Shown here: positions 1-64,000 of the stretch, piece by piece
Position numbering within the stretch: position 1 is the stretch's first letter
How the letters are laid out: each line of letters begins with the position of its first letter
Origin: Congeria kusceri
Lineage: Eukaryota; Mollusca; Bivalvia; Myida; Dreissenidae
Direction: 5' to 3'
Length of the DNA stretch: 64,000 bases
Assembly: GCA_027627225.1 (NCBI GenBank)
Contig: CM051024.1
Coordinates: forward strand, 79,112,504 to 79,176,503
The notes under the pieces: model-generated
What the model saw: the letters and a program-made list of their open reading frames with translations, nothing else
Told to the model about the DNA's origin: nothing
Database searches by the model: none
Translations under genes and position numbers: made by a program

Positions 1-1
1 A

Positions 2-789
2 ATAGGAGATATTAATTTAGGTAGTTTTATTGAACTCCCCAAGTATGATTCGTCTTATGAATTACCAAAACGTCTCAGCTTTGATAACAGTGTTAACGGT
101 TTTGGTAATAAGCTATTACATTGTTGTAAGGATAATTCTATTATCATTGTTAAGACAGACTTGACAATGGCAAATACACCTTTCATAATCCGACTGGTTA
201 AGGTTCAAGCGTTGTTGATTATGTTATTACAAATACCAACATATTTAGTAAAATGACGTCATTTGTTGTTCATGATATAACAGACATCTCTGACGATTGT
301 CCGGTTGAATTTACAATGAATTTAGATGGCTGTATTGCTGTTATTAACGATAATGAATATATTGAACAAGTCATGTGGGGCTCCCATAGCCCAGATACAT
401 TTACCAACCTTTTAGAAAACAATAGAACTATGCTTGATATAATTCAAAATGTACTGCTTTCAGGTAAACTTTATATAAATACATGTATTGAATCATTGCC
501 TAAGATGCTTTTTGATATCTCGTTTTTGATACATGGTAAGGTTTTAAATACATATTATTCAACTAAAATTAAAAAATCACTATGGTTTAGTGATGCATGC
601 AGATCATCTAAAAATAGATTCTTAACTGCCAAAATAACTTTTAAAATTAATCCTACAGAAAATAATAAAACTGCTTTTTTACACAGAAGAATTATAATAA
701 CGAAAACAATAAACTGTCTAACATGTATAAAAAAAATTCTAAGAATTTTTGGAAGTACATTAAACAATTTAGTAAGAAAACTAGTGTGA
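2..789 (+). pseudogene. LINE endonuclease C-terminus and linker (frameshifted)
   Basis: Positions 2-208 translate to a stretch with GDIN, RLSFDNSVNGFGNKLLHCCK and IIIVKTDLTMAN, matching the late part of a LINE apurinic-like endonuclease. A +1 shift near 210 continues as VVDYVITNTN and then SDDCPVEF at 289-312. In active endonucleases the last motif is SDHxPV, with the His catalytic; here a GAT codon at 295-297 gives Asp. The remaining reading frame to 789 contains a linker with LWFSDACRSSKNRFL, which has a counterpart in the second LINE (WFNDDC...) near 53.6 kb. The original function would have been nicking target DNA for target-primed reverse transcription. This copy cannot be functional. 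Confidence 0.82.
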
Positions 790-805
790 ATCCAACAGAT
801 GTTTC

Positions 806-2149
806 ATGTTTAAAAATATTTCAAACTTTGTTAATGTTTCGGCTATTCATACTGAAAATGTTAATGAGATAGATATAAATATTGATGAGTTAGATATAGA
901 TTTTGTAATAGATGAAGTGGAAAAAGGAATATCATTGCTTAAAAGAAATAAAAGTTGCGATCTTGTTGGCAACGTCTGTGATTTTATCATAGATGCGAAA
1001 CATTTTATTGCAACTTATCTTGTTGTAATTTTTAACTACATTTTTAAAAATGGCAGTTATCCAGATGCTTGGTCCAAGGGTGTACTTGTACCTATTCATA
1101 AAAAGAGATATACCGAAGATCACTATAATTATAGGGGCATCACTTTGATCAATATGTATGCAAAATTATTTTCCTTATTACTTAGAAACCGCATAAACAG
1201 ATGATGTGAAAATAACAATACATGTAATGATTCTTAATTTGGGTTCAGAGATAAGCATCGTACAACTGAATGCATTTTCATTTTGCATTTGATCATCCAG
1301 AAAGTTCTAACGTCTAATAACAAATTATTTTGTGCATTTATTGACTATGAAAGGCTTTCGATACTCTAAATCATGATGATCTATGGGTAAAACTTGTAAA
1401 ATACGAATTGAATTGTAAAATCATAAATCATAAATATGATAAAGTATATTTATGCAAATATTAAATCTTGTGTCCGATTTACTTCTGACATGTGTTATTC
1501 AGAATTATATGACAAATATCACTGGGTTTGAAACAGGGTGAGCCCCTCTCTTTCCGTTTCAGTTATACTTTTTATTAACGACATTACTGATTATATTGAT
1601 GTTATAAGTTTATCGGACCGAGATATTGAACAGTTATCATTTTATCTTCTGTTATTTGCTGATGACATAGCGCTTTTTACAACTAATCCGATAAGTCTTC
1701 AGGCACAACTTAACAGCATATCGCAATACTCGACATCATGTGGTTTAAAAATTAATGTTAACAAAACTAAGATTTGTATATTTGAAAAACCTAGGAGTCG
1801 CCATACTTACCAGTGGGTTATAAATCAGCAACCTTTCGAAATTGTTGACAGCTTTTGCTATTTGGGTATTATGTTTTATTACACTGGAAATATGCGATAA
1901 GCCGTGAAAGCTCTGTCTGATCAAGCCCTTAAAGGATACCATAGTCTTCTTTGCATATTTAATAATGTCAAAATAGATATTAAGACTAAATTACACTTAT
2001 TCGACTGTATGATTTTACCTATTATTTTATACGGTTCAGAAATATGGGGAATATATAACTTTGAACAAATTGATGCTTTACATTATAAATGTCTTAAAAT
2101 TATTCTTGGTGTAAAACAGTCAACCCCCAATATGGCCGCATTAGGATAA
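806..2149 (+). pseudogene. LINE reverse transcriptase, broken by several frameshifts
   Basis: The frame at 806-1204 carries the start of the RT palm: PDAWSKGVLVPIHKK and NYRGITLINMYAKLFSLLLRNRI. After a broken stretch, FCAFIDYE at about 1330-1350 marks the first catalytic Asp motif, frameshifted just after. The frame at 1538-1900 holds the catalytic FADD box at 1655-1666, then LKINVNKTKICIFEK and FCYLGI. The next frame, 1904-2149, encodes a thumb segment with KALSDQAL, KLHLFDCMILPIILYGSEIWG and ILGVKQSTPN. The role of the family is synthesis of element cDNA at the nicked target. At least three shifts and in-frame stops separate these blocks. Confidence 0.9.
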
Positions 2150-3053
2150 ACTGGCAGATATCCGTTATCGGTATTGTGCAAGGAAAGATCTCTGAAATGT
2201 TACATAGAATTAATGAAATAATGTTAATGTTAACATCAATACTTTTGCTATTCTTAGACAACGGACTCGTGACCAATTTTAACAAACATGGTTAGAATCC
2301 AATATGCCTAAATTATTCCATTATTGCAAATTTAAAAGTGAATTTGAATACGAACACTATTTAGACTATGTATCGCATGCTTAATCTAGAATATCTCTAA
2401 CACGATTACGTCTGAGCTCACATAACTTACACATTGAAACTGCCAGGTATACACATACATAAAGGAATAATAGAGTGTGTAGATTGTGTTCAACAAACGT
2501 TGTTGAATCCGAATACCATTTTTTATTATGCTGTAATATTTTTACAAACATAAGAAAAAGTGTTCGAGGTGATACTTCCTGGCCTTCTATAAATATGTTT
2601 ATTTATTTTATGTCATCTAAGTCGAAACGAAAAATTAGACATTGCTAAGTACTGTTATAATGCAATGCTTTGACCGTCATGAATTGCTCTCTGTCTGAAT
2701 CTATTTACTATATTATGATATGCTCTGTTGTATTGTATCTCATAACATTGTATTTATATATGTATCCTTGTGTGTCTTGGCCATAATGTTTATGTAACTT
2801 GTAAATGGCCCAAGGCAATGCTTTTGCCAATAAACGAACGAATTATTGTATACCCGCGCACCTTAAGACGGTGTCAGAGTAAAAATGTCATAGACACCGA
2901 CGAAGAAACTGTCATTCATATTTTTTATATTATTTTAATTGCAACTGCGGGAAATTGTAACCGGTGTAAATACCAAACTCTATCCGTACACTTTATCAAG
3001 GAAATTTCATCCTACCAACAGTTAATCACGGGGCAAAGATGCGACGATGCGAC

Positions 3054-3330
3054 AGTGCGACATTTGGGCGATAATTATCGCTGTGTACAAGACCGCGACG
3101 ACGCGGACATGCGAAAATGCGATATTTAGGCGATAATTATCGCTTTATATCAGACCGCGAAGATACGAGGATGCAAAAACGCGAAACTTGGACGATAATT
3201 ATAGTCAAAATTTCGTGTGTTGACGTTTTCAAAATGCGAGATCTGCAGATTATAAAAATGAAAACGTCGCATTATCGCATCATCGCCGTCTTGTACAGAG
3301 TGAAATTTTCACTGACGAAAACAGGATTCC
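3054..3330 (+). repeat. Short tandem repeat of ~63 bp with an internal palindrome
   Basis: Two clear units and a decayed third begin near 3054, 3117 and 3180. The first two contain the perfect 14-bp palindrome GCGATAATTATCGC followed by a run such as 'cagaccgcgaagatacgagg'. The third is more diverged (gacgataattatagtc). No protein is inferred from the frames that span it. Confidence 0.7.
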
Positions 3331-3404
3331 GTTAATTTCTATTCGCCGTTTTTAAAGAAATACGCTAAGAAGAAAGTAACTGCTACACAAATAGCACAAT
3401 TATA

Positions 3405-4018
3405 TGCCCAAGAGTTGTTCTGCTATTTTGCTAGAGTTGTTCTGCTATTCTGCTGGAGCTATTATTCTATTCTGCAGTTGTTATTCTGTTATTCTGCTGT
3501 TCTGTTGCAGATGTTTTAATATTATGAACTGCAGTTCAGCCGAAGTTGTTCTTTCAACAGACTTAAATGAGTTACTAAATTATTTAAGCAATAATGGTAA
3601 TATTTGTGTCGAGTTATAGGTTTTATTTGATATGCAGTTGCAATGCATAATTAACAAAAATCATACAGAAGTTTGTCTTTTAATGGGGTTGCGCTATTCA
3701 GCTATTCTGCTATTCTACTAGAGTTGTGCTTCTATTCTGCTGGAGTTGTTCTGGTATTCTGCTGGAGTTGTTCTGCTATTCTGCTGTAGTTGTTCTGCTA
3801 GTCTGCTATTCTGTTGGCGTTTTTCTGCTATTCTGCTATTCAACTGGAGTTTTCTGCTCTTCTGCTGGAGTAGTTCTGCTATTCTGCTGGAGTAATTTTG
3901 CTATTCTGCTGGAGTTGTTCTGCTAGTCTCCCATTCTGCTGGCGTTTTTCTGCTATTCTGCTGGAGTTTTTCTGCTATTCTGCTATTCTGCTGGAGTTGT
4001 TCTGCTATTCTGCTAGCA
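3405..4018 (+). repeat. 22-bp minisatellite (TGCTGGAGTTGTTCTGCTATTC)
   Basis: Two blocks, about 3408-3510 and 3695-4018, repeat variants of tgctggagttgttctgctattc. They are separated by about 190 bp of non-repetitive sequence. Reading frames over the blocks give low-complexity Leu/Phe/Cys peptides and are not considered genes. Confidence 0.85.
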
Positions 4019-5600
4019 TCTAACAGACTGTGAAGTCACAGTTTATTAACAAACATACATATTTATGGGTGTAGTCGTTTAACAAGGTGTTTTGTAAAAA
4101 AAGTACAAGGTATGTACAGAAAATAGTTAGTAACTGTCAGTAACTTGAGGTTGCCCGATACGATGGCGAAATCTCTGTTTGGCTTTGGCTTTGGTTTTTG
4201 TTTCTAACCAGTATGTCTGTAGTCGACGTGATATTATATATGTAATAACTGTGCGTATGCTTGTCGTTAAACATCAAACGTCTAACATTAAGCAATGTCT
4301 CGCCTATTACTTCCGGTTACCGCTTCCAGTACCAAGCCTTTAACCACACTTCCCATAACCAATTCCTGTACCACGTTACGACCCTTATGTCTTGTACTAC
4401 TGCTTCCACGTCCCGGCCTTTACTGCTTGTGACGATTGGTCATGGTCTGCCGTCCTGTGACGATTAAGTTGCGTCAACGTCGTATAACGTTACCCGCGAT
4501 ATGTGGCCCTTGTTCCTGTAACACAATTACATCAAATCGACCCCAATCCCCCCTCCTCAGCGATGTAATAGTACAATAACTCTCATTTTTTTCTAGCATG
4601 TATGCAGGGCAATTAGTCCATTTTTGCGTTGCATTAGTTTGAGGCTAAATAATTTGAGTGCGAAATGCAACTGTTTACAGAGACGTAGAGATTTATATAT
4701 TTCTGCGGCAATTTTACTATTGTAGATATAAACACAATCCATGAGTAGAATATTGGTCATGATTTTCGTACAAGACGATATTAAAATTAGTTAATCCATT
4801 ATGTTTAAATGAATGAATAATTATAAGTCGCAATAACATTGAGGTGTGACAGAATACAGGCGTGTCCTTAAGGAGCATACCGCCATTCATAATATAGAAT
4901 AGTCATTGTCAGCAATTTTAGTTGTTATGGTACCACATATGCGAACAGAGCACACATTATATGACAGCGAAATTTACCAGATGGTTAGTTAAATGAACGC
5001 CTATTAAATAATATAGAAAAAGAGCGTATGTGTAACATGTGAGGGTGTTCCCAAGTATTATACTATAATATTATTTAGCGTCTTTCGGATTTCTTATATT
5101 GTACTCGCAAAAAAACTTAATTTATATGTAATTCAAGTAAAAAAAACTTATAATTCAAAGCCTTTGCTTAGTACCAGTCTGCCTATTTCGAACGTATTTT
5201 TTTAGTTTCAACACACAATTCATTCTATTTTAGTCGTTAAAAAAAAGGGATGCCTACGAGTAGTCCAAAATCTGTAACAGTTACATCATTTCTACAAAAG
5301 TACTTTGAATTATCAAGTTCAAAATATAATTAGGAACAATGCTAGATTTTCTACACATCATTTATAATGCAAACATAAAACAAACACCAAAGAGTCGCAT
5401 GAAATGGAGAATATAAATCTAGAGCATCATAAATGTGTATAAGAAGTATGGAGTCGATGGAGGCGCATGCTTAGGCGCTTGCTTAGGTGCTTGCTTAGGC
5501 TCTGGCTTGGTAAATCCGAATACCGTTGAAATATTTGTTTTGTTGTGATTCATGATAGACTCAAACATTGTGCGTACAGAATCTGAGGGGTAAACTTGAT
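4019..5600. other. AT-rich sequence with no recognised gene
   Basis: No domain, splice-consistent exon set, tRNA or clear repeat was seen. A short imperfect repeat of 'gcttaggcgcttgcttagg' lies near 5468-5500. The frame at 4261-4467 has no recognisable protein character. Confidence 0.5.
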
Positions 5601-5639
5601 CAACACCTTATCACTCAATGGTTTTAGCATAGAAACACC

Positions 5640-6300
5640 ATCGTAGATATGGACACAATTTATTCACCACTTTATATCCTTCGTAAATTCTTGATTGAAC
5701 TCGATCTTATGTTCTTTTCAAGCCACATTAACATGTGTGAAATGAAAACAGGACTTTGTTTCCAAACAAGTGACTGCAGTTGACGTTTGGAGGCCGATCT
5801 CCTGCAAACTACTTCCGAAAGTAAGGAACGAACTTCTTCAAAACGTTCACGAGTTATCCGTAACTTCATTCGCTCAGAATCCTGTAGGACCCCGAGAAAT
5901 ACCATGAAGGATGAGGGTGTACAAGACTTCTTCACTTTCTCCTGTGCGCCAACGAGGCTCAACGTGTAAGAAACCGTACGGAACGAGGGTCACGCGCGCG
6001 TCGGAACATCGGCGCTACCAAAGTCGTCTAAATAGTTCACACAGTGTACATTTTGCAGCGGCAGGATGTACCAAATCATGGACGTTTCTCGGTGGTATAT
6101 GAAAGCTGCTGAACCTTATCCAAACGGAAGAGCGCAGCCTATGTAGATTTTACCGCGCCATTTTACAGAAAGCAAATGAATGTCGACGTATATCTGCCGG
6201 TATGCACGTGATAAATCCGTCTTAAACATCAACGCTCGAACTCCGTGCTGATGAACTATATTCACTAAAGTATCGACAGTAGGAAACGTTTAATTTCCTC
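5640..6300 (-). pseudogene. DIRS/tyrosine-recombinase-type retrotransposon RT-RNase H remnant
   Basis: Read on the minus strand from 6285, one frame gives FPTVDTLVNIV, then KTDLSRAYRQIYVD, LLSVKW, LPFG, SAAFI and VNYLDDFGSAD (YLDD box at about 6011-6040), broken by one stop after LPFG. After a shift near 5970, a frame at 5672-5962 gives SCTPSSFMVFLGVLQDS, then FEEVRSLL and ASKRQLQSLV. Further on, a diverged DGVSMLKPL lies near 5610-5640. These blocks (DLSRAYRQ, LPFG, YLDDFG, FLG, KRQLQSL) are, to my knowledge, typical of DIRS/Ngaro-like reverse transcriptases. No recombinase or terminal repeats were found, so the assignment rests on the RT alone. Confidence 0.72.
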
Positions 6301-6309
6301 TTCTTAATA

Positions 6310-7526
6310 TTAGTATTGTAATATTCCGCTGTTAACAGAGGTTAACTCTGGCCAACTCAAATCGACCTTAACTCTCCGACTAGTTTCATCTTTGGGCTAG
6401 TTTTTCAATGGCGAAAAGTCTAGATCACAACAAAGCGGTTTCCTGTCAAATGAAACAATCATAGCTCTGTGATTCTAGTCAGTGTTTATAAACGTATCCA
6501 CGTCTAGTGGGTAATTTATAGCAACTTTATTATTCACACAGGCAGAAGCTGTTGAAGTATCTTTGCAATACCCAACCACACTCAAGAAAATCACATTATC
6601 TTCATATTCGAATATTCGACCTTAAATAAGCAATAATCCATTTAGTGTGCAAAGGTACTCTCACACCTTTGAAATTCGGAACACCAGACTTATATACTGC
6701 ATCATAAAGATGACGAATGTCTGCACTTTCTTGAGATTCCGAACTAAACGTGACATCACGAACTTCAACGTCACACTAACTAAACGACTGATAAAGACGC
6801 CAAAAGGGTGATTATTTATGATTCAAATAAGAGGGAAAATGTAGCCTTCCGTAATATATGTTTTAAATCTTGCTCTAACACTTTGATTATTGACCGCAGG
6901 CCAGGGTTAGACAAAAGTTCACCACAATCTAGTTTTTTAACGTGACATATGATACTTGTTACAAGTAGCCAGGCGCTGGTACGGGTTTTTGTTAGTGAAA
7001 ATATCGTTTCCTATTGTGGAATGCTATTTTAACGTATTTGTCCTAAACCATTTTAAATCGCGACTGTGTTGATCAGAAAAATACCAAGAACAATGTATTT
7101 AATTTCATAAGATCATACAAAGATAAATTAAAGTCTCATTTGTTTATCTTGCAAAGATTTTTTTCTTCACATTTGCTTTATCGTCCATTTAAGTATTCAC
7201 TTTGGAAAAATAAGTATTCAAGGAATGGTATGAAATTTCAAAGATTTATACAATGTACGTCCTGAAATACTTTGTAATCACTAATTTAGAAGCTAGTAGG
7301 ACCCGAGACACACATATTCATATTATCGGTATTTCCAATCCTTTAATTATCCTTTCTAGATTTTTAAAATGCAGAGACATATAATTACACTTTAATAACA
7401 GCTAACATCATTCAATCATGCATTATTATATTCACATCTAGATTCCTCCATTGGATATATCTACAATAAAAGTCCGCATTATTATGAGCCTATTAATCAA
7501 ATCAATTATTACTAAACATGTAATAC
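6310..7526. other. AT-rich sequence with no recognised gene
   Basis: Nothing supportable was seen on either strand. The first part may hold further decayed sequence from the DIRS-like element upstream of its RT, but no motif could be placed. Confidence 0.4.
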
Positions 7527-8432
7527 TTCAAAGGGGCCTGTTAATTTTCAAAATGTGTGTCACTTACTCCAAAAAGAAAGGTACATTTTATATAAAGAAA
7601 CAAAATAAGTTCAAATAACACAACGGACACAGAAATATATTGGAAACACAGTGTCTTTGATGAATAACAACCAAATGAAATTCTTAAAGGGACTATGTCG
7701 TCTAAAACGGCCCCAAGGTGGCAATTTCTTTAAAAAATCTGAAATTTATATATTAATATTGGCATATAATAACGGTTAAAACAGGGTATATACAATGGGA
7801 AAATAGTTTACTCATATTCTTAGATAAAAATCAACTTATAATATGTGTTTTGTTTGTTTGGCCCTTTTCCTGTTTCCATTTTGACGTCGGAATTAGGAGC
7901 ATTTTATATATCCATAGATACACACAATTCTTTACCAAGCATGATAGCGCAGTTGGTTAAAGCTCTGTCTACTGTCATTTCTTCGTATATCTCCAAAGTC
8001 GTGAATTCGATACCCACTCGGGATTTCATTTTTTTCAGACGATATTGCTAATTTGTTTTTATCAAATATCTTATTGTTAATTATATTTTTTTATTTAACG
8101 CGCATGTCTAAATATAGCGCATTACTATCATATAAAATGAATTTATGAATATGAAGCAAATCTTTCGTTGACATAGTCACTTTAAAACAATAAATCGTTT
8201 CGAACTATTCTCGTCGGTGTATCACTTTCATAGCGTAAACATTACACACCATGTATAGTATGTATTTTGATACCGGAGGTTGTATGCTTGAGTCCCGGCA
8301 GAGGCAATTCTTTTTACTTTATTAGTTTCTTTATATCAATTTTTCTTTTTGGTTAGTCCAGATGATGTGATTTTTTTTCATTTAAGGCATTAAATAATTT
8401 TTTTAAATACGAAAACATATGTGAATAAGGTA
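7527..8432 (+). mobile_element. TTAA-bounded element family 2, copy interrupted by a family 1 element
   Basis: The left part (7527-7683; ttcaaaggggcctg, aaaaagaaaggtac, agaaatatattggaaa) and right part (8186-8432; cgtttcgaac, gcttgagtcccggc, ttagtccagatg) each match consecutive parts of the complete family 2 copy at 57875-58321. The intervening 7684-8185 is a family 1 element. The B-box-like cttgagtcccggc at about 8288 belongs to a tRNA-like module. This is a nested insertion, with the outer element the older one. Confidence 0.72.
7684..8185 (+). mobile_element. TTAA-bounded inverted-repeat element with tRNA-like module, family 1 copy A
   Basis: It starts TTAAAGGGACTATGTCGTC and ends GACATAGTCACTTTAA, so the termini are imperfect inverted repeats bounded by TTAA. 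Internal blocks shared by all copies are 'caatttcttt', 'ggcatataataacggttaaa', 'aatgggaaaa' and 'ttgacgtc'. A central tRNA-like module holds a perfect A-box-like TAGCGCAGTTGG and a B-box-like 'gaattcgatac'. There is no coding capacity. It sits inside a family 2 element. Confidence 0.8.
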
Positions 8433-8968
8433 TTTATATTGCTTAATACTGCAAATGGTATTGAATGAGTATCCCTTTCGCAATGTTTATGGCGATTGTC
8501 ATAATATGATCAGTCCATATGGAGCATATTGCTCTACCGTGCATACGGCTATGAACTTTAAACGCATGCAAAGATATGAACGAGAATGTTGGAAATTACC
8601 TTGGCTTCAGATAAATTTATGCATAGGTTGAATGCAATAAACCAGAAGCAAATTAATTGGTATAAAATTGAAACTGCATACAACTATTTGAAGGATATTA
8701 TATGTACCTGCCAGACACATTTATCAAGTATGGTGAAAGAAACAAATCATACGTTAGCTTTTTTTTAGTCTAATATACAGTATGTTAAAATGTTCTATTG
8801 TTCCCAAACTCTGTCTTAAAAGAGGGACATTTTGCCTTGAATGTTATCCAGTTTCTTAATATTTGTCTTCTTTTGTGGTTTGATGAGAATTTTGTCAGAA
8901 CTCTCATATATACCTGATAGGCCAGAATGTTTAATAATATGTATATTCAATAAAAAATGAACATCAGT

Positions 8969-9496
8969 TTAAAGGGACTATGTCGTCGAAAAGGGCCTCA
9001 AGGTGGGGGGGGGGGGGGCAATTTCTTTTAAAAATCTGAAATATAAGATAATAATACTGGCATATAATAACGGTTAAAAAGATTATATATAATGGGAAAA
9101 GAGAGTGAGGTAAAAATCAATTAATAATATAGGTTTGTTTGTTCGACCAAAATCAATAAATAATATAGGTTTGTTTGTTTACATTTTGACGTCAGAACTA
9201 TAAGTTTTGTGTATAAACATACTTAACACACGTATCCATACAAAGCTGAATAGCGCAGTTGATTAAAGTGCTGTCTACTGTAATTTATTCACATGGCTTC
9301 TAAGTCGTGAGTTCGATACACGCTCGGGGTTTAATTTTTTTTAACCTTTCCTTATTTGTTTTTATCAACTGTCTCATTATGTATGATAGTTTTATTACTT
9401 ATTCAATTCACATGTCTTAGTATAGCCAATTTCTATCATATATAATAATTTCTAGTGCAAAAGAAAACCAATTTTTCGTTGACATAGTCCGTTTAA
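8969..9496 (+). mobile_element. TTAA-bounded element with tRNA-like module, family 1 copy B
   Basis: Ends are TTAAAGGGACTATGTCGTCG and GACATAGTCCGTTTAA. The A box is TAGCGCAGTTGA and the B box region 'gagttcgatac'. It differs from other copies by a run of about 14 G at 9004-9017 and a local duplication of 'atcaataaataatataggtttg' sequence near 9115-9175. Confidence 0.8.
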
Positions 9497-10039
9497 CTTG
9501 TAATTTTCTAATTTGTGAATACATGTGATTACACAACAGTTCTTAAAAGCGGTAATCATTATGTTTATTTGCGTTTCAATTTGTATTTTGACAACAATTC
9601 GTGGAATAGTTTTCGACTTCACTATACCGGTCAGATTCGCATGCTTTCCAATGCAATTTAATGCGTATTGTTTTGCTTTGTATTTGTATAAAATATTGGA
9701 AACAATTTGTAATGGATACAATAAAATATGTTTAGGTATATAAAACTGTATGTTGTTGTAGTCATATAGCCTAATTGCATTGTGTTCTTTGCTCCTTCCA
9801 TAACACTGTTGTTGTAAATACAGATTCGTCCTATTTGTGTGTTCCGAACACAATGATAATAACTTCTCAATTATGCTTAAAGAACCTAATCAGTACCAAT
9901 GATTGAATTTACGAAGTCGACATAAGCACATGATCTATAACAAATATACACCATTCCAGCGGGATGTAATGTTCACATAATCATAAGTCATTAAAGCTGT
10001 AGCCTGGCATGCGGAACATCATTGTTTTAAATGATCATT

Positions 10040-10775
10040 ATTTAATTCGTCGGAATACCTGACTCGTTTGGTTTTGTAGTAACTGCCATCTAACCTGTAA
10101 TTAAAATTAGTTTTGAAATCAGCTCACTGAACGAATATCACTTTTTATACGAACAAGATATAAACGAATATTATCGCTGACCGGACATTACGAACTGTTC
10201 TTTTTTTTTTAAATAAATATCCAAAATAAACGCTTACCGATGGACAGAATTCTAGGGTTTATGGATATTATCTGGAAAAAGAGTAAGTTTCTTTGACTTT
10301 AATATATATCACACTGGTTTCGGTAACTGTCTCTTCGCCATCTCTTAAGCCAACATCGGCCATTGCATGATGAGGTGTCTACACAACACGCATAAATACA
10401 TTGTATGCCATTTCATTTCCTTAAGATTCTAACATTTATAACATTTGTATATATTGTATGATAGTTATGCAACGTTTGGACGTATAGTATGACAATAATA
10501 ACATGTTTGTTCAGCTTAAATATGCTCCTATAAAAGATACATTTTACCATGTGAATATAAGGGATGCATTATTGTCTGAACATTGCAGTTTTTGTCGCAT
10601 CGTCTGTGACCATATAGTGTAAGGTACAGTCACAAGATACATATAGAATTTGTAAATATTTATGAGAACATTCACATAAATAACTATCGTGAAATTATTA
10701 CAGTTTATATTTAAAAGCGAACTATGTTTAATATTCTAAGTTCTATGATATTTGAGGGCAACCTTAAAATTCAGT
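10040..10775 (+). repeat. Dispersed/duplicated repeat, copy 1
   Basis: Blocks such as 'gccatctaacctgtaa', 'gaacgaatatcac', 'aatatccaaa', 'gtaagtttctttgac' and 'tttgagggcaacct' occur in the same order and orientation at about 20680-21565. The two copies are diverged, with indels. No coding potential was found, and the boundaries are approximate. Confidence 0.6.
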
Positions 10776-11214
10776 AATTGTGGATTCTCATACTTAGGCA
10801 ACGTAGCGTGTAAACAGCATATCATCCAAATAATTATTATCTCGAAACAGTAACACCTTTTTTATTAAACATTGTGTATAGCTTTGGACAAAATCTTGCT
10901 CAAAAATCGCGTACTATTAAACAATTGAGTGACCTCAATGTTCAGTATCGAACGTTCTGTTTTCGAAGTGTAGACCATATCTAAAAGGTTTGTTTAAGTG
11001 CTTATATGCTGGGTAAGGTACTCCTTTTTTCCGGTTAAGAATTTTTTCAAGTATAGAACTAACCTTTTTTAAACAGATTTAACCATGATATTAAATTATT
11101 ATTAATTATTAATTGAAAAGATTTTATATAAATTACATAGAGTAATTTACAGGCCCCGAATCCTCAAAAATACTAAGGTATGTGTTAACAGGATAAGCTT
11201 AACCTTACTAGTTT

Positions 11215-11466
11215 TATTGTCCACTAGTTTGTTTGTTTGTTTGTTTATTTTATTAATAGTTTTCGCTGTTTTTAACAGCAGTTCAGTCATATCACGGCGG
11301 TCTTTTAACCTACTCACACTTTTCCTGGGCACGCTTAGCCGATCTAAGCGGTTTACCAGTAGTTATTGCACTTACCCATGCCAGTAACCGACAACTGCCC
11401 TACTTGAATCAGAAGTAGGGGAGAATGGCCGTAGAAATAATTTCAGGACCAATCCCCACACAAGAG
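11215..11466 (-). mobile_element. SINE fragment (same family as 57550-57790)
   Basis: Read in reverse it matches the body of the 57.6-kb copy: 'ggggattggtc', 'taatttctacggccattctc', 'gggcagttgtc', 'gtaaaccgcttagatcgg', 'cccaggaaaagtgtgagtagg'. The tRNA-related head is missing at the right end. Confidence 0.75.
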
Positions 11467-11469
11467 TGC

Positions 11470-12520
11470 ATTATTAATATTGTAATGACTTAATACATTT
11501 TGAATTGAATTTATGTCATATAATCGCAACAAATGATACATAGTGTTGTTACATCAATTTTAAAATGACAATTTAATGGATAAGATAAAAGATTTAAGCC
11601 TGTTATCCTTAAGAAAATTCGAGAAATCGGACCCAGACGATTAATCTTTGAGGCTTAATGACAAAGCTATTACAACTGCCATCAAAGCGGTCCACGATAT
11701 CGAATTTCTTTTGTAAGTTTAAAATGACAACTGCCTTGATTTATGTACCTAAATTTAAAATATGTCATGAAATTGTTTGATAAATAAACTCTTCTGAATC
11801 ATGATTGAAATTAAAAATGAAAACCCTATTTTGGACGTTTGTTGCTTATTCTTACGATCCGAATATTTCTCAGATTGAGATATTAAGTAGTTTAAAAGCT
11901 TACTTATGTGCCTGCCATGACATTTCAATCCCAAAGTCAGAGAGACACTCAACGCATGTCCCAATATGTAAGTGTTGTTACGAGTATCGTGAGTTCGACC
12001 CATTAATTTGACATTTCCCTGATGAAACATACTCGAAAGTGTCTTAACAGTCATCAAACACTTGACACACAACAAAAAAAAGACTGGAGTAAGAGAGATT
12101 ACCGATCAAATGTTTATTAATACCAAGAAATGAAAGAACGTTTTGTCATATAGAATCTACATATTTTCCAATGCATATACACTTGTTATTTTAAGGAGAC
12201 ATAATGACAGTCTGAAACTACATATATTCTTAGACTTCTAGTTAGAATCATATGACTAAATCAAACATAACTTTATATTTCTTATACGTCTAATTCGCGG
12301 TCGGGCTAATAGATCAAAACGCACCGACAAATACCTTAAATATTGTATATAAATGTCTACATCTTGAAATGATATAATTTTCAGTAAAGCTCGGCGGTGA
12401 CCTACATCGGAGAAAAAGTCGACAGCAGTGTGAAGAATGCAGAATGCGTTTCAAGCAGGCCAGTATAAGCGCGGTACTATTGTTCATCGAATAGGCCCTC
12501 ATAACAATGTCTGTTATCAT
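11470..12520. other. AT-rich sequence with no recognised gene
   Basis: Small frames on both strands lack recognisable domains or splice context. No repeat was identified. Confidence 0.4.
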
Positions 12521-13434
12521 ACCACTATGCTGATATCGGCCTGATACAAAGGTGCCTGATATATTTTGTATATCAGGTCACTAGCGTTTATATCAGTCAA
12601 TGCTTGGAGGTACGTCTAATTCTTCGGAATCAACTATAAAGTCAACAGTTTCAGTAAAAATATATCAGATTCAACAAAACAAACAATTTGATACCAAGAA
12701 CATATATAGTTTATTATTTTTAATCGTCATCAATCACAAAATTTTATTTTTTTAAATATTCACATAAACCCGCACATTGGTAGTGATATGACGTCATCTA
12801 TGGAACAATAAATCATCCATACAAATTTATTTCAATACATTCATAATAAATGCACTAAAAGTCACTACACAGCATCAGTTTATGTTGAACCAAAAACATT
12901 ATTACCAAAATTTGAACACACTATAGTCAAATACTGTAAATATTGACACGATCTTGGAAATGTCAAATTCAATACATAACTCCAAACTGGCGTCTCCAAA
13001 CAAGTCGGCGTTGTTTGTTCTCCGAGAAAATTGATCGTTGCAATCCATTTCAGTTCGCATTTCCAGTATTTTATGAATGAGCATGCGTGTAATCTATGTA
13101 TTTGTAGTGAAAACAGTTCACTTATCATTACGAAATGTTAATAATAAGGTATTATTCAGTCAACTTTTAGAAATCCATAACTACATGTACGTAAACGTGT
13201 AAAAGTCGGCTCAGCAAAATCAGCGCCGCCCTTAGTTTTTAAATATATAAAAATCAGCTGGTTTGGTGATATTTTACGAAAAATTTGGTATGATAAATAG
13301 TAAAACAGGTTACTGTCTGGTCTTGTGTAATATATCAGGTTCGGCACGAATAAAATAACGGCTCGGCAAGCCTCGCCGTTATATTATTCTAAGCCTCACC
13401 TGATATATTACACAAGACCAGACAGTAACCTGTT
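12521..13434 (+). mobile_element. ~0.9-kb unclassified repeat ending in a 37-bp perfect hairpin, copy 1
   Basis: The left end is 'accactatgctgatat' and the right end is a palindrome with arms at 13304-13340 and 13398-13434 that are exact reverse complements over 37 bp. A shorter GC-rich stem ('cggctcggcaagcctcgccg') lies in the loop. A diverged second copy lies inverted at about 27966-28786. No transposase was seen. The single-ended hairpin recalls foldback or Helitron-like ends, but neither is demonstrated. Confidence 0.7.
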
Positions 13435-14104
13435 ATTCTCTATATATCAGTTTTGTAGTACGGAAGCCCATTAGTGCCCATTTATTTCACTTGTTGTGAG
13501 TTATGCCTTATGTCATCTATGCAATGCATTATATATTATATACAGATATCATAGGCAGGTGAGAGGTATAGTAAATATTGCACCCCGATAAAAGTGATGA
13601 CAACCGAGGCCGATCATGCCTATGTTTATTTTTATTTTATTATACTGAACAAAAATACTGTAATTCAAAGAACAAAACTAGTCGTAAATAGTAAACTAAA
13701 GTTTATAATTGGAAAATCAAGCGCTCATCAATTTTGATTTGTCAAATACGTTTTTATAAGCGCCTACCGATGATAACTACTAAAAATATATTTCGGAAAA
13801 CACGAGTTGCTATTATCATGCCAACATGCGGGGTATATTTTGGCCCATGCATGGGGTATATTTAAGCTGATACCCCGCCCGGTGTATAGTACTTTCCAAC
13901 GACATGGCATATTAACATTATGCTGGAATTGGTATATATAATTTTACAATGGCAAAACAAAGTGACGTTTAATAACAGGTAATACGTTTAAGTTCTGTGA
14001 AAGGCGATAGATCATAGTTGCATGCAAAGACTTTTGCGACCTGGCGCTGCTTCTTTGGAAAGCGGCTAAACCGTCTACAACTACACACATGCTTCTATTA
14101 ATTA
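13435..14104. other. No recognised gene
   Basis: An AT-rich stretch. 'ggggtatatttt' and 'ggggtatattta' with a nearby 'accccg' form a small imperfect repeat near 13830-13880. Nothing else was seen. Confidence 0.4.
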
Positions 14105-15299
14105 AACAAGAGTGCCATTGTCACAAAGATACGCCAGTCAAAGAAGCTTTTTTTGCGGTAAAGATTCACCGAATAAAGAGAAAGAAATCAAAAACTCATA
14201 AGGTAAAGTCATGGTATCTGTGCACCTAATTCGTCTCCAAAGCCTCTCTGTGTGGTGAGTTGAGGTATCAACACTATTGCATATATATACAAAAATTTGT
14301 AATAAAGACGAAAACATAAAAAAATCAACCAAAACCGGACAAAAATATGCAACGGACAATGTGAAGGATTCACTTGTTATATTTTACTTTTGACCTTGAA
14401 TTGTGACCTTGACCTTGGACATACGAACCTGGTTCTTGCGCGTGAAACTCCGACTCACCATGCTTTTCTTGTATGCCAAGTTATTTGAACTAGATAACTG
14501 TTGGCAACATGTCGAGCTGGTTGTCAAGATAGCAACTTGTATTGTAATTATTTTAAATTATTTTTTTACAAACAAATCTTCTCCTTTGACCTCTAAGTGT
14601 GACCTTGACCTTTGAGCTTGGGACGACACAGATCTTGCGTGCAACACGTTTCTCCACACGGTGAACTTTTGTTACAATTTATTTTAAAATTCCCTGATGA
14701 ATGATGAATGAACAGTCAAAAAAAGCTTTATTATTCTCATATGTGACATTGACCTCTAAGTGTGACCTTGACCTTTGAGCTAGGGACACATATTTGGCTT
14801 GAAACACGCATTCTCTACATGATAAACATTTGTGGCGAGTTAATTTAGGAATCCCCAAATGAATGATGAATTATCAGTCCGAACAAGCTGTATTATGCCC
14901 ATATTTGACCTTTGACCTCTAAGTGTGACCTTGACCTTTGAGCACGGATACAGGTCTTGTGTACAAAACGCCATCATCACATGCTGAACATTTGTGGCAA
15001 GATATTAAAATTGCCTGATGAATAGTGAAGTTACAGTCTGGATAAGCTGTAAGATGCCGATATTTGAAATTTGACCTCTAAGTGTGACCTTGACCTTTGA
15101 GCTAGGAACACGGGTCTTGCGTGCCGTCTTTAGATGCTGAACATTTGTGGTAAGTTATTTTGCAATTGCCTAATGAATGAGGAGGTTACAGTACGGACAA
15201 GATCGGAGGGACGCACGCACATACACCGAACGACCATTGTGACAACTAAGACTAGCTGACCGCAGGTTGGCTCGACAAAAACCATACATACTCGACAAA
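14105..15299 (+). repeat. Tandem-repeat element, subfamily 1 (~160-bp units rich in TGACCT)
   Basis: It begins with 'aacaagagtgccattgtcac' and ends with 'cgcaggttggctcgacaaaa', which I associate with a common bivalve dispersed element. In between are about five units recurring near 14406, 14601, 14768, 14929 and 15088. Each contains 'tgtgaccttgacctttgagc', 'gaacatttgtgg' and 'gaatgatgaa'. No protein is encoded. Confidence 0.8.
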
Positions 15300-16680
15300 G
15301 ATATGCTCCAGACAAAGTGTTATGTATTGATTGCTTAAATTTGAATTGTGTCCTTGAATTGTGACCTTGACCTTGGACATAGGGACCTGGTTCTTGCGCG
15401 CGACATTTTTCGACTCACCATGCTTGTCACTTCTGCCAAAATACTTGAAAAACAATCCATACTGGACAAAGATATGCTCCAGACAAAGTGACATCTATGG
15501 ATTTCTTAAATTTGACATTTGACCTTGAGTTATGACCTTGACCTTGCACATAAGGACCTAGTTATTGTGCGCGACACTCCGACTCACCATGCTTGTCACT
15601 TATGCCAATCTATTTGAAAATCCATCCATGTTGGACAAAGATATGCTCCGGACAAACTCTTAAGTATTGATTTCTTATAATTGACTTTTGACCTTGAGTT
15701 GTGATCGTGACTTTTGACATAGGACCTGGTTCTGGCATATGGCACTGCACCTCACCATGCTTGTCACTCCTGCCAAGTTGTTTGAAAATTCATCCATGCT
15801 GGACAAAGACATGCTCCGGACAAAGTGTTATGTATTGATTTCATAAATTTGAACTTTGACCTTGAATTATGACTTTGACCTTTGACCTTTGACCTTGGGA
15901 CCTGGTTCTTGCGCGCGACACATCGACTCACTATGCTTGTCTCTGCTGCCAAGTTATTTGAAAATCCTACCGTGGTGGAAAAAGATATGCTCCGGATGAT
16001 GTGTTTAGGATTGATTTCTTTAATTTGAACTTGACCAAGAATTTTGACCTTGACCTTGAACCTAGTGACCTGTTTTTTGTGCGCGACACTTCGCCTTACC
16101 ATGACTGTCACTTCTGCCAAGTTATTTAAAACTCCATCCATGCTGGACAAAGATATGCTCCGGACAATGTGTTTAGGATTGATTTCTTAAATTTGACCTT
16201 TGACGTTGAATTGTGACCTTGACCTTGGACCTAGGGACCTGCTTCTTGCGTGCGACACTCCGACTCACCATGCTTGTCACTTCTGCTAAGTCTTTTTAAA
16301 ATTTATCTATGCTGGACAAAGATATCCTACAAACAAATTTTATAGGATTGATTTTTTTAATTTTACCTTTGACCTTTAATTGTGACACTGATCTTAGGTA
16401 CCAGTTTCTTGTGCGCGACACTCCGCCTCACCATGCTTGTCACTTCTGCCAAGTTATTTGAAAATCTATCAATGCTTGACAAAGTTATGCTCCGGACAAC
16501 GTGTGAAGTATTGATTTCTAAAACAATTAACTTTGACACTGAATTTTGACCTTGACCTTGGACCTAGGGACCTGGTTCTTGCGCGCGACACTCAGTCTCA
16601 CCATGCTTGTCACTTTGCCCAGTTATTTGAAAATCCATTCATGCAGGACAAAGATATGCTCCGGAGAAAGTTTTTTCCCG
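15300..16680 (+). repeat. Tandem-repeat array, subfamily 2 (~165-170-bp units rich in TGACCTTGA)
   Basis: About eight units share 'gaccttgaccttggac', 'gggacctggttcttgcgcg', 'gactcaccatgcttgtcac', 'gccaagttatttgaaaat' and 'ggacaaagatatgctccgg'. Open frames on both strands (such as 15764-16150 minus) simply follow the repeat. Dense TGACCT/AGGTCA half-sites are noted in the findings. Confidence 0.85.
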
Positions 16681-16759
16681 CCCAAAACCCCACCAGGGGC
16701 GTTCCCATAATACGTCACGTTTAAAAGTATCGAAGCCAGCTGTTGATGTTTGCATCAAT

Positions 16760-17060
16760 ACCATATACAGAGCTGCAACGATTCTATCGATGTATCGATG
16801 CATCGATTGTAAATGGTCCGATTCGATTGTCGATACTAAACCAACCAATTTCAAATCGATTCTCTTTCATTTAATATAAAACAAATCTCAACCTACCTAT
16901 TCTAATTTTTGAGGGAATATAACCTGAAACAAACATTTCTTTTACGCCTGAGTGACCTCACATAATGACCCCAAATACATATGTGAAGTTTAAATTGAAT
17001 ATCTTTAATAGTTAGAGAGATATGGTCTTGTTGCACGCAAACCTTAATCAGAGCATTTCG
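16760..17060 (+). repeat. Fragments of two dispersed repeats (ATCGAT-rich; 'gagatatggtcttgttgcacg')
   Basis: 16765-16860 is dense in ATCGAT ('tatcgatgtatcgatgcatc', 'caaatcgatt'). 16940-17060 includes 'gagagatatggtcttgttgc' and 'acgcaaaccttaa', which I associate with bivalve repeats. Boundaries are uncertain. Confidence 0.45.
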
Positions 17061-18024
17061 CGGACCAATATATATTTTCCTGCTTTTAAAATAACACCTT
17101 AAAGATACATTAATCCAGTTTCAAAAAAACAAAAAACAAACCTGATATTATGAAACTAATGGTTGAAACACAGTCTAACAGTACTTGTATAAAAAAATAG
17201 TTGACATCAAAATGTGATTAATATGCAAAACACTTAAACCCGATAGTGAATGTTCATGCCATTTGTCGAAAACAACAATCTCAATTTTCGTAATCAAATG
17301 TGAAATGTTTGACTTCAAGGAAAAAATAGGTTTTATTTTTCCCTCCTGTGACATATATGCTGTGCGAAAATGTAGTCCATCATATATAAATACATTGTTA
17401 CTGAATAAATGAATAAAGAACGGAAAATAAATCAGTTGATACATTTTAAGTATAGAAAGTTAAGAGCAATACATCAGGATTTGCAATAGAGTTATTTCAA
17501 TTTAATACTGCATATAAGCATCACATGTCACCAAAAACTGCATAAATTAACATTATTTTTATAATTGCACTTATTTATGTATCTACAAAGTAATCTAGGG
17601 GTGTAATGATAACACGGATTAATATCGTGACTACGCGCTTTATTCTGCAGTGTTTAGCGAAATATACCGCCATATATTGCCCATATTAAAATGAGAAGTT
17701 TCATTTTATATATCTCTTAAATAACCGTGCAAAATGCATTTAGTGAACTTATTATCATTGTTTAAATACCAGTATAAACAAAATATTTGCATGATTTCAA
17801 ATAACATATTTATAAACTTTTCAAAACTAATCACATTATTTTTTATAATAATCAAATTCGCAATGACATGTGGATAATTAGATATCATTTTTTTAGATAG
17901 TGTAATAAATGCTGTGGGAAAATGAGCTCCCTCTCATCTATTTACTTTTTCACTGAATTAGGCCGCTATTTTAGTTTTTATTCTTTGGTTAATATTTTTT
18001 TTCAAAACATGTATACTGGCAGGT
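17061..18024. other. No recognised gene
   Basis: AT-rich. The small frames at 17175-17444 and 17706-17888 (minus) have no recognisable domain. Confidence 0.4.
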
Positions 18025-18640
18025 TAAACAAGAGCGGCATAAGTCCCTAGGTTGCTCACCTCAGGGGTTAATAAACTAAACTGTTCTGAGCAAGTTTAAT
18101 GAAGACTCGGCTAAGATTGTGGCCTCTATATTGTTCACAAGCTTTTTCTTCAATTTGGCCTGGTGACCTAGTTTTTGCCACCATGTGACTCATTTTCAAA
18201 CTTCTCCTAGATATCTCTGGGACATATGTTCTGACCAAGTGTCATGCTCAAATCACTGGGCTATAAATGTATCATCTAGGGTATTCTCAAGCTTTTTCTT
18301 CAAATTGGCCTGGTGACCTACTTTTTACCCTATTTGACCTAGTTTCAGCCTAGATACCATGGCAATTCTTTTGAGCAAGTTTCAAGAAAACTGGACCAAA
18401 ATTTTGACTAGTGTTAATAAGTTTTTTCTTTAATTTGACCTAGTGACCTAGCTTTTGTCCCTTCATAACCCAGTTTCTAACTCGGCCGAGATATCATTGG
18501 GACAAATGTTCTGAGCAAGTTTCATGTTGAATGGGGGAAAAATGTGGCCTCTAGAGCGTTAACAACTTTTATAAAGTTTTCAATAAAGCCAAGGAAAACT
18601 GCAGAGTCCACTGTCACTTCCTGTCAGACACTATAACAAT
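18025..18640 (+). repeat. Dispersed element with three ~130-bp tandem units ('ggtgacctagtttttg')
   Basis: It opens with 'aaacaagagcggcataagtc' and 'aggttgctcacctcag'. Three units follow, each with 'aagctttttcttcaatttgg', 'cctggtgacctagttttt' and 'gatatc...gggacatatgttctgag'. The last ends 'gtggcctctagagcgttaac'. It is a non-coding repeat. Confidence 0.75.
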
Positions 18641-18749
18641 GCGTGAAATCATTAAACATATTTTAAATATATTATGGATCATTTTAATTATGGTTTAATC
18701 TAGTAACGCCAGCTATTGGTGTAGTTCACGGTGCAAGACATATATATTC

Positions 18750-19640
18750 CCTTTTAAACACCTTAAAACAAATACGGTCTGTGTATCCATGGAGATGAGT
18801 CGATTCCAGCAACAAAGCATAACGAACCAAGACGGAAGGGGTCCATCCGGTCTCTCCGGTAAGTGCCAGAACCGACGCGAACCGGTGGTAGCATATCAAG
18901 TATCGAACAGCGCCGCAGCATGGTAGTAGTTTATGAACAGTTGTTTGATACAGTCGCCACGCTTGAGCTGTATATGTTATATATTTGCATAATGTGGTAT
19001 GTTATGCTCCAATGTTTCTCCTGTCGCTCTCACATCATGTCCATATATAATTGTATGCTAAAAAATGCATCGGCGGAAATTACAGCTGCTCGATATCTGG
19101 ATCTTCCAATGCGGAAAGTATGCCCTTCGCCACTTTTTTTGATTCCGGATGTAATTCCGTCCAAACATACTAAACAACGCAAAAAAGATAAATCTTTAAA
19201 CAACAACATAAATGAACAATAAATACAAAACACATGAAATTATGATGCTCTAATGAGACATATGCAAATAAAAATGCAGACCGTATTTAATGTTCTTTAT
19301 TTTCATTTCACAGTCAGGTTTACAAAATAGCAATTCAACTTTTAAGATGTAATGTAGCCACGTTTGTGTTATGTGTTATTTATAATGTAACCTGTGTCTC
19401 GTAGTCATTTTTTATCCGTGCAACACAGACTACAATAAACGAATAGTTAAGCAACCATTTGATATTGTTTTCAAGTATATTAAATTATGTGGCTATATTT
19501 GTACAAAATTGTTATTCATTTAGGGTCGATTTTGGTCGATTTGGGGGTTTCGTGCCGCCGCTGAAACAGGAAACAAGGGGCCAAGGGAGATTATAGATAC
19601 AAAACAGTACCGCACATTAAAGGCTAGTAAAATTCGATAA
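18750..19640. other. No recognised gene; one weak exon-like stretch
   Basis: Around 18780-18900 the sequence is less AT-rich and contains a good 5' splice-donor match (ccggtaagt at about 18856-18864). No partner exon or domain was recognised. The frame at 18863-19222 looks fortuitous. Confidence 0.3.
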
Positions 19641-20020
19641 CTAATTCACCTGCGTTATGGGTGGTATGTAATGATTTCGCTGAATCGTCCTTTCCAGTTC
19701 ATCACCCATTATTTCCACCAGGTAATTAAGGCAAGCCCTGGACAAACAATACCGCTGAATAATCTGTACATCCGACAGATGCTCAAGTGAGGTTCTGGGT
19801 CGGAAAACCCGCTCTCGTCTTCGCAAATCGCCGAACAAAACAATCGCAGCGGCCATACTTTCGAACGTTACGACAGCCTTGGTCCATTCGTAAATTTTAC
19901 GTTAAATCTTACGATTTCGTAGCAGGTGGTTGCGTAAGATTTTTTTAATGAAACGCTCTTATTTTGTTACGAACGTCAAACTTAAGAAATCCGTTCGTAC
20001 AAACTTTATGAAACAGGCCC
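19641..20020 (-). pseudogene. Harbinger (PIF/HARBI1-like) transposase N-terminal fragment with one element end
   Basis: The minus frame from 19856 begins MAAAIVLFGDLRRRERVFRP, then 'LSDVQIIQRYCLSRACLNYL' and ELERTIQRNHYIPPITQV. This is the helix-rich N-terminus before the DDE domain in HARBI1-like transposases. Upstream, the presumed element end at 20020 reads GGGCCTGTTTCATAAAG on the minus strand, followed by palindromic 'ttaagtttgacgttcgtaac'. This is typical of Harbinger termini, to my knowledge. The frame stops at 19641 and no DDE catalytic region follows, so it is a truncated copy. Confidence 0.68.
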
Positions 20021-20679
20021 GTTGTGTTCTAACTTATTAACAAATATGATCGTATTGTAGTTATGGTAAGCGGTTAAAATCATGCATATTTGTATTTTTA
20101 CGTTGTATTTTTTACATTTGGTGTCATAGTAATCGAACATTTTCCAAGTCAGATCCACAAAGATATGTAGTCCAATGGAATTACAATTTATATTGTTAGC
20201 TTTGTTTGTGTCTGAAATATTGAACCAATTTGGTATTACGTATGCTTGGGATCAAATCAAATCAAATCGTTCAGGTGTATACAACAGCCTTTAAACAATT
20301 GTAAGCATGTGTTGTTGTTTTTTAATTACAGTCCGGTTTAACTATTATCAAGGCCTGGCGAACATTGGAAAGAAACCAGTAATCTAAAACTCGGTGTGTT
20401 CTCTTAGTCTAATACCCAAATCGTCTCGCGGTTTTCGTCTAAGAAAACAACATATGACATTGCGACACTACATGAATCCCTCTAGATATTTGTTCCACAA
20501 ACAACACTAATTACATCTGGAACATGGATAAAGCACTTAATAAGGAGCAAACATAGAATGCATTCCCGCAGTCAATATCAGCACATGGAATATAAATAAA
20601 TGCACTCCATTCTCGCGAGATATATCGTTTACAGTAGTCTCTAAGAAGGTAGCCCGTCGAAATACCAAACTACATTTGT

Positions 20680-21565
20680 TTCGTATTTACTGGCATCTAA
20701 CCTGTAACTAAAATGTGCTTCCGAAATCAGCATCCTGAACGAATATCACATTTCATAAGCGCAACGTATAAACGAACTCTATTGCTGAACATATATTATG
20801 AGGTTGTTTTTGTTTTACAAATATCCAAACTAAAAGCTAACCGATTGGCAGAAGACTAGGATTTATGGATTATATCTTGAAAAGGGGTAAGTTTCTTGAC
20901 TTTATTATTTACCACATTGGTTTTGATAACATACTAATCGTCGATCCTTAAACCGACGAACATAGTCCATATCTTGATAAAATGTCTGCACCACAAAACA
21001 AACAAATGCATTGCCTTCTGTCATTTTTAAGTGTATGACCTGTTTAAATATATATAGTAGCATGTTCAAGCAACGTTTTGATGTGAGGTATGAACTATTG
21101 TGTTTATTTAGAGTAAATAGAGCCCATGCGTCTAAATGCATACATTGTGTAATCACTGCACTACAAACTGCACTCATTGTGTATTTTGCGTTGTGAATTG
21201 CGATAACTTTGGTTTGAACGCCGCATATTTACAAACCAAATATACTTACAAAGTAGAAGAACGTCACACAAAAACAACAACGTGTACATCTTTAGTATTT
21301 TTAATTACATTACGACGATATATACAGTGTACATATACTTCGATTGTACCCAGTAAATCTAAGCGTCATATTATTCTGTAAAATGTGAGACACCATACTT
21401 CACACAACCGTTTTGTTACAGTTTTGTGTCATTACAAAGCGATGAATATAAAGAAACACGTATAGTTGTTTTACTTTTAATGAGATCATTTTCATAAATA
21501 ATCATTTTGAACGTATAATGTAAGTTTTCCACGTTATGGCATTTGAGGGCAACATTAAAATTCAA
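20680..21565 (+). repeat. Dispersed/duplicated repeat, copy 2
   Basis: It is the counterpart of 10040-10775, with matching blocks 'ggcatctaacctgtaa', 'gaacgaatatcac', 'aatatccaaactaaa', 'ggtaagtttcttgac' and 'atttgagggcaac' in the same order. This copy holds extra sequence in its middle. Confidence 0.6.
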
Positions 21566-22085
21566 ATGAATCAAAATGATTTCGATCCAACTCTTTTCAC
21601 TTAGTAAATAGTACTAAATGCGAGTCAAAAACACAACACTGTAAAACTCACCAGTGTGGTGCAGCTATGGCGAGAAGCTTCTTATACAAATTTTTAGCCC
21701 ACATAGTTTATGGCTTATCCAGTTTTAATTTCAATTGTTTTAAAATTTGCATTAACGATTGTAGGCATAGACAGGCATACAAATTACCCTTTTCAGAAGA
21801 CATTAAAACTTAATATTTGATACTTAGTTACTTAGTTACCCAAGTAATTAATAGAAGTTTAAGGTTTTAAAGGCACAATTGCCTTGAGTTCTATACTTGT
21901 GTATAATACTTGTAAAAGCAATTTGATTGTTGAATACTGTCTCTTAAACCTGATCAAAACACACTACAATGAAACAATTGTTTGCATGTGTTTACAGTCT
22001 GAATACGGATCAGGTTGATATATCAAGCAGACGAGCATTTCAACGTTTTCAAATTTAATGTGGTAATTTTAGAACATGCATTTTG

Positions 22086-22589
22086 TTAAAGGGACAGAAA
22101 ATCGGCTTCCTATTGCACTATCAATTATATTGTTTGATAGAAAGACACGTGCAGTAAATAAATAAAAATTAAATAATACAAAATAAGTTGTTTAATAAAA
22201 ACAAATTAGTGAAAAAGTCTGAAAAAATTAAAAGCCCAGGCGAGTATCGAACTCACGACTTAGGAGCCATACGAAGAAATGACAGTAGACCGAGATTTAA
22301 CCAACTGCGTTATCTAACCAACTGCGTTATCATGCTTGGGAAGGAGTCCTTTGTAAACGATGGTTATACAAAATGCTCACAATTTTGACGTCAAAATGTA
22401 AACAGGAAAAAGTCCAAACAAGCACAACATATATTATAAATTGATTTTTATCTCAGAATGTGTACACTCTTTTCCCATTATATATACCCTGTTTTAACCG
22501 TTATAACATGCAAGTATTAATATCAAAATTTCGGATAGTTTTAAGAAATTGCTTCCTCGAGGCCCTTTTGGATGACATAGTCCCTTTAA
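22086..22589 (-). mobile_element. TTAA-bounded element with tRNA-like module, family 1 copy C
   Basis: Reverse orientation. The ends are TTAAAGGGACAGAAAATCGG and GATGACATAGTCCCTTTAA. The B-box complement is 'gagtatcgaactcac' at about 22242. The A-box region (minus) is tandemly duplicated: a 17-bp 'taaccaactgcgttatc' occurs twice, within about 22298-22331. Confidence 0.8.
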
Positions 22590-24500
22590 ACCAGTCTTTT
22601 TTGGCGCCAGTATTAGTATATTAATGTTATTTATTTATTAAATAGGCTTTCATTACACATTCCAATATCAGTTTTGCATCCAAGGTCAGTTTGAATTAGT
22701 TAGAACGGAAGTCCACAGGTGCCCCATTGTTTTACGTGTTTTGAATGATGTCTTATGTGTTTTATCATGTTTTATGTAATACGTTATAAATACGTTTGGT
22801 GTGGTGGTTCGGTGAAACGCGATATATCTTAGTTGCATGCAAACATCTTCGAAACATAGCGGTAGTCTGCAGCACTTGGTTGCGCACTTGGTCAAAATCG
22901 AAACAATCCAGTTGGACTTTTTAAAGGAAGCATAGTTGGTCTTTATACCGTTTGCAGTTAAAGTGTCCTAACATTTGGCATACCGTTTGAGAACTGAGAA
23001 CATATTACAGATTAAAACGATTATTTGAGTTGACAAGTGCAATTTTAACATTGGTTTAGCTTTCTCTTTGTTAAATCATTTGATCAAATAAACAAACTTG
23101 CGCTTATTAGTGTTTGATACTACAGAGTTTGCGTGGTATGGAGAGACACACAATGTTTGAGTTTAATGAAGGATGGCTGCATCACACGAAATGAAGACAT
23201 GTACTAGTGGCAGCAAATAAAGGGCGTAGTACTAGGACACATTTTAAAGCAATTTTCCTCAATTAGTTGAACGTGTGTTGAAGCATGCCAAATCTGTGTT
23301 CTTTCTGAATGCAAATAAAAACAACAATACAGTACGGGACATTTTGCGGAAAGGAATTAATCTATCGAATTCAGGTGGACAAGTCATCGGAGAAAACGTA
23401 TGTCCTATGCAAGATCGTACATGTACGAGGGGCGATCAATAATTAACCGGACTGGCTTTGAATTTAATTTATTGCTTAATATATTTGAATAAAAGTTTTA
23501 GATACAAGAGTTCATTTATTATTTAATATGGAAAGAAAAAAATATATATTACAAAGCATACACTCTGAATGTTGTTCGTTGCTATAGCAACCCATACCCC
23601 TTTAAGCGGGGGCGTTGTCGTAATTTTGCTTTAATGTTCGAATTTGATATAAAAATAAATAGTTTAAAACGTGCCCTTTCCGCGCCGATTGACGAATTCC
23701 AAAATTTAAAATTGTTCAGATTCTAATTATCATAACAACTTGAATAGCGAATGCTTTCGCCAGATTCTAATTGGGTCAATTCACAAACAAGCGTTGATGA
23801 TCTGATATAAAAAAACAAACATTATTTTTTGGTGTTATTATTATGATGCTTACTTCTGTTGTTATAAAGAGTGTAAACATTTTGAAAGCAGAATTGACCT
23901 TTGCCTTATTACAGTTAGCTCCTCTGGGCTAGTCAACAATTGAATGTTGTATATCTTTGAAATACATTAGATTTTTGCTATTTTCTAAAAACACAATTAA
24001 TGAAAAGACTAAATAGAAGCAATATTAGTATAAATTGTAATATTAACTTTTATACACGATGTCAAAGATCTGATCCGACTGCCCGCGGATCCGTTTTGGC
24101 AGCACCCTGTACATTTTATGTTCCTAGATCTTTGTCTATAAATGTCAGGATCGTATTTAGGGCAAAATCGAATGTACGCCCGTGCTTGTACATGAAATAT
24201 ATCGGAAAATAATATTGAAGGAACTATTCACATATTGGGAAATAGAGAAATTCCAAAGAAAAAAAACAACACCGGCATTCCGAGATAAAATATGCCGGCA
24301 TTTCCATCACGCACACGTATCTCGGGGCGGAGGGTGGGGGGGAGAGCAATAAACGCTTCCATAATAACCTTTACCGCAAAATATATTTTCAATAAATTAT
24401 ACCTTCGCAAAAAATATCGCATATAAAGAACCTTGGCAAAACAGTTTGACGACAAAACATGAAAAATGTCAATTTTAATAAATAGTGCATATTTGTTAAT
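22590..24500. other. No recognised gene
   Basis: Mixed AT-rich sequence. Small frames carry no recognisable domain and no known repeat was identified. Confidence 0.4.
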
Positions 24501-24537
24501 TCAGGTGAAGGATCGAATTTTAGGAGGATGGGGGATA

Positions 24538-24615
24538 ACGACGACGACGACGACGATGATGATGATGAGGCGGAGGTGGAGGAATAGGACGACGACGACG
24601 ACGATGACGGTATTG
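24538..24615 (+). repeat. GAC/GAT trinucleotide microsatellite
   Basis: Runs of (gac)n, (gat)n and interrupted gag/gga units. The Ser-rich minus-strand frame over it is low complexity. Confidence 0.9.
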
Positions 24616-25045
24616 TACCGATTATAATGATGCCAATGATGAAGACGATAACGTACGACGCGGACAATCAAAGTCATCAGAATTATATTTGCAGCTAAAG
24701 CAACACAGAAAGTATAGTGACATACTTACAACGTGTTAAGGAATTAATCCAAAGAAATAAAGCCCTCTATTAATACGGTTTGTATAGTTTAAATCTTTAT
24801 AATCTGTTTTAATCTTATAATCCGCTGGGAGTTAATAAACATGATATTAAATCATGTTGCAGTTAAATCGTCACTACTGAATATGTGTAACTATAAAGCA
24901 CACCACTTCTTTTATTTGGTGTGAGAAAAAAAGAAAATGGCTGGATAACATATGTAATTAGAAAAAGAATGCTATATAGACATTAAACAGGTAAGAAACT
25001 GTTATGTTATTAAATTGCTAAAGTACTAGGGCTATAAACATGATT

Positions 25046-25046
<1 letters not shown>

Positions 25047-25092
<46 letters not shown>

Positions 25093-25165
25093 TTATTATT
25101 ATTCCTGTTATTATTATTATTATTACTATTATTATTGTTATTATTAAATCTATTATTATTATTAT

Positions 25166-25210
<45 letters not shown>

Positions 25211-25305
25211 TGGTAGTAGTAGTAACTGTTGTTGTTGTTGCAATAATATTAATGATCTGGAGGAGTATGGTGGTGATGATAATGATAGTGTTGTTGTTGT
25301 TACTG
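25047..25305 (+). repeat. Compound trinucleotide microsatellite (TTA)n-(GTA)n-(GTT)n
   Basis: About 120 bp of tta/att repeats is followed by (gta)n from about 25168 and short gtt and gat runs. Open frames in three registers are homopolymeric artefacts. Confidence 0.95.
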
Positions 25306-25319
25306 TACACTTAGTATAA

Positions 25320-26690
25320 TTGTAAACACCATCCGAAGTAGCCAGGTACTTGCCTAGTTTTTTTGTCAAAGCTAAAGCCACCCTCTACATAAATAACAGA
25401 TAATATATAAAGGGGCGAACATGAAACTGCTGACAAAATTATATTCGATATATTATATCGCTATATGAATGAACATCAGATGAAATAGCGAAAAGTGTAA
25501 AACGTGTTTTTAGACTGGTGGCGGAAGCCAACGGTCTTTTGAGAGGGTAATTTCCAGAACAGGTATCACAGGGAACTACATCTTTTGCAGGCTACGAGTC
25601 AGTAAACCGAAACCTGAACGGGTCCTTTTTCTACCTGTTTTATTATATTTTAATTGTTTAAGGGAATGTAAGTCATATGTGCAATAATGTGTATATCATG
25701 TTATCTATAACAATTACATTTTTTATATGTCAATTTATTACAAAATTTTTCTTCAAACTAATGACACCCCTACTCCCCTACTTTCGCTATTTGCATGTTG
25801 TGTGTAACAGAAATATTCACCTTAGTGCCCTGGAATAAGACCACTAAATAATGAGCTGCATCTGTTATTTTTGACACTTACTACTACGCTTCATCAATTA
25901 TTCTGCATGGCCCGTTGCAAATTGACTTGTCGATTGGCATGTATATAATTCCGTCTGTATTGTAATACTAGGTTTAAAAATATATTTGTTTCTTATAAAT
26001 ATTTTTATTGTGATGTCGCATACTATAGAATAGGACGCAACATGATCAAGTTTACAAGTGGGAAATTCAACTTACAGTCAAACAAATGATTCCATCTTAG
26101 CAAAAATGCACTCATAAATCACATGTTTTTAGTTTCTTTTGTCGCCAACCATCTTTCTACGTTGTCAGCGTTTTGATTAAGCAATAATAATGCACTTTGC
26201 AAGGAACAACTTAAATTAAAGCACTTTAAGAATCTGTATGAAACATTATCTTCAATAAATATATTTTAAAAGATATTCGGCGTCTTTGATCATTTTTATC
26301 CGTCGTATATTAGACTCGATCAGTAGGTCACACGATACTACCATAATAAAATCATGCTTTATTCCTCCCAACATATCATCATATAAATTAACGTTACCTG
26401 TTTGTAGATAGCTCTCTCCTGTTTCCTAAACGTATACAAAAGGTGCTGCATGATAAGTAAAGTTATTTAAATTAAATTTGGATTTGAAGAAACCTTAAAA
26501 TTATTCATTTGGAACGAAAACACAAAATCAACATCATAAAGCAAAACATTCATAAATATTACGTCATATATTTTGTACATTAAGAATTTGAGTTTCACTT
26601 TTTGATTATATCAGTACAGTAATTTTAAATGTAATTTACATGAGCAATACATTTGCCGTTTTGCAACGATGAATACATTTAATTCGTTTC
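25320..26690. other. No recognised gene
   Basis: Nothing beyond small frames was seen. Confidence 0.4.
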
Positions 26691-26696
26691 GAGCTA

Positions 26697-27000
26697 AATA
26701 GGCGGATTTAGAGGAGGGCGGAAGCTGCGTACGACCCCAATAAAATTGTCAAAAACTAGGTTTTTAAACCGAACAATACCTGAAACATGTGCATTTCGTT
26801 ACAATTAAAATGTTATTTTCAATCATATTATTTCAAATATAGGTTCCGTGTTGTAGTAGTTTTGTTAAATTGTTCCGTTTGGCGATATTGCGTCGTTCTG
26901 ATACATGTATCTTATCATGTAAGAGACAACAGCAGTTAATTTGTTGTCAGTTCTTTAATATTTCCGCCCCTCTAACTTAATATCCTGGTACCGCGCCTGA
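26697..27000 (+). mobile_element. Possible MITE with imperfect terminal inverted repeats
   Basis: The left end 'aggcggatttagaggagggc' and right end 'ttccgcccctctaacttaat...ccgcgcct' are imperfect inverted repeats about 300 bp apart. There is no coding content and the ends are approximate. Confidence 0.35.
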
Positions 27001-27965
27001 TATTATATTTGAAATATGGTAATATAACATGAGGTGTTTGTTCTGTACCAGATTAAAACCATTTAAGACTAGGATACTTTGGCATCAGATCATGCTGCGA
27101 ACATTGGAGTTATTTTCCCTTGTTGGAACAAGCCGACAAGCATGGCGTGACATGACGTCCCCATTATCTTTAAGAACAGCAGCATTAACACCATTCCTCC
27201 AAAACTCTCTGCGAAAAGTTGGCTACCACTGTAGAAAAAAATATACCCAAGTGCTTACTTGTTTACGAACATGATATCTCTGTTTGTCTTTTACAAGCTT
27301 TGGCAAGACAAGGAGCAGAAGTAAAACATGTATGATAGTTAATCAGCTAGATACCTTATTTAAGGATATTATTGCGTACATTCCCACATTTGTTCAAGCC
27401 TATCACAACAGTTATGCTTACATTTTTGCCAGTAGTGAGGTGAGCCCCTTGGGCCATCATGCACCCCTTGTTTTTGATTGAAAGACAAAACAAGTTAGGG
27501 AATTAAATAAGGGTGGTTCCAACTCCTGGTCACCTATAACCATGTATTTTACTTTGTTCAAATATTGCTTTTGGTATTGCGTATAAACGACCTGGTGTTG
27601 ATTGTAAACTTATAACATGGTTAATATTTAAAATACATAATTTGCGATGGGTTGTTTTACTATGCCAATTTGATGATAGTAAACGATTAAATAATGTATA
27701 ATATATGTTACAGGACCAGGATTTAGGATGGAGATCCTACGAAGAAAGAAGTGGCTGTCGTTCGTAGTATTAAGTTAAGTACAAACACATTCTTATTACA
27801 GTAACAAGAAAAGTACTTGCAACATCACCTACTATTACTACAATAATACAACCATAATAACAACAACTACTACTAATACCTCTATTACTGCTCGAGTACT
27901 CGATTACTACTACTGCCACAACTACCACTGCCGCATTTATAATAATAATAATGTAATGTGAAAAA
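27001..27965. other. No recognised gene; two short unassigned frames
   Basis: Frames 27029-27274 and 27284-27481 (+) have mixed composition but no domain I recognise, and they may be part of a decayed element. Short TAC/ACT trinucleotide runs lie near 27830-27950. Confidence 0.3.
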
Positions 27966-28786
27966 ATATCAGCTGAGGTTAAGAATAACATAACGTCGAG
28001 GCTTGCGGGGGCCATTATGTTATTCGTGCCGAACCAGATATATTACACAAGACCAGGCAGTAACCTATTTTTCTATTTACCATTTTACTGTTTTCTAAAA
28101 ATTACACCAAACTAGCTTATTTTTATATTAAAATCTAAGAGCGGCGATGAATTTGCAGAACCGTCTTTTACATGTTCTTGTACATGTAAAGATCGATTTC
28201 TAACTGTTCATTTGATGATACCCTATTATTTACATTTCGTAATGACAAATATTTTCACTACAAATATGTAGATTACACACACGTTCATGCATATAATATT
28301 GTAAACGCATACTGAAATGATTTGCAACCATCAATTTTATCGGAAAACACACGAAACCGAATTGTTTTGAGACGCCATTTGGAGTTGTGTATTGAAGTTG
28401 ACATGTTCAAGATTGTGTCAAGATTGATTATAGTATGATCAATGTTTGGTAAAAAATTTTTGTCTCTTAACATAAACTTATCCGATTAGCGAGTTGTAGT
28501 AAATTTATTTGGAATTTATTGAAATAATTGTGTATGGATGCTGTATTGTTCATTACAGTAACGTTTTTGTGAGTTATGCTAATTAATAATAAATACATCA
28601 TATACGTTATTGGTATCAAATTCTTTGTTTGTTGAATCTGATTCATTTTTACTTCAACCTTTGACTTTAGAGTTGATTCAGAGTGATGAAGTATAACCAA
28701 TCAATGACTGATATAAACGCTAGCGACATGATCTAAAAAAATATATCGGACATCTTTGCATCAGGCAGATTTCAGCATAGTGGTGT
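27966..28786 (-). mobile_element. ~0.8-kb unclassified hairpin-ended repeat, copy 2 (inverted)
   Basis: The reverse complement aligns with 12521-13434: 'gtgccgaacc...gatatatta', 'cacaagaccaggcagtaacc', 'acatttcgtaatga', 'actacaaatatgtagattac', 'caatgactgatataaacgct' and 'cagcatagtggt'. The terminal hairpin is only partly kept here. Confidence 0.65.
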
Positions 28787-28938
28787 GATCAATATTGAAG
28801 CTCAGGCGGGATTTAGAAAACAATATGAGTACTGTTGATAACAAATCTTATGTTTTTATATCAAGGTAAAGGAGGTTGAAATTGTCAACACATTTGCATA
28901 CATAGTCTTTACTTCAGGCGGATCCTTTTTACCTACAT

Positions 28939-29138
28939 GTGAATCATTAGCAGAACAGGCCCTGTTGTGCACGCTCAAAGCAAATTTAATCCAGTTTCCG
29001 GACATTAAAGTTAGTCACCGTTTATACTTATTTGACAAACTTATTGAACGTGTTCATAATTACGGAAGTGATGTATGTGGCTTAAATAATACTAAATGCA
29101 TAGAAGGTATGCACTTAGTTTATGCAAAACTTTGTTAG
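28939..29138 (+). pseudogene. LINE fragment (post-RT thumb region)
   Basis: A frame without a start codon reads ESLAEQALLCTLKANL, then 'IKVSHRLYLFDKLIERVHNY' and GSDVCGLN, ending in a stop at 29136-29138. It parallels the first LINE's KALSDQALKGYHSLL and KLHLFDCMILPIILYGSEIWG. Only this part of the polyprotein is recognisable. Confidence 0.65.
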
Positions 29139-29749
29139 TAGTAGGACAACAGACACAAAATAATCTCATATACGGGGCGCTGGGACAAAATCCGCTTATT
29201 TAGTATACGATATGTTAAAGTTATAAACTATTGGATACAGTTCTACAGTGTGATCATGTTAAATTTGTCAACGTTCTACATCAGATGTTATTAAGTGATT
29301 TTTAAATGAACAGAGAAAAACGCATTGTGTTAAAATGTAAAAAAACTTTATAAAAAAATCTAGGTTTTAGCGAAGTATGGTACATTCTGGGTGTTGGTGA
29401 TGTTATTGTTGTTATCTCAATTGTTAACCAACGAATCGCCGCAATTTATATATAACATAAAAACTTCTATATACATCTAGAGGTACACAATATAGCTTAT
29501 CTCGGAAATTGTGTAAACTGAACAAAGTTCAGAATTGCCTTACCACGTTTACGAGTTTCAGTCGAAATACTAAAAGTAGAGTCAGGCAAGGCGTGCAACT
29601 TACATTTTTTAAAGCCTTTCAATTGAGAACAAAAGTATATTACGAGTGAAGTGTGTTCAAACAGTTATAAATATGGTAGCTAAAGATTTACTTATGAATT
29701 GTATTGCCAAAATGAATCCCCTTACTCTGTGTATATATTTTTAGAAATG

Positions 29750-29930
29750 TTAAGTTTGGCATTTGAACACGCATAGATAATGTTAACCCATAAATGTATA
29801 TACCTTTTATGGACATTATTAATGTTTATGTATGTGAACCTGTATGTTATTTACCAATGCATTGTATTTACTTATAGTTGTGTATCAATGTTAACCCATG
29901 GGCATATTGCCTAAAGTATTAGAAATACTA
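29750..29930 (+). mobile_element. LINE 3' tail remnant
   Basis: 'gttaacccatgggcatattg' near 29889, followed by a simple 'actactattacta' tail, resembles the end at 30470-30550 (tatactcatgggcattatgg). It is probably the 3' end of the fragment at 28939. Confidence 0.45.
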
Positions 29931-30038
29931 CTATTACTACTATTGATAATTTCACAAATTATTATATTACTCTTACTACAATTTCTACTATGACTACTAC
30001 TGCTTGGATAATTGACTTGGATAAGTCACCAGTTTCAG

Positions 30039-30206
30039 CCGCTGCTGTTCTGTACTGGTTGATGACTGACTTCGACCCAATAGCCAGTTTTTCCCGCCAT
30101 AGAGATGAAGTAGCACACACACACTTGATAATTCCACATGCGAACGAAACAGCTTATCAACCGGTGTCACAGTCCACGCCGAATATTTCAAGGACAGTGA
30201 CTAAAG
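30039..30206 (+). CDS. Candidate exon A of the DUF1647-like gene
   Basis: This 168-bp open segment is bordered by 'agtttcag' upstream and 'gtattg' downstream. It begins and ends in phase 1, which fits the next exon. The peptide includes YWLMTDFDPIAS, HLIIPHANETAY and STPNISRTVTK, with two N-glycosylation-like sites (NET, NIS). A lumenal/extracellular stem region would fit but is inference. No start codon or signal anchor could be assigned, so at least one upstream exon is presumably missing. This exon is supported only by splice signals and phase. Confidence 0.4.
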
Positions 30207-30272
30207 GTATTGATAGTAATATTGCTCTACAAGTGTTTCCTTTCTGGTTTACATATATATATATGTATATAT

Positions 30273-30330
30273 AAACAAATGACTAAAAAGACATATATAT
30301 ATATGTGTGTGTCTTTTTTGTCATTTGTTT
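30273..30330 (+). repeat. Hairpin: 21-bp near-perfect inverted repeat around TA/TG dinucleotides
   Basis: The arms AAACAAATGACTAAAAAGAC and GTCTTTTTTGTCATTTGTTT flank a (TA)n/(TG)n loop. It lies in the presumed intron after exon A. Confidence 0.8.
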
Positions 30331-30449
30331 GGGTTTTGTTCGATAAAAGTGTCAATTTGTTGTAACATTGGTAAATTTATTCTTATACACTGTCACGACT
30401 ATCAATATTTATATATAATATTACATACTATGCATAGTATCATATATAC

Positions 30450-30550
30450 TTTTGCATGATTATTCTCTTATATGTTTTTATGTAACACTATTATGTAAAT
30501 GTATACTCATGGGCATTATGGACTCGATGTATTTCCAATAAAACTGTAAT
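30450..30550 (+). mobile_element. LINE 3' tail remnant
   Basis: 'gtatactcatgggcattatg' followed by 'ccaataaaactgtaat' resembles LINE 3' ends elsewhere in the window (2770-2846, 29889). No coding sequence is attached. Confidence 0.4.
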
Positions 30551-30739
30551 CGTTATCTCTTAGAAACGCCCTGTGATTTTCTGCTGATAATAGGACGATT
30601 TCTGTAAACAATACACAAACGTCTATCTTTTCTTGAAATCAGTGTTACATGTAAACACATAAAAACGTCCAGATTTATTCAGACAATTCAGACAATCGTC
30701 CATACTTTGCTTCTGAGAAATATATGACAACTGCCCCGT

Positions 30740-31045
30740 TCTGCTGATAATAGTAAGCATCATACAAACGTCCACCATTTTTCTAATAAGTGCTAGAATC
30801 ATACCGAAGTGAAACCGTTTCTGCAGAATGCCGTTCATTTTAAGAAGTATGCATACTTCCACCATTCTTTTCATCAGTGCTAGAATCATACAAACGAAAA
30901 CACTTTTCTGCAGAATGCAGCTAATTGTAAGAATTATACAAAATATCACCATTCTCCCCATAAGTGCTAGAATCATATAAACGAGCAACCTTTTCTGTAG
31001 AATGCAGTTAATTGTAAGAATTATACCAACGTCTGCCTTTTCAAA
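30740..31045 (-). repeat. 87-bp tandem repeat, about 3.5 units
   Basis: 'agtgctagaatcata' recurs at about 30788, 30875 and 30962, with shared 'ttttctgcagaatgc' and 'gtaagaattata'. The unit is 29 codons, so a minus-strand frame (30623-31102) stays open through it. The peptide is repetitive and has no known domain. It lies in the presumed intron between exons A and B. Confidence 0.7.
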
Positions 31046-31666
31046 AGCAACCCGTGCAGTAATTTGCGAGAATATTATTCCGGTCTGCTTTGCGTATAGC
31101 ATTTGTTACACAGCGTACTAATACATTCCATATTGAAGTAATACAGATAACCGATATTATAAACTAAAGAATAGTACAATTTTAATTATCTTACATTTTG
31201 CCATGGCAATTAAAGGGAAGATTTTATCGTTTGAATGTGCAACAACCAACGTGTTAGTGCAAGGGTTTAAATAATGACAAATCTTCTTATTTCAACCTAA
31301 GATAAGAAGCTCTTAACACTCTTAATCATTGTGGGCTCTGAAGTCATATTGTAGACAGACTGCTGAACACTAAATGTAAATGTAAATTATTATTTACATC
31401 TAAAATGAAAGAATTCGACTTGCGTTACTTGGAAAGAAATCGAACGTCTGTATTATAACATGTAACAATAAAGGTACTTGTTTATAGGTCGTAAAATTTG
31501 CACCAATTTTAACGATGCTTTGATATATTTCAGAGTGAGTATTGTGAACCTACATTTAATTTAATTATGTTTCATTTTCACAACATGCTCGCTTTTTACT
31601 TGTATGTAATATAACGGCGCTTAACTTTCATCTCTTTTCTCATAGTATTTCGTAACCTGCTTGCAG

Positions 31667-31780
31667 GTGTACAGAGACTTACCCCCATAGTGTACAGTGA
31701 ACCTTGCAGCGGAACAATCAACGAGTCACGTCGGACCACGTTATTCCACGACTATGACAAAGTACAGCACTACATAAATG
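31667..31780 (+). CDS. Candidate exon B of the DUF1647-like gene
   Basis: The segment has a good acceptor ('cctgcttgcag') and a 'gtattg' donor, the same weak donor as exon A. It joins exon A in phase 1 and hands over in phase 1 to the next exon. Residues include RLTPIVYSEPCSGTINESRR and DYDKVQHYIN. The frame would continue past the donor to 31932 with less protein-like content. Membership of the gene is inferred from phase and position. Confidence 0.45.
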
Positions 31781-32892
31781 GTATTGCTGTCAAAGCCTTA
31801 TTTCTTATAAATACAAATACTCATGCCTCAAAAGCGGATAAGATCACAATTGTATTATTACAGGAAGTTTCCGCAATAATAGGCCAGAGACTTAATGCCA
31901 ATGTGATTGACCAGAGTGGAAAATACAACTGAAATCACTATTTTATTGGACATTACTTAGGCCTAGAGACACTGTGCCCAAAACATTGAAAACAATAAAC
32001 ATTAAACCACAATGTATTTAAATCTAGGGCCAATATGCATTGGAAACTTCCAGTCTATAAACATCCAATCTTTACGCGATTGGATCTAGAATCACTATGT
32101 TAATGAACGTTTAAAACAATCCGATTAATTTCAGTGTTGTTATTAATTACTAATTATTGAAAATATAAACACTTGTCGTATGAATGTTCTGTAAGAGGTT
32201 ATGGCACTGTAGCATGGTCGCCACCACCAAATGTGTTTGCCTTTATGTGTTTTCACTAAAGGCCGCTGTAGTACATGGTTGGCGATAAATACAGGACATA
32301 ATTATGGGCTGCTAACAGTATTTTTCAACATTTTTTAAAAGTCTCCTGATGCTGACCACTTTTGATACATCTAATTCATTATGATATCTTTGTCTGCAAA
32401 ATGTATTCTGATTACAAGACTAGATACCTTCTGTATAACTTTAGTATGTTACTTTATTGAGAAATTATTAGAGTCAAGCACCGTTATAATGTTCGTAATT
32501 CAGAAATAAAGTACATCATGTCCTCTACTATCCCGTTGACCGGTCTGGCCGAGTCCGTCGCTAAAGATGCGGACCGTCTTTTATGAGCGTTTACAGTATA
32601 TGAATAAATAAGTTATCATACGCATACCTTGTTTTCCGTATAATACAGCATTTACAAATACTTTTATCCTACGCATGTGTAAGATAACATTTAGATTGTT
32701 TTCATTGGCTACACATTCTTTGATCTTTTGGTAAATTTATACGCCATTTTTTTCGTTTAAAAGCATGTGATCAAAGGGCTCGCTTACTAACACAATTCCT
32801 GAAATCGTTTAATAAATTATGGTATAAAATGACAACTCTTGTCAGATCCTATATATCTTACACATTTCTATCATCCTGTATTTATTTGCCAG

Positions 32893-33089
32893 ACTTATTC
32901 GGGAACTTGTCAGACATAAACGCGCTACCTAAAGACGCTGATCCAGTGTTTATAACTGGAGTTTCCTCTAATCACTTGCACGAGTCCCTAGACATGTTCA
33001 AGAACTTCAATTCTGTGGTGAGGAAAATGAAACCAAAACTGAGAATGATATTTTATGACTTGGGGCTGCAAGCTGGCGAACCAGAAAAA
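32893..33089 (+). CDS. Exon C: start of the DUF1647-like domain
   Basis: The acceptor is 'tatttatttgccag' and the donor 'gtaagg' at 33090. The exon enters in phase 1 and leaves in phase 0. The peptide contains DADPVFITGVSSNHLHESL, then FKNFNSVVRKMKPKLRMIF and YDLGL. The run 'PVFxTxxSxNHxxES...F.DLGL' is the hallmark I associate with DUF1647 proteins, which are abundant in nematodes and molluscs and of unknown biochemical role. It joins cleanly to exon D. Confidence 0.75.
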
Positions 33090-33988
33090 GTAAGGCTGTC
33101 TTATTGTCTCTTAAACATCTTAACTGTATGTTATTACTTTACGCCTTTGGTTTAAAAACGCGATACCTTGTGCCAAATCAGAACACTTAAAAATGATAAT
33201 TATGTATAATTTAAAAATAAATGAAATATTTTAAGCACCCTTTTTCTTTTCTTTTCAATTATCGAAGTTTCCCAGGATTTTGTCTGGAATAACATTTCGT
33301 AAGTTAATTGTTAACGGATTGGTCAATGATAGTATAAATACTTTTGGAAATATGGATTACTTTGACGGATATAATAAATTACAAAGATGCACTGGTTGGT
33401 TGGAAGGACAGAAAGCGGCATTTTGTAGTAGATCGTTTTAAATTCGGGTAACAACTATGTATTTTGGATCCGCTACGTTTTTTGCTCCTTTATTTAAATG
33501 TCTTTATCATCAGCGATACTCGTAAAGTTTCCAATCTAAGATCATGATTTTTAAATGTTTTCTTGATTAGTTTCCTTAAATACAATGTACAAGTTTTGTT
33601 ATAATTATAATGTTTCAGTCTTTTAGTCAATTCTGAATATCGTTGGGTTTTTTGTTTCAGGGAGCTGAATTGGGAAGACTATTATACGATGTTTCGCTTC
33701 TTTTTTTTATGAAAACAAGTTTTCTTTTCTTCAGCAAGAAGTATATTAAAATACATTATGTGAAACTGCAGGAGAAACCATTTATAGCATGGCATTGACG
33801 TGCCCGTAAACATAGATAGAATACTATTCCTAATATAAACTACCCTGCAACATTTTGTGCGTGTTTCAAACCACAAGTCAAACGTTTCTATGTATGTTTA
33901 CGGATTAGGTCAACTGTCCCACATATAGTGGAACCCTTTATTAATGTCGCCCTATTTTAATTCGCTTTGTTAACCTATTTGTTTTTAG

Positions 33989-34093
33989 ATAAAATCAATC
34001 TGTCAGTGTGAATACAGACTGTTCCCATTTGAAAGGTTTCCAGATCACGTAAAACAACTCAAAACCTATGCCTTCAAACCGCTGTCAATATTG
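33989..34093 (+). CDS. Exon D: central DUF1647-like segment
   Basis: The exon is 105 bp (35 codons), phase 0 at both ends, with 'gtttttag' acceptor and 'gtaagg' donor. It encodes ICQCEYRLFPFERFPDHVK and KTYAFKPLSIL. The Cys-x-Cys followed by Arg/Phe-Pro and the Tyr-x-x-Lys-Pro motif match the family pattern. It is too short to stand out by ORF length and was identified by splice sites and continuity with exons C and E. Confidence 0.78.
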
Positions 34094-34545
34094 GTAAGGT
34101 ATATATAGATGCTGTGGTGGCTTTTAGAACACACGTATAGTAAATTCAGCGGTAATCAAAACAAATTTATTTAATGAATTATTGAATTAAAATAAAATGT
34201 ATGAGACAATGTGTTATCTTTAAATCTCCGCAATAGTTTATAGTTATTTATAGTGCAGCGATTCTACTACATGCATTATCTGGCTAACTGTATTATTTTA
34301 GATTGTTTGGTGTCATTAAGTACACGGTTATTCTATCGGCATCCAACTAATTATTATCCGTCAAGTTCCGAATTTCTAGCATGTGTTTATCTGCGGCTTT
34401 ATTTTTGTGTAAATTGTGTAAGGTCCGCGTCAATTTTACCGAATTTGCTTTCATGGCAAAGGATTCAAAGATTCAGCTGCTGGCATTTATAAAGTTTAAG
34501 ACTTCTTTTAATGTTCATACATGAATGTTTATGTTTATAATCCAG

Positions 34546-35022
34546 ATGGTTTTGAAGGAATACCCGTTCGCCTTGTGGATGGATTCATCGATACGTTTTA
34601 AGGAAGCTAACATTTCACAACTGTTCGACATGGCTCGAAAACTGGATGTCATCTGTATGGCCGGCGACGGATCAATCGCGCTTCGAACACTTCCGGCGAC
34701 CTTCGAATATTTTAGCGAGCAGCCGTGCACCTTCCAAAATCTGTCAGAAATTCAAGCTGGATTTTCGATCACACGAACAGCTCCATTTGTTGTGGAGAAC
34801 ATACTAAAGCCTTGGGTTGCATGCGCCCTTCTGATTGACTGTATGGCGCCACACGATGGACCTATGAAATATTTATATTGTGGTCAGCATGGAAAAGTTT
34901 ATGGCGACTGTCATAGATTTGATCAGTCCGTGTGGGGAATACTGCTGTATCGCGCTTACGGCTATGACGTTTTCAAACACATGCACAACTTTCGAGGAGA
35001 TTTTGTGTATATATCACGGTGA
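34546..35022 (+). CDS. Exon E: C-terminal DUF1647-like exon with stop
   Basis: The acceptor is 'ataatccag'; the exon continues exon D in phase 0 and ends with TGA at 35020-35022. It encodes about 158 residues: YPFALWMDSSIRFK near the start, then CMAGDGSIALRTLP, IQAGFSITRTAPFVVENILK, then KPWVACAL, CHRFDQSVWGILLYRAYGY and RGDFVYISR at the end. WMDSSIRF recalls the DxD-like metal site of nucleotide-sugar glycosyltransferases, and the family is often suspected to be glycosyltransferase-like; that function is inference. GC content and codon structure stand out from the surroundings. An AATAAA lies at 35260-35265. The exon appears intact. Confidence 0.85.
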   Translation: MVLKEYPFALWMDSSIRFKEANISQLFDMARKLDVICMAGDGSIALRTLPATFEYFSEQPCTFQNLSEIQAGFSITRTAPFVVENILKPWVACALLIDCMAPHDGPMKYLYCGQHGKVYGDCHRFDQSVWGILLYRAYGYDVFKHMHNFRGDFVYISR

Positions 35023-35259
35023 ATCCAATACACTATTAGCGAAACAATAGTGTTTAATAGATGGCGATTGTGTTCTTGGGCCCAGTAACTAAATGTATAG
35101 CATTTCCTAAAGGGAATGTCAGACTTGCTATTATGTATGATAACCCCCTAATATTATTTACAACTGTCACCTCGCCTATCAGCTTCATTGGTATTTATAT
35201 CATTCTCTTACTGTATTCCAGTGTATTCGTTACCCTTTCTTGTTGCGAATAAGCTTGTA

Positions 35260-35265
35260 AATAAA
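35260..35265 (+). terminator. Polyadenylation signal AATAAA for the DUF1647-like gene
   Basis: AATAAA lies 238 bp after the stop codon of the last exon, in 'ttgtaaataaaagc'. This is a reasonable 3' UTR length. Confidence 0.55.
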
Positions 35266-35269
35266 AGCA

Positions 35270-36160
35270 AAATACCATCGTGCTATACTTGAGTCAAGCC
35301 AAGCTTTTAGCATTACACACACGTCCTTATTCATAACATAATTAGCTTACCTCTATGAGACCGTCGGTTATTCGTGAAACCATTATTTGGCAAGATTGAA
35401 CTGGCACTCATTATTTTTTGCCAATATATTCTATAGTTAACGGAATTAAAACCACAACACAAACTCGTGAGATATTTCTGCTGAGACTATTATTATACGC
35501 TTTACTACAGACGAATATTAGTCGGTGTAATTTTAAACTGCTAGACCGCTAGGAAAGTTTCCGTTGACTTTCCGGTATTTTAAAGTTATTTTACAATACA
35601 ATAGACGCCGCGCCTATTTGATGTACCTGACTATGGAACTGGTCTGTCCGAATTTCAGTCTAAATGCACAAGTGCTTTTATGCATGCATCACGGTATCAT
35701 ATAGCATGTTCTTTGTGATCTATAATTGACTACCAAACAAACGACGATTTTGATACAAAAATTAATCAGTTCATATTTCAACCTTGTCAAATATGTCCGG
35801 TTTTCATATCGTGCAACACATATCTGTAGTAAAATCGAGTGCGTACGTGTTTACTCAATATTATTTCTGATGCGTCAGGTTAACAATTCCGGACTGTGTT
35901 TCATGTATTGCTGTTGACGTGTTGTTGTTGTTGTGTGTGTTGTTGTTGTTTTTTCAAATATTTTGGAACCATTTTAGTCCTGTGTATATACATGTATACG
36001 TGTAAAACACATGGACTTAAACCCGTTTTCTTAAGCAATATTCTTTCAAGATCCCGTTCCGCGAATAATATCAAATATTTTAATTATGCGAGAATCGAAT
36101 TCCTGTCTGTGTGCATACGCATATATTCAGTGGTCATCGTGCTAGATTTTACTCATTTAT
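35270..36160. other. No recognised gene
   Basis: Intergenic, with a short TGT/TTG microsatellite at about 35920-35955. Frames at 35726-35917 and 35896-36162 show no domain. Confidence 0.4.
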
Positions 36161-36162
36161 AG

Positions 36163-37246
36163 CTCGACTATTCGAATAATAAGGGAGCTTTCCTACTGGT
36201 CCCGGCGTCCGCTTCGGCGGACGTCTTAACTTGGCTCAGGTTTATAGTTAAAAGTCAAGTGACTTCAAAACTACATTCGTTATTTATTTAAAACATGGCA
36301 TATATCTTTGTCATCAACTCCGGCATCAGGGGCAACATTACCAATAACTTTGTTTTGTATTTTGACATAGTGCTGCCCCTTTTTCACATAGATTTGCAGG
36401 TAAAAGTTTTTATTTGAATGTCTGATAACTTGAAAACTTGATAACTTAAATTATTCACTTGAAACGTGGAATGTACCTGTGTCATCAACTACAGTGTCAG
36501 TTGCCCCAATCCACATAACAATGTTTTGTATTCTGACAAGAGTTTTGTCCGCTTTTCGAATAGATTTTAAGTTTAAAGTTTGTATTTATGTCTCATAACT
36601 TCTAATGTACACAAGTTATTCACTTGAAACCTGAACTTTACCGTTATCGTCACTTTTAGCATCAGGTGCAACAATGCCCATAACGCTGTTTTGTATTTTG
36701 ACAGAGGTATTCCTCTTTTTCAAATAGATTTCAGTTTGAAGTTTTTATTCAAAAGTCACATAATTTCTAAATTACATAGGGTATTCACTTGATTCTTGGA
36801 CTACAGCTTTGTTTTCAACTCAAGCATCAAGTGCAGCAATCTACAAATATATCTGGTTTGTATTATGACAGATTATTCCCCCCTATTCACATAGGTTTTC
36901 GGGTAAGAGGTTTTATTTAAGTCTCATACTTTCAAAACTACGTAAAGTGTTAACTTGAAATTTGAAATATATCTTTGCCGTCAACCCCAGCATCAGTCCC
37001 CGTAACTCAGTTTTGTATTTTGACACGCTTATGCACCTTTTTCACTAAGATTTTGATAATACATTTGAGGTTTAACAGTCTTTAAACTTCAAAACTACAT
37101 ACGCTCTTCACTTGAACCTTTAAGAATAACATTGCCATCAACTTCAGCATCCGATAAAATAATTGCATAACTCAGCTTTGTATTTAGACAGATTTATGCC
37201 CCTTCCACCTGAAATCCATCTGAAATACTTGGAATAGTCGAGCGCG
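36163..37246 (+). mobile_element. Element with terminal inverted repeats (agctcgacta) enclosing ~180-bp tandem units
   Basis: The ends are 'agctcgactattcgaa' and 'ttggaatagtcgagcgc', inverted repeats. Inside, about five to six units repeat 'cacttgaaa...', 'gccatcaac...agcatcag', 'ataac...ttttgtattttgaca' and 'gccccttttt cacatag'. It is a non-coding repeat of a type I associate with bivalves. Confidence 0.72.
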
Positions 37247-37249
37247 CTG

Positions 37250-39110
37250 TTCTTTCACTGCTATAGTTCTATTAAATATCGGTTTCGAAAACATCGCGCG
37301 TATTACGATCTGAGTATAGAAAACTTAAGAATAGTGAGAGACTGTCATTGCTTTTAACAAGTACAAAAACAACATTTTAGCGTGATATATAAGATAACGT
37401 ATGTATGTGAAATTTGTCAAAATAACATGTTTTAAACCTCAGTGGATATTTAATTACTTAAAGGCAAAACTTAGTGTGTGTCTATGTAATTAAACAATAT
37501 ATGCTTGGTTTTGGCTTTAAACCATTTTGTTATTTCTTATAATCCAAATATTGTTGACACTTATATAATATCTAGTACTCAAACAAATCTCAGTGATTAG
37601 TTTTAAAACATTTCGCCAACGGCATTCGTTGCAACAAGCAAATAATTGCACTACATTTACGTTGAAAATTGATACATCTTTGATTTTTTGTCCCATTTCG
37701 AGTACTACTACACTCGACCACTATATCAATACTGTGTTAACATTATAAATATGAACATATGCAAATACATTAATAATAATAATGTATATTAATGTTATAG
37801 AGTTATAGGTAGTTAACATGTTTAGACTCAAACATTTGTATTGTAAGCAATGAGTGGACAATGATATTTCACTGAAGAACTTGGATTGCAATTACATACA
37901 TTAATAATGTTTCATTATTTAATAAAAATATGCATATGTTTATTCTAATAAAATGTGTTAATTACATGCATGTCCAATGATGATATCACTTATAAGTTGT
38001 CATATGCATTACACACAAAATGATATTTTGTCAAGATTTCCAATCATATCACTATAATAGACTTGTACTGTATTACTGTATGAGATATTTGTTTAAAGAT
38101 AATATCAATAAATTATACACATTAATTGTAATGTCCTTTCTTTTTAAGGCATGTCTACTTTTCCACTTGAACATTTTTTAAACCTGTTGTGTATATATTT
38201 TGTATATGAATACTGGTAATGATGAAACATAAATAAAAGACAACATAACTTTTTTTAATTACATTTAACAATCAAAATTACAAGATCCTTTAAATCGTCA
38301 GTGCAGTTGGCCAGCCATGCTCACAAATGAATCCAGTTTTTTACATTACATCTTGAATTTTTCTGAACATTTCAGGTTATGCGATGCTAAATAATGTATC
38401 AAAACAATAAGCACTGCACAACCCCTTTAAAATCCATTATGATGCAAGAGTATAGTAGATCTAGTAGGATTCAGTTACTAACTGAATCAGCAGCCTGAAA
38501 AGAAATACAACAATCATAAAACATATACAATAATTATACAATAAGTTTTACTTGCATTTACTGCTTGGCACTATCACAGCTGTATCTGTATTGTTTATTA
38601 ATTCTACATAAAAATGTGTATGGTGATGCAATACACATTGACTTCAGCTGCAATACATTTTTATTTTAATACAAACTCTTAAAATAATGTGATTGAGCTG
38701 TAGAGCACTATGCTAAACCAAATAACTATCAATCAGCATTAGATGCATGTACACTGTACTAATTCATTATAATTGATCCGAATATCCGAAATACACTAAT
38801 TTGTGTTTACTTTATTACAAAAATTCAAATGATACTGCTATGACAAGCATACCAATAAACATACACACTAAGGGTTTAATTAAGTTCGAACCGCCATTAC
38901 AATGACAAGCAAAAGAAGTACTTGATTTTCGGGCTCTTTTAAAATTGCCTATGGAACATAAAGTACCTTTGCCATCTTGAATTAGCCGGTGTTACAGTAT
39001 GAGATTTGGGTGATGCCTGACCTTTAATAAGTAGATAAGATCGGGTACCTTAAATACTTCCCCATCGGTACTTTTCTCAGTTACCACTGCCACCACTGCC
39101 ACCACGAGTT
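37250..39110. other. AT-rich sequence with no recognised gene
   Basis: Nothing on either strand beyond background. The ATG-rich stretch at 37740-38100 is low complexity. Confidence 0.4.
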
Positions 39111-39555
39111 AAAAACTTGCAGTATCCCATACCACGAAATATCGCGGCAAAATATCGTGTCTCGCTGCGTGTTTCGCGCAATTCTCGTGTCTCGCTTCGT
39201 GTCTCGCGGTAAAATATCGTGCCTCGCTTCGTTTCTCGCGCAATTCTGGTGCGTCGCGTTTAAAGTTCGAGACACGAGATGCGAAGCGAGACACGAAGCG
39301 ATACACGATATTCAGGCGAGACACGAAGCGAGGCACGATATTATTTCGTTCAAATAACGCCCGAATCTCGAGTATCGCAGTCGATTTTCAAACCACGATA
39401 CACGAGACACGAAGCGATACACGAAATTCAGGCGAGACACGTAACGAGGCACGATATTATATCGTTCAAATATCGCCCGAATATCAAGTATCGCGTCTAA
39501 CGGTGCACCACGAAATTTATCACGTTGTAGTTGTTTGATGTTATTTTGTAAAAAT

Positions 39556-39625
39556 ATGATGATGATGATGATGATGATGATGATTATGTTGTTGTTGTTG
39601 TTGTTGTTGTTGCTGTTGATGATGA
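39556..39625 (+). repeat. GAT/GTT trinucleotide microsatellite
   Basis: (gat)n from 39556 runs into (gtt)n to about 39615. It lies in the loop of the foldback structure. Confidence 0.92.
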
Positions 39626-40043
39626 TAAGTAACATCGAAATTGAGTTGACACCAACGTGCGTTGCTACATAGGACAGTAGGGCAATGCACCTATCTGCTT
39701 TAGTGCAATGCAACCCCTCGTCGTGTTGACCTACTTTCAGTGTGTGAAAGTTAATCTGAAGAAGGCCTTTAGTACACAACTATTTGAAAATGCCACAGAA
39801 TTGCAGTAGCAGTTTCCTCAAGACGGATGGGCGGACGGACGGACAGACAGACAACGAGAAAGTTTGACAGAGAGACAGACCGTTACTTCAACAGCAACAG
39901 GCTTTTCATGAAAATAAACAGTAAGCATAAATAAAACATAGTCATCATTACAGTTCAAACAGAAACAATTATCAAAACGAGTAGAAATAGCCATAAAGCA
40001 GCAGTCTCCTTCATGCGAATATGCGGACTTATGGACAAAGAGG

Positions 40044-40061
40044 CTGACAAACAGACAGACA

Positions 40062-40124
<63 letters not shown>

Positions 40125-40168
40125 GTGGGCCGTCCAGGCAGGCAGGCAGGCAGACAGGCAGCAGACAA

Positions 40169-40200
<32 letters not shown>
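40044..40200 (+). repeat. ACAG tetranucleotide microsatellite
   Basis: (cagacaga)n in two blocks is separated by 'gggccgtccaggcaggcagg', a short sequence that recurs at about 40200. Frames on both strands over this block are artefacts. Confidence 0.95.
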
Positions 40201-41034
40201 TGGGCCGTCCTGGCATGGGCCGTCTTGGTCTGGGCCTGCAACAACTTGGGCCATTCTGACCCGCATTCATTCGTTAGGGAAAAGAGTGTTTCCCTGCTTT
40301 GCTTCCCTGCTTTCAAACCGCGAGACTCGGTATTCGGGCGATATTTGAACGATACAATATCGAGTCTCGCTTCGTGTGTCGCCGGATTCTCGAGTCTCAC
40401 TTCGTGTCTCGTGTATCGTGGTTTGAAAATCTACCGCGATACTCGAAATTCGGGCGATATTTGAACGATATAATATCGTGCCTCGCTTCGCGTCTCGTCT
40501 GAATATCGTGTATCGCTTCGTGTCTCGCTTCGCATCTTGTGTCTCGAGGACCGAGAACTGCGCGATACACGAAGCGATGTACGATATTTTACCGCAAGAC
40601 ACGAAGCGAGACACGAGAATTGCGCGAAACACGCAGCACGATATTTTGCGGCGAGATTCTGTGGTATGGGATACTGCGACAGTGCGAGATCTCGTGTTAC
40701 AATATCGTGCCTCGCTTCGTGTCTCGCGGGAATATCGTGTCTCGCTTCGTGTTTCGCGCAATTCTCGTGTCTCGCCCTTGCCGTAAGAGGCACGATATTT
40801 CATATAGCACTAACCTAATTCCGTAATGCTGGGACACAGTCGAATCTCTGTGCGTAGGTTGACGAAAATGTACTTAACAATCAGCAGAGAAGAAACAGAT
40901 AATAAATGGGTTAAAATATATAGAATAAAGGTAATAATATGCATAAATATAAATACGTATCTATATTTTCAATTATACTACGTTTTAATACGCTCACGGA
41001 CATTGACTGAGTAAACAATGTAAAAATTCGCATG

Positions 41035-41260
41035 GAATTGAGGTTCCATACCACTACAAAAACCGTGGCGATGTCAACCAGATCGCAACACTATCTATGT
41101 CTCCACCAGGGAAAGCAACCCCCATAATTCTGTTTTGTGTATTGGCAGATGTATGCCCCTTTTAACTCATAATTTTTTTTCTTAAAGTGTTTCATCAAGT
41201 CCAGTACGTTGATAGGTATTTTATTGAAACTTAAAATACTTCTTTACTTTCGACGTCTTC
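41035..41260 (+). repeat. Fragment of the ~180-bp tandem-repeat family
   Basis: 'caacccccataattctgttt' and 'ggcagatgtatgcccctttt' match the units in 36163-37246. A single partial unit. Confidence 0.5.
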
Positions 41261-42801
41261 ACCCATCATTCTGTTTACATTTTTTATAATAAAAAAAATC
41301 CGGGGGCATACATGTATGTTAAATTATAGTGAAAGCACTTGCTATTTCTGCATCCATTTGTTAATATAATTTATTAATGTGCTTTAAAGAATTTAGCATA
41401 CATACGCGACCTATTTTCGGATTTAGAAGGTGCCATGGTAATGGTCACTTGTCATATATTGCAAAAGTTTTTGCATTGAATAGACTTTTCCAAAATGTCA
41501 ACGGTACTTACGTGTGGCATCTATTATTTTTACTTGGTAATCATGAGATTAGCTGCTAACTAAGTTCACACAGTTATCGCATTACGAAGCAGAACTAGGG
41601 GAAAAGTCCAATAATAATAATGTGGGAACTTATATTTTAATAATAATAGGAATACAATTTACGTATTGTGTAATGAAGATATTTGCTGTAACATGCCATT
41701 TTCTTGTCAAAGCTTGATCAATAATTCTCATTTACTGATGCTATAATAATATTATTTTATTCTTGTTCGTAGAACTCCATTGTTAGCTTTTTTTATAAAT
41801 GGCCCATAGTTATGTGGTTGTTTATTTGCTGGTACGTTATACTGTGACGTACATGTATGGTGAAACCGATTTTTAAAAAAATCAGAGAGTGATAATAAGT
41901 ATTTTTTGGTCGATATTGCAATTTAATTTCAATAACAGGGATGTAATATTAATCGTTTTTACCAGTATACTGTCAGTTTATTTCAGTTAGATATTGTGTA
42001 TATGTACAACATCTAGTCTATGGAATATCTCCGCTGCGTAATATGTCAGTGGCGTGACTTCTCTTTGAAATATTACTGGTGCGTACAAAATGCGTGTAGT
42101 GTCAACTGAGAGTGATATGCCAAACTAGTATTTTGACTTTCTAAAAAAAATCTAGAGCTACTTATATATTTTTTATAGAATTGGAGGTACCGGTATTATA
42201 ACTTATTACTTAAAGATTTACTGTAACTACACTCACTTAAAAATGCCGGGCTGCCATTGTCGTGATGGTAAGAGTTAATGTAGGATATCAATATTATTGC
42301 CAAGTCATCGCCTAGGAAGGTTAGATACCAGTAAACACCGTGTATCCCTCCGTGGTCCATTCGAAACTAGTGCCTAGTACTAAAGAGTTCCTTTTCTCTT
42401 CTTGTACAAAAGCCATTTAGCAATCTTAGCCATGCCTTGTGTGGTTATTTCTAATATATTATGTGAGCCTGAAACATTTTGGTGCATTTGAATGGAGGCT
42501 AACTTGAAAGGTGAACGTTTGGGGTATGTTTACTGTGGTATGGTGCTTTTGTCGAAATATGACTGCCGAAACCTTGTTTTCTACCGGTATCTGCATACTG
42601 GTGAGATGCATTTTCTTAGAAGAAACATGACATATCGTTTTATTGCAATTTGTGGAAGAGAACAGATTCATCTTTAAATTGATACCAGTCCTGCACAATC
42701 TGAAATAAAGGAAATGCTAGAACAATGCTTAGAAAGTTTGCCTTTTTATAATGGGACCCTATGGGAATTGAATTTACTGGTATCTAGCCTAGAAAACGTA
42801 C
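41261..42801. other. No confirmed gene; candidate location for further GT92-like exons
   Basis: The minus-strand gene should continue leftward beyond 42802. The minus frame at 42459-42698 was examined, but no GT92 motif was recognised. Otherwise AT-rich sequence. Confidence 0.3.
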
Positions 42802-43015
42802 TTCTCTCCGGATAGTCTATTTCCGTGACTTTCACAAGCCCTTGGGTCTGGTAGTAATTCAGGACGGCTACAGTGGTGTTGTCAAGGTTATTCATAAAGA
42901 TAAATGTAGTTGCCAAGTCGTCGCTAAGGTAACGAATTGCTTCGATCCACTCGATGAGTTTTAAAGTGTCGAGTGGTAGCACCTTTAGCTTTAAGAGCAC
43001 TGCTACACCATTGAT
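42802..43015 (-). CDS. GT92 (DUF23)-like glycosyltransferase, core exon
   Basis: The exon begins after 'cattttacag' (minus) at 43015 and ends before 'gtacgt' at 42801. It encodes INGVAVLLKLKVLPLD, then LKLIEWIEAIRYL, FIFMNNLDNTTVAVLNYYQ and GLVKVTEIDYPE. The run 'LIEWIE..RYL...VLNYYQ..GLVKV' fits the GT92 pattern (lvEWiE..RllGv...L.yYe..GiVev). GT92 enzymes transfer sugars, for example galactose, in the Golgi; the specificity here cannot be told. The phase joins the upstream exon at 43549 in frame. The catalytic D-rich region further downstream was not located. Confidence 0.62.
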
Positions 43016-43279
43016 CTGTAAAATGTATGATTATAATCGAAATCCATATTAAGACGTATGGTAATCAAACAACGGAAATCTGCTTACTGTCGAAAAGTTT
43101 GATGATAATAGGTTGAAATATATCTTCGTGCATAATATTTAAATTTCGTGGCTTCTATTGCTTCCTAAGATCATATGTTTTTAAAACAAAGTTAAACATC
43201 GTGAACCATTCACTACTCGACCGACTGTGCACTGGAAACAGTATAAAACATTGAGGATTGAAACAATGATAATAAATTC

Positions 43280-43519
43280 AGGCGTGTCGTGGGAAAACCG
43301 TGCTTATAGCATGTGCGTAAAGTGTCGCGTCCCGGATCAGCCTGTGCAGTCCACTTTTATGGTATTTTCTGTTTCAAGGAAGTCTCTTCTAAACATAAAT
43401 CCTCTGTAGGTGGAAAGTGCCATCCTGGATTAGTCTCACTGCCTGTGAGGACTGCACAGTCTGATCCGGGATGACTCTTTACGCACGTGCATTTAACCCG
43501 GTTTTCCCACGACACGCCT
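43280..43519. mobile_element. Palindromic MITE in the GT92-like intron
   Basis: The terminal inverted repeats AGGCGTGTCGTGGGAAAACC (43280-43299) and GGTTTTCCCACGACACGCCT (43500-43519) are perfect over 20 bp. Internal arms are also complementary ('gtgcgtaaagtgtc...ccggatcagcctgtgcagtcc' against 'ggactgcacagtctgatccgg...tttacgcacg'), so nearly the whole element is a hairpin. No clear target duplication was found. I associate this family with Dreissena-type mussels, from memory. Confidence 0.85.
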
Positions 43520-43548
43520 CCTATGTAATTCGTTTTGAAACACAAAAC

Positions 43549-43708
43549 CTTGTTAAACTCTATCAGCTCCGTTGGTAAATACAAATTCGTGTCCTGTGAG
43601 CAGTCGGAACCGGAAGTGTTTACACTGGCCCTTGGATAACCTCCAGCGGAAGGTCTGTGTAACAAATAAAAAACTAAAGTTGCCTTGCTGTAGTCTTCCA
43701 GGTCTAAC
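43549..43708 (-). CDS. GT92-like glycosyltransferase, upstream exon
   Basis: The acceptor is 'catgtttctag' (minus) and the donor 'gttttg' at 43548. The exon encodes LDLEDYSKATLVFYLLHRPS, AGGYPRASVNTSGSDCSQD and LPTELIEFNK. It joins the core exon in phase 0. The Cys and the 'T.LYLPTELIEF' segment fit the region just before the GT92 core. The donor is weak. A 240-bp palindromic MITE starts 29 bp into the following intron, so the frame running on into it is not coding. Confidence 0.5.
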
Positions 43709-44161
43709 CTAGAAACATGAATAAACATATTTTAATCGATTGTTCGATTCTGTTGCACTTGTGAGCATAAGTTCATTGAGTAAATAATTTGTATTCGTTT
43801 TATATAGTCATTGAACATTAATTACAACGCTAAGATCTTAATATGTTTTTACATTTGATAATATTCGACCCACTGTGAGGTGAGTTAAGCCTTTAAACCG
43901 CTGTATTTTTGTGTGTGTGAAACCTTTGAGAACTGTGTTCAAGACGAGATGCTCCACCCATTATTCCGCAACGTAGGGTCACGCGAGCGTTTCAGTATCG
44001 TCAATGAATTAAAGGACTTCATTATGATGCTCCAGTCATTAATTAACATCCATGAACATATATGATACAAATAAAGTGAAATTACTTATTCTGAAAAGTA
44101 TCGTACATTTTAACATGACACGCGCAGAGTTTTCTACAGACATAGAAATAATTCACCGTCT

Positions 44162-44675
44162 TTAAAGGGACTATGCAATCGAAAAGGGCCTCAAGGGGGC
44201 AATTTCTTTAATAAAAATGAAATTTATATATTTTTACTGGCATATAATAACGGTTAAAACAGCGTATATATGATGGGAAAAGAGTGTACGCATTCTGAGA
44301 TCACAATCAATTTATTACATGGGTTTTGTTCGTTTTGGCCCTTTTTCTGTTTACATTTTGACGTCAGAATTGTGAGCATTTCGTCTAACCATAGTTTACA
44401 CACGACTTCTTACCAAGCATTATAGCGCAGTTGGTTAAAGCGCTGTCTACTGTCATTTCTTCATAAGGTTTGGTTCCCAAGACGTGAGTTCGATTCCCGC
44501 TCGCGGTTTTAATTTTTTCAGACTTTTTTGGTAATTTGTTTTTATCAAATATCTTATTGTTTATTATATATTTTTATTTATTAAATGCACATGTCTTAGT
44601 AAAGCGCATTTCTATCAAATAATATAATTTATAGTGCAATAGGAAGCCATTTTTTCGTTGACATAGTCACTTTAA
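44162..44675 (+). mobile_element. TTAA-bounded element with tRNA-like module, family 1 copy D
   Basis: The ends are TTTAAAGGGACTATGCAATC and GACATAGTCACTTTAA. It has the best-preserved module: A box TAGCGCAGTTGG at 44423-44434 with complementary GCGC/GCGC D-stem, and B box GTTCGATTC at 44488-44496. The A-B spacing is longer than in ordinary tRNAs. Confidence 0.85.
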
Positions 44676-45351
44676 ACTACCAATAAACAGCCCGAAAAAA
44701 ATAGTTCCGAAACTGTAAAATATAGTTCACATTGTAATTGCAGAAACGTTTTCAGGTCATGTGAGAATCGAAATAACGATGCCCTCGTGGTTTTATTCCG
44801 GCATCAGAACTCCAAATCGTTGTTTATTCGCCGATAAACAACTCGAAATTTTTGTCTTAAATATATGGTTTCCTCATGATAACTGATAAGGAAATGAATG
44901 TTTGTTACTATTTTCATAGGACACGTTTTGTGAGCAATATACTGTCAAAATGTGTATAGGAATGGTGCAAAAGATTTTCATTAATATTAAATTTGTTCGT
45001 GCTGAATTCAGATCATAGTTAAACAGTATATACTTTAAATGTAAACACCCATTTATACGTGTAAATAAGTAAACCGTTCTCTTTGGTATTAAATTGTTTC
45101 ATAGATGAAATGTGAAGCGAACATATTTAAACATTATATACTCAACAAAAAGACAGTATCCACCAACTTACATATGTATTGTTTTTCGATACTTAAACAC
45201 ATGTATTTGATATTTTAACAAAAAATAAAGTCAGAGTAATTTTAATCATCTTTCAATTAAATGCTAACATTCTTTTCTGAATCGATTCCAAATTAATAGT
45301 AAAACACAAAACAAAAACGCAACAGGTGTAAAAATCCAAATCACAGAGCAG

Positions 45352-45639
45352 TTAACGTGTACGTAGACGATTAATTGTCGCTTTTGTGCAATTAAACGCT
45401 CCACTTACACCAGTTACAATCCGTCCTGCTCGCAGGATACCATTAGTCTGGTTTCTCTCGTCTATATTTAAATACGCCATGGGAATTTCACAGGATTTGG
45501 ATGATTTAACGAACCGAGATATAAAGGTTAAAAAGTGGATACTTTCTTTTTTTACTATATTGTCTGTGATTTTTATTTTTACACCTGTTACGTTTGTGTT
45601 TTGTGTTTGACCATGAATATGGGATTGATTAAGAAACAA
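45352..45639 (-). pseudogene. Unassigned exon-like segment near the GT92-like gene
   Basis: The minus frame contains SKSCEIPMAYLNIDERNQTN and GILRAGRIVTG, followed by a strong donor-like 'ggtgtaagt'. Its position between GT92-like blocks suggests it belongs to that gene or its paralogue, but no family motif was recognised and no acceptor is convincing. Its phase does not match the exon at 43708. Confidence 0.25.
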
Positions 45640-45879
45640 AATGCTAGCATTTGATTTAAAGATGATTAAAGATACGTTGACTTTGTTAAAATGTGTTTAA
45701 ATATTACATACAGGTACCGAAACACAAAAAATATATTAGTAGACACTTTCTTTTTTTTGCTTAAATAAAAACACCCATTTTATATGTTTGAATACGTAAA
45801 CCGTTCTGTTTTATATTAAGTGGTTTCGTAGGTGAAATGTGAAAAAAAAACTGGTAATACGATATGTACTCTGTGCCTA

Positions 45880-46240
45880 AAGTAGCCAATCTCCTTGGAT
45901 ACTGAGCGTTCAATACTTTGATCTGATTTATAAATACAGCAGGTGAATTCCGACCCCATGTTCCCATCGGATAGCCTCCAACTGTTGATAAATACCATGT
46001 GTCTCTTGGTGACCTCAATCAGTTGACTGTCATTTGTAAAATTTTTTTGCTTCGGGCCATGTTGTATCGGAGGTCCGGCTACGTTAACCGGAAGTACACA
46101 CGACGAGTACATGTACACTCGCTCGAAGGGAATCTGGATGAAAAACGATGTTTTCGAGTGTATGTACATCCGATGTGTGACGTCATAGGTGTTCAGTTCG
46201 ACGAAGCGTGTTGGATGATTCAACTGTAGCCTCATGGTTG
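45880..46240 (-). pseudogene. Decayed paralogous copy of the GT92-like N-terminal exons
   Basis: One minus frame gives RVYMYSSCVLPVNVAGPP, where VYxYSa is typical of the GT92 N-terminal region. An overlapping frame gives RDTWYLSTVGGYPMGTWG and PAVFINQIK, resembling 'FYLLHRPSAGGYPRAS...LPTELIEFNK' of the exon at 43549. The frame change between the two halves indicates decay or an unseen intron. Non-coding flanks at 45060-45110 and 45785-45840 also resemble each other (gtaaaccgttct, gatgaaatgtga), consistent with a local tandem duplication. Confidence 0.4.
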
Positions 46241-46369
46241 ACAGAAAGAACTGAGACAAAGAAGGTGGTGATGTTTTCAATAAACAACATAAATCCAACA
46301 GTACAGCTTAATGTATTGTCAGTGGCAAAATTACTGTTAGCAAAGACTTATGGTACTATCACATCAGAG

Positions 46370-47190
46370 CCCGCCAGTACTGCGTTCATAAGGTCCGCGC
46401 CACGTCACGAATTTTGTTTTAGACGTGGCGAGGACCTCATGAAAAATTAAAAATAAATATATCCACTTTCTACACACGTAGTACGGTAAGTCTGTACGGC
46501 GTCCTTGTCACGACCAACCGGTCAACACTAATAACTTGCCATGCAAATCACCCCGCGTGCTTTACGTCGATTCGGTTCTTACGTCGCAGCCTTAGAATAC
46601 TGTGCGCCGCTAGTACCACGTTAGCACCTCGTCGCGCACACGTCACGCCCACGTCAACCACGTCTTATAAATATATATCTAAATGTTGATTCACCATCGA
46701 CGCAGTGCTGACGCTCTATTAATGTAGAACTTACGTAGGCAATGCGCAGTAACGACTTCATTAACGTGGTGAAAGCGTAGATCGACCTGATACTGACTTG
46801 TAGCAGTCCTGAGCATGTCTTATTGGTGACGCAGAGATGTCCGATGAGCGCGGTGCTGACGCGGCGGATGCGTAGCACCAACGGGACGAAAACGAAACCA
46901 GCTTGTAGATCCCCATGTTGTAAAAACGTTCTTACTGGGGCAGTGATATGTCATTAACACGCTATACCGGTCACTAGTCATGAAACGGTCCATATTACGT
47001 CCTCGTTTTTCTACGTCCTCACTACGTAAGTTTTGAGCATGCTCAAAACCGCATGCTCAAAACCGCCTCACGTCCTGCACGTCCACAAAGACATAACGAG
47101 GTCCCCGCTGCGTATCCATCGGTTCTCATCACGTCAAAGGCCGTCCTCACCGCGTCCTCGAAGGACGTGGTTGACGTGGTACGGACAGGC
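46370..47190. repeat. CpG/ACGT-rich block with scattered 'ccacgtc' motifs
   Basis: The sequence is far richer in CG and ACGT than its surroundings. Motifs like 'acgtcaaccacgtc' (46650) and its complement 'gacgtggttgacgtgg' (47165) recur in both orientations. It may be a decayed repeat family. Frames on either strand have no known domain. Confidence 0.5.
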
Positions 47191-47354
47191 TCCGGTGTGA
47201 TATGGGTATTGCCGGGTTTACGTAACGTGTTATTCTATATCTGTAAGACATCAGCGTTAGTCATCTGCTGTTAAATATTAAGGACCTTATTAAGTAAAGG
47301 TTGAAATGTTGGTAGACCGGACTTTTCGACTAAGAATGTTCGTAAGGCATGATA

Positions 47355-47440
47355 TATTAAAAGGACATGTTCATAGATTGGCAAGTTGACACTTTTTTTG
47401 TCATTGCTCCCCAAAAAGAAAAATACATTGAAATGTTGGT
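47355..47440 (+). mobile_element. 5' fragment of TTAA-bounded family 2
   Basis: 'attaaaaggacatgttcata', 'gattggcaagttgacac' and 'ccaaaaagaaaaatacatt' match the first ~85 bp of the complete copy at 57875. Confidence 0.55.
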
Positions 47441-48523
47441 CATCGGGATTACCGCAACGATATTTATCAAATTAAAAAAACGATGTCTTTTTGTTTGCAA
47501 AATGCTCTGCGCTCGCACCAAGAAAATAGAGCAAAATATATTTGGTGCGAGTCACTTAAATTACGGAATAACAGTCACCTATTTGGTTTTATAGTTTTAT
47601 ATATGTGTATTTATTCAATCGCTGACTTAGATGAGTACAGTAGATTTATTCGTACTTCAACAGTGGCATCCAGCGTGTGTACAACTGTAACATGAACAAC
47701 AATTCAAATCACACATTCAATAAACATGTTGCCATTAATGTATACGAAACAGAACATCGATTTTAATTGTAATATGTTTGAAGTATGTTAAATTCTATAA
47801 AGTTATAAATATTAATGACTGAGTTATATTGAAAGAGATAAGACTTAAATTACAAATCTTACATTGTTCATGTTGTATCTTAAAATGATGAAAACTTATA
47901 ATTAAATGTGATAATTTTAGTATAATATCCATACTATTTATTGAATACAAATCTTCTAAAAGCGGTAAAAAGTATTTAGTTAAATTAATAGTATATAATT
48001 TTATTTCACTACAGTCATGTATCAGTAAATATTTATTTTTTACGCTGATCGACAAACGAGCTTGTAAGTACGTGTCTGTTAAATTAATTTTTTTTCTTTC
48101 TCATCACGGTCTGCATTAAAATTACGATTGTTATGCCCAGGACCAAAAATAGATTGCAATTAGACTAGACCTCCAACAATAAAGGTCATACTATTTTTCA
48201 TGTCGTTTTTAATACATTGCAGATTTCAAAATAGTCAAGTTTTTTTAAAAACTTTTTTTCAAACATCGATGCATATGAAAATTTTCAATATCGTGCTTTT
48301 TCTTTTGTCTACAAACTTATATTATGTTAATGACAATCCTACTCGACATTCTTTCAAACTTAAATTGTCATAACCAACACACGTTTACCGTATATACATA
48401 TATAGTGAAAAAAGATCGTTATCGGGTTTTACTACCGCGGACACTTGCTATAGAAGACAGAAGATAAATCTGTCAAAAAGAAAACGCTTTGCAATTGAGA
48501 AAAACAACAACTCAATTTCAACC
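47441..48523. other. No recognised gene
   Basis: AT-rich. Small frames only. Confidence 0.4.
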
Positions 48524-49011
48524 TTAAAGGGACTATGCCGGCGAAAAATTGGCTTCCTATTGCACTATCAATTATATTATTTGATGGAAATGCACTTTAC
48601 TGAGATATATAAAATACACAATAAGATATTTGATACAAACACATTAGCAATAAAGTCTGAAAAAATTAAAACCCCAAGCGGGTATCGAGCTCACGACTTA
48701 GGAGCCATACGAAGAAATGACAGAAGACGGCGCTTTAACCAACTGTGCTATAATGCTTGGAAAGGAGTCGTGTGTAAACTATGGTTATACACACTGCTCA
48801 CAATTCTGACGTCTAAATGTAAACAGAAAAAGGGCCAAACAAACACAACCCATATTATAAACTGATTTTTATCTCCGAATGCATGCACACTTTTCTCATT
48901 ATATATACCTTGTTTCAACGGTTATCATATGCCAGTATTAATATCTAAATTTCAGATTTTTTAAGAGCTTGCCCCCTTGAGGCCCTTTTCGATCACATAT
49001 GGTCCCTTTAA
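48524..49011 (-). mobile_element. TTAA-bounded element with tRNA-like module, family 1 copy E
   Basis: The ends are TTAAAGGGACTATGCCGGCG and GATCACATATGGTCCCTTTAA. The complemented module includes 'gcgggtatcgagctcacgac' (B box) and 'ggcgctttaaccaactgtgc' (A box). Confidence 0.82.
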
Positions 49012-49244
49012 AAACAAACAAGATGCTGAATACTAAAAATATTAAACAATATATGAATGCAAAGACCGTAGTTTTTCAACCGTATTAGCAAACGTGGTCA
49101 GCGATAATGTTTTAAAATACCTCAAGGAAATTACTCACAGCATATTGTATTTTTAGAAATGTCTTAAACTGTCTTCTTTTAGAATTAATATAGCATCTGA
49201 AGTAGCAAATCTTATATCTGTAATAAAAGTAGATTAAAAAAGCA

Positions 49245-49325
49245 ACATGTGACGCTGTCAGTGATCGAACCCACGACCAAAGGAAGAAGAGGTTGACGCA
49301 CTAACCACTAGGCTATAAAAACTCG
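49245..49325 (-). mobile_element. tRNA-derived SINE head
   Basis: On the minus strand, TAGCCTAGTGGTTAG (49301-49315) is an A box and GGGTTCGATCAC (49261-49272) a B box at tRNA-like spacing. The body to the left is not defined. There is no full cloverleaf, so it is not called a tRNA gene. Confidence 0.6.
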
Positions 49326-49831
49326 TTTGCTCACTAGGTTTATATTCTGCCTATTGTAGTTTTCTGATATGAGAACTGGAGTGTAACCAGCCACTACCGG
49401 AATAGTACCGATAATATCTGCGCTGCGTAAACTGCGAAATCTTTTGTTCTTTGTTATTATTATTATGGCTTAGTGAACAATAAAATTAGCAATAACATAA
49501 TTAATCATGCCCCACTCAACACATAACCTTAACATGAGTCGGCGATAACGTGATGAATAGCTTAGGATTAGAATGTCTATGATTCTTCTCGGCTTGTCTC
49601 GTGACCCAATTACTATATTCATCTATGTTTAGAACGTCGCAAAACTTACTACTTTATTTTCATCTGCGAGTAAACTCATAATTCGATCCTACATTGAAAG
49701 TTGTTAACTTAACTTTTCCAAAACATGTCATGTCTTAATCGAAATCATTATAATATTGATTACCATTTGACAACATAAAGGTTATTCAGAACGGCACTTT
49801 TTACTCTCGCGTAGGTTTTGTGTACATATAG

Positions 49832-50095
49832 TACCGTCTCCGTGTCCGAGTGGTCGTTCGCCTACGGAGCGGGAGATCGAAGGTTCGAGTCTCACACAGG
49901 GCTTGTTCTAACGTGACCGGCTGCCTACCCAGCAGCTAGTTAAATCGCAGGGTACCGATTGCCCTCCTGCCAAGCGCCCGGCATATACGACAGGAATCGG
50001 GAGTAAAGATGTTCATCAGCAAATGTGTCTCATAAGTCGAAACTGGCTGGGTCTTTATCGCTAGGGGTGAAACTATAATAAACAAACACTATAGA
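49832..50095 (+). mobile_element. tRNA-derived SINE
   Basis: The head contains TGTCCGAGTGGTCG (A box-like, 49852) and AAGGTTCGAGTCTC (B box, about 49880-49893). The body ('gaccggctgcctacccagc', 'gacaggaatcgggagtaaag') ends in an A-rich tail 'ctataataaacaaacac'. The long A-B spacing resembles a Ser/Leu-type tRNA. Confidence 0.75.
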
Positions 50096-50107
50096 AACTC
50101 GACCTTC

Positions 50108-50780
50108 ATGCCGACACCACCACCACCGTCCACTCTATCAGCGACGACCAGCTCTTACCGCGGAAGGACCACGCCACCACCGTCCACTCCATCGGATGGA
50201 CCAGCCCTTACCGCGGAAGGACCACACCACCACCGTCCACTCCATCAGCGACGACCAGCCCTTACCGCGGAAGGACCACACCACTACCGTCCACTCCATC
50301 AGCAACGACCCGCCCTTACCGCGGAAGGACCACACCACCACCGTCCACTCCATCAGCGACGACCAGTCCTTACCGCGGAAGGTCCACACACACCACCATC
50401 GGCCACTCCATCAGCGACGACAAGCCCTTACCGCGGAAGGACCACACCACCATCGGCCACTCCATCAGCGACGACCAGTCCTTACCGCGGAAGGTCCACA
50501 CAACCATCGGCCACTCCATCAGCGACGACCAGCCCCTACCGCGGAAGGACACACCACCACCGTCCACTCCATCAGCGACGGCCAGCCCTTACCGCGGAAG
50601 GTCCACACCACCACCGTCTAATCAATCAGCGACGACCAGCCCCTACCGCGGAAGGACACACCACCACCGTCCACTCCATCAGCGACGACCAGCCCTTACC
50701 GTGGTGGACCACACCACCATCGGCCACTCCATCAGCGACGACCAGCCCCTACCGCGGAAGGACCACATCAACACCAAGCA
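50108..50780 (+). repeat. 54-bp GC-rich minisatellite, about 12 units
   Basis: The unit contains 'cttaccgcggaaggaccaca' and 'ccgtccactccatcagcgac'. The CCGCGG core recurs at about 50158, 50211, 50265, 50319, 50373 and 50431 onward, mostly every 54 bp. As 54 is a multiple of three and the unit lacks stops, frames of up to 238 codons stay open in several registers. No start context, splice signal or domain supports a protein. Confidence 0.9.
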
Positions 50781-51044
50781 AAGGCAACCATATGCAATCG
50801 CTTAAATTACTGTCCGATACATGAAACATTCATATATCGAAAATGCACAAGATTTATACACATTTAGACCAGCACTTTTAAATAGTAGATATTTTTATTA
50901 TCAATTGGCGCCATTTATATTTTGGCATCTAAATGACCATCTGCTGGGTCACAGAAGGAAGTCCTCACTTAATGCCGTCCTAGGCGTGGACGGACTATAC
51001 ACAACGATCATATTGCGAAATACATTTAGTTGTTCTGTGAAGAA

Positions 51045-51398
51045 CTTAAAATCGTCAACTGAAATTAGTAAAATTATAAAGCGTTTGTAGCGCTTTTCAT
51101 CGGTATGTTGGAAAACTCATGTATCACTACATAGCGTAAAAGTTCACTGTAATGGTCGTAAGTCAGAATGACTGAGTAGTTAGTGCGACAGATTCCCGGC
51201 GGACGTAGTCTTGCGTCCCGGCGAAGTCAAATATTTTAATTATTTGTTTTTCTTTATATAATAAAATATTTATTTTGGTAAGTCCAGTTGCTTTAGTTTT
51301 TGCAGTTAATATATTAAATGACAATTTTCAAAAGACAGTTACGTCATTAATGACTTTTTCCAATATTAATACGAACATCTGTGAACACGTCCCTTTAA
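51045..51398 (+). mobile_element. TTAA-bounded family 2, 3' part
   Basis: It matches the middle and right part of the 57875 copy: 'aaattagtaaaattataaag', 'tcatcggtatgttggaaaac', 'ttgcgtcccggcgaa', 'aagtccagttgctttagttt' and an end 'tctgtgaacacgtcccttta'. The left end is missing. Confidence 0.7.
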
Positions 51399-51399
51399 T

Positions 51400-52670
51400 G
51401 TGGCATGACACAACTGAAGGTAACTACTGTACCTTGTGTTCGATGTTATTAGCATTTACTATGGCGTACCGTTTTTGTCAAAAGTACATATACGCACGCA
51501 AGCTGAATATAGACGTAACTGTTGTTACAAAATTGTAACCGCAGTGACAATTTTATAACTGCAGTCATAAATTTATAACTGTTGTTATATTTACAAATAT
51601 ACCTGCGGGTAGCTCAGGACCGGTTACCCGGGTAAATAAATGTTACTCGTACCAGTTCTAGTGTAGATGTTAATCGCGAGTGTTACCTCAATGTTAAATT
51701 ATCAGAATAATAACAGTAGTATGGTGGCATACTTATGCATAAGACAACTAGATAATTTTTATGAACATTAAAAATTTGCTAGAAAACTTGAAAACCTTTC
51801 GCAAAACATTCGGAAAAACGCTAAATGGTTATGAAGAAAAAAGTTTAATAATGGCTCCCTACTGCGTCAGATAATCTGATTTGTTTTTGCGACATAGAGA
51901 GTATTACTGATCGCGGAAACGTAAGATTTTCATGAAACGTCAAACAGTAGGCTTTACGCCCACGAGTACACATGGTTTAGAACAACATGCACAGTAAACT
52001 TAATATGATCAAAGACGTAGAAGTCTGTACATAAGACATATTTATTTGCAACACGAGATATAACAATTTTTGTCATTGCTAAACAAAATATATATATTTT
52101 TTTATAGGAATTAAAAAGTAATAAAAACATATTACACTTAACATTAATATTTGTTTTAAACAGCACCGTCAGGTCCCTTTCACGTTAACTTGTTAAATTG
52201 CTTTTTAACTTGTCCCTTGAGTAGCATTTTGTTAAAAAGTTATCTGTACATGTTATGCGGAAGTTAGGAAATGCGCAAGTCTATATTTTTGAAGGATTTT
52301 TCTAAAACATGATTGTTTTATTAAAACTATATTATCTTGATTGTAGAGCTTATTTCAATTAAATTATAAACTATTATGAAGATAAATACAAAGCAATTAA
52401 ACATAAAGATCTTTTGGTCTGCCTTGTTTTTGTTTCTGAGCATAAGACACCATTTATATGTAGTTAAGAAAAACGACTTATTCAGCTGATTTCAGCAGCT
52501 TCATCATGCTGAAGTATGATTCCTTTATTTAATTAAATAACTTTCAAATCAATTGATTAATGCACATATGTATTATTTTTTATTCTTACAAATCTTGAAA
52601 TCAATTTAATTTTAACTGTTTTAAGGCCTAGTTTAAGGAATGTCTGACCTCTCCATGGGCATTAAACTCA
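51400..52670. other. No recognised gene
   Basis: AT-rich sequence without recognisable features. Confidence 0.4.
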
Positions 52671-52674
52671 GTGT

Positions 52675-52891
52675 ATTGGTCCACCATAAAACATCTTATC
52701 ATTATCTGCAACCTTTTCACCAGCTGACTGAGTAATGGCTAAGTGCACTGTTTCAATTGCAGTATTGATCTCAGCTGATAAGAGTCGCCATACTGTGTCC
52801 AAACTGGGTCCACAGCAGGGTGCAAATACACAGGAGTACAATACCCCAGATTTGGTGAAGGAGTCAAATAAAGAAGAATTAGGCTTTTAAG
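52675..52891 (-). pseudogene. Unassigned coding-like fragment
   Basis: A 71-codon minus frame without ATG reads SGVLYSCVFAPCCGPSLDTV, then WRLLSAEINTAIETVHLAI and GEKVADNDKMFYGGP. Composition and helix-like periodicity look protein-derived, unlike the flanks, but I do not recognise the family. It could be a transposon fragment or an isolated exon. Confidence 0.3.
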
Positions 52892-53594
52892 AACGATTCT
52901 TTAACTATCAGTATCGTATCTGTTTGCCTAGGGACTATATTTTATAATCGCCGATTTGAATTGCGGTTGCGTTTTATTAAGAATTATTTATAATTGCACC
53001 TTTCTATAAACTTCTCCAGTAGATGTTACTCAATCTCTAAAAAATAGTTAACAAAAGTCTCGTAATATGTCGAAATGCTGTTCAAGTTACTTTACTTCAT
53101 TTGCGTAGCAAAACTAATGATACTTATAGTATATTATTTAACATAACTATGTACACTCGTCTATTATATAATAATTGTCATTCATTCCAGCAATTATTTT
53201 CTGACAATGCTATTTTGTTAAATTTGCCTGACAAATTCATGTAACAGTTATAGTAATGTCAATTACTAGCATTTATGTTATTCATTTATCACCGGTTAAA
53301 ACATAGAAGGTATAATCGGTTTATTCACGGTACACATATTAATCATGTTTGAGCTTATCACAAATTAATTTTGGGTCCGATAAGTTTTCTTATGGTGTCC
53401 GAAAAATCTACAGTCTGAGAAGTATCCTTAGTGGGAACCAAACAAGCTGGGGTCCGAAAAGTAACGTAAACGATCATCTTGTCCCTCTTGTATTACGTTT
53501 CGGGTTAAAAATGACATCTCACTATTAATGTAAACGCCGATTGTCTTGTTTAAAGACATTTCTTGTTTCTCTCATAGCACTGTTTTATAAAACG

Positions 53595-56150
53595 CAGATT
53601 GGTTTAATGATGATTGTGTTAATGCGCGAACATTGTATTTGCAAGCATTACGCTTATTTAATTCTGATCAAACTAGCGCAAATAGAGCTTTACTAATGGA
53701 ACGCAAAGCCTCTTATAAAACATTGTACGAAAGAGTAAAATACATGTTACGAAAAAGATGAAAGAAATCGAAAGTCTTAAAAATGTAAACCCAGTGCTCC
53801 AGATAAATATTTGTACCGGGCGTAAATGTACGCTTACTTCTGAAAATTTGGGAGTAAATGTACACTATCTCCAGAATTTGTGACGGTAAATGTACACTCT
53901 ATCTAGGATTTTTGTGGGGAAAATTCACATCCAACAATACATAACGATATGATCAGAAGACAAGAGTATTATGACAATAATCCTTTATAATGCAGTCATT
54001 TGAATACAATTATGTTACAAGAAAGAATTCTGAACATTATAAGACTTTTACTGCTAACTACTGCACATATCAACTGCACATTCAGGTAGGCAGGCTTGTC
54101 AATACTTTTATCTGTTTCTGTCTTCCATACACTAATGTACGCGAACATCGTAAATAATTGAACGTAAATGTACACCAACATTTTTATATTCTCTACGTAT
54201 CTTCCAATTATGTGTGCGTCTGCGCGCGTTATCTGGACCTCTGTGTAAACCCAAGGAACTTTGGAAATATTTTAAAAGTAAATCAAAACAAGATATTGCT
54301 GATATTTCCTTAGATACTTTTAAAGAATATTTTGCTAATTTATTTATTCTACATTTTCTTGTTTAGAAGTACCTAAATGATAATAAGAGGCTTTACGTCA
54401 TATACGTGGATTTGATGAAACATATTGATTCTATTTACAGTAATGCACTTTGGTTAACATTGTTTAAAACTGGTATTGATGGAAAATTACTAATAATTGT
54501 TAAAGACATGTAGCAAAAAAGTTAAATCCTGTGTTAAAGCATGCTCCTTGTATTTCGAATACTTCAATTACGCTGTTGGTTTACGCCAAGGGGAGGTGAT
54601 GTCACCTCTATTGTTTTTTTGTTGTTTGCCGATGATATGGCTATTATTGGTAAAACACCTGAAGAAACTCAGAGGCATTTGGATCTTTTGTCTGTTTCAG
54701 CGTGGGGCTTTGGTAGCAAATGAAGAGTGGACCTATAATAGCCAACCAACTGAAGTTGTCAATGATTTTAATTATCTAGGCACTGTATTTAATTACACAG
54801 TGAACTTTTGTAAGAATATCGAACATCTGAATGGCAAGGCCTTAAAATCCTTACATGTTTTATTTTGTAAATGCAACTAGTTTGACCTTTCACCCAAAAC
54901 ATTGTGTCATTTATTCAATGCATCTGTATCACCAATACGTAATTATTAGTGTGAAATGTGGGGTTACACTAAATCGAAAGAACTTAAACAAATACACCTT
55001 AAAATTGTTAACGTTTATTAATGGTAAGAAGTAACACTTGATAAGCACCCGTTAATGGCAAACTGGGCTGATGTCCTCTTTATGTCCACAGATACTTCCG
55101 TATAATAAAATACTGGCTAATATAGTTTTACGCGTTGTATATAATAAGGCGCTTAAAGACTGTAATTGTGATAAGTCAGATTGGGTAACTAATGTCAAGA
55201 AACGCCTAAATGGATTCTCCTATGTGTTTGAAAATTACAACTCTGTCAATAAAAATGCATTCCTCTCTGAATTTAAAAACTGAGTCATAGATTGTTTTAA
55301 ACAAGATTGGTTACATTCAATTCAAAGTCCAGTATAAGTAGAAAGAATTTAAACTATCATTTGAATATGAAAAATATTTAGAGCTCTAAGATTTTATGTA
55401 TGTAGGCAAAGAATGTCCGTGCATCCTTGACAAATTCAAACGGGTAGATTTAGTCGTAATCGCATTGCCAACGAAGAATGATATTGTATCTGTTGTAATT
55501 GACGTGAAATTGAAGACGAATATCATTTTCTTTTAATTTGTCTTTGTTATAAGGATATAAGAAAAAACAATATTTAAAATCTCAATATTTCACGCGGCCA
55601 TCAGTATATAAATTTTTATACCTTATGAAAACATGTAACAAAGAAGAACCTATAAAGCTGTCTCTTTTTGTCAAAGAAACTCTTCTAGTTAGAAAGTCCA
55701 TTTTGAATGTTGTTTCATGAAACACGTTCGAATATAATCCACAGAAAATGTTCTGTTCAATGTTTGCTATGCTTTATAAATACGATACTTCTAGTAGTTC
55801 ATCCTTACGATACAGTCTATGAGTTAACGATTTTATAATATGTATGTGTATACCAATATAACGGTTTTCCGCGAAACATGCTGCTTACTGTTTGTATGCT
55901 TCTATTAATATTACCAAAATTACGCCAATGTAATAGTTATGTATTATGTACATTAAGTTACACGCGACTGTTTCTAACCACAAGCATTTATTATGTTTGT
56001 TATCTATGTACAATAGTTGTAATGATTGTATGATCACTACCATTTTCACATGACCTTTTATATATGCTATATATTTATGGTCAAGATAGACGCCGCACTG
56101 TGTGCAAGTCGTAATAAAATATCTGTTCTGTTCTGTTCTGTTATTTTGAT
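53595..56150 (+). mobile_element. Second decayed LINE, interrupted by a hAT-like element
   Basis: 5'-truncated. WFNDDCVNARTLYLQALRL starts near 53597 and continues to RALLMERKASYKTL. After the insertion it resumes at 54252 as KELWKYFKSKSKQDIADISL. The RT parts are LYVIYVDLMKHID (first Asp motif, 54400), ALWLTLFKTGIDGKLL, GLRQGEVMSPLLF, then a deletion and LLFADDMAI (FADD at 54625-54636). The C-terminal EYHFLLICLCYKDIR lies near 55520. The 3' end has AATAAAATAT and a (CTGTT)3 tail near 56125-56145. It is related to, but diverged from, the LINE at 1-2846. Confidence 0.88.
53792..54243. mobile_element. Non-autonomous hAT-like element (452 bp) with 8-bp TSD
   Basis: The terminal inverted repeats CAGTGCTCCAGATAA and TTATCTGGACCTCTG match at 13 of 15 positions. 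They are flanked by identical 8-bp TGTAAACC at 53784-53791 and 54244-54251. An 8-bp duplication and CAG-starting ends are hallmarks of the hAT superfamily. Inside, 'gtaaatgtacac' recurs several times. No transposase is encoded. Confidence 0.88.
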
Positions 56151-56159
56151 AATATTTAA

Positions 56160-56840
56160 TTCCAACGTGAGCTGTAAGCGTTGTTTTAAATAAAGGTGAG
56201 CAGACACTTTCAATGACACAACACTTACGTATATTGTTTAACGATTAAAAATTTGCGTAATTAGCACGTGACTATATAAACATACTTTTTATTGTTACCC
56301 CATGTATATGGATGCGAAAACCTTGCACACCCATTATTTCTTGTGTTTTTTAAACACTATCACTAAACGATGATTCGCTTTTGTAAGCGGCCGTAAAAAT
56401 TGTACTACGCAATGGATGGGGGTAAATTAGGATCAAGGATTTCAAACTGATCAATAAATTTTAACAGAGATGGCGTACACATAACAAGATCTATAACACA
56501 ACATCCTCTACTGGTTACATCAGTGATTTTCCTACTTTACTATGTAGCCATACTCGTCCATTTAAACATTTTAAACCAGTCATCTTACAATACTGGAGTA
56601 ATCAATAACCATTCTTAATTTAACAATTCTGTCTTGACTAACTCTTGGTAAAAACAAAGCGTCGGGTAAAAATCAAAACGTAACAAATCACCACATTCGA
56701 TATAATCTGGTTTAACATCAGTTCTTTAGTTAAAATCACCACATACAGAGAGCTACATTTTTTTTTATACAAGTACTTTCAAAACATTTCAACTTAAATT
56801 ATATCAAATATACCGTATTAGCACAACGTTTCTCTACTAG
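56160..56840. other. No recognised gene
   Basis: AT-rich sequence without identified features. Confidence 0.4.
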
Positions 56841-56842
56841 TG

Positions 56843-56957
56843 ATATAATATAATATAATATAATATAATATAATATAATATAATATAATATAATATAATA
56901 TAATATAATATAATATAATATAATATAATATAATATAATAATATAATATAATATAAT
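56843..56957 (+). repeat. TAATA pentanucleotide microsatellite
   Basis: About 115 bp of (taata)n with one slip near 56940. Confidence 0.96.
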
Positions 56958-57295
56958 GAAATGTACAAAAAAAACGTTATCATAAAAACATAGTTTTATG
57001 AACAATTGGCAATTTTTCTTAAATTTTTATCAATTCCACAAAAACTTATTATCTAATGCAGAAAAGTGCCACCATAGAATAGTCGTCTAGATTTTACTTA
57101 CCAAGCTGGTCACGCCACAACCCAGCAGAAACGCTTTAGCCCTGCGTTCTTCATTGTTCAGATAATATTGAAACCGTTGTTGTTATTTTCTATATAAAAG
57201 ACAAAATTGAATTCCCTGTAATATATATAAGTGGAATTGTTGACGACACACAGATATGGTGGTATGATTGTAATAAGGGCAGCAATTCTATTCCA

Positions 57296-57345
57296 ATATA
57301 TTGTATTGTATTGTATTGAATTGTATTGTGTTGCATTGCAATGTG
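57296..57345 (+). repeat. Short TTGTA pentanucleotide repeat
   Basis: (ttgta)n with substitutions, ending in 'gttgcattgcaatg'. Confidence 0.75.
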
Positions 57346-57539
57346 CGTTTTCCATGTTGAATTGCAATACAATATCTGTCGTTACAATTTATTTCCTCTT
57401 CTTCCATACTTTAATAATCCATTATAAATACAAAAAATATACTAACATGCACTCCATATTATAATTGTTACATAAAAAGGGGATTTGACCCTGGGTAAAG
57501 TAGATATGTTGATCTTCCTTGAGAAATGCATGTAATGAC

Positions 57540-57790
57540 AAAGTGTGGTATGTTATTTATGGTGAGTTCGAACCCCAGCCCGGCCACATAACTTGATGTG
57601 GGGATTGGTCATGAAATTATTTCTACGGCCATTCTCCCCCTACCTCTGATTCAAGAAGGGCAGTTGTCATTTACTGGCAGAAGTATGTGCACTAAGTAGT
57701 GGTAAACCGCTTAGATCGGTTAAGCTTGCCCAGGAAAAGTGTGAGTAGGTTAAGTGATATGACTGAAATACTGTTAAAAATGGTGAAAAA
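57540..57790 (+). mobile_element. SINE with decayed tRNA-like head
   Basis: The B box GAGTTCGAACCCC (57564-57576) is followed by the body shared with 11215-11466: 'ggggattggtcatgaaat', 'ttctacggccattctccc', 'gggcagttgtc', 'ggtaaaccgcttagatcgg' and 'cccaggaaaagtgtgagtag'. The A box region is unclear. Confidence 0.75.
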
Positions 57791-57874
57791 TCAAAACAAA
57801 CGAACGGTGCCTGAATGCCACGTTAGATGACGTCAACCTCACGGTTATTCCAGCATCCAACTAATCAAATTCAC

Positions 57875-58321
57875 TTAAAGGGACCTGTTCACAGAATGGC
57901 AAATTGACAGTTTTCAAAAAGGGTGACCAAAAAGAAATTATACATCATGCACAAATAAGCGAAATAACACTAATGACAAAGAAATATATTGGAAATATCA
58001 TTTTGATATGGATAATCATCAATCGAAATTGCTAAAATTAGAAAGCGTTTGTAACGCCTTTCATCGGTATTTTGGAAAACATGCCTATCACTTGGCGTTA
58101 AAAATACACAACCAAATTTGTTATAGTCTCAATGGCCGAGTTGTAAGCGCATCAGATTTTTTTAATCTCAAAGGTCTTGCGTTCGAGTCCCGGCGAATGC
58201 AAAACTTTAAATTCTTTTTCTTTATATAATATTTGTTTTAGATTTTTCCAGATGTTTTAGTTTTTTCAGTAAAGACATTTAATGATATTTTTCAAAAAAT
58301 ATGAAACATCTGTCTCTTTAA
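57875..58321 (+). mobile_element. TTAA-bounded element with Ser/Leu-like tRNA module, family 2 complete copy
   Basis: It starts TTAAAGGGACCTGTTCACAG and ends 'aaacatctgtctctttaa', imperfect inverted repeats bounded by TTAA. The central module at about 58124-58198 has TGGCCGAGTTGT (A box) and GTTCGAGTCC (B box, 58181-58190), with arms resembling a Ser/Leu tRNA. There is no coding content. Confidence 0.8.
58124..58198 (+). promoter_or_regulatory. tRNA-like Pol III promoter module in family 2 element
   Basis: A-box-like TGGCCGAGTTGT and B-box-like GTTCGAGTCC at near-tRNA spacing, inside a TTAA-bounded element. Transcription is not shown. Confidence 0.6.
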
Positions 58322-59420
58322 TGGGATATTGTCCATAGTGCACTTTTCGTTGTTTTAAATGGGAGTATTTTATTTTCTTCCAAAACTAGATCCGACTAAA
58401 TATTTTAGAATCAGCTATTTCATTTGGTTCTCAAGTACTACTGTAAAAGGAACAACTCACGTGCTTGGCTTCCAACTGCATAAAACATAAACCAGTTCAG
58501 CTAAAACCTTAAACTAACATTTTAAATAAGTATACTTTCATTACACACGTTTTTATCAATATATATATTATATCAAAGATTAACAATAAATTATGACAAA
58601 TTATAATAAAATAAGTTATTTATTTTTAATAAACAGACTGGTATATCCTAAGTAGTCCTGTGTCCTTAACACCCCTTTGTCCTAATTGTAATGGCCGTTA
58701 GCTTAATTTTCTTTTACGTTTTTGATCAGCTGGACGCAGGTAATTGTAACAAATCTACATTGATATATATACAACGAACAATACAATAAACACCACGATG
58801 ACCATTAAATCCACTGTAATGTACAGGTCTCTATGTTTAACATATTAATTGAAAATAACACAATGCTGTCTTTAGAAATACCTTAATGGCGTGCTGTGAT
58901 TTTCGTAAGTAAGTGAACACGTTTGGGATATACAATCCTACAATAGCAAGTCTTGGTGTTGTTAGCGAATACGGATAATGTGGCCTTTCTGTACGTATGC
59001 GATTTACCGGACTGGACACGTTTATTCTATTGTATTCGCTTTTTGTAACAGTTCCTTTCAACATTGAAATTGTTAGCCAGTATTGCATCGTTGACGAACA
59101 GTTCCTACAACACAGAATTTATTTAAGAAACAATTTTCGATTTATCATTTATTATCGGCTAATAAACAACGATTTGGAGTTCTGATGCGTAGGAATTAAA
59201 CTACAACGACAGAACAGAACGACAAGGATTTGGTACTTGGCCGAACAACAACAATACATCGAATATTATTTCGATTCTAACATGATTTGACACATTTTGC
59301 AATTGTAATTGAAACTACCTTTTATATACTCCGCTCAGAATCGGAACTTCTTTTTGCTTTGTTTCTGGGTAGTTTAACAACGACAATGATGTTCTTTGTC
59401 TATATAAAAATTAGCGAGTA
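58322..59420. other. No recognised gene
   Basis: AT-rich. Frames at 58837-59088 (-) and 58997-59185 (+) overlap and have no domain. Confidence 0.4.
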
Positions 59421-59429
59421 TCATGTTAG

Positions 59430-59615
59430 AATTGAGCAACTTTAGTAGAAGACTCCCCAAGGAACATTTCTGTGAAGTTTCATCAAAGTCGACTTTCCGT
59501 TTCAAGATGTTGTTTCAAGGAAATGTTTACGGACACACGGATGGGCGCACACACGCACGACGGACGAACCGCCATGGCATAAGCTTGCTGGCCTTCGTCC
59601 AGCAAAGCTAAATAA
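59430..59615 (+). repeat. Dispersed repeat fragment ('tttacggacacacggatggg')
   Basis: 'gtgaagtttcatcaaa', 'tttacggacacacggatggg' and 'cataagcttgctggccttcg' recall the ends of bivalve tandem-repeat elements. It is not coding. Confidence 0.5.
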
Positions 59616-59853
59616 ATACTCGTATTAAAATTCCAAGTCCTTCCTTTTAGGCAAGCGACCAAATGCCAGAGCATTCGACATGGAATAAGCGAAATACTAG
59701 TAGACAAAAGATAAAATGTAATTAAAGATGGGTTGAAGACAAAACCAATCTGGCTATGAAATTTACCTGTAGAAAGCTTTTGGCTTTAACCCATCATAAT
59801 GATTGAAATTGTTAAAATTCCTTAACGAATTATTAAATATATTCGCTTCTTAG

Positions 59854-59994
59854 TGTCACGGCATGAAGTTGGTCACTTAAGCGGAGAAGTTATGTGGCGA
59901 CCCGGGTAGCTCAGTCGGGAGAGCACTTGCCCTGTAAGCGAGGGATCCGGGTTCGAGTTCCGGATTAGCCGCACAATTTTCTCACCCTATGACA
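59854..59994 (+). repeat. 5' LTR of the TRIM-like element (141 bp)
   Basis: TGTCACGG...CCTATGACA. The tRNA-like part occupies about 59897-59972. The rest includes 'aagttggtcacttaagcgga' and 'cacaattttctcaccc'. Confidence 0.85.
59897..59972 (+). promoter_or_regulatory. tRNA-like module in 5' LTR
   Basis: The perfect A box TAGCTCAGTCGG, D-stem GCTC/GAGC, loop containing TGT in anticodon position, and B box region GGTTCGAGTTC are present. C replaces the near-universal U33 and the acceptor pairing is imperfect. It is read as a tRNA-derived promoter module, not a working tRNA. Confidence 0.75.
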
Positions 59995-59996
59995 TT

Positions 59997-60014
59997 TGGC
60001 GCCCAACGTGGGAC
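59997..60014 (+). promoter_or_regulatory. Primer-binding site, tRNA-Lys type
   Basis: TGGCGCCCAACGTGGGAC, two bases after the 5' LTR. It has one mismatch to the complement of the tRNA-Lys(CUU) 3' end. Confidence 0.85.
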
Positions 60015-60105
60015 CGTGACGTTACAGGGTTTACTCTCCGAGGGCCCGTGGTAATTATAAAACTCCCTGAATTCAAGGACGAATTCATATTCGAGCGAGG
60101 GCGTA

Positions 60106-60259
60106 TGTCACGGCATGAACTTGATCACTTAAACGGAGAAGTTGTGTGGCGGCCCGGATAGCTCAATCGGGAGAGCACTTGCCCTGTAAGCGAAGGGTCC
60201 CGGGTTCGAGTCCCGGACTGGCCGCACAATTTTCCGCACAATTTTCTCATCCTGTGACA
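60106..60259 (+). repeat. 3' LTR of the TRIM-like element (154 bp)
   Basis: It matches the 5' LTR with scattered substitutions and a 13-bp internal duplication (cgcacaattttc twice) near its 3' end. The tRNA-like part lies at about 60149-60225. Confidence 0.85.
60149..60225 (+). promoter_or_regulatory. tRNA-like module in 3' LTR
   Basis: GATAGCTCAATCGG (A box-like) and the perfect B box GGTTCGAGTCC. GCGGCC and GGCCGC close the module as a 6-bp inverted repeat, and CCGGG/CCCGG form the T stem. The anticodon position reads TGT, as in the other LTR. Confidence 0.75.
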
Positions 60260-60960
60260 TTACCATACCTACAGATGGCCAAAAAGATAATCACATTCAT
60301 ACAATAATCCAAAAGTGCAGTCGAATTATGAACAACGTTTTACATCCAGATATATTGTGTATTATTACCAATGAAATTGAAATGGTTGGGTAGACAAGTT
60401 TATATACCAGAACAATTTAAAAACAAAACTCGACCTAGTATCGTGATCTTTTTTTTTTTTTTTTGGCCCCGATCGCCTTCCTTGCCTATCTTTCATGTCC
60501 TTTCACTCATTCTGGCCTCCGCTGGTATGGCACTGCAGCTGCATATATCTGTAGTACTTGCATATCTTCATCCGTAGATCCTTATGATTTCGGGCCATGA
60601 TTCAGCATCTAGTTGTTTCTCGTGTTGCACTGTTTTCGCTAGCAGTCCCTAGCCACAGCTCCACTTAGACTGCTTATGTTTTGTCCATTTTACATCCACT
60701 TTACATGCACACTGATAACTGTAAGTCACATAATTGGACATGGGAACTTTTAACACTTTTAACACTTTTCCTTGTGGTCAGTATGATTTATTGTGGTATG
60801 TCATTTGGGCACATGTTTGTCATTTTTAATATTCCTGCAGCGGTCAGGATGCTTCCAGGTACTACCAGGATACTTTCAAGTTCACTAGCGTTTTTTTGCA
60901 TATGCTTTGTCACCACTTTGATCTTATGCAGTCTGCTTGACAAACCTTGTCACAGGTCAG
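60260..60960. other. No recognised gene
   Basis: A T run at 60450-60465 and unassigned frames only. 60681-60983 encodes hydrophobic stretches (LLTLLTLFLVVSMIYCGMSF) without family motifs and is probably fortuitous. Confidence 0.35.
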
Positions 60961-60989
60961 CAACGTGTTACTCAGGAATTTAGTGCTAG

Positions 60990-61158
60990 GCATTTCTGAC
61001 AGTCCAGGGTGTTTTATTATTGATGATAAATGTGTGTAATGATTGGTGAAGACAGTGAAGGATGAAAGTGGGGACCAGTTTCCGGACCAGGATTGAACCC
61101 CGGACCTTCCGCTCTCAAGTCCTGTGTTTTACCACTAGACCACAGAGGCCCCCCCCTG
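60990..61158 (-). mobile_element. tRNA-derived SINE
   Basis: On the minus strand, TGTGGTCTAGTGGT (A box, about 61131-61144) and GGGGTTCAATCC (B box, 61090-61101) lie at tRNA spacing, followed by a body with 'tccggaaactggtcccc'. A C run at 61149-61156 (plus) marks its 5' end. Confidence 0.7.
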
Positions 61159-61299
61159 TATCGTGATCTTGATTAAAAGGCGTATTGTTTCGAGCAAGAA
61201 TAGTATCCGTATAGCGGTAATTGTATTCTAAAATCGATATTTTATACAAAGATGCAATCAGATTTACTGATTACGTAACGATATTCTTTTTACGATATA

Positions 61300-62035
61300 T
61301 ATATGTACACCCAAACTCCTCGCAGTGGTTGTTTCCCCCTTGGTCTTCTACAATAACCACTGACACCACGATATTCTGGATTACCTGCCCCTGCCACGTT
61401 AATGGATCAGGAACAAACGACTAATCGCGGGACAACATCAACCTTTCACTGGTGTGTTCAGAGATATTAGTTTATGAATGAACGTTTATAAATCAGGTGT
61501 CCACTTGACGACCACAAAGACTTTGAGTAGATAGAGTTAAATATATTTTAATAGGCTTTGTGCTTGCACCAGTGTATACTGGTTTACTGGACACTAAAGT
61601 AATTGAATAGTGTTTCGGATAACTCCAGCCACTGAAATTTCTGATGAAATTTCTGACAATAATGTATGTCGGTATATTAAAGTTTACCAAATAGTATTTT
61701 AGTTTTCAGATGTTCAAACACACCTTACATGTTTAAATGTTAAAATATCGTTAATTATGATTAAATTGTTGTAATTTATGTTAGTAAAGTTTGGCATAAT
61801 ACATAACATAATACATTATGAACAGAAAATTTCAAACATACATTGACATAAAACTTTTATACTAATATATTATTTTTCGTTATTTTTGTTTTTCAGATGG
61901 ACCATGAACGTGATCATCGGCCTGGTTTCCAACACATCGGAACAGACCAGGAACTCACCGTTCATATGCTGCTAATATTCTGGATTACCTGCACCTATCA
62001 CTCCATTAATTGGTCAGGCACAAGCGGGCTGTGAT
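61300..62035 (+). other. Pair of similar exon-like segments
   Basis: 'atattctggattacctgccc' (about 61370) and 'atattctggattacctgcac' (about 61975) head two related blocks, each followed by 'ccactccattaat/ccacgttaat...tcaggcac/aac' and a stop. The second block follows a strong acceptor ('tttttgtttttcag' at about 61882-61896). They may be duplicated last exons of a gene outside the window or a repeat. No domain was recognised. Confidence 0.3.
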
Positions 62036-62039
62036 AAAA

Positions 62040-63595
62040 GACTGTTAACTATCCATACATGTAGCATTATTTTACTGCATTGTTTATTTAGATCGGATAT
62101 GACAGTCTGCTTTTTTACTTAAACAGATTGATCTGATAAAGACCTTTCGAATGCCGAATTGTTCTGTTATATAAGTATGTGCAGTCAAAAATCTGTTATA
62201 TTATAGAAGAATTGTAAACAGTAGCGCACAGTATCATGTTTAGTAACAAAACAAAACGAGCTAGCGCTGCGATGAAGATGTGAAAAGCAGTGTAGCATCA
62301 CTGGAGCATAGGCAATTATCCAAAAATGTATTTACAAAACTGGAAATATTAAATGGACTATAAGAATGCCTTTTAGCACTTAACGTATTGTGGAGGCATT
62401 ATAATACAGTGTTTGTTGTTGTACTGTATAAGAATATTTGTTACCTTCATTTGATTGATTTGAATACAGTTCATTCATATGTGTATACAGAATTACAAGC
62501 ATTACAAGCATGGTGCATTTTTATTTTGTTGTTGAAAAAGTGATATTTCCACTTTGTTGGAGGTAAATTTTTGCAGCAGAATGTACCCTATGACTTTTCA
62601 TGTTTATGTTGTCTATTTATCTTTTCAATGCAAAAATGTAACATACTTACATCGGAAAAACATACACGGTAAAATATAAGAATATTGGCCTTTTCGTATA
62701 CATTACCATATTACTTTTTATTTGTTAAGCTATGCAATACAATACATTGAAAATGTTCAAGCATAAATTATCAATTCCATTGTTTGTATTTGTCAATGCT
62801 TAAAAACATTATATTTATTGTTGATGAAAATAAAGAATGTTTTTGTGTTGTATCTTTCTTTAGTGAGTTATTGCTTATATCACAATAAACAATAGTCTTG
62901 TCACATTTTTTAAAACGAGCTATAAACCGAGCGAAAGTCCAAATTTGGAATTTTTTGGGGAGACCACTGTGAGGACAGGACATATATATATGGTATGCGA
63001 CTACTTTATTTGCACCGGATATATAAGCGCGAAGACTAGTACGTGATACCAAATTTGGCGTTGGACGAACGTATTTCCTGTGACGTTAACAATGGACGTG
63101 CGAAATGTGAAGCCATATGATGGAAATCTTCACATTCATATATCATCAAAATTCCTTTTATTACATTAAAATTTACAGCTAAGTTTGTCCCATATACTAG
63201 TACTTCTAGAAGTAAACAATTTTTTGTAATGTAACACTGTCAACATTAAGTAGTTTGCATATACCAGTAGTTAATCGCGCTCCTCAGTCACGTAACTGGT
63301 AGGTAATAGATAATTGCAGATGCCAATTAAGAATAGTGAAGCCACAAATTGCGAGAGCATGCAAATGGTCTTTCCAACGACAATGCGATTCCAGAACGAT
63401 ATCATTTGATTTTTAATATTAATACTTATCGGATTGCGACCTAATTATCCGTATAGGAAATCTGTGGGTGTTGATCGGCGGCCCTTTGTTTTTCTCTGTA
63501 AGAAATCGTTGTGTACCTTTCAATTTTATCTAGAATTTTCGAAGCCGAAAATTTTGTTTGGAACCTTCTGTTTGCATTGGTAAGACTACGTGGTC
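62040..63595. other. No recognised gene
   Basis: AT-rich. The frame at 62771-63052 (-) shows no domain. Confidence 0.4.
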
Positions 63596-63603
63596 AAAAG
63601 GTT

Positions 63604-64000
63604 TTAAGTTATAAGTAAACCAGCATTATTAGCTCTTGCTAAACGAAGATACATTGCGTTTGACGATTGTTCGGATACGTGTTTCCGCGCTCTGGAAAAA
63701 GATCCATTGATAGAAAATGTTGCACCTAAATGATGACATGTATTTGTTATTTCTAGTATATGTATGCCACATTTAAACTTCAAGTTCCCGAGTTGCCTTG
63801 TGCCAAACATAATAACATTTGTTTTGTTCAAGTTAACATTTAGATGCCTGTCTTGGCTATATTTGTCACATATGCCAAGGCTTTTCGGAAAGTCGTCGGC
63901 GGAGTTTGATACTATACCGGTGTCTTCTGCTTAGAGCAAGAGTAGAAGCTTAACCCACGTATCTGGGTCGTTAGTTAAACACAGATAGACACATTTGATT
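63604..64000 (-). pseudogene. LINE reverse-transcriptase fragment running off the right edge
   Basis: The minus frame from about 63910 reads AEDTGIVSNSADDFPKSLGI, then LNVNLNKTNVIMFGTRQL, LEITNTCHHLGATFSINGSF and SRARKHV, ending with a stop at 63604. This is the RT region from the catalytic (F/Y)ADD, here decayed to a stop-AED, through the 'hLG' block. It differs from the two other LINEs and probably represents a separate family. The remainder lies to the right of the window. Confidence 0.78.

Follow-up and report, generated by a model that had tools for sequence, protein, structure and literature searches.

The window analysed here, a DNA stretch of 64 kb, carries a 406-bp element bounded by two long direct repeats, together with a host gene and other repeats (Table 1). 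Comparison of the two direct repeats by BLAST within the window resulted in a match with E 9.5e-45. In an alignment of the two, 127 of 141 aligned positions are identical (~90% identity). The differences among aligned positions comprise 12 transitions and 2 transversions; 12 of the 13 additional gap positions are accounted for by CCGCACAATTTT, duplicated in tandem in the 3' LTR, and the remaining gap is one base. Both LTRs start with TGTCA and finish with TGACA, which gives a perfect 5-bp terminal inverted repeat. The internal region has a capacity of 37 codons at most, and no stop-to-stop open reading frame (ORF) of at least 110 codons, the cut-off of the scan, overlaps the element. These results agree with the original prediction of direct repeats of 141 and 154 bp with a TGACA finish around a non-coding interior of ~111 bp, and the single copy is a miniature LTR retrotransposon. 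As its LTRs are ~10% diverged, the insertion is suggested to be old. Neither a second copy nor a solo LTR was found by BLAST within the 64-kb window, and exact-pattern searches of viral_contigs and genome_contigs gave 0 matches, a result from viral and prokaryote collections that is uninformative on copy number.

Table 1. Features of the element and of the surrounding window (positions within the window; LTR, long terminal repeat; PBS, primer-binding site; TIR, terminal inverted repeat).
Feature	Position	Strand	Remarks
Element	59854-60259	+	406 bp = 141 + 111 + 154
5' LTR	59854..59994	+	141 bp, TGTCA...TGACA
tRNA-like module, 5' LTR	59898..59973	+	boundaries judged by eye; core matched by Rfam at 59907-59963
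A box, 5' LTR	59907..59918	+	TAGCTCAGTCGG, exact consensus match
B box, 5' LTR	59950..59960	+	one mismatch
T4 run, 5' LTR	59977..59980	+	possible Pol III terminator
Internal region	59995..60105	+	111 bp, without T4 run, without long ORF
PBS	59997..60014	+	tRNA-Lys type, 17/18
Polypurine-tract candidate	60092..60103	+	weak, 9/12 purines
3' LTR	60106..60259	+	154 bp, TGTCA...TGACA, one additional 12-bp tandem unit
tRNA-like module, 3' LTR	60151..60225	+	ARAGORN tRNA-Thr(TGT); Rfam 60152-60224
A box, 3' LTR	60159..60170	+	exact consensus match
B box, 3' LTR	60203..60213	+	exact
T4 run, first, 3' LTR	60230..60233	+	
T4 run, second, 3' LTR	60242..60245	+	arises from tandem duplication
Candidate 4-bp target-site duplication, left	59850..59853	.	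TTAG
Candidate 4-bp target-site duplication, right	60260..60263	.	TTAC
DUF1647-type host gene exons	32724-35022	+	closest to Dreissena polymorpha proteins
~500-bp TIR element, copy	7684-8186	+	
~500-bp TIR element, copy	8969-9496	+	
~500-bp TIR element, copy	about 22143-22589	-	one end not recovered
~500-bp TIR element, copy	44162-44676	+	
~500-bp TIR element, copy	48524-49014	-	

The PBS begins 2 nt past the end of the 5' LTR, at the spacing and with the single mismatch to a tRNA-Lys-type site that had been predicted. Its 17 of 18 matching positions were counted against TGGCGCCCAACGTGGGGC, the canonical Lys PBS, as the reference. Allowing up to 3 mismatches, it is the sole match in 64 kb, and any match occurred in 1 of 100 shuffled sequences (mean 0.01). 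The 4-bp flanks of the element, TTAG and TTAC, differ at one position (3 of 4 matching; chance about 0.065); such an imperfect candidate target duplication would be consistent with an old insertion. The 5-bp target duplications expected beforehand were not found at the flanks, where 1 of 5 positions matches; 4 bp is the length reported for animal Helenus elements (PMC10886601), to which we return below.

Both LTRs contain a tRNA-like module. The matches to Rfam family RF00005 scored 39.6 bits in the 3' LTR and 32.4 bits in the 5' LTR, both exceeding the gathering score of 29. ARAGORN called the 3' module as Thr (TGT), a call limited to that LTR, and no tRNA was called by it in the 5' LTR. As drawn, the cloverleaf of the 3' module has two acceptor-stem mismatches and one anticodon-stem mismatch, and the minimum-energy fold of the 5' module is not a cloverleaf. 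The A-box consensus TRGCNNARYNGG is matched exactly by both LTRs. The two boxes postulated for the tRNA-like sequence of each LTR were recovered, the B box showing one mismatch in the 5' LTR and none in the 3' LTR. Two one-mismatch A-box matches at 59895 and 60276, obtained with a looser pattern, were taken as chance. Downstream of the module, each LTR has a T4 run, and the distance from the A box to the first T4 inside one LTR is 74-75 nt (74 nt in the 5' LTR). Measured from the A box of the 5' LTR, the two T4 runs in the 3' LTR lie 327 and 339 nt away; no T4 run was found in the 111 bp of the interior, which is only mildly informative at such a length.

Two tRNA-like units 252 bp apart, the 3' one of which can be drawn as a tRNA cloverleaf, might be explained if a gene or SINE unit derived from tRNA-Thr had been duplicated in tandem and the intervening sequence resembled a PBS by chance. 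We consider this very improbable, as the repeats are of the TG...CA type with perfect inverted tips and the PBS lies exactly 2 nt past the repeat and is absent elsewhere from the 64 kb; tandem tRNA genes or SINEs were rejected on the tips and the PBS. Genuine host tRNA-Thr genes, duplicated by chance, would account for the tRNA-Thr(TGT) call of the 3' module. Its three stem mismatches, the uncalled 5' module and the position of both modules inside LTRs accompanied by a PBS speak against this explanation, to which we give hardly any credence. The module was also considered as the element's own primer, which is unlikely: compared with the primer end that the PBS implies, its best 18-mer matches at 11 of 18 positions in the 3' LTR and at 10 of 18 in the 5' LTR, in line with the earlier claim that module and Lys primer are distinct. 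Among random stretches of the window, 17 of 500 reached at least 11/18, and the best-matching 18-mer lies at the module's own 3' end, an alignment expected between two tRNA 3' ends.

Elements of this kind have already been described as Helenus (Kojima 2024, PMC10886601), terminal-repeat retrotransposons in miniature (TRIMs) with tRNA-derived sequence in their LTRs that occur in fungi, animals and plants. According to that paper, Helenus elements are 311-1263 bp long, and the bivalve representatives comprise 51 families from five orders of pteriomorphian bivalves; tRNA-Lys is among their primers, the PBS being complementary to the tRNA 3' end, and seven bivalve families are able to encode tRNA-Thr. 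Among open-licence PMC papers, the Helenus literature beyond PMC10886601 consisted only of a 2026 meeting report citing it; three others listed under the name appear to treat butterflies and mitochondrial genomes. The 406-bp element resembles Helenus as a miniature LTR element with an A/B-box tRNA-like sequence in both LTRs and a Lys PBS, and differs in its host, which is probably heterodont, whereas Table 1 of PMC10886601 contains Pteriomorphia only. The analogy with Cassandra drawn in the original prediction had likewise been drawn for Helenus by Kojima (PMC10886601). Cassandra, a plant TRIM with 5S rRNA in its LTRs, shares with our element a promoter derived from a small RNA within each LTR, which is a predicted promoter here, but it uses 5S instead of tRNA sequence and belongs to land plants (PMC10886601). 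Ajax, a nemertean TRIM, similarly has the promoter of a small-RNA gene in its LTR, again comparable to the promoter predicted here, and is distinguished by partial 5S rRNA, 5-bp target duplications and its occurrence in two nemerteans (PMC10886601). Biv-TRIM is a miniature LTR element of bivalves, too (Satovic 2019, PMC6934838), but has repeats of 202-218 bp, an interior of 77-80 bp and no clear PBS, compared with 141/154 and 111 bp in our element. Its interior contains TGATCCCAAAGGAC, conserved in every species except one, and it was undetected by PCR in Dreissena polymorpha (PMC6934838). As TGATCCCAAAGGAC is absent from the 406-bp element at up to 3 mismatches, membership in biv-TRIM was ruled out by the sizes and this missing segment.

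The following structural traits of Helenus are present: two LTRs, short length, absence of a long ORF, A and B boxes within a tRNA-derived part of the LTRs, and a PBS at the start of the interior. Assigned on this structural definition, the element is very likely an aged copy of a non-autonomous Helenus-type TRIM, our confidence referring to this identity, with a predicted tRNA-Thr-like internal promoter in its LTRs. The assignment is based on the pairing of the LTRs and their perfectly inverted 5-bp tips, a Lys PBS unique in the window, Rfam tRNA matches in both LTRs, the two boxes and the T4 runs that each LTR contains at the distances given above, a T4-free interior, and a module that would be poor as a primer. 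Furthermore, the architecture, the Lys primer type and the similarity to tRNA-Thr are as reported for bivalve Helenus (PMC10886601). Points against it are the single copy in the window, the candidate target duplication matching at 3 of 4 positions, the weak polypurine-tract candidate with 9 of 12 purines, the T4 run that precedes the PBS in the 5' LTR and the uncalled, non-cloverleaf 5' module. The sequence supports the initial reading of a miniature LTR element whose LTRs hold tRNA-like modules and whose Lys-type primer site is distinct from them.

For the tRNA-like Pol III promoter proposed at the outset, the sequence provides an A and a B box in each LTR; its use by Pol III is predicted from these boxes, here as in the work of Kojima (2024). 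Among the Helenus, Cassandra and Ajax groups, Pol III transcription is validated for Cassandra only, and Kojima regards Pol III use of Helenus as unproven (PMC10886601). This suits a TRIM transcribed in the ordinary way by Pol II, whose tRNA-like stretch would be a passenger with no role in transcription, left by a SINE or tRNA that inserted into the LTR long ago. Such an explanation concerns the Pol III step only and overlaps with the Helenus-type reading on the identity of the element. We regard it as rather unlikely, because the A box is exact twice and the B box exact once and one off once despite ~10% LTR divergence, and because sequence around the boxes is conserved across Helenus families (PMC10886601).

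For a Helenus-type TRIM with a functional Pol III promoter, we infer the following life cycle, including read-through, helper and mobility. The two boxes of the 5' LTR would recruit Pol III, which would start near the 5' end of the module. As the T4 run of the 5' LTR precedes the PBS, a Pol III transcript ending at this run could not serve replication; the transcript must pass the run for the PBS to be included. T4 runs are leaky in animals. Pol III may at times pass the 5' T4 run, continue through the T4-free interior and stop once it meets the T4 runs in the 3' LTR. The resulting RNA of ~340-360 nt would have a tRNA-like stretch at each end serving as the R region, and the host tRNA-Lys would prime reverse transcription at the PBS. 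Copying and integration would be carried out by proteins of an autonomous element, in animals probably Gypsy, the helper of animal Helenus inferred from PBS types in common (PMC10886601). An autonomous partner was not found in the window, neither one with similar LTRs nor one with the same PBS.

The host was assigned from the DUF1647-type gene of the window. The three joined exons gave a Pfam match in exon 1 and none in exon 3, and at a cut-off of E 1e-10 the product had 27 matches. Six from Dreissena polymorpha rank first (identity 50-72%, query coverage 59-98%), a level too low to point to a species, followed by Mactra antiquata as the seventh (44%); Pinctada, a pteriomorphian, reached 39%. 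A reverse-transcriptase fragment used as a second marker gave 53 matches, none of which carried a species name. As Dreissena belongs to the Myida (Euheterodonta), the host is probably a dreissenid or another heterodont, judged from one gene of a multigene family. A heterodont host would lie outside the bivalve host list of PMC10886601, which contains Pteriomorphia only; the main text of that paper is silent on whether heterodont genomes were screened. The host range of Helenus-type elements is probably widened to heterodont bivalves.

We tentatively propose, as a plausible rather than a probable combination, that the T4 run of the 5' LTR is leaky and that the element is the first of Helenus type in a heterodont, probably of the Dreissenidae, or stems from independent origin or transfer there. 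If so, the bivalve Helenus lineage would extend beyond Pteriomorphia, or would have arisen in heterodonts independently or by transfer, and the leaky T4 would split the Pol III output into a tRNA-like RNA of ~85-95 nt and a template of ~340-360 nt with the module as R region, both sizes being estimates on the assumption that transcription begins 10-20 nt upstream of the A box. The arrangement of the two boxes and the T4 runs offers a concrete, testable model for copying of an LTR element from a Pol III transcript. For tRNA gene annotation the element provides a warning, as the 3' LTR module was called a tRNA-Thr gene by ARAGORN.

Further repeats were observed in the window. An element of ~500 bp with terminal inverted repeats (TTTAAAGGGACTATG.../...CATAGTCNCTTTAA) is present in 5 copies, four of which are 71-82% identical to the first (7684-8186) in the aligned parts. 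All 5 contain a tRNA-like A box, TAGCGCAGTTGG or one position off, and 59-64 nt downstream of it a degenerate B box with up to 2 mismatches. They constitute a MITE-like family whose core is tRNA-like, and for which we found no Rfam tRNA match at E 1 or better and no literature match among open-licence PMC papers. Frames at 202-1900 (+) and 54497-54880 (+) resemble broken reverse transcriptase as judged by eye; among them, Pfam RVT_1 was matched at 1532-1900 only, with no Pfam match for 202-789, 785-1204 and 54497-54880. For an AT-rich hairpin at 30273-30330, the Rfam miRNA matches obtained on both strands were weak and far under the gathering scores. At 15215-16675, an array of ~169-bp repeats is 62-88% identical to reference copies (families D3 and D8), and 54-bp tandem repeats at 50115-50775 leave all three forward reading frames open.
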